Positions 1-32,211 of a stretch of DNA of 32,211 nt are shown here, piece by piece. The position numbers and the translations under genes are program-made. The notes under the pieces are model-generated. The model did no database searches. It had not been told where the DNA came from and saw nothing but the letters and a program-made list of their open reading frames with translations. Each line of letters begins with the position of its first letter. Position 1 is the stretch's first letter. Source of the DNA: Nitrospirota bacterium (GTDB lineage Bacteria; Nitrospirota; Thermodesulfovibrionia; Thermodesulfovibrionales; Magnetobacteriaceae); contig JADFXG010000011.1 of NCBI GenBank assembly GCA_015233895.1, positions 5,001 through 37,211 of the forward strand, written 5' to 3'.

Positions 1-2489
1 AACACAGTCTTACATCTTAATGTTGTTACCGTGTTTTTAATATCTGTAAACGGCACAGCTGTTGCCTTTAACCTGTTTATATCCGTATCAGCCGATATAT
101 AGTAATAAAAGTTTTTTATAGGATCGTTTGTTCCATGCCCTGAAAGCAGCACCATGACGACATCCTCATCGTTTATCTTGCTTTTATCCAGCCAATCAAA
201 GCCATCCAAAATGTTTTCTTTTGTGGCTTCTTCATTTGGTATCCTATGGGCTATTACTTCTTTATAAAGTATGTCTTCTTGTTCTCTCATAACTTTTACA
301 AAATCTTTGGCGTCTTTTTCTGCAAAACTTAGATTTCTGATTGCAGGGCTTTGATAGTCATTAATTCCAACAGAAAGAATAAAAAGTCTGGGTTTTTGAG
401 GAATTGATGAGGCACTCTTAGCTGTGCCCTTAGATGTTCCTTTCCATTTAATAACCACAATAGCGGGTTCACTTGCAGAGTGTTTATTTTCTGCTACTAA
501 GGCTATTGTACAATCCTCCTCAGGAATTTTTACTGCTATTTCATCCTCATTACTTTCTATGCCTTTATAGTTAAAGCTGGTCTTTATTTCCTGTTTAACG
601 CCGTTAACTATAACCTTAAAAGCCGTAAGCGGAGCATCAGCCGGAGTTCGCACCTCATATTTGATCACAAGCTCAGTGTTGGCAGCCTCAGCTCCGGAGA
701 CAGGCGACAGGATTTTAACAACCGGCGGTAACGTTTTGGTTACTGACGCCGTTTGGGTTTTCAGGTTTGCCTCTTCATTTGCCTGTCTTATAGCCTCATC
801 CTCATCAAGCGTATCGAGCACTTTTGATACTATATCCGGTCTATAATAGATATGGCTGAATTTTGATATAGAGTAGAAATCCGCCTCTTTGTCTTTGCCT
901 CTGTTTACGTGCCAGCCGATTAACTCATCGCCGCCTACTGAGGCATCGTAATACCCAGTTGGCGTCCATAAAACCCATTTATTTCTATCTTTATCATTAA
1001 GCGGAAAAAACGCTAACAGTTCTTTCCCATCCCTTACTCTAAACCACCTAATCGTTCCGTCTGCAAAAGCCGCTACTGCTATTTTCCCATTTTGAGATAC
1101 GTTTACGTTCCATGCTACACTGGGTACAGCTATATTCCACTTTTCTTTTCCGTTTTTATCAAAGAGTCTTAAAGCCCACTCTGAGGCAAGCAAAAAACCG
1201 CTGTCATCAGGCAATATCGCAAGGCTCCTCGATCTTTCATGCTGCTTTAGTTGTAAGGCTCTCTCATTTAGTTGTGGGTTATAATTATTAAGCCAGTCTG
1301 TAACATCTAATTTATCAGATTTCAAAATCGGTTTAAGCAGGTTATCTTTAAAATTGGAAACATCTAACAACTCTCTATCTTTAAGTGAAAAAACTTTAGG
1401 AGAGTTACCACCTTGTTCATACCAAAACCTAATAGTTTTTGTATCTTTTGATATTTGAAATTCCTCAGTATTTCCTCTATAGTCGGGTTTATCACCTTGC
1501 TTAAAAACAATTCGTTCATCCTTTTTATCAAATATTCCAAATGCCGGGTCTTGTGAACCAAAAACAATGCCATCATTTTTAAGTGGTACGATTTGCATTA
1601 TGGTACTAACTGAAGCTGAAAGGTCTTTGTATTGTCCTTTTCCACCATTTGACCATTTTCTGATAAAACATTGCCCATTGACAGATGCTTTTCCACCGGC
1701 ATAGAGGTAGTTACCGTCAAGTGAAAAAGAAACTATGGAGAAATCACCGTTAGCATCGGATGTATCAGGTGAGTATTGATAAGAAAGGTCACTGCCGGAT
1801 AGTATTTCCACTTTGTTCTTACCAATAATCCCAACCGCTATATTTGAGCCATTGGGCGAAAAAGCCACTGAGAATGGTAAGCTGCCTCCCTGTGGTTTTT
1901 CCTTTTTGATTAGTTTAAACTCTCTGTCATAAAGCCGGATGTATCCATCATCAGATGAAGTAACAAGCCTGCCTTCTTTGTCGAAATCAGCGCCGTAACT
2001 ACTATCGCCATAATCAGTGTCTGAAGCTACTTGTGAGTAACCATCTGTTTCATAAATCCGAATGCCGTTAGCTCCTCCCAATGTTGCAGCAAGAAACCTA
2101 CCATCTTTAGAATATGAAAGATGTTGTATAACATTAGGCAGCCATGTAATCCGCTTTATTAGTTTTCCGCTCTGCCTGTCAAATATGTATATTGAAGCAG
2201 ATTTATCCCATTCGTAACCTGTCCACCCGCCGCTGGCAATCGTCTCTCCGTCAGGAGATATGGCAACCGCATAGATTTTTCCCTCTTTGCCCTCACCGAT
2301 GGGAACTCTGAGGGTTTGTAGAAGCCTTATCGAGGAAAGATCACGAATATCCCACACTTTTATAGTTTTGTCTTCTGAGCCAGTAACAAGATATTTATTT
2401 TCGGAATCAACACCAATTCTTCCAATTGGCGCCGTGTGCATTTCAGTATTTAAACGAAGGATTGGCTCAGAGGGCGGCTCTTTAGGCAT
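1..2489 (-). CDS. WD40-repeat / caspase-like (peptidase C14) protein, C-terminus cut by window edge
   Basis: The frame is open from ATG 2489 to the left edge, giving 829 visible codons without a stop. AAGGAG lies just upstream of the ATG. Residues ~15-540 hold WD40-like blades, for example KTIKVWDIRDL near the start and GTIRWFRVRDG near the end. A linker with WTPTGYYDAS is typical of bacterial caspase-WD40 fusions. The C-terminal part is caspase-like: LFILSVGINDYQSPAI (first strand and loop), then VVMVLLSGHGTND carrying the catalytic His. The window ends at about the point where the DxCHxG catalytic Cys strand should begin, so the dyad cannot be confirmed. Such proteins are thought to be proteases activated through WD40 scaffolds. 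The substrate is unknown. The gene lies 28 nt downstream of the Rpn nuclease gene on the same strand, so the two are probably co-transcribed. Confidence 0.88.
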   Translation of the reverse strand, partial: MPKEPPSEPILRLNTEMHTAPIGRIGVDSENKYLVTGSEDKTIKVWDIRDLSSIRLLQTLRVPIGEGKEGKIYAVAISPDGETIASGGWTGYEWDKSASIYIFDRQSGKLIKRITWLPNVIQHLSYSKDGRFLAATLGGANGIRIYETDGYSQVASDTDYGDSSYGADFDKEGRLVTSSDDGYIRLYDREFKLIKKEKPQGGSLPFSVAFSPNGSNIAVGIIGKNKVEILSGSDLSYQYSPDTSDANGDFSIVSFSLDGNYLYAGGKASVNGQCFIRKWSNGGKGQYKDLSASVSTIMQIVPLKNDGIVFGSQDPAFGIFDKKDERIVFKQGDKPDYRGNTEEFQISKDTKTIRFWYEQGGNSPKVFSLKDRELLDVSNFKDNLLKPILKSDKLDVTDWLNNYNPQLNERALQLKQHERSRSLAILPDDSGFLLASEWALRLFDKNGKEKWNIAVPSVAWNVNVSQNGKIAVAAFADGTIRWFRVRDGKELLAFFPLNDKDRNKWVLWTPTGYYDASVGGDELIGWHVNRGKDKEADFYSISKFSHIYYRPDIVSKVLDTLDEDEAIRQANEEANLKTQTASVTKTLPPVVKILSPVSGAEAANTELVIKYEVRTPADAPLTAFKVIVNGVKQEIKTSFNYKGIESNEDEIAVKIPEEDCTIALVAENKHSASEPAIVVIKWKGTSKGTAKSASSIPQKPRLFILSVGINDYQSPAIRNLSFAEKDAKDFVKVMREQEDILYKEVIAHRIPNEEATKENILDGFDWLDKSKINDEDVVMVLLSGHGTNDPIKNFYYYISADTDINRLKATAVPFTDIKNTVTTLRCKTV

Positions 2490-2517
2490 GGGACTCCTTA
2501 TTTGGTGCTTTCATCAT

Positions 2518-2775
2518 TTACAAACTCTTTCCCAAAAACGCCTTTAATTCATCCATTGAACCTGCCAGTTTTATAAGATTTTTGAACTCCTCTAATTTGT
2601 CAACAGTGTTTAGAGCTTTGACCATATTCATTAACTCCAGTCCTGTTAAGCCAAATTTGATTTCAAGCATACCTTCAATGCCTTCAAGCAACCCTATACG
2701 CTCACCCTCAAGTAACCCTTCCTCCTTACCATCCAGATAAAGTTCATCTGTACTGATATCAATAGTTACCGGCAT
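2518..2775 (-). CDS. Candidate internal-start small protein from the 3' end of the Rpn gene (RpnS-like)
   Basis: ATG at 2775 is in frame with the Rpn gene (its residue 194). It is preceded by AGGGAGG (2790-2784) with an 8-nt spacer, one of the strongest Shine-Dalgarno sites in the window although it sits inside a coding region. The product would be 85 residues, starting MPVTIDISTDELYLDGK, and would contain only the helical C-terminal region without the nuclease core. In E. coli rpn genes an internally started C-terminal protein is known to inhibit the full-length toxic nuclease. Equivalence here is inferred from the site and its position. Confidence 0.5.
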   Translation of the reverse strand: MPVTIDISTDELYLDGKEEGLLEGERIGLLEGIEGMLEIKFGLTGLELMNMVKALNTVDKLEEFKNLIKLAGSMDELKAFLGKSL

Positions 2776-3354
2776 TTTCTTAACCTCCCTTTTAACGGAT
2801 TTTGTTAAACCTCTTAGTCTTGACAGGGTTAATAATTCTAAAATATAGTTCCGTCTGTCTTCAACTGGTAATTCATATAATTTAGCAATAATTCCCCTTA
2901 TTGTTCCATCGGCATCGTCTGTTTTACATAGTATTGCCAAAATATTATCGGCAGGGTCATCACTTTCAAGTAACTCTCTGCAGTCAATATCCCTGATGTC
3001 TATTATCCTGTAAGTGAAATGTAAACCAGGCATTTTAATTTCGTTTTTCATGTTCAGTTTTCCATCACCGACATAAAGAACTAATTGTTGGACAGATTTT
3101 CTAAAATTGCAGTATATCAGATATAAATATTCCAACTCCCTGCAATCCATATTCCGGTCATTTTGCGCCTGCATCTCCATGTGGAATAGTGAATCATCGG
3201 GAAGCTCAACCAGCAAATCCGGCTGTCTGTATTTAATCTCAGGAAATTGCACGTCCAGAAATTTTGCCGTTTCAAATCCAGTCATTATCTTCATAAATTT
3301 TCGCGGCAGTTTTTTCAAAATACTCTTTAATGTAATATCAAAGTATTGTGGCAT
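2518..3354 (-). CDS. Rpn family PD-(D/E)XK nuclease (recombination-promoting nuclease / putative transposase)
   Basis: This is a 278-residue protein. The N-terminal half carries the PD-(D/E)XK signature of the Rpn/YhgA family: D46 in RQPDLLVEL, then E60-x-Q62 in FHMEMQAQ. The core continues with ELEYLYLIYC and VQQLVLYVG strands. The C-terminus (from ~194) is a charged helical region with GKEEGLLEGERIGLLEG repeats and a DUF4351-like end. The start has AAGGAG about 10 nt upstream (leader 3355-3370). Family members are Mg-dependent DNA endonucleases, some of which act as growth-inhibiting phage-defence proteins. The stop lies 28 nt before the WD40-caspase start, suggesting an operon. Family assignment is firm; the role in this organism is not known. 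Confidence 0.88.
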   Translation of the reverse strand: MPQYFDITLKSILKKLPRKFMKIMTGFETAKFLDVQFPEIKYRQPDLLVELPDDSLFHMEMQAQNDRNMDCRELEYLYLIYCNFRKSVQQLVLYVGDGKLNMKNEIKMPGLHFTYRIIDIRDIDCRELLESDDPADNILAILCKTDDADGTIRGIIAKLYELPVEDRRNYILELLTLSRLRGLTKSVKREVKKMPVTIDISTDELYLDGKEEGLLEGERIGLLEGIEGMLEIKFGLTGLELMNMVKALNTVDKLEEFKNLIKLAGSMDELKAFLGKSL

Positions 3355-3400
3355 ATAAAATTCCTCTCCTTAAGTTTATGATAACATACACAAATTTATT

Positions 3401-3430
3401 TTGGTATAGACTCACAAAAAATGTTATAAT
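3401..3430 (+). promoter_or_regulatory. Candidate promoter of the oxidoreductase-acyltransferase pair
   Basis: TTGGTA (3401-3406), an 18-bp spacer, then TATAAT (3425-3430). Transcription would start near 3437, only about 7 nt before the GTG at 3444, giving a near-leaderless mRNA. No Shine-Dalgarno lies before that GTG. The site is in the divergent gap with the Rpn gene. Confidence 0.5.
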
Positions 3431-3443
3431 CGCACATATTATC

Positions 3444-4514
3444 GTGGATAAAGCAAAACACATAAGATTTGCACTGGTTGGCTGCGGTGCGATAGCAAAT
3501 AAGCACGTTACCGCCATAGGGCGGCTTGAAAACGCTTCAATTTGCGGAGCATGCGATATTGACCCAAAGGCTGCTCAGGCATTTCAACAAAAATATGGAA
3601 TTCCGGCATACACCGACGCTCAGATAATGATAGAAGAGACCGGCCCTCACGTTTTAAATATCCTTACACCATCGGGGCTTCACGGCGACAACATCATGGA
3701 GCTTATGAAGTTTAACCGCCACTTTGTTGTGGAAAAACCGTTTGCTCTCACCCTCTCTCAGATAGACAAGATCCTTGAAGAGTGTGATAAAAGAAGGATT
3801 AAGATTTTTGTAATCAAACAGAACCGTTTTAATCCCCCCATTGTAAAACTCAAAGAGGCGCTTGATAAGGGCAGATTTGGGAAACTTGTGCTGGCCACAG
3901 TGCGGGTCAGATGGCGGCGGGATAATAAATACTACAAGGAAAAACCGTGGCGCGGCACATGGGCTTATGACGGTGGTGTGCTCACGAATCAGGCAAGCCA
4001 CCATATTGATATGCTGATTTGGCTTATGGGGGCTGTTGAGAGCGTTATGGCAAAAACTGCCACGCATCTTGCCGATATTGAGGCTGATGATACCGGAGTA
4101 GCCATACTGAAATTTAAAAACGGTGCGCTTGGCGTTATAGAGGCTACAACGGCGGCACGTCCTAAAGACCTTGAGGGCTCAGTCAGTGTGCTTGGCCAAA
4201 AGGGTACGGTGGTAGTCGGCGGGTTTTTCATGAATGAGCTGCAAACGTGGGAGTTTGAGGACAGGGATGAGCAAATGGACGACGATATCTGGGAAAATTA
4301 CTCAAAAGTACCTGCCGAACCAGCATGGAATCACTCGGAGTTTTTCAAAGATGTTATTGAGAGTCTGATTTATGACAAGCAGGGGCTTGTTGGAGGCATA
4401 GAGGGCCGGAAATCAGTGGAGTTAATCCATGCAATGTATGAATCCGTTGAAACACAAAAGGAGGTATTCTTGTCTTTCATTCCAAAAAGGTGCCGTTTAG
4501 GAGTAATAAAATGA
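3444..4514 (+). CDS. Gfo/Idh/MocA family oxidoreductase, likely UDP-GlcNAc-uronate 3-dehydrogenase (WbpB/WlbA type)
   Basis: NAD(P)-dependent sugar oxidoreductase of 356 residues. Residues 7-18 are the Rossmann strand and loop, IRFALVGCGAIA. The EKP motif (VVEKPFALT, K98) and the SHHIDM pair (H186-H187) are the family's catalytic and binding residues. GTG 3444 is chosen because the family normally begins a few residues before the Rossmann strand, and a TATAAT box lies 13 nt upstream. An upstream ATG at 3348 would add 32 poorly conserved residues and would precede the promoter. The stop overlaps the next start as ATGA (4511-4514), so translation is coupled to the acyltransferase. The pair matches the 3-dehydrogenase/N-acetyltransferase steps of UDP-diacetamido-uronic acid synthesis; the aminotransferase is not in this window. 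The exact substrate is inferred. Confidence 0.85.
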   Translation: MDKAKHIRFALVGCGAIANKHVTAIGRLENASICGACDIDPKAAQAFQQKYGIPAYTDAQIMIEETGPHVLNILTPSGLHGDNIMELMKFNRHFVVEKPFALTLSQIDKILEECDKRRIKIFVIKQNRFNPPIVKLKEALDKGRFGKLVLATVRVRWRRDNKYYKEKPWRGTWAYDGGVLTNQASHHIDMLIWLMGAVESVMAKTATHLADIEADDTGVAILKFKNGALGVIEATTAARPKDLEGSVSVLGQKGTVVVGGFFMNELQTWEFEDRDEQMDDDIWENYSKVPAEPAWNHSEFFKDVIESLIYDKQGLVGGIEGRKSVELIHAMYESVETQKEVFLSFIPKRCRLGVIK

Positions 4515-5125
4515 TAAGCAGCACGGCTATAATATATCCAAATGTGATACTTGGTGAAAATTGCACGATTGAGGATTTTGTCGTAATAGGGGCTGTGCCC
4601 GTAGGTTATGACGATGAGCCGCTTCAGACCATAATTGGAGACAATGCGGTGATTCGCTCTCACACGGTAATTTATGCCGGAAACACGATAGGCAACAATT
4701 TTCATACCGGCAATAAGGCAAACATCAGGGAGTTAAACCTAATTGGCCATAACGTAAGCATTGGGACTCTTACGGTGGTAGAGCACCATGTGTCAATTGG
4801 AAGCTTCGTAAGGATTCACTCTCAATCCTTTATCCCGGAATTCACAATTGTTGAAACCAGGGCATGGATAGGGCCTAACGTGGTTTTAACCAACTCAAGA
4901 TATCCTAATTCCCCGGGCGCTAAGGAAAGGTTAAGCGGTGTGTGTATAAAAGAGGAGGCAATTGTCGGGGCAAATGTAACTATTCTTCCTTGTGTGGTCG
5001 TTGGGAAAAAAGCTCTTATCGGGGCAGGGTCTGTAGTTGTAAAAAGTGTCCCTGACGGGGCTGTAGTAACAGGCAATCCGGCAAAGGTGCTTAAAAGTAT
5101 TAGTAAGCTTCCCTATCGTTTTTAG
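4511..5125 (+). CDS. Left-handed beta-helix (hexapeptide repeat) acyltransferase, WbpD/WlbB-like
   Basis: A 204-residue protein built of hexapeptide repeats (ILGENCTIEDFVVIG, IGDNAVIRSHTVIYAG, IGTLTVVEHHVSIGS, IVGANVTILPCVVVG, LIGAGSVVVKSVPDG), ending in the usual GNPAKVLK. This is the acetyl-CoA-dependent sugar O/N-acetyltransferase fold of UDP-2-acetamido-3-amino-uronate N-acetyltransferases. The start at 4511 is set by AGGAG (4499-4503) and the ATGA overlap with the preceding dehydrogenase. An in-frame ATG 21 nt upstream lacks that spacing. The coupled pair suggests consecutive steps of one nucleotide-sugar pathway feeding surface polysaccharide. The precise acceptor sugar is inferred from the neighbour. 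Confidence 0.87.
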   Translation: MISSTAIIYPNVILGENCTIEDFVVIGAVPVGYDDEPLQTIIGDNAVIRSHTVIYAGNTIGNNFHTGNKANIRELNLIGHNVSIGTLTVVEHHVSIGSFVRIHSQSFIPEFTIVETRAWIGPNVVLTNSRYPNSPGAKERLSGVCIKEEAIVGANVTILPCVVVGKKALIGAGSVVVKSVPDGAVVTGNPAKVLKSISKLPYRF

Positions 5126-5167
5126 TAGATTTAGCTTAACGCTTACGATTTCGGATATCAGCTTATA

Positions 5168-5198
5168 TTGACAACACCGTTAGTTTAGAGCTATCTTA
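5168..5198 (+). promoter_or_regulatory. Possible promoter of the Uma2-family gene
   Basis: A perfect TTGACA (5168-5173) is followed after 19 bp by TATCTT (5193-5198). A perfect TATAAT (5200-5205) also exists, but it is 26 bp from the TTGACA and overlaps the ATG at 5204. Either way there is almost no leader and no Shine-Dalgarno before the start. Confidence 0.3.
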
Positions 5199-5203
5199 GT
5201 ATA

Positions 5204-5722
5204 ATGAATGTGGGTACGATTGAAAAAGATTTAGACTTAACGGAAATCATAAACGGCGAGGAAATCATGGGGCCTAGTCCATTTACGAGACATCAGAGAA
5301 TTGTTTTTAATTTGGCAGATATTTTGCGTCATTATGTTAAAAAGAATAATTTAGGGGAGGTATGTTTATCTCCACTTGACGTAATCTTTGAAGAAGGGAT
5401 TAACAGGCTTCAACCCGATATATTGTTTATCAAAAAAGAAAACATGTTTATCATCCAGGATTGGATAAGAGGCGTACCGGATATGGTTTGTGAGATAATA
5501 TCTTCAGGTAGTTATGAGATGGATACTGAAATAAAGAAGGCAATATACGAGAAGTACAGAGTACCTGAGTACTGGATAGTTATGCCGGAACCTCAAACGA
5601 TTGAGATATTAACCATCGTAGGTGATAAGTATAAACTACACTCAGTTGCAGCAATTGAGGGTTTTATCACATCTAAAGTCATAGAAGGGCTTCAGGTTAA
5701 CGTAAACGATATTTTTGAATAA
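5204..5722 (+). CDS. Uma2 family endonuclease-like protein (DUF820, PD-(D/E)XK fold)
   Basis: A 172-residue protein with Uma2 features in order: IINGEEIMGPSPFTRHQRI, SPLDVIF, LQPDILFIKKEN (the PD...D strand), MVCEIISSGS (the E strand), and the helix KKAIYEKYRVPEYWIV. The length matches the family. Uma2 proteins have a restriction-endonuclease-like fold and occur as many paralogues in cyanobacteria and in Nitrospirota such as Magnetobacterium. Their biological role is unsettled. The start is uncertain: ATG 5204 has no Shine-Dalgarno, and GTG 5210 would shorten the product by two residues. A hairpin follows the stop. The gene separates two sugar-related groups and may be an independent accessory insertion. 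Confidence 0.87.
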   Translation: MNVGTIEKDLDLTEIINGEEIMGPSPFTRHQRIVFNLADILRHYVKKNNLGEVCLSPLDVIFEEGINRLQPDILFIKKENMFIIQDWIRGVPDMVCEIISSGSYEMDTEIKKAIYEKYRVPEYWIVMPEPQTIEILTIVGDKYKLHSVAAIEGFITSKVIEGLQVNVNDIFE

Positions 5723-5727
5723 CCCCC

Positions 5728-5751
5728 TCAGGATTAATTGTTAATCCCTGA
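5728..5751 (+). terminator. Hairpin after the Uma2-family gene, possible terminator
   Basis: Arms TCAGGATTAA and TTAATCC-C-TGA flank a TTG loop, giving a 10-bp stem with one bulged C, starting 6 nt after the stop codon. There is no clear T tract, so it may be an RNA 3'-end stabiliser rather than an intrinsic terminator. The rest of 5752-5926 is AT-rich and holds nothing else I recognise before the AGGAGG of the next gene. Confidence 0.4.
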
Positions 5752-5926
5752 TAATTCCTCTCTGAAGTTCTTTTTACAGCATAAAACCGGATAAATCACA
5801 TCTCTTTGTAAAACCTTAAGGTATAGCATAAACAACAATGTTAAGAATTATAGAAATAACGCCGATAAACAAGTAAAGGAATCATTTTGTAACCGTATTA
5901 ATATTCAATATACAGGAGGTTAGTTT

Positions 5927-7042
5927 ATGGGCTATACGATAGCAAAGTTTTTAGGCATGAAGACCAGAGAGTTAGAGGAACTTATGCCTGCTGAAAAGTT
6001 GGATATGTTAGTGTCTATGATGAAAAGATGGGCTGCTAAATTGTATGAACCTTTTGACGGTGATATTAGTCAGGAAAAAATTGGAAATCATATCGAATGG
6101 ATATACTCTACAAGCAACTATCAGCGCCCGAGGATTGTTTATACATATAACCCGGAGCTCTATAAGTCTTTAGTAGCAGAAATAATCATCAATAAAAGAG
6201 ATACGCCTGTTGAGATTAACATGAAAAAATATTTAACAAAAATGGTCAAACCACCGATTTGGCTTACAGTTAATACCGTCAGTAAAATAGACTATATCGA
6301 GAGTTTTCAAACCTCGTTTAAAAATATAATAACAAGGCTACCGTTTACTAATAGTGAAGAGTTTATGCGTTTTGTTTCATCCGGCGATACCCGGCCTGTT
6401 TCACTCTTCAACAGTATTAAGAGTGTTGACGATGCTGTTGTGTTAAGCTTTCTACGTTTTGCTCAGTTAGACCATATGTTTAATGGCAGTGGATTGTGGG
6501 CTGATAGTGCATGGTTCTTTCTGTTTGATTACATTTCATCAATAGGTGTCCGTAAAAATGAATTAATCGATATGTACAGTGATTTTCTGCAGTCCGGTGT
6601 CTTTGCATCAATGTTTTTTGAAAATCATTGTGTTATTCTTATACAACCAAAAATTATGAAAATGATCGCAAATAACAAGTTTCATTGTGATGGTGGTGCA
6701 GCAATTGAGTGGAGAGACGGACTTAAGACATATTTACTTCACAATTTGCTGGTACCTGAGCATTTTGCTTTAACCCCTAACCGTAAACTGGAACCTTCAC
6801 TGATATTGACTGAAAGAAATGAGGAAATGCTCAGAGAAATACTGAGAAAGATAGGTATAAAGCAGGCAATATGCCATCTTAGTGGTGTGGTGATTGATAA
6901 ATATCATGACTATGAACTTAAAGAGCTTAATCTTAAAGAAATAAGTTTAGCGGAAAGTTACTTAAAAAATCTGTCAATAGACACGTACCAGGGTATGGAG
7001 TGTGATGCGGTTGGCATACAAGAGCGTTATGTAGCTGATTAA
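5927..7042 (+). CDS. Uncharacterised protein resembling DUF6745 proteins
   Basis: A 371-residue soluble protein. AGGAGGT about 8 nt before the ATG fixes the start. I do not know its function. Two stretches resemble DUF6745 proteins: RPRIVYTYNPELYKSL near residue 70, matching the usual PxIVWxxSP region, and FHCDGGAAIEWRDGLKTY followed by LHNLLVPEHFAL near 255-285, matching the HxxxGPAxxWxDGxxxYxxHGxxVP block. After it, NEEMLREILRKIGI corresponds to the family's NxExRRVxxExxG. The C-terminal ~60 residues look divergent. There is no signal peptide or membrane segment. It sits 8 nt before the heparinase-family gene and is probably co-transcribed with it. Similarity was judged by eye, so the family call is moderate. 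Confidence 0.6.
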   Translation: MGYTIAKFLGMKTRELEELMPAEKLDMLVSMMKRWAAKLYEPFDGDISQEKIGNHIEWIYSTSNYQRPRIVYTYNPELYKSLVAEIIINKRDTPVEINMKKYLTKMVKPPIWLTVNTVSKIDYIESFQTSFKNIITRLPFTNSEEFMRFVSSGDTRPVSLFNSIKSVDDAVVLSFLRFAQLDHMFNGSGLWADSAWFFLFDYISSIGVRKNELIDMYSDFLQSGVFASMFFENHCVILIQPKIMKMIANNKFHCDGGAAIEWRDGLKTYLLHNLLVPEHFALTPNRKLEPSLILTERNEEMLREILRKIGIKQAICHLSGVVIDKYHDYELKELNLKEISLAESYLKNLSIDTYQGMECDAVGIQERYVAD

Positions 7043-7050
7043 GGACAGAG

Positions 7051-9210
7051 ATGCCACAAACAGAACTAAGACGCCGTGTAAAACAGCGGCTTAATCGTTT
7101 ATTTCTAAGAGTCAGGGATTTTTTTCTGCCAACCTCCACAAATAAGAAACTCGAAATTACAAATAGATTTGTCACCATTAAACCAAATAACAACGCCGCT
7201 TTCAAACAAATAAGTTACACTCTTAAGCATAAATTTAACACACTTGCTTCAGGCTGGACAGAGGCCAGTTACGGCACAAGGTGCAAAGGGCTTCACGGTA
7301 ACCGTTACAACTCAGGTAAACAGGTTAAAACGGACATAAACGGCATGTGGTTATTAAGACAGGTTAACATTCCTAACTTTTTCAGATCTAAACGGCTTTG
7401 GATGCTTATAGACGGTACATACACTCCGATAGACTGGCAACTGGATTTTAAATCTGGGTTTAGATGGTCTGAACGCAAGTGGTATAACAGCCTGAGAACT
7501 TCAAACAAGCCCGGAGTTGATATAAAAGTCCCATGGGAACTTGCCCGTTTTCAACATCTGCCTCCGCTTGCACTTGCTTGTTTTACAAACGGTGCGGCAG
7601 AGTTTAGCCATAAGCGATTGGCTGCTGAGTTTCAAAATCAGGTGTTGGATTTTGCAGCGGTAAATCCACCCCGTTTTGGCGTCAACTGGCGATGTGGTAT
7701 GGATGCGGCAATTCGGGCAGCTAACCTGCTCTTAACGTATGATTTATTCTCCCTTGCCGGAATTTTGTTTGGAGAGGGTTTCAATAAAGCTTTTGGCCAA
7801 TTGATATATGGCCACGGAGTCCATATCATAAATAATCTATCCTGGTCTCAAAACTTAAGAGGCAACCATTACCTTGCTGAAATAACCGGCCTGCTGTTTA
7901 TCTCAGCGTATTTGCCACCCAGTGATGAGACAGACTGTTGGTTCGCTTTTTCAGTTTGTGAACTGATAAAAGAGGTCGAATTTCAATTTAACACTGACGG
8001 CACTCATTTTGAGTCATCCACAGCCTATCACTGCCTGTGCACAGAGCTGGTGCTTTATGCAACTGCCCTTGTTCTTGGGATTTGTACGACTGAGCGAATT
8101 AACTCGCTAAAAAATTATAACCACAAACTCCACAGAGTGTATCCGAGGCTTTTGCCGTCCCCAGTCAAACTCTATCCGATGAAACCATCTGGTTTGTTTA
8201 CACCCTTTCCGCCAGCTTACTTTACAAAACTCTACAAAATGGGCGCATTTATAACAGATATTTTAAAGCCTGACGGCGTAGGAAAAATTCCTCAAATAGG
8301 AGACAATGACAGCGGGAGGCTCTTTAAACTTTCAACCAAATTTAAGACCTTGAGCATGGATGAGGCAGTTAAAACATATAAAAACCTTGAGGGTTTTAAT
8401 GCGGATTATGACGGCGGAACCTTTCTTGATGAGGAAAGCCCGGATTATAGCGGAGTGGTTTCTGCTTTTAAGGGACTGTTTGAGCCTGCTAAAACTGATA
8501 ACACAGAGGCCATTTTAATCAGAAACTATTCAGGGGGAGTTGTTATACCAAATGATATGAACATTTCGAGTTCACTGCCAAAAGAATACGGTACATCAGC
8601 TGATTTACAAAAGTTAATTAATGAATTTAACAAAACTGATGACACTCACAAAGACAGAGTTCTCATACCGGTTAAGAATTCAGATGTTTTGAAGCGTTTA
8701 ACTTTAAGAGCGTATCCTGATTTTGGCCTGTATATTTTCAAAGCGGATGGATTATATTTGGCGGTAAGATGTGGCAGTGTTGACAGCAGGTATAACGGAG
8801 CACATGCCCATAACGATCAGTTATCGGTAGAGTTAAGTGTTGAAGAGGTGGAAATATTCCGTGATCCTGGAGGTTACTTATACACGCCTGAGCCGCAGCT
8901 GAGGAACCGGTTCAGAAGTGTGTCATCACATTTTGCTCCTCAATTACAATCGAAGAAAGAGCCTGGGGATTTATCGCAAGGTCTTTTTGAGTTAAGAGAC
9001 AGAAGCCGTTCAGAGTGTATTTATTTTGGCACACTAGGTTTTGCCGGAGTTCACTATGGATTTGGAGCAGCCATATACAGAGTGGTTAAATTTGGCCAGG
9101 GAGAAATTGAGATTTTGGATTTTTATAAGGGCACTGAGCCAATAAGAAAGTTTTCATCAGAGAACATCGGCAATTACGATTATTCAAAGGGTTATGGGAT
9201 TTTGCAGTAA
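7051..9210 (+). CDS. Heparinase II/III family protein (polysaccharide lyase-like)
   Basis: A 719-residue protein with the two-domain plan of heparinase II/III and alginate lyases. Residues ~80-350 form the alpha/alpha toroid: FGVNWRCGMDAAIRAANLL near 205, SQNLRGNHYLAEI near 270 with the conserved Asn-His, and DGTHFESSTAYH near 316 with the candidate catalytic Tyr. Residues ~560-700 form the beta-sandwich, with NGAHAHNDQLSVEL (metal or structural His pair) and RSVSSHFAP. No signal peptide is visible, so cytoplasmic action or another export route is implied. Many such genes sit in exopolysaccharide clusters. The start is ATG 7051, after AGGACAG. The downstream gene is a convergent glycosyltransferase. 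Family is firm; the polymer it cuts or binds is unknown. Confidence 0.88.
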   Translation: MPQTELRRRVKQRLNRLFLRVRDFFLPTSTNKKLEITNRFVTIKPNNNAAFKQISYTLKHKFNTLASGWTEASYGTRCKGLHGNRYNSGKQVKTDINGMWLLRQVNIPNFFRSKRLWMLIDGTYTPIDWQLDFKSGFRWSERKWYNSLRTSNKPGVDIKVPWELARFQHLPPLALACFTNGAAEFSHKRLAAEFQNQVLDFAAVNPPRFGVNWRCGMDAAIRAANLLLTYDLFSLAGILFGEGFNKAFGQLIYGHGVHIINNLSWSQNLRGNHYLAEITGLLFISAYLPPSDETDCWFAFSVCELIKEVEFQFNTDGTHFESSTAYHCLCTELVLYATALVLGICTTERINSLKNYNHKLHRVYPRLLPSPVKLYPMKPSGLFTPFPPAYFTKLYKMGAFITDILKPDGVGKIPQIGDNDSGRLFKLSTKFKTLSMDEAVKTYKNLEGFNADYDGGTFLDEESPDYSGVVSAFKGLFEPAKTDNTEAILIRNYSGGVVIPNDMNISSSLPKEYGTSADLQKLINEFNKTDDTHKDRVLIPVKNSDVLKRLTLRAYPDFGLYIFKADGLYLAVRCGSVDSRYNGAHAHNDQLSVELSVEEVEIFRDPGGYLYTPEPQLRNRFRSVSSHFAPQLQSKKEPGDLSQGLFELRDRSRSECIYFGTLGFAGVHYGFGAAIYRVVKFGQGEIEILDFYKGTEPIRKFSSENIGNYDYSKGYGILQ

Positions 9211-9245
9211 AAGAAATGACTAATACAATAAAATCAACAAGTGGT

Positions 9246-10382
9246 TCAATTTTTTTTATAAATCGCCTCCCAACGAGGAAGGTTTCTTTCCCAACTACTC
9301 AAATCCCACATTATGGGGCGGTTTAGAAGGCATAGCTCTTTCAGTTGGCTTTTGTTTTCGTAAGCGTATATGATTTTTTCTGCAACTTCTGATACCGAAT
9401 TAACCTCAAGGAAGAAAACCCCCCTGTCTTTTAGAAACTTATACGGCAGCCATGAGCCGTTAATCACAATGCCTCCGCCATACAGGTGTTCCTGCATTGC
9501 GGCAGAAAATGAATCTGTAACTTGCACATGCACCATTACATCTGCCGCTGTCCTTAATGCCGCCAACTCCTCGCCGTATATCATATTGTCTATTATTTTA
9601 TATCGCAGGCCGCAGTCTTTAACGGTTGTCTTTACGCGCTCGATATAGTTTATGTCTGTTCCATTATGAACAGGGAATACAATGTAAGTATCAGCGGGAA
9701 GCGTGCTCATGCTTTCTTTTATGGCTAAGGCCATTTTCTCATGCTGCTGTTCCACCACTCCGTTATGGCCAAAGGCAACAATAAAGGCATCGAGGGGAAG
9801 CTCTAATCTACTGCGGCAATACAGAGCTGCATCTTCTCTGTTTTGCAATTGTTTTATATCAGAAATTGTAGTCAATCCAAATCTGAGAATTTCGGACTTG
9901 CTTAAATACCTGCCATCATAGTGCCGGATAAAATCATCACGCACTACCTCGTTATTGAAAGTTATAGTGTCTGCGCGTTTATAAATTCTCTCCTGGAGTT
10001 TTCTTCTGTAATTGTTTGCCTTGTGAAAGTCCCACCCCCAGATACTGACAATGAGTGTATGTGCAATTTTGGATAACTCCTCAGGGAAAAATGCGCTGTA
10101 TAGTGGTTCATTATAATGCACGTGGCATATATCATACTTACCTGCTAATTTTTTAAGAAATGATTTTGCAGCTAAGAGGGTTGAGAGCCCCTTTAGTTTC
10201 TTTATACCCCATGTGACTTTTTTAACTGTTTCGTGTTTAAAAACAGAAACATCTCCGACAGCTGTTGAATAAATGGCATCAAAAACGTCAAGAACATCCA
10301 CATCATGCCCCGCCTCTGTCAGCACTCGCCGTGTGTCCACAATGTAGAGGCTTAGCCGTGGGGCGATAAACAGTATCTTCAA
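9246..10382 (-). CDS. Glycosyltransferase family 4 (GT-B fold)
   Basis: A 378-residue GT-B enzyme beginning MKILFIAPRLSLYIVDTRR. Start codon TTG (10382) is supported by GGGAGAG upstream and by the immediate first beta strand. The N-domain includes DICHVHYNEPLYSAF and IVSIWGWDFHKAN. The C-domain includes IVAFGHNG, and DSFSAAMQEHLYGGGIVING. The last is a D-x7-E version of the EX7E donor-binding motif, as seen in GT4 enzymes of surface glycan clusters. The expected reaction is retaining transfer of a nucleotide-activated sugar to a glycan or lipid carrier. It converges on the heparinase-family gene with only 35 nt between the stops, including a run of eight Ts (9250-9257). Confidence 0.85.
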   Translation of the reverse strand: MKILFIAPRLSLYIVDTRRVLTEAGHDVDVLDVFDAIYSTAVGDVSVFKHETVKKVTWGIKKLKGLSTLLAAKSFLKKLAGKYDICHVHYNEPLYSAFFPEELSKIAHTLIVSIWGWDFHKANNYRRKLQERIYKRADTITFNNEVVRDDFIRHYDGRYLSKSEILRFGLTTISDIKQLQNREDAALYCRSRLELPLDAFIVAFGHNGVVEQQHEKMALAIKESMSTLPADTYIVFPVHNGTDINYIERVKTTVKDCGLRYKIIDNMIYGEELAALRTAADVMVHVQVTDSFSAAMQEHLYGGGIVINGSWLPYKFLKDRGVFFLEVNSVSEVAEKIIYAYENKSQLKELCLLNRPIMWDLSSWERNLPRWEAIYKKN

Positions 10383-10547
10383 GTTTTAACTCTCTCCCTG
10401 CTATAGCTGAATAATAGTAAAAATCCTTTGTCCTCTTGTTAGCCTTATGGCGGACTGATAATAATCTTATCAGTGCAGGGATGTCAACAGTGATATTTCA
10501 GATATAACAAATCAGAGTTTCTTTGATTTATTCTGAGCATTTATAAT

Positions 10548-10577
10548 TTGATTAAAAAAAATAATTTGTTGTATAAT
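10548..10577 (+). promoter_or_regulatory. Promoter of the first chemoreceptor gene
   Basis: TTGATT (10548-10553), an 18-bp A-rich spacer, TATAAT (10572-10577). The same element, with one extra A in the spacer, precedes the second copy at 12364-12394. That conservation across the duplication supports it being functional. The remainder of 10383-10547 shows no other feature. Confidence 0.6.
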
Positions 10578-10631
10578 GCTGCTGTCGTAAAAGGAGTAGG
10601 CGAAATAGAAAATTAGGGAGGAGCGCAAACG

Positions 10632-12284
10632 ATGTACAAGAAATGGTCTATAACGACTAAAACACTGGTGCCGATACTTGTTTTTACAACTCTTGGTGTT
10701 ATCTTTAACATTTTTTTTGCTGTAAACTTATCCAAAAGTATGATAATTGATGAGATTAAAGACGGAGCAATAAGAGGGTACAGAGAGACGGTCATAAACA
10801 GTCTTACGGCTATGATGGTAACCGGATCAGTAACTACTTCGAAAAAACCTTTTTTAGATCAAATGAAAACCTTAATTGATTTAAAAGTAATAAGGACCGA
10901 ATCTGTTGATAAGAATTTTGGAACTAATCCGGATGATGATCATGCTACCGATGATATCGAAAAACAGGTGATAAGTACTGGAAAGGAGGTAGTAGTCATA
11001 AACGGTGATTACTTAAGGGGAGTTTACCCATACATAGCCCAAAAGAATTATATGGGGAGAAACTGCCTTGGTTGCCACAGCGTAGCCGAGGGTACGGTTA
11101 TAGGAGCAATCAGTATAAAGGTGCCACTGGCAGAAAAAATGGCGAAATTAAGGCGTCTTGAACTCGTATTTATTCTGTTTGGTTTACTTTTATTAGTTGG
11201 TATATCTGTAATATTTATAGTTATCTTTAAGAAGACTCACAAACCGTTAAAAGATTTGACTTGTGTTTTTGACCGAATAGCCGATGGTGATATAGAATGC
11301 ACTTTTGATTATGAGTCAAAAGACGAAATAGGAAGGCTTTCTGAAGGATTTAACAAGATGACAGCAAAGCTAAGGGAGATAGTGTACAGTCTGCAAAGTT
11401 TAGCGCACTCTGTGTCAGAGGCATGCAACGGTCTGAACACTACGTCAAGCAAAATGTCTGTTGACACAATTACTCAGGCAGAAAAAACTACTCAGTTAGC
11501 CACTGCTGTAGAGGAAATGTCTCAGACTATTATTGATATAGCGAGGAATTCATCAACAATCGCATCCTCTGCCACATCAACCATGGCTGTGGCAAAAGAC
11601 GGTTCAAGTGTGGTGGATAAGACCAAAGATGAGGTAAATAAAATAGAAGTTACAGTTAGAGAATCTGCCACGATGATAGAGTCATTGGGGCGTCGCTCAA
11701 GCCAGATAGGGGAAATAGTAAATGTCATAAATGACATAGCGGATCAGACAAATCTTCTGGCTTTAAACGCAGCAATAGAAGCGGCACGGGCTGGAGAGCA
11801 GGGGCGTGGGTTTGCCGTGGTTGCAGATGAAGTAAGAAAGTTGGCAGAAAAGACCGGTAAGGCCACAACTGAAATAAGTGAAATGATTCGCACTATTCAG
11901 AGTGAAACCGGAAAAGCAATATCATCAATGAAAGAAAGTCTGGTCAGAGTAGAAGCCGGTGTGGATTACTCCACAAAGGCAGGTGATTCCCTTAACTCAA
12001 TAGTGCATAGCGTAACCGAGCTGCAATCTATGGTTCAGAGTATCGCATCGGCTACCGAGCAGATGTCCTCCGTCTCAGGGCAGGTTACAGAGGATATAGA
12101 CGATATCGCCAAAAACTCAAAAGAGACCTCCGTTTGCTCAGACATTATTGCAAGTGCATCTTCTCAGCTTGTGACTGTTTCTGAAAACCTAAGGAAAATA
12201 GTGTCTCAGTTTAAAAGCTCTGGCGGGGTTTATCCTGCCGCCCCTGGGCACAAACATGACAATCAACTATCTCTGATAAGTTGA
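10632..12284 (+). CDS. Methyl-accepting chemotaxis protein with periplasmic haem-c sensor domain (copy 1)
   Basis: A 550-residue transmembrane chemoreceptor. TM1 is ~11-33. The periplasmic sensor is ~34-176, with a haem-c attachment motif CLGCH (C145, C148, H149) and the adjacent [20 protein letters not shown]2 is ~178-200, HAMP ~200-255. The cytoplasmic signalling domain has the MCP hairpin tip [19 protein letters not shown] around 382-400. H104, in [10 protein letters not shown]-like sequence, is a possible distal haem ligand. Haem-c MCP and DUF3365-like sensors are expected to read redox state or gases such as O2 or NO. No CheR-tethering pentapeptide is seen. GGGAGGAG precedes the ATG. No che genes are adjacent. 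It is nearly identical in architecture and length to the next gene. Confidence 0.93.
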
Positions 12285-12363
12285 TTTCATTAGAATAGAT
12301 GATAAGGCAGCCGGAGCTACTATTTAATCCTCTGTTTATTAATATTTAACCACTATAATAAGT

Positions 12364-12394
12364 TTGATTAAAAAAAAATAATTTGTTGTATAAT
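12364..12394 (+). promoter_or_regulatory. Promoter of the second chemoreceptor gene
   Basis: TTGATT (12364-12369), a 19-bp A-rich spacer, TATAAT (12389-12394). It is a copy of the promoter at 10548-10577 with one additional A. Its presence suggests copy 2 is transcribed on its own. Confidence 0.55.
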
Positions 12395-12471
12395 ACGACA
12401 GGGTGTGGAAGTGGTAGGCAGATTGGGAAATATAATGTTGTGATTTTAAGTGAAACGGAGGGATATCAATA

Positions 12472-14124
12472 ATGTTTAAGAACTGGTCTATAACTTCAAA
12501 AACACTGGTACCGATACTAGTCTTTACAACTATTGGGGTGATATTGAACATTTTTTTTGCAGTAACCCTATCCAAAGATATGATAATTGATGAGATTAAA
12601 AACGGAGCAATAAAAGGCTACAGGGAGACCGTGTTAAACAGCCTTACGACAATGATGCTGACAGGGTCAATAAGTACTTCAAAGAAGCTCTTTTTAGATC
12701 AAATGAAAACCTTAATAGACTTAAAAGTAATAAGAACCGAATCTGTTGATAAGAATTTTGGAACTAATCCTGATGATGATCATGCTACCGATGATATCGA
12801 AAAACAGGTGATAAGTACCGGTAAGGATGTAGTAGTCATAAATGGTGATTACTTAAGAGGAGTTTATCCATACATTGCCCAAAAGGATTTTATGGGTAAA
12901 AATTGTCTTGAATGCCATACCGTAACAGAGGGCACTGTTTTGGGAGCAATCAGCATAAAGGTGCCGCTTGCTGAGAAAATGGCAAAACTAAAACGTCTTG
13001 AACTCATATTTACTCTTGTTGGTTTTCTTTTATTAGTTGGTATATCCGTGCTATTTATAGCTATCTTTAGGAAAACACACAAACCATTGAAAGATTTGAG
13101 CGATTCTTTTGAACGTATGGCCGATGGTGATATTGACTGCAGCTTTGATTACCATGCAAAGGATGAGATAGGAAAGCTTTCTGAGGGATTTAACAAGATG
13201 ACCGCTAACCTGAGGGAGATAGTGTACAGTTTGAAAAGTTTAGCTGACTCAGTCTCAGGGGCGTGTGACGGTCTGAATACAACTTCGAGCAAAATCTCTG
13301 TTGACACGATTAGTCAGGCAGAGAAGACAACCCAGGTAGCAACTGCAGTAGAAGAAATGACTCAAACCATTGTTGACATTGCAAAGAATGCATCAACAAT
13401 CGCATCCTCTGCCACATCAACCATGGCTGTGGCAAAAGACGGTTCAAGTGTGGTGGATAAGACAAGAGATGAGGTAAAGCAAATAAAAGTTACAGTTAGA
13501 GACTCCGCCACGATGATAGAGTCACTGGGGCATCGTTCAAGTCAGATAGGGGAAATAGTAAATGTCATAAATGATATAGCGGATCAGACAAATCTTCTGG
13601 CTTTAAACGCTGCAATAGAAGCGGCACGGGCCGGGGAGCAGGGGCGGGGGTTTGCCGTGGTAGCCGATGAGGTAAGAAAGTTGGCAGAAAAGACCGGTAA
13701 GGCCACAACCGAAATAAGTGAAATGATTATGGCTATTCAGAGTGAAACCGGAAAAGCAATATCATCAATGAAGGAAAGTCTGGTCAGAGTAGAAGCCGGT
13801 GTGGATTACTCCTCAAAGGCAGGTGATTCCCTTAACTCAATAGTGCATAGTGTAACCGAGCTGCAATCTATGGTTCAGAGTATCGCATCAGCTACCGAGC
13901 AGATGTCCTCCGTTTCCTCGCAGATTGCAGAAGACACGGACACTCTTGCTAAAACCTCAAGAGAGACCTCCGTTTGCTCAGACGTAGTTTCAAGAGCAGC
14001 AGCTCAGCTTGTGAGCGTATCTTCGCATCTGAGAAAAATAGCGTCACAGTTTAAAACATCCGGCGAGCCTAATTCGCTAAGTGGTGGAGACAAACACGGC
14101 AAGCAGTTGACTCTGCAGAGGTGA
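12472..14124 (+). CDS. Methyl-accepting chemotaxis protein with periplasmic haem-c sensor domain (copy 2)
   Basis: Paralogue of the preceding gene, also 550 residues: TM1 ~11-33, haem-c sensor with CLECH (C145, C148, H149), TM2 ~178-200, HAMP, and the MCP signalling hairpin [25 protein letters not shown] precedes the ATG. Differences near the haem ([17 protein letters not shown] here, [17 protein letters not shown] in copy 1) replace a neutral with an acidic residue inside the haem motif. This could shift redox potential or ligand preference. The C-terminal ~40 residues differ most. The gene converges on znuB, with 44 nt between the stops and no clear terminator. Confidence 0.93.
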
Positions 14125-14168
14125 TTATGGGAAGCAGAGATTATATTCTTTGGGCAGCTATTTTATAA

Positions 14169-14969
14169 TTAATTATTCTTATTGATGATTGAAGAGACAA
14201 AGAAAATTGCCAAAGCAATGAGGACAATAGCTCCTCCGCTTGCTATATCAAGGTAGTAAGAGGCATAGAGCCCCACAATAACTGAGACAAGGGATACTAC
14301 AATGGAAATCCCCATTGTCTGTTTAAAACTGCGTGAGAACTGCATGGCTGAAAGCACAGGTACAACCATCAGAGCTCCGATAAGCAGTATCCCGACTATT
14401 CTTGTTGCAACAGTAATAGCAATGGCGGCAAGTACGACAAGTGCTGTGTTAAAGGCCTTAACACGCATTCCGCTTAACTGTGCAAGCTCCTCATCAAAGG
14501 CTACTGCAAAGAGCTCTTTAAAATGAAAAAACACTGCTAAAACTATTACAAGCGCTAAAATTCCAATGAAATATAGGTCAGTCTCAGACACCGTAGCTAT
14601 AGCGCCAAACAGAAAGCCAAACAGCTCGGCATTAAACCCCCGTGCTATGCTTATCAAAGTTACAGCTACTGCCATGCCGCCCTGTAAAAACAGAGCAACT
14701 GAGGCCTCGCCATAGACTCGTTTTGACTTGCGAAGGGTCTCTATCCCTATTGCTGTGGTTGCTGAGACCACTGTTGCCCAAATCAGCGGATATGTTTTTG
14801 TTAAAAGTCCAATCGCAACACCTGCCAGAGATACGTGGGCAAGTGTGTCGGCTATCAGAGAGTACCGCCTGACAACTAAAAATATGCCTATAACCGGTGC
14901 TGTGACGGCAATAAGGATCCCTGCCGTAAAAGCCCTTATCATAAAGATGTGATCAAATATTTCAAGCAT
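14169..14969 (-). CDS. znuB: Zinc (metal) ABC transporter permease ZnuB
   Basis: A 266-residue, very hydrophobic protein with about eight membrane helices, of the ABC-3 permease family. Family landmarks are FMIRAFTAGILIAVTAPVIG, SLIADTLAHVSLAGVAIGLL, ELAQLSGMRVKAFNTALVVL and VGILLIGALMVVPVLSA. It forms the membrane channel for Zn2+ (or Mn2+) import with ZnuC and ZnuA. Its start is only 4 nt after the znuC stop, so it is the last gene of a znuA-znuC-znuB operon. Zinc rather than manganese specificity is inferred from the Zur-like regulator next door. Confidence 0.92.
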   Translation of the reverse strand: MLEIFDHIFMIRAFTAGILIAVTAPVIGIFLVVRRYSLIADTLAHVSLAGVAIGLLTKTYPLIWATVVSATTAIGIETLRKSKRVYGEASVALFLQGGMAVAVTLISIARGFNAELFGFLFGAIATVSETDLYFIGILALVIVLAVFFHFKELFAVAFDEELAQLSGMRVKAFNTALVVLAAIAITVATRIVGILLIGALMVVPVLSAMQFSRSFKQTMGISIVVSLVSVIVGLYASYYLDIASGGAIVLIALAIFFVSSIINKNN

Positions 14970-14973
14970 ATGC

Positions 14974-15723
14974 TTAATGTATATGCCTCACGGCAGACAC
15001 TTTCTTACCGTAAGAGTCCTCAATCAGTTGATCAATGCTTGTTTCACCGGATTTGCTATGGCAAAACAGTTTCTTGTTTAAACACAAAATAGTTTCCACC
15101 TCCTCGGATATTACCCCAAGGTCATGAGAGATAAACACTATGGTTATGCCGTTTTCCTTATTGAGGCGTTTTAAAAAGGTATAGAATGACTCTCTTGAAA
15201 CAATGTCTATTCCAACCATGGGCTCATCAAGAAAGAGAACTTTGGGATCTCCGGCCAAAGCCCTGGCGATAAACACTTTTTGTTTCTGTCCTCCGGAGAG
15301 TTTCCCTATCAGCCTGTCTTTGTACTCAGATACCCCGGCTATTTCCATTGCTGTGTTGACAGCCTCTTTGTCCTTATGTGTAAAATTTTTATATAGGCCA
15401 ACGCGTGCCGTGCGTCCGGTTTTGACTATCTCTGAAACGGTTGCAGGAAACGAGTTTTCAAGCTGAGACACTTGCTGAGGAACATATCCAAGATGATATT
15501 TCTTTTTGTAATTAGAAAGACTCTCCCCAAATACATAAACCTTACCGGCATCAGGTTTGGTAAGCCCAAGCAGGATTTTTATTAAGGTGGTTTTACCGCC
15601 TCCATTTGGACCGATTAGACCAACGTAGCTTCCGGCAGCTATTGAAAAGGTTACATTTTCAAGAACCTTCTCTTTGCCATAACTATGCTCTATCCCCCGT
15701 GCCTCTAAACAAAACTGCTCCAT
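14974..15723 (-). CDS. znuC: Zinc ABC transporter ATP-binding protein ZnuC
   Basis: A 249-residue ABC ATPase. Walker A is GPNGGGKTT (residues 38-46); the Q-loop lies in LGYVPQQVSQL; the signature is LSGGQKQKVFIARAL; Walker B is VLFLDEPMVGID; the switch His is in FISHDLG. The domain spacing and the GPNGGGKT variant are typical of metal-type (Mn/Zn) importers. It powers import through ZnuB and docks with ZnuA-loaded metal. The start is 10 nt after the znuA stop and the stop is 4 nt before the znuB start. The C-terminus ends in VRHIH, a short His-containing tail. Confidence 0.93.
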   Translation of the reverse strand: MEQFCLEARGIEHSYGKEKVLENVTFSIAAGSYVGLIGPNGGGKTTLIKILLGLTKPDAGKVYVFGESLSNYKKKYHLGYVPQQVSQLENSFPATVSEIVKTGRTARVGLYKNFTHKDKEAVNTAMEIAGVSEYKDRLIGKLSGGQKQKVFIARALAGDPKVLFLDEPMVGIDIVSRESFYTFLKRLNKENGITIVFISHDLGVISEEVETILCLNKKLFCHSKSGETSIDQLIEDSYGKKVSAVRHIH

Positions 15724-15733
15724 AGTTGTGTTA

Positions 15734-16639
15734 TTAATTACACTCCAATGCTGTTTTTAAGTTTTTGAGATTATTTTCCATAAGCGACAAATAATCTCTG
15801 TCGGCTTTTACATCGTCATCTGTCAGTCCCTCACATGGATTGAGTGTGAGGGTTTTTACACCGGCCTCATTAGCCAATGTCTCGGCAAGCTTAGGGCTTA
15901 CCAGGGATTCATAAAACACGTATTTCATTTTCTTTTCTTTGACGATATTTGAAAGCTCGGCAAGCTTTTTAGGAGATGCCTCCTCTAAGGTGGAAAGCCC
16001 AAGGATAGAAAACACGTTTAAACCGTATCGTGCCGCCATGTACTGAAATGCCGAGTGGGTTACGATAATATCCTTATGTTTACAGGTTTTTAGCCCGGTA
16101 ACAAACTTACTGTTAAGGGTGTTAAGTTTGGAGCTGATATCGGCGGCATTTTTTTCGTAAGTAGCTCTGCCGGCAGGATCTATTTTAATTAGTGCGTCAC
16201 GAATAACTTCAACCTCTTTTTTTACCAACACCGGATCTAACCAAAAATGCGGGTCAGCCGATTTGCCCTCTACTTTTAGCAGAGTCATATGTGATGTCAT
16301 ATTAACAGTTTCTATCCCTTTTTTCTTTAAATCCACGGAGAGTTTCTCAGCCCATAGGTCAACCCCGGCTCCGTTATATATAAACAGGCGGGATGAATAA
16401 ACCCCCTTAAGGGTGCTTAATTTTGGCTCAAACTCGTGTGGCTCAACTCCGGTCGGAGTCATGTTTATTACCTCTGCATTGCTGCCAGCAACGCTTTGAG
16501 CGATAAATGCAAGTGGATAAAACGATGCAGTAATTTTAATTTCGGCATGTACGATTCGGGGAAATAGCAATAACATAAGAACCATAGAAATTGTTGATAG
16601 AGCAAGAATAAACCTACTGCTTGCCTTATTATATTTCAT
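15734..16639 (-). CDS. znuA: Zinc ABC transporter substrate-binding protein ZnuA
   Basis: A 301-residue cluster A-I binding protein. The N-terminus is a signal peptide (hydrophobic 10-27, cleavage likely after VHA at 32). Three metal-binding His are visible: H68 in GVEPHEF, H131 in SADPHFWLDP and H195 in VTHSAFQYMAARYGL. The fourth-ligand region lies near the FYESLVSPK block. The His/Asp-rich loop of many zinc-specific ZnuA proteins is absent, so the metal preference (Zn versus Mn) is not proven by sequence alone. GGAGG (16654-16650) lies 10 nt from the ATG. An inverted repeat at 16682-16698 upstream is a candidate repressor site. It is the first gene of the znuACB operon. Confidence 0.92.
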   Translation of the reverse strand: MKYNKASSRFILALSTISMVLMLLLFPRIVHAEIKITASFYPLAFIAQSVAGSNAEVINMTPTGVEPHEFEPKLSTLKGVYSSRLFIYNGAGVDLWAEKLSVDLKKKGIETVNMTSHMTLLKVEGKSADPHFWLDPVLVKKEVEVIRDALIKIDPAGRATYEKNAADISSKLNTLNSKFVTGLKTCKHKDIIVTHSAFQYMAARYGLNVFSILGLSTLEEASPKKLAELSNIVKEKKMKYVFYESLVSPKLAETLANEAGVKTLTLNPCEGLTDDDVKADRDYLSLMENNLKNLKTALECN

Positions 16640-16681
16640 TGTTTTACTACCTCCATATACTTAAAGTATATCGCATAAATG

Positions 16682-16698
16682 TGATATGATTAATATCA
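16682..16698. promoter_or_regulatory. Inverted repeat upstream of znuA, candidate Zur/Fur-family operator
   Basis: TGATAT and ATATCA are separated by 5 bp, 43 nt before the znuA start. On the minus strand it overlaps a plausible -35 (TTAATC) placed 17 bp from TATACT, so a bound repressor would block transcription. Its half-site differs from that in the fur promoter (TGCAAC), so a common regulator is not established. Confidence 0.42.
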
Positions 16699-16702
16699 TG
16701 AT

Positions 16703-17131
16703 TCATCGGCATTGCGCACAAAGGCCGAAAAAGTTTAACGCGTGTCCGGTAATCTTAAAATTCTTTAAATCAACGCTGTTAAGTTGCTCCTCCAGCGTAC
16801 AGTTATCGATGGTTACACATTCCACCGCACTGCACCGCAGGCACAGGACGTGGTGGTGATGGCAATAACAGTTGAGTTCATATCGTTTCTTGCCGTCACC
16901 GGCATTGACCTCCACGATTATACCCTGTGCCGATAAAAATTCCAGCTCGCGATAGACCGTTGTCTTGTTTACTTTCGTGTCTAATGCAAAGAGCTGCGAT
17001 TTAAGTTCCGTGGCGGAGATTGGTACGGTCGTATTAGAGAAAAACACCTCAAGAATGAGTTTTCTGATTTTAGTTAAACGAAACCCGTTGTCTTTTAGTG
17101 TCGCCTGTGCCGCAAGTATTTGCTGTATCAT
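16703..17131 (-). CDS. Fur-family metalloregulator, probably Zur
   Basis: With ATG 17131 as start the protein is 142 residues, the usual Fur-family size. The winged-helix domain is ~10-80, with KTTVYRELEFLSAQGIIVEV as recognition helix and wing. The dimerisation domain has HHHH (91-94), two CxxC structural zinc pairs (C97/C100 in CLRC, C138/C141 in CAQC) and H130 in GHALNFFGLC. An in-frame TTG at 17167 would add 12 residues, but it lies inside the -35 box and so cannot be on the mRNA. The mRNA probably begins at or next to the ATG. Adjacency to znuACB argues for zinc sensing; PerR- or Fur-type function is the alternative. A palindrome in its own promoter implies autoregulation. Confidence 0.88.
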   Translation of the reverse strand: MIQQILAAQATLKDNGFRLTKIRKLILEVFFSNTTVPISATELKSQLFALDTKVNKTTVYRELEFLSAQGIIVEVNAGDGKKRYELNCYCHHHHVLCLRCSAVECVTIDNCTLEEQLNSVDLKNFKITGHALNFFGLCAQCR

Positions 17132-17137
17132 AGATAT

Positions 17138-17167
17138 ATGATATTGCAACACGGTTGCATTTGTCAA
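17138..17167 (-). promoter_or_regulatory. Promoter with internal palindromic operator for the Zur-like gene
   Basis: Read on the minus strand: TTGACA (17167-17162), an 18-bp spacer, TATCAT (17143-17138). The spacer holds a perfect palindrome, TGCAAC-N3-GTTGCA (17145-17159), the expected placement of a repressor operator. The -10 box ends 6 nt before ATG 17131, so the transcript should be leaderless. Confidence 0.68.
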
Positions 17168-17266
17168 GTAAAATTAAAAATAAATCCGCACCGTTTACTT
17201 TTTACGATGGTAACGAGGCTAGGCGATAAAATGCTACCTTGTATAAACTTGATTATTTTCCGCGTT

Positions 17267-17289
17267 GGAGCAGTCATGTTGACTGCTCC
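17267..17289. other. Perfect 10-bp inverted repeat between uvrA and the Zur-like gene
   Basis: Arms GGAGCAGTCA and TGACTGCTCC with a 3-nt TGT loop; flanking bases can extend the stem slightly. Neither strand has a T tract after it. A second small palindrome (TGAC-CAAA-GTCA) lies at 17315-17326. The ~300-nt gap 17132-17438 holds these, the fur promoter and a possible uvrA terminator; I see no gene in it. Confidence 0.55.
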
Positions 17290-17409
17290 GAAGTGCAATT
17301 GGCAGGGGTTCAAATGACCAAAGTCAGCTAAATAAGATGTGTTGCCTTATGAGAAAATCTATTATGAAAGTATAAACATTGCCTCATCGTAGAATCTATA
17401 TGTAAACAT

Positions 17410-17434
17410 AAAAAACTTAAGGGCAACCCCGCTT
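17410..17434 (-). terminator. Possible weak terminator of uvrA
   Basis: On the minus strand, shortly after the uvrA stop, a short stem (AAG-C-GGG with CCCTT) is followed by AAG and a run of six Ts. The stem is short and bulged, so this is tentative. Confidence 0.33.
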
Positions 17435-17438
17435 ACTC

Positions 17439-19952
17439 TTATTTATCTCTTCTCTTCGTTTTACTCAAAAACTGACCGGTGTATGAATTTTTATTTAATG
17501 AAATCTCCTCAGGTGTGCCTTCTGCTATTACATGGCCTCCCAGATTGCCGCCCTCCGGGCCCAAATCTATTACGTAATCGGCTGCCCTTATAACATCAAT
17601 ATTATGCTCTATGACTACCACTGTGTTACCTAAATCTGTTAGCCTGTGAAGAATTTTCAGCAGTCTGTCAACGTCAACAAAATGCAGTCCCGTTGTCGGT
17701 TCATCCAAAATGTAGATGGTGCGTCCGGTTGCTCTTTTGGAGAGCTCCCGACAGAGCCTCAGCCTTTGCGCCTCACCGCCGGATAGTGTATTTGCCGATT
17801 GCCCAAGTGCAATGTAACCAAGCCCCACCTCCTCAAGCAATGCCAGTTTTTCACTTATAGTAAGTACGGGCAGAAAAAACTCCCGCGCCTCACTCACCGT
17901 CATTCTGAGCACATCGGTTATGCTCTTACCCTTGTACTTTATGTGGAGAGTTTCCCGGTTAAACCTCTTGCCGCCACACATATCACACACAACATAAGCA
18001 TCCGGCAGAAAGTGCATCTCATATTTTTTTATCCCAGCCCCCTTACACGACTCACACCGCCCGCCCTTTAGATTAAAACTAAATCTGGAGTGGCTGTATC
18101 CCTTTGTGCGGGAATCCAAAAGCGCTGCAAACAGCTCCCGAATGTGTGTAAACATCCCCATGTACGTACATGGGTTTGACCGCGGTGTTTTACCAATTGG
18201 CGATTGATCGACGTAAATTACACGGTTAACCTCGTTAACGCCAAGTATGGAGTCATACTTTCCTTCTTTTAACTTAGTCTCATAGTTGGCATTGAAAAGG
18301 GCTGGATAAACTGTGTCAAGAATTAGTGAACTCTTTCCGGAACCCGACACTCCGGTTACACATAAAAATACGCCAAGAGGAATATTAACGTCCACGTTTT
18401 TAAGGTTATTCTCACGGGCACCTGTGAGTTTTATATAACCTGTCGGCGCTCTTCTTTGCTGCGGCACGGGGATTGAAAGTCTTTTAGAGAGATATGCTCC
18501 TGTCAAGGAGTTTTCGTCTTTCATTATCTCATGTGGACTGCCCTGTGACACCACGTATCCACCCACCGTGCCAGCCCCAGGCCCCATATCCACAATGACA
18601 TCTGAGGCTAAAATTGTCTCCTCATCATGCTCAACCACGATGACCGTGTTACCGCTGTCACGGATACTGTGCAGTGTTCCTATTAGTTTAGCGCAGTCAC
18701 GCGGGTGCAGCCCGATACTGGGCTCATCGAGGACATACAACACCCCGGATAGTTTTGCCCCTAGTTGAGTCGCCAGCCGTATCCTCTGTGCTTCACCGCC
18801 CGAAAGTGTCCACACCATCCGGTTTAACGCCAGATACGATAACCCCACTCTTTCTATAAATGTTAGTCTGCTCAGGATTTCCTTTAATATCCTGTCCGCT
18901 ATGAATGCCTCCCTCTGAGTCAGTGTCATGTTCTGCAAAAACACTCTTATATCACTCATAGGCAGTGAGCACAACTGCCCGATATTGAGGTCGCCAATTT
19001 TAACGCTCAGTGCCACCTCATTTAAACGCAGGCCGCCGCACTTTTGGCATGGGAGCAGAGCGTCGGATGTAGTGTCGTATTCGGTCAGATTCTCATATCC
19101 GATACCATTACAGGCAGGGCAAGCTCCAAGCTGGCTGTTAAACGAAAAAAACATGTGGTTTAACTCAGGGATACTTATCCCACAGTCCGGACACACCTGC
19201 GTTTTTGAAAATACAATGTCCTTGTTATCATCCAGTAGATTGATGACGGCTACACTGCTAAATCTTAAGGCCGTGTTCACGGCATCTTTAAGCTTTTTCT
19301 CTATGCCATTTTTAACCATCAGTCTGTCCACTACTACTTCTATGGTATGGCGCTTGTTTTTATTGAGTTTAACATCCTCAGTTAAATCTACCATTTGGCC
19401 ATCTATTCTGGCTCTTACAAACCCCTCACGCCGCATTGAGGCCAGCTCTTTTTCGTAAATGCCTTTCCTCTGTTTAGCAATTGGGGAGAGTACCTGGAGT
19501 TTTGTTCCTGTGGGCAGGGATGTTATTTTGTTAAGAATCAGCTCCGTATCCTGAGAGATAATAGGTTGTGAGCAGCCTGGGCAGCAGGGTGTACCAATAC
19601 GAGTGTAGAGCACCCTCAGGTAGTCATAGATTTCCGTTAGAGTGCCTACAGTTGAACGCGGACTCCGTGTGATGGTTTTTTGCTCGATAGCGATGGATGG
19701 CGAAAGTCCCTCTATGAAATCAAGATCAGGCTTTTGCATCTCACCTAAGAATTGTCTGGCATAGATGGAAAGGCTCTCCACGTAGCGTCTCTGTCCTTCT
19801 GCAAAAATTGTATCTATGGCAAGTGTGGACTTGCCTGACCCTGAAGGGCCGGTTACTACGATAAACGAGTTTCTTGGCAAATCAAGATTGAGGTTTTTAA
19901 GGTTGTGCTCTCTGGCCCCTCGTATTGTTATGTATCTTTGTGCAGTTTCCAT
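17439..19952 (-). CDS. uvrA: Excinuclease ABC subunit A (short form)
   Basis: DNA damage recognition ATPase of nucleotide excision repair, 837 residues. It has two ABC modules: Walker A GPSGSGKS (35-42) and GVSGSGKSS in the second half, signatures LSGGEAQRIRLA and LSGGEAQRLRLC, and Walker B YVLDEPSIGLHP and YILDEPTTGLHF. The UvrB-binding domain (~125-250) is present. Zinc cysteines appear at C254/C257, C278/C281 and C302/C305, and again as CESC and CDMC. Only 20 residues separate C281 from C302; E. coli-type UvrA has about 100 more there, which accounts for the length (837 against ~940). All catalytic parts are intact, so it is probably functional. No Shine-Dalgarno or LexA-like box is seen before ATG 19952. 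Confidence 0.96.
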   Translation of the reverse strand: METAQRYITIRGAREHNLKNLNLDLPRNSFIVVTGPSGSGKSTLAIDTIFAEGQRRYVESLSIYARQFLGEMQKPDLDFIEGLSPSIAIEQKTITRSPRSTVGTLTEIYDYLRVLYTRIGTPCCPGCSQPIISQDTELILNKITSLPTGTKLQVLSPIAKQRKGIYEKELASMRREGFVRARIDGQMVDLTEDVKLNKNKRHTIEVVVDRLMVKNGIEKKLKDAVNTALRFSSVAVINLLDDNKDIVFSKTQVCPDCGISIPELNHMFFSFNSQLGACPACNGIGYENLTEYDTTSDALLPCQKCGGLRLNEVALSVKIGDLNIGQLCSLPMSDIRVFLQNMTLTQREAFIADRILKEILSRLTFIERVGLSYLALNRMVWTLSGGEAQRIRLATQLGAKLSGVLYVLDEPSIGLHPRDCAKLIGTLHSIRDSGNTVIVVEHDEETILASDVIVDMGPGAGTVGGYVVSQGSPHEIMKDENSLTGAYLSKRLSIPVPQQRRAPTGYIKLTGARENNLKNVDVNIPLGVFLCVTGVSGSGKSSLILDTVYPALFNANYETKLKEGKYDSILGVNEVNRVIYVDQSPIGKTPRSNPCTYMGMFTHIRELFAALLDSRTKGYSHSRFSFNLKGGRCESCKGAGIKKYEMHFLPDAYVVCDMCGGKRFNRETLHIKYKGKSITDVLRMTVSEAREFFLPVLTISEKLALLEEVGLGYIALGQSANTLSGGEAQRLRLCRELSKRATGRTIYILDEPTTGLHFVDVDRLLKILHRLTDLGNTVVVIEHNIDVIRAADYVIDLGPEGGNLGGHVIAEGTPEEISLNKNSYTGQFLSKTKRRDK

Positions 19953-20077
19953 ATTTTAAATATCAACTTATAATATAACTGATTTTAGGTGTTACGTGCA
20001 AAAGCGTTATGATTTGCGGCATGGCAAATTTATTCTTCCTGATAATAAAATCAATAGTGTTTTGTGTGAAAAAAATC

Positions 20078-20106
20078 TTGACAAAAAAAACTATCTGTGT
20101 GATAAT
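20078..20106 (+). promoter_or_regulatory. Promoter of the tRNA-Val/tRNA-Asp pair
   Basis: A perfect TTGACA (20078-20083), a 17-bp spacer and GATAAT (20101-20106) lie 23 nt before the tRNA-Val gene. The position and strong consensus fit a stable-RNA promoter serving both tRNAs. Confidence 0.72.
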
Positions 20107-20129
20107 AGGCATCGCATTGCTGCTTAAGC

Positions 20130-20205
20130 GGGCGGATAGCTCAGTTGGTAGAGCACAGCCCTTACAAGGCTGGGGTCACAGGTTCGAGCCCTGTTCCGCC
20201 TACCA
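20130..20205 (+). tRNA. tRNA-Val (anticodon TAC)
   Basis: The 76 nt fold as a cloverleaf. Acceptor GGGCGGA pairs with TCCGCCT (one G-T pair); D arm is GCTC...GAGC; anticodon stem CAGCC/GGCTG surrounds loop CTTACAA with anticodon TAC (valine, GUA codons); T arm is ACAGG-TTCGAGC-CCTGT. ACCA at the end shows that CCA is encoded. Confidence 0.96.
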
Positions 20206-20243
20206 TAGTGTATTGTGTAGTATTAAGTGGTTTGTAAAGCAGC

Positions 20244-20320
20244 GGGGTGGTAGTTCAGCTGGTTAGAACGCCGGCCTGTCACGCCGGAGGTCGCGGGTTC
20301 GAGCCCCGTCCACCCCGCCA
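20244..20320 (+). tRNA. tRNA-Asp (anticodon GTC)
   Basis: The 77 nt fold as a cloverleaf. Acceptor GGGGTGG pairs with CCACCCC; D arm is GTTC...GAAC; anticodon stem CCGGC/GCCGG surrounds loop CTGTCAC with anticodon GTC (aspartate); T arm is GCGGG-TTCGAGC-CCCGT. G73 and an encoded CCA follow. It is 38 nt after tRNA-Val and probably on the same transcript. Confidence 0.96.
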
Positions 20321-20544
20321 TATAAAATAGTGTATAATCAATGAGTTAACTGTTTCTGCCCTGTTAAAAACACTGTTGACCGTTAAGTTGGGAGGATTTG
20401 GTGGTGGTGGGGGTAGCCAGATATCAGGCTAAAGTCGGGAAATTTACTTCATTTGGAACTCTCGTTATATATGCCGTATAGACTTCTTGTACCTATGACA
20501 CGATACTCGTATCTTAAAACTACATGAAACAACTATTCGTGATA

Positions 20545-20572
20545 TTGTAAGCAAGGTTCAAGTGATTATAGA
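20545..20572 (+). promoter_or_regulatory. Possible uvrB promoter
   Basis: TTGTAA (20545-20550), a 16-bp spacer, TATAGA (20567-20572), 22 nt before ATG 20595. The rest of the 20321-20594 gap has a G-rich stretch near 20391-20413 and a small palindrome, GATAC-TC-GTATC (20502-20513), but no gene. Confidence 0.35.
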
Positions 20573-20594
20573 CTCCCCCTAAGAAATTCTCTCT

Positions 20595-22592
20595 ATGTCA
20601 TCTTTATCCAAATCTATGGAATTTAAATTAATAAGTGAATTTGAGCCAAGAGGTGATCAACCTGAGGCTATAGAAAAACTTGCAGAGGGCGTTGGTAAGC
20701 ATCCTCATCAGGTTCTCTTAGGTGTAACCGGCTCTGGTAAGACCTTTACGATAGCTAACGTTATAGCCTCTGTACAAAAGCCGACCCTTGTTATAGCCCA
20801 CAATAAGACGCTGGCCGCTCAACTTTATGGGGAGTTTAAGGATCTTTTTCCGGAAAACGCCGTTGAGTATTTTGTCAGCTACTATGACTACTATCAGCCA
20901 GAAGCTTATATCCCCAGGACGGACACCTACATAGCCAAAGATGCAATGATAAACGAAGACATTGACAGACTACGGCACAGTGCCACGATGTCAGTGCTTG
21001 AGCGCAGAGACACCATCGTTGTTGCCTCTGTTTCTTGCATATATGGCATAGGCTCACCGGAGGACTACCTTGGGATGCACATAATAGTGGCCGAGGGGGA
21101 GCCACTTTCAAGGAAGGAGTTTTTAAGGCGGCTTTCCGAACTTCAGTATAACAGGGTGGAGGTGGATTTTAAACGCGGTACATATCGGGTCAGAGGGGAT
21201 ACGATTGAAGTTTATCCGGCTTTCTCACTTGATAAGGGAATCCGGGTCGAGTACTTTGGTAGCGACATAGATGCTATTTATGAATTTGAACCGCTTACCG
21301 GCCAAAAAATCAGAAGACTCAGAAGTGCCGCAATTTATCCGCGCTCTCACTGGATAACTCCCGGCTATAGGATTGAGCCCGCTCTTAAGGCCATAAAGGT
21401 AGAGATGCAGCAGCGGGTGGACTATTTTCTGAAAGAGGGTAAAATCATTGAGGCACGGCGTATTGAGCAGCGGACCATGTTTGATCTTGAAATGCTGAAA
21501 GAGTTCGGGTTTTGTAACGGCATAGAGAATTACTCGCGCCACCTAAGCGGCAGAGCGCCGGGTGAGCCTCCGTACTCATTGATAGATTATTTTCCGCAGG
21601 ATTTATTGATAGTAGTAGATGAATCACATGTCACAATTCCTCAAATAGGCGGCATGTACGAGGGGGACAGGTCACGCAAGCAAACGCTGATTGATTATGG
21701 TTTCAGGTTGCCCTCTGCACTCGATAACAGGCCACTAAAGTTTAACGAATTTCAAAAGCGGATAGATAACATTATCTATGTTTCAGCCACTCCTGCAGAG
21801 TATGAAATAAAGAAATCCGAAGGACGCATAGTAGAGCAAATCATAAGGCCAACCGGATTGATTGATCCACCAATGCTGGTGCGGCCTGTGGCAGGGCAGG
21901 TGGATGACCTTGTGGAGGAGATACGGGCAGCAGTCTCCCGAAACGAACGAGTTCTTGTCACAACATTGACTAAAAAAATGGCAGAAGACCTTTCCGAATA
22001 CTACAACGACATACAAATCCGCACCCGGTACCTGCACTCAGACATAGACACGTTGGATCGGATAAAGATTCTGCAAGACCTGAGGATGGGGTTTTTTGAC
22101 TGCCTGATTGGAGTTAACTTACTGAGAGAAGGACTTGACCTTCCTGAGGTATCTCTTGTTGCCATTTTTGACGCCGATAAGGAGGGGTTTTTACGATCAG
22201 AGAAATCCCTGATTCAGACCTCTGGCAGGGCTGCCAGAAACGTTAACGGTAAGGTGGTTTTGTATGCCGACAGGATTACGGGTTCCATGAGCCGCGCTAT
22301 GGAGGAGACAAACCGGCGCAGGGAAAAACAGCTTAAATACAATGAGGAGATGGGAATTACGCCAACCACAATTAAAAACAATATCAAAAACATCCTTGCC
22401 TCTGTTTATGAGTCCGATTACTGGACTGTGCCTACAAGTGATGCTGCTGATGTGGTGGCAGGGGAGGGTGGAGTGGTGGATGAGGAATCAATAAGAAAAC
22501 TTGAGAGCCAGATGAAAGAAGCCGCTAAAATACTTGATTTTGAACGTGCCGCCTTATTAAGAGATAAAATAAAAAATCTCAGGTCAATGTAG
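20595..22592 (+). CDS. uvrB: Excinuclease ABC subunit B
   Basis: DNA helicase-like subunit that verifies damage delivered by UvrA and recruits UvrC; 665 residues, the normal length. Visible motifs: [11 protein letters not shown] at the N-terminus; Walker A GVTGSGKT; the beta-hairpin [12 protein letters not shown] that clamps DNA; the DEAD-box-like [21 protein letters not shown]; motif [11 protein letters not shown]; and a C-terminal UVR domain ([20 protein letters not shown]) for UvrA/UvrC contact. The start may be ATG 20595 or ATG 20616 ([15 protein letters not shown], nearer the family's usual beginning). Neither has a Shine-Dalgarno. uvrA is nearby on the opposite strand, beyond the tRNAs. 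Confidence 0.97.
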
Positions 22593-22598
22593 TATAAT
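22593..22598 (+). promoter_or_regulatory. -10 box of a near-leaderless ribD promoter
   Basis: TATAAT begins directly after the uvrB stop codon (22590-22592) and ends 9 nt before the TTG start of ribD. No Shine-Dalgarno lies between them. No convincing -35 hexamer is visible in the uvrB 3' end. Confidence 0.4.
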
Positions 22599-22607
22599 AT
22601 TGTTGTC

Positions 22608-23687
22608 TTGGATAAAGTCAGTTTAATGAAAAGATGTCTTAGGCTTGCGGCAAGGGCGGTTGGTAAGACAAGTCCAAATCCTATGGTTGGGGCCTTGCTG
22701 TACAAAGATGGGAGAGTAATAGCTGAGGCTTATCACAAAAAGGCTGGCACTCCTCACGCCGAACCTCTGGCAATTGACAAGGCTGGTGAGCAGGCAAGGG
22801 GCTCTACACTTTTTGTAACTCTTGAACCATGCTGCCACACTGGCAAACGAACCCCCCCCTGTACGGAGCGTATAATATCGGCAGGAATCAAAGATGTCTG
22901 CATTGCCATGCTTGACCCTAACCCTAAAGTGGCTGGAAACGGAGTCAGGATTTTAAACAATCATGGCATAAAGACAGAGGTGGGGATTGTCAAAGAGCAG
23001 GCTCTGGCACTCAATGAGTTCTACATAAAGTATATAACCACGGGGTTGCCATTTGTGATTCTGAAATCCGCAATGACGCTGGATGGTAAAACGGCGACAC
23101 CGGATGGTGTTTCAAAATGGATAAGCTCTGAAAAATCCCGTTACATTGTGCACAGACTGAGAAGTTCCGTTGATGCAGTTGTAACGGCAATAGGCACCGT
23201 AAAGGCAGACAATCCGAGACTGACAGCCCGCATAAAAGGGGGTAAGAATCCGATAAGAGTCGTGATTGACCCACAGTTTGAGACTCCGCCGGATTTTAAT
23301 GTTATGGCCACTCCTCCAAAAACAATTTTTGTCACTCGTACGGGGGGAATACCGGAGACAAGGCCACAGGGTGATATAGATTACTTGTGTTATGAAAGCA
23401 GCAAGGTGGATATGAGCTGGCTTATGGCAGAGCTCGGCAGACGGGAGATTACGTCGGTTCTGATAGAGGGAGGATCATCGCTTGCAGGGTATGCGGTAAG
23501 TGCCGGGGTGGTTGATAAGATAATGGTTTTTGTTGCTCCTAAAATAGTTGGCGGCCCGGGAGTTTATACCCCTGTTGGAGGAAAGACCTTTCTTCCTCTT
23601 GACGTTGCCCATCAGATTTACGGTATAAAATCTAAAAAAATTGGAACAGATTTGCTAATAGAAGGATATTTCAATAAAAAACTATAA
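22608..23687 (+). CDS. ribD: Bifunctional riboflavin biosynthesis protein RibD (deaminase/reductase)
   Basis: Catalyses the deamination and then NADPH-dependent reduction of the pyrimidine intermediate of riboflavin synthesis; 359 residues. The N-terminal deaminase has TSPNPMVGA, H50-A-E52 and the zinc-binding PCCHTGKRTPPC (C76, C85). The C-terminal reductase (from ~150) has KSAMTLDGKTATPDGVSKWI, IGTVKADNPRLTAR and VLIEGGSSLAG. The start is TTG 22608: the RibD family has about 20 residues before TSPNPMVG, and ATG 22626 would remove six of them. No FMN riboswitch and no other rib genes are next to it, so riboflavin genes must lie elsewhere. It is 15 nt after uvrB. Confidence 0.95.
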   Translation: MDKVSLMKRCLRLAARAVGKTSPNPMVGALLYKDGRVIAEAYHKKAGTPHAEPLAIDKAGEQARGSTLFVTLEPCCHTGKRTPPCTERIISAGIKDVCIAMLDPNPKVAGNGVRILNNHGIKTEVGIVKEQALALNEFYIKYITTGLPFVILKSAMTLDGKTATPDGVSKWISSEKSRYIVHRLRSSVDAVVTAIGTVKADNPRLTARIKGGKNPIRVVIDPQFETPPDFNVMATPPKTIFVTRTGGIPETRPQGDIDYLCYESSKVDMSWLMAELGRREITSVLIEGGSSLAGYAVSAGVVDKIMVFVAPKIVGGPGVYTPVGGKTFLPLDVAHQIYGIKSKKIGTDLLIEGYFNKKL

Positions 23688-23721
23688 AATACGGTTTATA
23701 CTGCTGTGCAGCCTCTTTATA

Positions 23722-23744
23722 TTTTATACATGTTTTGTATAAAA
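23722..23744. other. AT-rich perfect hairpin between ribD and the diguanylate cyclase gene
   Basis: Arms TTTTATACA and TGTATAAAA flank a 5-nt TGTTT loop, 9 bp and perfectly matched. It could end the ribD transcript, or act as an operator for the downstream gene 31 nt away. The adjacent GCTG-TG-CAGC (23703-23712) is a second small palindrome. Confidence 0.42.
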
Positions 23745-23774
23745 TAATGTTAACTTAACATAACAAAGAAGAAT

Positions 23775-25124
23775 ATGAAAAAAGAACTTTTTGCTGATAG
23801 CGCTATAGACCCTTATTTAAACAGGACACGTGTGCTTTACGTGGAGGATGAGGACATGATAAGAGAAAGCATGATCCGAATTCTGAAGCGGCGTATACAC
23901 ACTATCTTTGCTGGCGCTGACGGGCAAGAAGGGCTTGAGCTTTTTAAAAAGCATAATCCGGATATAGTGATTACTGATATAAGAATGCCTCATATGAGCG
24001 GCATAGAGATGGCACAGGGTATCCGGGAGATAGACGAGGATGTGCCTGTTATATTGACCACAGCCTACAATGATGAGGATTTTTTTCTAAAGGCTATAGA
24101 GATAGGTGTCGTCAAATACATAAAAAAACCAATAAACAGCTCTGACCTCTTTTCTGTTTTAGTTAAGGTAGCAAAAAGCATATCTCAGCAAAAAGAGATA
24201 GACGCTAAAAACGAATTTATTAAAACAATCCTTGATAACAATCCTGCATTTTTATTGATAACAGATGAAGCAGACATTTTTTTTATGAACAAGTCGTTTC
24301 TATATTTTCTGGGTTACGACACTTTTGATGAGTTTAAGAGTAATGGGCTTAACATAAACAGGTTCTTAGTGGTAAAGGATGATGCCTTCTATAAAAATAA
24401 ATCCTTTACGGAGTGGATAACTGAGGTGATTCACGGAAAAGAGAAACAGTACATACTGTATCTGGCTGGAAAAGAACAGCTTAGGAGCGAGGCAGGAGCG
24501 TATCTAATAAGCGCCACTCAAATACCTGAGATTCAACATACAGACCGGTATCTGATAACTTTTACCGACATATCGGGCATAGAGAGTGAAAGAAGGCGGT
24601 TTCAGGACATGGCTTGTAAAGACCCGCTGACATCCATATTTAACAGGAAAAAATTTGAAGACGAAATTGAAAAAGAGATATTACGTACCGAAAGGTATAA
24701 GACTAATTTAACTATGATGATTTTTGATATAGACCACTTTAAATCAATAAATGACACTTACGGACATCAGGCAGGGGATGCTGTCTTGAGGGAACTAACA
24801 GAGATAGTGTCGGCACATGTCAGGAAAACCGATATATTTGCGCGTTACGGAGGCGAGGAGTTTGTAGTGATAACGCCGGAAACTACTTTGACAGGGGCAA
24901 CAGAGCTTGCAGAAAAGCTTCGGGAGTTGATTCAGAACAACAAATTTTCCCACGGCGGACATGTTACATGCAGCTTTGGCGTTTCTGAGTACATGGGTTC
25001 GGAGTCCTCACATACGTTTATAAAGAAGGCTGACTATGCACTCTACATTGCAAAGAATAATGGCAGAAACCGCGTTCAATTTGTGGAAAAGGAACATTCA
25101 CTAGTTTTTAACCTGCCGTTTTAA
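23775..25124 (+). CDS. Response regulator with PAS and GGDEF domains (diguanylate cyclase)
   Basis: A 449-residue cytoplasmic signal protein. Receiver ~17-135: acidic pair E24/D25, phosphoacceptor D68 in VITDIRMP, T95/T96 and K117/K118 in IKKP. PAS-like region ~140-270 (ILDNNPAFLLITDEADIFF through LITFTDISGIE). GGDEF ~280-435: metal ligands D318/D320 in IFDIDHF, active site GGEEF (359-363), and the product-inhibition I-site RKTD (350-353) exactly five residues before it. It should make cyclic di-GMP when phosphorylated and be feedback-inhibited. No histidine kinase lies beside it, so it is an orphan here. A hairpin lies in its leader. Confidence 0.95.
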   Translation: MKKELFADSAIDPYLNRTRVLYVEDEDMIRESMIRILKRRIHTIFAGADGQEGLELFKKHNPDIVITDIRMPHMSGIEMAQGIREIDEDVPVILTTAYNDEDFFLKAIEIGVVKYIKKPINSSDLFSVLVKVAKSISQQKEIDAKNEFIKTILDNNPAFLLITDEADIFFMNKSFLYFLGYDTFDEFKSNGLNINRFLVVKDDAFYKNKSFTEWITEVIHGKEKQYILYLAGKEQLRSEAGAYLISATQIPEIQHTDRYLITFTDISGIESERRRFQDMACKDPLTSIFNRKKFEDEIEKEILRTERYKTNLTMMIFDIDHFKSINDTYGHQAGDAVLRELTEIVSAHVRKTDIFARYGGEEFVVITPETTLTGATELAEKLRELIQNNKFSHGGHVTCSFGVSEYMGSESSHTFIKKADYALYIAKNNGRNRVQFVEKEHSLVFNLPF

Positions 25125-25183
25125 GTGTCCAGGCATTCGTGCAGGGATGGAATCAATTTAGAGCAAAGCATCTCTATTTGTAG

Positions 25184-25561
25184 TTAATCTGAATTGAAGT
25201 AAATAATTAAAATCCCAAATAAGGAAAGAATCGTCATCATTATAAGTGAGGGATTAACATGATCTGAGGTTCTTTTTACTCTGAAAGCATTCATGCCGAG
25301 ACCAAATAATGATGCTAGAAGGGTTGCATTAAGTGAAATATACGCATTTAGTATCAAATCAGGGTCCCAAAACAGACGAGCATGATGGCGAACACCGTTA
25401 GGATCAAATATTGTGGGCTGCTCCGGCATCGCCCTGCTTATATATCCAAGGGTTAACACAAACAAGATCCAGCAAACCGCAGAAATAATTTTCATAGCAC
25501 TTTTAATGTTGTCCCTGCGTTTACGCCTGTGCACCGCCTTTGGTTCGATGTTCAATTCCAT
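25184..25561 (-). CDS. Small membrane protein of unknown function
   Basis: A 125-residue protein I do not recognise. The N-terminus is basic (HRRKRRDNIKSAMK), consistent with an inside orientation. Three hydrophobic segments follow: ~25-43 (IISAVCWILFVLTLGYIS), ~69-90 (LILNAYISLNATLLASLFGL) and ~104-122 (SLIMMTILSLFGILIIYF). The loop between the first two (RAMPEQPTIFDPNGVRHHAR) is polar. AGGAGG and a GGAGG-like repeat precede the ATG. It is the last of a minus-strand run after two UspA genes and a kinase, 111 nt downstream of the second UspA, so a link to that group is possible but unproven. Confidence 0.7.
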   Translation of the reverse strand: MELNIEPKAVHRRKRRDNIKSAMKIISAVCWILFVLTLGYISRAMPEQPTIFDPNGVRHHARLFWDPDLILNAYISLNATLLASLFGLGMNAFRVKRTSDHVNPSLIMMTILSLFGILIIYFNSD

Positions 25562-25672
25562 ATGACCGCCTCCGCCTCCTGTCGTATGGGTTTTAAATCA
25601 CATCGCTATAAGCTAACCAACAATACTGTAGTTATATTCTAACAAATATATTGCAAAATGGCAAGCATTTTT

Positions 25673-26164
25673 TTACCCTACCACCCAAACTGAGCAATCT
25701 CTGGCAAGATGTATCAACTTGTTAGATGTGCTTCCGTAGAGAAACTCCTCACGTTTTGAAATCCCGCGCCTCCCTGTAACTATAGCTGATGCCTGAGAAA
25801 TCTTTTGCTCTTTCAGTATGCACTCAGCTACAGTTGGTTCGTCTCTTAACACTACTTTTATACTTATTTTGTTTTCACTTATGCCATTTTGAACTAACAA
25901 CGTCTTATATCTTTCAACAATCTTTGAGCTGTCCTCAACTGCAGCCGCTATGAACTCCATACATTCTATATCGCAAACAAAATCATCGTCTTCAAATAAG
26001 TTGACCACGTGGAATAATAAGAAAGTAAAATCGGCGCTGTTTCTAAACATTTCACAAATGAAAGACACAGCCCTGCCAGAGCTTATGCTGTTGTCAACAG
26101 CAATTAAAACCCTCCTTTGCCTGGCCAAATGTAACAGAGCTTTATTGTCACCTATACATTCCAT
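25673..26164 (-). CDS. Universal stress protein (UspA family), ATP-binding type
   Basis: A 163-residue single-domain Usp. The first strand is VLIAVDNSISSGRAV (D24). The ATP-binding signature G131-x2-G134-x9-G144-S145 is intact in GRRGISKREEFLYGS. The C-terminal strand is CSVWVVG. The N-terminal ~16 residues precede the domain. The start ATG 26164 has no Shine-Dalgarno but has TATAAT (26180-26175) 10 nt upstream, suggesting its own near-leaderless transcript in addition to read-through from the kinase gene 23 nt upstream. ATP-binding Usps can be phosphorylated, which is relevant to the neighbouring kinase; that link is inference. Confidence 0.9.
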   Translation of the reverse strand: MECIGDNKALLHLARQRRVLIAVDNSISSGRAVSFICEMFRNSADFTFLLFHVVNLFEDDDFVCDIECMEFIAAAVEDSSKIVERYKTLLVQNGISENKISIKVVLRDEPTVAECILKEQKISQASAIVTGRRGISKREEFLYGSTSNKLIHLARDCSVWVVG

Positions 26165-26187
26165 AGTCGGATATATTATATAATTTT

Positions 26188-27144
26188 TCAGGTACTTAGG
26201 TTATCATTAACTTCAAGTAAATCACTGAGAAATTCTCCGGCTGTTTCGTAAAACACCTCTGCTGCTTGTGAAAAGTGCAACAGTACATAGTTAAGGCGTT
26301 CTCCAATATATGGAAAAATTTTTTTAAGATTAGCAACCCTGTTTTGAATCACCACATTGAGATCATCATCAACCAGATTCTTAAGTGCTGGATGCTGCAT
26401 CTTACTTAATTGCTGGAGAGTAACATCGCCTCCGCCTGTAATAAAAACTAAAATATTGCCTAAACCAAAGAGGTCAAATCCAAATCTGTTTTCACTGTTA
26501 ATAAAGGTGTAATCAAAGTCAATCCATTTCGCAATACCTGTTTCACTGTCCATTATGACGTGGTCACGTCTTATATCACCATGTTTTTCACCACTATCGT
26601 GTAAAAACTCAATTGCTTTTACCAATTCTATAAACTCTTCAAAGACAGCTTTAAATTTTGTAAAATAGTACTCCTCATGGTTTTTACTTTGATTTAGCAC
26701 GTAGTCAGTCAGGTTTATTCCTTTTATGTAATCTATCACTCTGATTGTGTTACCGGCTTTGTCATGTATTCCAAAACCGTGCATAAATCGTTCATGGTTA
26801 TTTACTTTTTCTAAGACTCTGGCCTCCTTTTGAGGGCTCCTTATACATCTAAACAAAATACCACCTATATTAGCATTGTACTCCTCAGTAAAAACCATCT
26901 TTATGACCTTTGTTTTTCTATCAATAAGGTCTATTGCATTTCTTACCCAAAACTTAGGTTCATCATCAATGCCAAATCGTCCCTCACGCTGGTTTCCTCT
27001 TATTAAATATGGCCTCTCACCAAGAACCACTACATCATCGTATTGAACAGTAAAAAAATCTGATAAATCATCAATTATTTTAGGTGTTTTTACAGCGTCT
27101 GTTGCACCGGTATATGCACTTATCAGTTCCTTAATATTTTCCAT
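26188..27144 (-). CDS. Atypical protein kinase-like protein
   Basis: A 318-residue protein with a protein-kinase/APH-like core. Candidate nucleotide lysine K82 lies in VIKMVF and candidate alpha-C Glu E107 in SPQKEARVLEKV. Hinge-like VIDYIKGINLTDYV follows. The catalytic loop is HGDIRRDHV (H188, D190), with His replacing the usual metal-binding Asn. The DFG equivalent is DFD (209-211). FGFDLFGLGNIL (D224) matches the helix-F region. The N-terminal ~60 residues with LIRGNQREGRFG take the place of a standard glycine-rich loop. No transmembrane segment is seen. It lies between two UspA genes on the same strand, suggesting a stress-signalling unit. The start ATG lacks a Shine-Dalgarno. Kinase fold is likely; activity and substrate are unknown. 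Confidence 0.82.
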   Translation of the reverse strand: MENIKELISAYTGATDAVKTPKIIDDLSDFFTVQYDDVVVLGERPYLIRGNQREGRFGIDDEPKFWVRNAIDLIDRKTKVIKMVFTEEYNANIGGILFRCIRSPQKEARVLEKVNNHERFMHGFGIHDKAGNTIRVIDYIKGINLTDYVLNQSKNHEEYYFTKFKAVFEEFIELVKAIEFLHDSGEKHGDIRRDHVIMDSETGIAKWIDFDYTFINSENRFGFDLFGLGNILVFITGGGDVTLQQLSKMQHPALKNLVDDDLNVVIQNRVANLKKIFPYIGERLNYVLLHFSQAAEVFYETAGEFLSDLLEVNDNLST

Positions 27145-27214
27145 ATTTTACAGGAAATGCCCTTCTCCGGCTTAGTTTTCATAGCTGCGCACCCAACGCC
27201 CATATTTTGCAATA

Positions 27215-27709
27215 TCAAACCGTGTGCGGAGTTTGCGCCAATTCACTGTGAACCGTGACAGTACTCAGTTCGTTTATCCTTGTTGTTAAAACCGGACATT
27301 TGGCATTTCTCACTACTTTCTCGGCTGTACTTCCAAAAATCAGCCTGTCAAAGCCTTTTCTGCCGTGTGTTCCCATTACGATTAGGTCTATACCGTTAGT
27401 GGCGGCATAATTTAAAATCTCATCCGCAGGATTACCCCTTGCTATATACCTATACACAGATTCCACGCCATTTAGTTGTTTTTCATAAACCTGCTCTAGT
27501 TCCTTTAGCGCATTTTCCTCAATGTCTTTATAGAACTCATCGTAAGACAACTGTGGCAGGTACCATCCGACAGCGTTAGCTACATCATAGACTACATGCA
27601 GAACGTAAATTGTGGCGCCATACCGTTTTGCCAGATCAGATGCATACTCTGCTGCCCCTGATGCACCCTCCATAAAATCCGTTGGTAATAATATTTTTCT
27701 TATCATCAT
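27215..27709 (-). CDS. Universal stress protein (UspA family), ATP-binding type
   Basis: A 164-residue Usp. First strand KILLPTDFMEGASGAAEYA (D11); ATP-binding signature G113-x2-G116-x9-G126-S127 in GTHGRKGFDRLIFGST; C-terminal strand CPVLTTR. Residues 141-164 form a short polar tail. GGAGG (27720-27716) lies 6 nt before ATG 27709; the adjacent ATG 27706 is a possible alternative. It is the first gene of the Usp-kinase-Usp run and is divergent from the small gene at 27857. It is only distantly similar to the other Usp, so the two are not a recent duplication. Confidence 0.93.
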   Translation of the reverse strand: MMIRKILLPTDFMEGASGAAEYASDLAKRYGATIYVLHVVYDVANAVGWYLPQLSYDEFYKDIEENALKELEQVYEKQLNGVESVYRYIARGNPADEILNYAATNGIDLIVMGTHGRKGFDRLIFGSTAEKVVRNAKCPVLTTRINELSTVTVHSELAQTPHTV

Positions 27710-27856
27710 CGTACACCTCCCTTTTTTCTTATGAGAGTTGTCAATCGATCGGCTTCTTTTACTATTATAACATTAATATCTGAAAATAGTTGTCTGCAAT
27801 TAAATTTGTCTGTACTTTGGCATAACGTGTTAAAATATATTGAGGAGGTGGCAGCA

Positions 27857-28321
27857 ATGCAAATATATGCGCGAAATATCACAAACTCTCTATATAAATC
27901 ATTAACCAAAACTGAGGCAATAGAAAACGCACTTGAGAGCTACTTATGCCCTATGCAGATGTTTTTAGAATTAACAAGCAATGGCTGGAGTGTGGGAGCT
28001 TTTAAGATTCTAAAACATGACTTGAATGTTAAACGTATCTTTCTAACCAAACTAACAATAAAGTATTTAACTAATATCTACGAAACTCTTAACATTACAC
28101 AAAACGTATCACTAACAAATGATTCATATAACACACTTGAGGCATCTGCCAATTCTGACAGCGATGATAAACACGCTGATAGCAGTGGAACAGGGAAAGA
28201 AATGACTTTTGGTGAAAACCTGCTCTCCATACCACTATTTACCGTAGGTGTCATGTATGCAGTAGTTTTAAACGCAAAAAGAGTGCTTAATGTAACGTTT
28301 AGAAAACCACCTGACGCTTAA
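27857..28321 (+). CDS. Hypothetical protein, 154 residues
   Basis: I do not recognise this protein. ATG 27857 is chosen because GAGGAGG lies 8 nt upstream; the frame stays open further upstream to an ATG at 27731, but that extension crosses the divergent promoter region. The N-terminal ~85 residues look helical (ALESYLCPMQMFLELTSNGW). A polar, Ser/Asp-rich linker follows (~92-115, NSDSDDKHADSSGTGKE). Then comes one hydrophobic stretch (LLSIPLFTVGVMYAVVLNA, ~121-140) that could be a membrane helix near a basic C-terminus. It is flanked by a divergent UspA gene and the convergent HDOD-GAF gene, whose stop is 5 nt away. Confidence 0.65.
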   Translation: MQIYARNITNSLYKSLTKTEAIENALESYLCPMQMFLELTSNGWSVGAFKILKHDLNVKRIFLTKLTIKYLTNIYETLNITQNVSLTNDSYNTLEASANSDSDDKHADSSGTGKEMTFGENLLSIPLFTVGVMYAVVLNAKRVLNVTFRKPPDA

Positions 28322-28326
28322 ATGTT

Positions 28327-29907
28327 TTACTTATACTTCTGTTTAATAGCAAGAATTGTCTGATCACGCAGTGTTTTAAGGTATCTGAGCGTGTTTTGGT
28401 CCACAACTAAATCACCGGCTATGGGTTTATCAATGTAGATAAGGCCAAGGGGCACCTTATTAACCTTTACCGGAAACAGCATAAATGTTTCAGAGTCCAG
28501 GAGATTTCTGTACCAGCCTGGTATCCTTTCTTTGACTCTGCGGTCGTTAACATCATTTATCAGGATGTCTGAGGTATTTAACAGTGATTCGCTAAAAACG
28601 TCTCTGTACATATCTCCAAAGAAGAATCTGAAGTTATTAATTATGACGGCAACGTTCTCTCCAAATCCAAACCGTCCCTCCATTACGTTTTCCTTCGGCG
28701 ATTTTATTGATATTATGATTCTAAGCGGATTGAGCCCTCTGAACATGATTTCAAGAATCATTCTAAGCACATCGTTTAATGAATATTCCTCAAGCAGTGA
28801 AGAGGCAACCTCCTGGATTCCCCGTGAAAATATTAACTCTGGGGACTCTCCGCGGCCAAACACATTGGTATTGCATTCAAGCATCTGCACACCGTTTTTA
28901 CTGGTATAGTCGATTTGTTTTGCAGAGGTCTCAGGTACATCTGGCGCCTCTTCAATAAGATTTTTGTTAGTAAGCAGATCCTTTAGTGATTTTGCCAACC
29001 CTATCTGACTGACGTTAACGTTGAAATCCTTTCCATAAGTATCCAGTTCGTTGTAGGACTTGTTGAGGATTTCCATAAGCTGTTCCTCGGTGATGGAAAA
29101 GCAGTTTTTGTATTTGCTCAGAAGTTTTGCGATTGCTTTTTTCCAGGCATCAGGACCTTTTGAGGCGTTACTTACGGCAAGACACAGCTCGCTTGAAAAA
29201 TTCACGATAGTTCTTATTGAGTCCGTTTCGGTGTCAGGCTTAACCACAACCGGCTCATTGAGTCTCTGCATACAGTAAACTATCTGAGGTGAGAGATGCC
29301 AATCCTTACCGGTGAGCATCCCGATTTTTTCATAGGAAATTCCAAAAACATTCAGTGAGGCACTGCTTTCAGCAACCCCGCCTCTGTCAACCAGTTCAGC
29401 AACTTTAGCTGCATCATCCGGCATATAATATGTCGATAGTGTTTTACCTAAATCAAAAAACATGGAACACAAGAAGGATTCCTCCACGTCGCGGTTTCCT
29501 ACGGCTTTAGAAACCTCTCTGGCAATTATAGAGCCAAGAAAGCTTCCCATCATAACGCTCCTCAGCTCCCTTGCAAGCGACTTGTTTTCAATATTTTCAA
29601 ACAGCATTAGAGACAGTGCTGCATTCCTTATGTGATCAAGCCCTAAAATATACACAGCTCTTGAGATTGTGTTAATTTTTCCGCCGTACTGTGCACGTAC
29701 ATACTGTGCAGTGTTGACGATTCTCAGGATTTTGTTTGTCAGGGCAAAATCGTTAAGGATTGTATCTGTCAGTTCAGTTATTGTGGCGTCGCTTTTAGAT
29801 GTGGCCTGTTTAGTGATTAGTTTTATGGTGTGAGCTGCGGCAGGAAACTCTTTTATATCCTCAAGTTTCTTTCTTAGTATTTCTATCGTGTCATCTCTTT
29901 TAGGCAT
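28327..29907 (-). CDS. HDOD domain protein with C-terminal GAF-like domain
   Basis: A 526-residue cytoplasmic protein. The HDOD domain is ~15-215: LEDIKEFPAAAHTIKLI, LTNKILRIVNTAQY, ISRAVYILGLDHIRNAAL. The HD-like site reads FFDLGK (150-155), so the metal-binding His is replaced by Phe and phosphohydrolase activity is unlikely, as is common in HDOD proteins. Residues ~365-520 look like a GAF domain (SSLLEEYSLNDVLRMILEIM, FMLFPVKVNKVPLGLIYID). Such proteins act as regulatory scaffolds in cyclic-di-GMP and chemotaxis-type signalling. The start follows the stop of the coiled-coil gene by 2 nt, with AAGAAGG as ribosome site, so the two are translationally linked. No ligand can be named. Confidence 0.9.
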   Translation of the reverse strand: MPKRDDTIEILRKKLEDIKEFPAAAHTIKLITKQATSKSDATITELTDTILNDFALTNKILRIVNTAQYVRAQYGGKINTISRAVYILGLDHIRNAALSLMLFENIENKSLARELRSVMMGSFLGSIIAREVSKAVGNRDVEESFLCSMFFDLGKTLSTYYMPDDAAKVAELVDRGGVAESSASLNVFGISYEKIGMLTGKDWHLSPQIVYCMQRLNEPVVVKPDTETDSIRTIVNFSSELCLAVSNASKGPDAWKKAIAKLLSKYKNCFSITEEQLMEILNKSYNELDTYGKDFNVNVSQIGLAKSLKDLLTNKNLIEEAPDVPETSAKQIDYTSKNGVQMLECNTNVFGRGESPELIFSRGIQEVASSLLEEYSLNDVLRMILEIMFRGLNPLRIIISIKSPKENVMEGRFGFGENVAVIINNFRFFFGDMYRDVFSESLLNTSDILINDVNDRRVKERIPGWYRNLLDSETFMLFPVKVNKVPLGLIYIDKPIAGDLVVDQNTLRYLKTLRDQTILAIKQKYK

Positions 29908-29909
29908 CG

Positions 29910-30512
29910 TTATCCCTTCTTCATTTCAGATTTAGCCGAACTGTTCAGTTTACCATCAAGAGTTGAGACCTCTTTTTCCAAAACCTCTATAAGTATCTCA
30001 AGCTCTTTGTTGCCGGTTTGGAAATCAGTCACAATTGATTTAATTGCTTCAGACTTTTCAGCTTTAGCCTTATGGCGGTTAGTCAGGTGATTGTTTAATT
30101 CAGCCACCGTATGGAACCTCTTTATCATCTCCGATACGGTTTCTTTAAAATCGCAGATTAGAGAATTTTGGTTTTTAATCAGAGATGCTTGATATTTGAC
30201 CACAGAGTTTTGGTCTTTGAGTGTAGTTGCCTGTTCAGTTACTTTATTAGCATCGGCAATTTTATTTTTTAGAAACGCAATCTGGCCGCTATATTTCATT
30301 TTAACGTCATCAAGAGCAAGTTCAGATTCAAGAACCTTTTTCCTCAGCATTTTTAACTCATTGCTAAAGCTCTCTTTCAGGGTTTCCATCTCCTTCAATA
30401 ATTTTTTCTGTGAGACATCCCTTGTAACATACAAATAAACTGCAGCTGCTATGGACATTACTAAAACTCCGGCAAATATAATAAGAACAGTCAAATCTAC
30501 CCTGACAACCAT
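29910..30512 (-). CDS. Membrane-anchored coiled-coil protein
   Basis: 200 residues from ATG 30512, which has GGAGA 9 nt upstream; an in-frame GTG at 30530 would add six residues but precedes that site. One N-terminal membrane helix (~6-30, LTVLIIFAGVLVMSIAAAVYLY) is followed by a long, charged, heptad-like helix across ~35-190 (LLKEMETLKESFSNELKMLR, ESELALDDVKMKYSGQIAFL, ELEILIEVLEKEVSTL). The middle has a TLKDQNSVVKYQASLIKNQ repeat-like stretch. It resembles scaffold or tether proteins rather than any enzyme I know. Its stop is 2 nt from the HDOD-GAF start, so the two probably function together, perhaps by placing the HDOD protein at the membrane. Confidence 0.8.
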   Translation of the reverse strand: MVVRVDLTVLIIFAGVLVMSIAAAVYLYVTRDVSQKKLLKEMETLKESFSNELKMLRKKVLESELALDDVKMKYSGQIAFLKNKIADANKVTEQATTLKDQNSVVKYQASLIKNQNSLICDFKETVSEMIKRFHTVAELNNHLTNRHKAKAEKSEAIKSIVTDFQTGNKELEILIEVLEKEVSTLDGKLNSSAKSEMKKG

Positions 30513-30595
30513 CTTTATAATTCTCCACACACTAAGTATAACACGTAAATGACTGTAAAGTATAAAATTTCGCCTGTATTGGATTGTGTGCCATT

Positions 30596-31588
30596 TTAGA
30601 GACGATGGCTAATGATACTATGCTCATCACAGATTTCAAACCGTATAAGGCTGTAAAACTTTCCCTGCGGTACCTCAATATGCTGGTCGTTTGCTATTTT
30701 CAGGGATACCCTTTGTGCATTACCATTTATCAGCCTGAAAAAATTGTTTGAAGATATAATTGTCTCAGTTTTATACCGTGAATAAGTATCGGTTCCCTCC
30801 CTGAATAGTATATGTTTGGCGCCTGCCCCTAAGAGGATGTTTCCGCCTGAGCCAAACAAGAAAACCTCCTGATCCTCCTTCAAGTCTCCGATGTTACCCA
30901 GTATTTCCTCCCAGCTCCACAACTTACCGTCAGGTCTCTGCACCTTACAATCCTTTATTACGGCGTAGCCGCCAACAACGTCAGGAAGCGCCTCTGTAAT
31001 AAAATAACCGCAATCCAAATACATGGCCTCCATAACTTTATGAACATTGCCGGTAATAAATCCGCTGGGGTCTGAGATATGAAGCCACTTTTCCACTTTA
31101 CCAATATCCCCTTTAAATCTGCCGTCTTTTACGTAAAGCATAGAGAGCTTGTCAATATTGCAGTGAACAATCCCACCAGAGACTATGTTTAAATTGGACA
31201 GGCTTTTAATGTTTCCGATAAGCAGGGTGTTATCAACCCAGAGAGAGCCGTCATTTAAAATCTTATTTCTGACTTTTTCCACCACAAGTACATGGTCTTT
31301 CAGTAAAACCACAGAGTTTTTCAATGAAATTCCGCCATAAACAGTAACTGTGCCATCGTTTACCTCAACCGGCATGTAAGTGCCAGAGTCGGAAATTACG
31401 GTTATTTTATCTTTTCTTATTTTTATCAGTTTAGGTGGAAATATTTTGCAAATTATCCTTATATCATCGAAGAGCTTCTTGATTTGAGGTTGCTTTCTCC
31501 AAAAAAACAATTTTTTTAGGAAAATCTTAAATACCTCCCACATATTAAAGTTCTCACACAGCCAACCCTCGTCGTACGTCTTACTCAT
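30596..31588 (-). CDS. Uncharacterised beta-rich protein
   Basis: A 330-residue protein I do not recognise. Residues ~1-50 are helical and basic (MWEVFKIFLKKLFFWRKQ). From ~60 to ~230 short strands repeat at roughly 20-residue steps (GTVTVYGGISLKNSVVLLKD, VDNTLLIGNIKSLSNLNIVS, DKLSMLYVKDGRFKGDIGKV, FITGNVHKVMEAMYLDCGYF). This spacing suggests a beta-solenoid, perhaps like polymer-forming bactofilin-type folds. The C-terminal ~90 residues form another beta-rich region (VFLFGSGGNILLGAGAKH). There is no signal peptide. The start overlaps the stop of the upstream HDOD gene as ATGA (31588-31585), so translation is coupled. Structure is inferred from the strand pattern only. Confidence 0.75.
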   Translation of the reverse strand: MSKTYDEGWLCENFNMWEVFKIFLKKLFFWRKQPQIKKLFDDIRIICKIFPPKLIKIRKDKITVISDSGTYMPVEVNDGTVTVYGGISLKNSVVLLKDHVLVVEKVRNKILNDGSLWVDNTLLIGNIKSLSNLNIVSGGIVHCNIDKLSMLYVKDGRFKGDIGKVEKWLHISDPSGFITGNVHKVMEAMYLDCGYFITEALPDVVGGYAVIKDCKVQRPDGKLWSWEEILGNIGDLKEDQEVFLFGSGGNILLGAGAKHILFREGTDTYSRYKTETIISSNNFFRLINGNAQRVSLKIANDQHIEVPQGKFYSLIRFEICDEHSIISHRL

Positions 31589-32211
31589 TCCTCGGATGTC
31601 TCACCAATATCTTGTAATTCACACCGGATATTTGTAAGATCGGCTTCATTGATTCCAAGCTCTGTAAAGATCGGCTCCCATCCGGGATTGTTACTGATCA
31701 TATCATCTTTGGACTCAGTCCCTGAACCGCTCTTTGTGGGCATTTCTGCTGAAGTACCGTCTTGCAAACCACCGTAATTGATAACGAGGTACTCGGCAAG
31801 GTAAGCACATGCAGCCATTTTTCTGACATATAGTTTCTTGTGGGATGATATGTCTATATTATGGTGGTTACTTATAACACGGCTTACAACATCAGGCAGC
31901 CGCCAGGACGTTGTCAATATAAATCCTGCCATACAGTGGTTTGTTTGGAATTTTTCATCTTCTTTGGCTGTTGCGTCAGCATCATTGCCAAGGGCTGGCA
32001 GTGTATTATAATCACTATATCTTTTTAAAAACAAAGGAATGGCGCAATCATGGAACAGACCCGTAATATAGGCGTCATTTTCATCAATGTTTTTTGTTGT
32101 TTTTGCTATCAAACTCATAGTTTTAGCGACAAGCATGGAGTGATTCCAAAACTTGCTGAATATGCTCCTGTCCGTAATCTCTTTGTATGTATTGAGAAAA
32201 ATAGATGATAC
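31585..32211 (-). CDS. HDOD domain protein, N-terminus cut by window edge
   Basis: The frame is open from the right edge (codon at 32211) to the TGA at 31585, giving 208 visible residues; the real start is outside the window. The visible part is the second half of an HDOD domain: FWNHSMLVAKTMSLIAKTT, then DAYITGLFHDCAIPLFLKRY with an intact His-Asp pair, then FQTNHCMAGFILTTSWRLPD and VISNHHNIDI. After ~130 visible residues the sequence becomes a polar tail (TSAEMPTKSGSGTESKDD). An apparent ATG at 32136 is internal, because HDOD-like sequence continues upstream of it. The stop overlaps the next gene's start, and this is the first visible gene of the HDOD-containing run. Confidence 0.85.
   Translation of the reverse strand, partial: VSSIFLNTYKEITDRSIFSKFWNHSMLVAKTMSLIAKTTKNIDENDAYITGLFHDCAIPLFLKRYSDYNTLPALGNDADATAKEDEKFQTNHCMAGFILTTSWRLPDVVSRVISNHHNIDISSHKKLYVRKMAACAYLAEYLVINYGGLQDGTSAEMPTKSGSGTESKDDMISNNPGWEPIFTELGINEADLTNIRCELQDIGETSEE

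Follow-up and report, generated by a model that had tools for sequence, protein, structure and literature searches.

An rpn-type gene in a Nitrospirota bacterium carries, inside its own reading frame, a Shine-Dalgarno sequence and an ATG that, judged from the alignment of its homologues, are kept by selection at the nucleotide level. Translation almost certainly initiates internally at this ATG (position 2775). The gene would thus specify two proteins, the shorter of which is probably, by analogy with the Rpn systems of Escherichia coli, the antidote to the nuclease. Positions are those of the window, by which we mean the whole stretch of 32,211 nucleotides that was analysed. Same-frame overlapping genes are difficult to prove from sequence, and a ribosome site that stays constant while the overlying amino acids change is about the strongest evidence for internal initiation that sequence can offer.

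The internal start site and the two predicted products

The minus strand around the internal site reads AAAAGGGAGGTTAAGAAAATGCCGGTA and, in a second excerpt, GTTAAAAGGGAGGTTAAGAAAATGCCGGTA. A first-pass annotation had placed AGGGAGG at 2790-2784, 8 nt before an in-frame ATG at 2775, and had proposed an 85-residue C-terminal product; all of this was confirmed on the sequence (Table 1). The spacer occupies 2783-2776. The 278-aa ORF (3354-2518) has the internal ATG at codon 194; from there 85 codons remain, and the stop codon is common to both ORFs. The 3' end of the 16S rRNA in the same genome is CCTCCTTT, the usual anti-Shine-Dalgarno sequence, and the internal AGGGAGG is therefore able to pair with it. 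The region of the internal start was slightly less structured in the mRNA than the rest of the gene, although this signal was weak (mean z +0.5). Codon choice at codons 196, 198 and 200 (window 2755-2769), just past the internal start, was also more uniform than expected. Uniform codons and a less structured start are what would be expected of an initiation region.

Table 1. Features of the rpn-type gene and its internal start site (window coordinates)
Feature	Position	Strand	Basis
Gene for a 278-aa Rpn-type nuclease (RpnL-like; the full-length product)	2518..3354	-	TIGR01784 (Rpn family) match under the curated cut-off
Shine-Dalgarno-like AGGAGAGG for full-length start ATG 3354	3363..3370	-	read from sequence
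PD-(D/E)XK catalytic residues D6, D46, E60-x-Q62, R72	3139..3339	-	match RpnA D11, D63, E82-x-Q84, R94
Internal Shine-Dalgarno AGGGAGG	2784..2790	-	nucleotide-level conservation
Internal start codon ATG (Met194)	2773..2775	-	ATG in 147/149 aligned sequences; invariant column in 68
Internal ORF, 85 aa, RpnS-like, putative antitoxin	2518..2775	-	stand-alone copies start at or near the same SD-ATG
Four-residue repeat region GKEEGLLEGERIGLLEG, from residue 16 of the 85-aa protein	2680..2730	-	length variation in 113 homologues

The catalytic core of the Rpn family (D, D, E-x-Q and R, as in RpnA) was present in the window protein. Among 68 homologues, D46 and E60 were invariant, and D6, Q62 and R72 were at least 90% conserved. 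The window protein matched TIGR01784 with E=1.5e-5 and 24.9 bits, which is under the curated cut-off of 52.1, and gave no Pfam match, being too weak for the PF04754 and PF12784 models. When all 68 family members were searched, TIGR01784 matched 60 at E<=0.01 (best 3.3e-14), PF12784 matched 20 and PF04754 matched 12. On these residues and profiles, the gene is a member of a divergent Rpn subfamily and encodes a putative DNA endonuclease.

The short protein was predicted to form one long helix, starting within the repeats, and three short helices (pLDDT 66, moderate confidence). Structure prediction used two alignment rows. The same tail fold appeared in the full-length model, which had a pLDDT of about 25-35 across most of residues 1-120, so that its nuclease half is unreliable. 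A fold search with the short model yielded no significant Foldseek match, only helix-bundle background from which the RpnAS crystal structure (7th0) was absent, and when PDB sequences were searched with the family profile, the only match was a chance one to MED7. The repeats are runs of G-x-x-E-type tetrapeptides that vary in number. In 113 homologues the repeat region was 14-82 residues long, with a length of 2 mod 4 in 106 of them, and the part of the tail beyond the repeats comprised 41 residues in 110.

Conservation of the internal site at the nucleotide level

We aligned 162 distinct homologous ORFs, 149 of which possessed a residue aligned to Met194; the 129 that were near full length were used to count Shine-Dalgarno sequences. 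As a null model, each gene's own synonymous codons were redrawn at random in 500 draws. Of these 129 homologues, which come from Nitrospirota relatives, 123 had GGAGG within the 18 nt preceding the aligned ATG, compared with 36.2 +/- 5.2 expected from resampling (maximum 55 in the 500 draws). After clustering at 90, 80, 70, 60 and 50% identity, GGAGG was found in 94/98, 56/59, 37/38, 19/20 and 9/10 sequences, where 28, 17, 10, 5 and 3 were expected (10.3 +/- 2.6 at 70%). The first-pass annotation had asked whether the site is conserved beyond what codon choice requires, and had named its loss from close homologues as the finding that would count against it. The excess over resampling (123/129 vs 36+/-5) answers the first point clearly, and such a loss was not seen, GGAGG being present in 123/129 and ATG in 147/149.

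The signal was confined to one place. Other in-frame Met codons of the same ORFs had GGAGG at that distance in only 14 of 1129 cases, and a column-by-column scan found GGAGG in 95% of sequences at codon 189, against 26% at the next-highest column and a mean of 0.4% elsewhere. The spacer between Shine-Dalgarno sequence and ATG was 8 nt in 114 of the 129 homologues and 11 nt in 10, which form a sub-group with one extra codon. The Shine-Dalgarno sequence was weakened in about one in twenty homologues.

In this charged, purine-rich region, codon choice alone would yield GGAGG in 28% of genes. It might therefore be supposed that GGAGG is kept through the protein sequence (a K/R/Q-E-V/A linker) or through codon bias, and that no internal initiation takes place. 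The codon counts, together with the 123 sites found where 36 +/- 5 were expected and the invariant ATG, led us to reject this as a sufficient explanation, and we regard it as very improbable. Glu190, which lies within the motif, was encoded by GAG in 128/128 sequences, whereas in the rest of these genes GAG accounts for 50% of Glu codons. Nine kinds of residue (K, E, Q, R, M, L, A, W or T) preceded Glu190, but the codon at that place ended in G in 125/128. On the nuclease-domain tree, parsimony counted about 29 changes of this residue, and the G at the third base was kept in 109/112. Further, when pairs sharing an amino acid were compared, codons 190 and 189 ranked first and second of 278 in excess codon identity. 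These patterns indicate that conservation at the Shine-Dalgarno sequence is acting on the DNA and not on the protein alone.

An internal Shine-Dalgarno element is able to stimulate frameshifting when it lies 10-14 nt before a slippery run, as in dnaX. The element here could likewise cause ribosomes to pause between the two domains or to undergo a programmed frameshift there, instead of initiating, a reading to which we assign almost no probability. The codons before the ATG (AAGAAA, AGTAAG, CTGAAC, GAGGCA and others) include no conserved slippery sequence after the Shine-Dalgarno element, and a frameshift site was rejected for this reason. The invariant element is instead an in-frame ATG at the spacing of initiation (8 nt in 114/129), and stand-alone ORFs retain both it and the Shine-Dalgarno sequence.

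A sibling Rpn subfamily provided a negative control. These genes (set L200-L229) come from five genomes of the same bacterial family and have strong scores for PF12784 (PDDEXK_2). They belong to the same nuclease superfamily and bear G-x-x-x repeats near the C-terminus, but lack GGAGG-ATG at the corresponding place: it was found in 1 of 19, and that one (L204) is of the window's subfamily. Elsewhere, the sibling genes held scattered TTG candidates only. As the sibling subfamily carries similar C-terminal repeat tails without the site, the site is not a by-product of a repeat-rich tail. Thus, not every Rpn appears to use the internal-start design, and the sibling subfamily may be controlled differently because it has no internal SD-ATG. 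The G-ending codon, the GAG, the fixed spacing and the invariant Met together offer an evolutionary test that can tell apart the Rpn subfamilies that have an internal antidote and those that lack one.

Stand-alone tails, distribution and neighbouring genes

Several loci carried the tail only, and the clearest of them show that, at the level of genomic sequence, the product of the internal start is also present separately as a gene. In three loci of one genome (L014, L016 and L020 of G000), the aligned ATG was the only well-placed start of the ORF. Similarity of these loci to full genes began at -25, -20 and -16 nt from the ATG, respectively, just including the Shine-Dalgarno sequence. Over all stand-alone copies, the edges of homology lay at -8, -16, -20, -22, -25, -48 and -60, the cleanest being 8-25 nt upstream. 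L016 corresponds to a full gene minus the stretch from about -480 to -20, a deletion. L139 is the syntenic counterpart of L014 in another species, with a flank 97% identical over 1.1 kb, and the dN/dS between the two tails was 0.21, on few changes (6.5 synonymous and 5.5 replacement). At two further loci (L042 and L127), a second tail gene lies immediately downstream of a full gene.

Roughly 20 loci had an open tail with the nuclease half broken or missing, compared with 2 loci in which the nuclease half was intact and the tail broken. We take this imbalance as supporting evidence only, because the nuclease half offers a target 2.3 times larger and because errors occur in draft assemblies. One decaying copy (L198, G001:C1:458746-459113) had lost the nuclease domain by deletion and was broken within the repeats of its tail.

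A protein 79% identical to the window protein (L059) is its nearest named relative; it comes from 'Nitrospirae bacterium isolate nDJH6bin1', on a contig of a genome (G003) that shares its genus with the window's genome. The window's own genome contained a large paralogous set of 30 matching stretches, and of 18 further genomes from its family, 17 contained matches, up to 59 in a single genome. A search of 296 genomes of the phylum with the 68-row profile gave matches almost confined to that family, and no relative was found in the viral contigs searched. Two genomes (G010 and G002) had up to about 60 rpn-like stretches each. Tandem rpn pairs were also observed, for example in L094 and L103, as were the arrangements of full gene plus tail in L042 and L127.

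A WD40-caspase gene (3-2489, minus strand; Peptidase_C14, E=3e-6) lies downstream, 28 bp from rpn, and the first-pass annotation had hinted at a link between the two. A comparison of about 100 homologous loci did not support this: a WD40-caspase relative was found at two of them only, next to the window copy and next to one distant homologue, in the latter case on the opposite strand. A caspase partnership was rejected since this neighbour is not common to close homologues, and the adjacency looks incidental from the loci compared. The window also encodes a Uma2-type putative endonuclease at 5204-5722 on the plus strand (PF05685; PADLOC PDC-S03).

Proposed mechanism and comparison with known Rpn systems

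We propose that one reading frame yields two proteins. Initiation at ATG 3354 would give the full PD-(D/E)XK nuclease (RpnL-like), and initiation at the internal AGGGAGG-ATG (2790/2775) would give the 85-residue C-terminal repeat-helix domain alone (RpnS-like). As both products contain the same domain, the most likely partner of the short protein is the nuclease's tail; pairing would occur through the variable repeat helix and keep the nuclease inactive until it is released on stress or phage attack. Synthesis, binding, inhibition, toxicity and the anti-phage role we infer from E. coli. Since the site is kept across more than 100 related genes, the E. coli design probably also operates in Nitrospirota.

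The evidence above points to a selected start and not to the sign of its effect, so that the short protein could instead activate the nuclease or serve as its structural partner. Cas11d has such a relation to Cas10d, a precedent cited in PMC10327210 (Zhong et al., 2023). This is unlikely in our judgement: inhibition was seen for the Rpn pairs that have been tested in E. coli (PMC10327210), and nuclease-free tails together with the excess of broken nucleases beside intact tails better suit an antidote than a needed subunit. It is also conceivable, although improbable, that the tail is made separately but the pair serves mainly recombination or DNA mobilisation rather than toxin-antitoxin defence. 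RpnA promotes RecA-independent recombination (Kingston et al., 2017; PMC5350276), and the rpn-like genes here reach tens of copies per genome, some in tandem; against this, rpn genes show no sign of autonomous transposition, and RpnP2 protects against phage (PMC10327210).

In these Nitrospirota, the tail may have become an independent unit. A specificity network might then be formed by stand-alone antidotes and by paralogous toxin/antidote pairs, tens of them in each genome and differing in repeat number, and the sibling Rpn subfamily of related genomes, having no internal antidote, would be controlled otherwise. We offer this extension tentatively and consider it rather doubtful.

Compared with E. 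coli RpnA, full-length similarity of the window protein is too weak for a PF04754 or PF12784 model, but its D6, D46, E60, Q62 and R72 correspond to D11, D63, E82, Q84 and R94 with identical E-x-Q-x9-R spacing. Mutation of these RpnA residues abolished or altered RpnA phenotypes (PMC5350276). The internal start of E. coli rpnA, ATG244, was shown experimentally (PMC10327210), and in MG1655 rpnA an AAGGAG precedes ATG244 at the place corresponding to the window's internal site. In its crystal (7th0), RpnAS is a dimer and forms a three-helix bundle whose first helix is long; the window short protein is larger (85 aa vs 49 aa for RpnAS), with no detected tail sequence similarity.

The window family differs from the RpnL/RpnS genes of E. 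coli and C. difficile in that a conserved Glu codon (E190), the fourth before the Met, is covered by its Shine-Dalgarno core. Further, unlike those genes, it forms a large paralogue set in Nitrospirota, and its function is putative. In both, a PD-(D/E)XK nuclease is combined with an internal SD-ATG before a C-terminal helical domain. The repeats of RpnL/RpnS begin 8-20 residues after the internal start, as do those of the window protein at residue 16, and the four-residue repeats of RpnS are hypervariable, their number setting pairing specificity (PMC10327210). Stand-alone tails occur in some genomes of both groups (here L014, L016, L020 and L139), some directly 3' of a full gene (here L042 and L127), as in E. 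coli rpnE-ypaA, where the tail gene directly follows the full gene (PMC10327210). The E. coli comparison drawn in the first-pass annotation therefore holds for the repeats and the stand-alone short ORFs, which match the description of RpnL/RpnS. The RpnL/RpnS design, tested in PMC10327210 with E. coli and C. difficile genes only, would thereby be carried to Nitrospirota.
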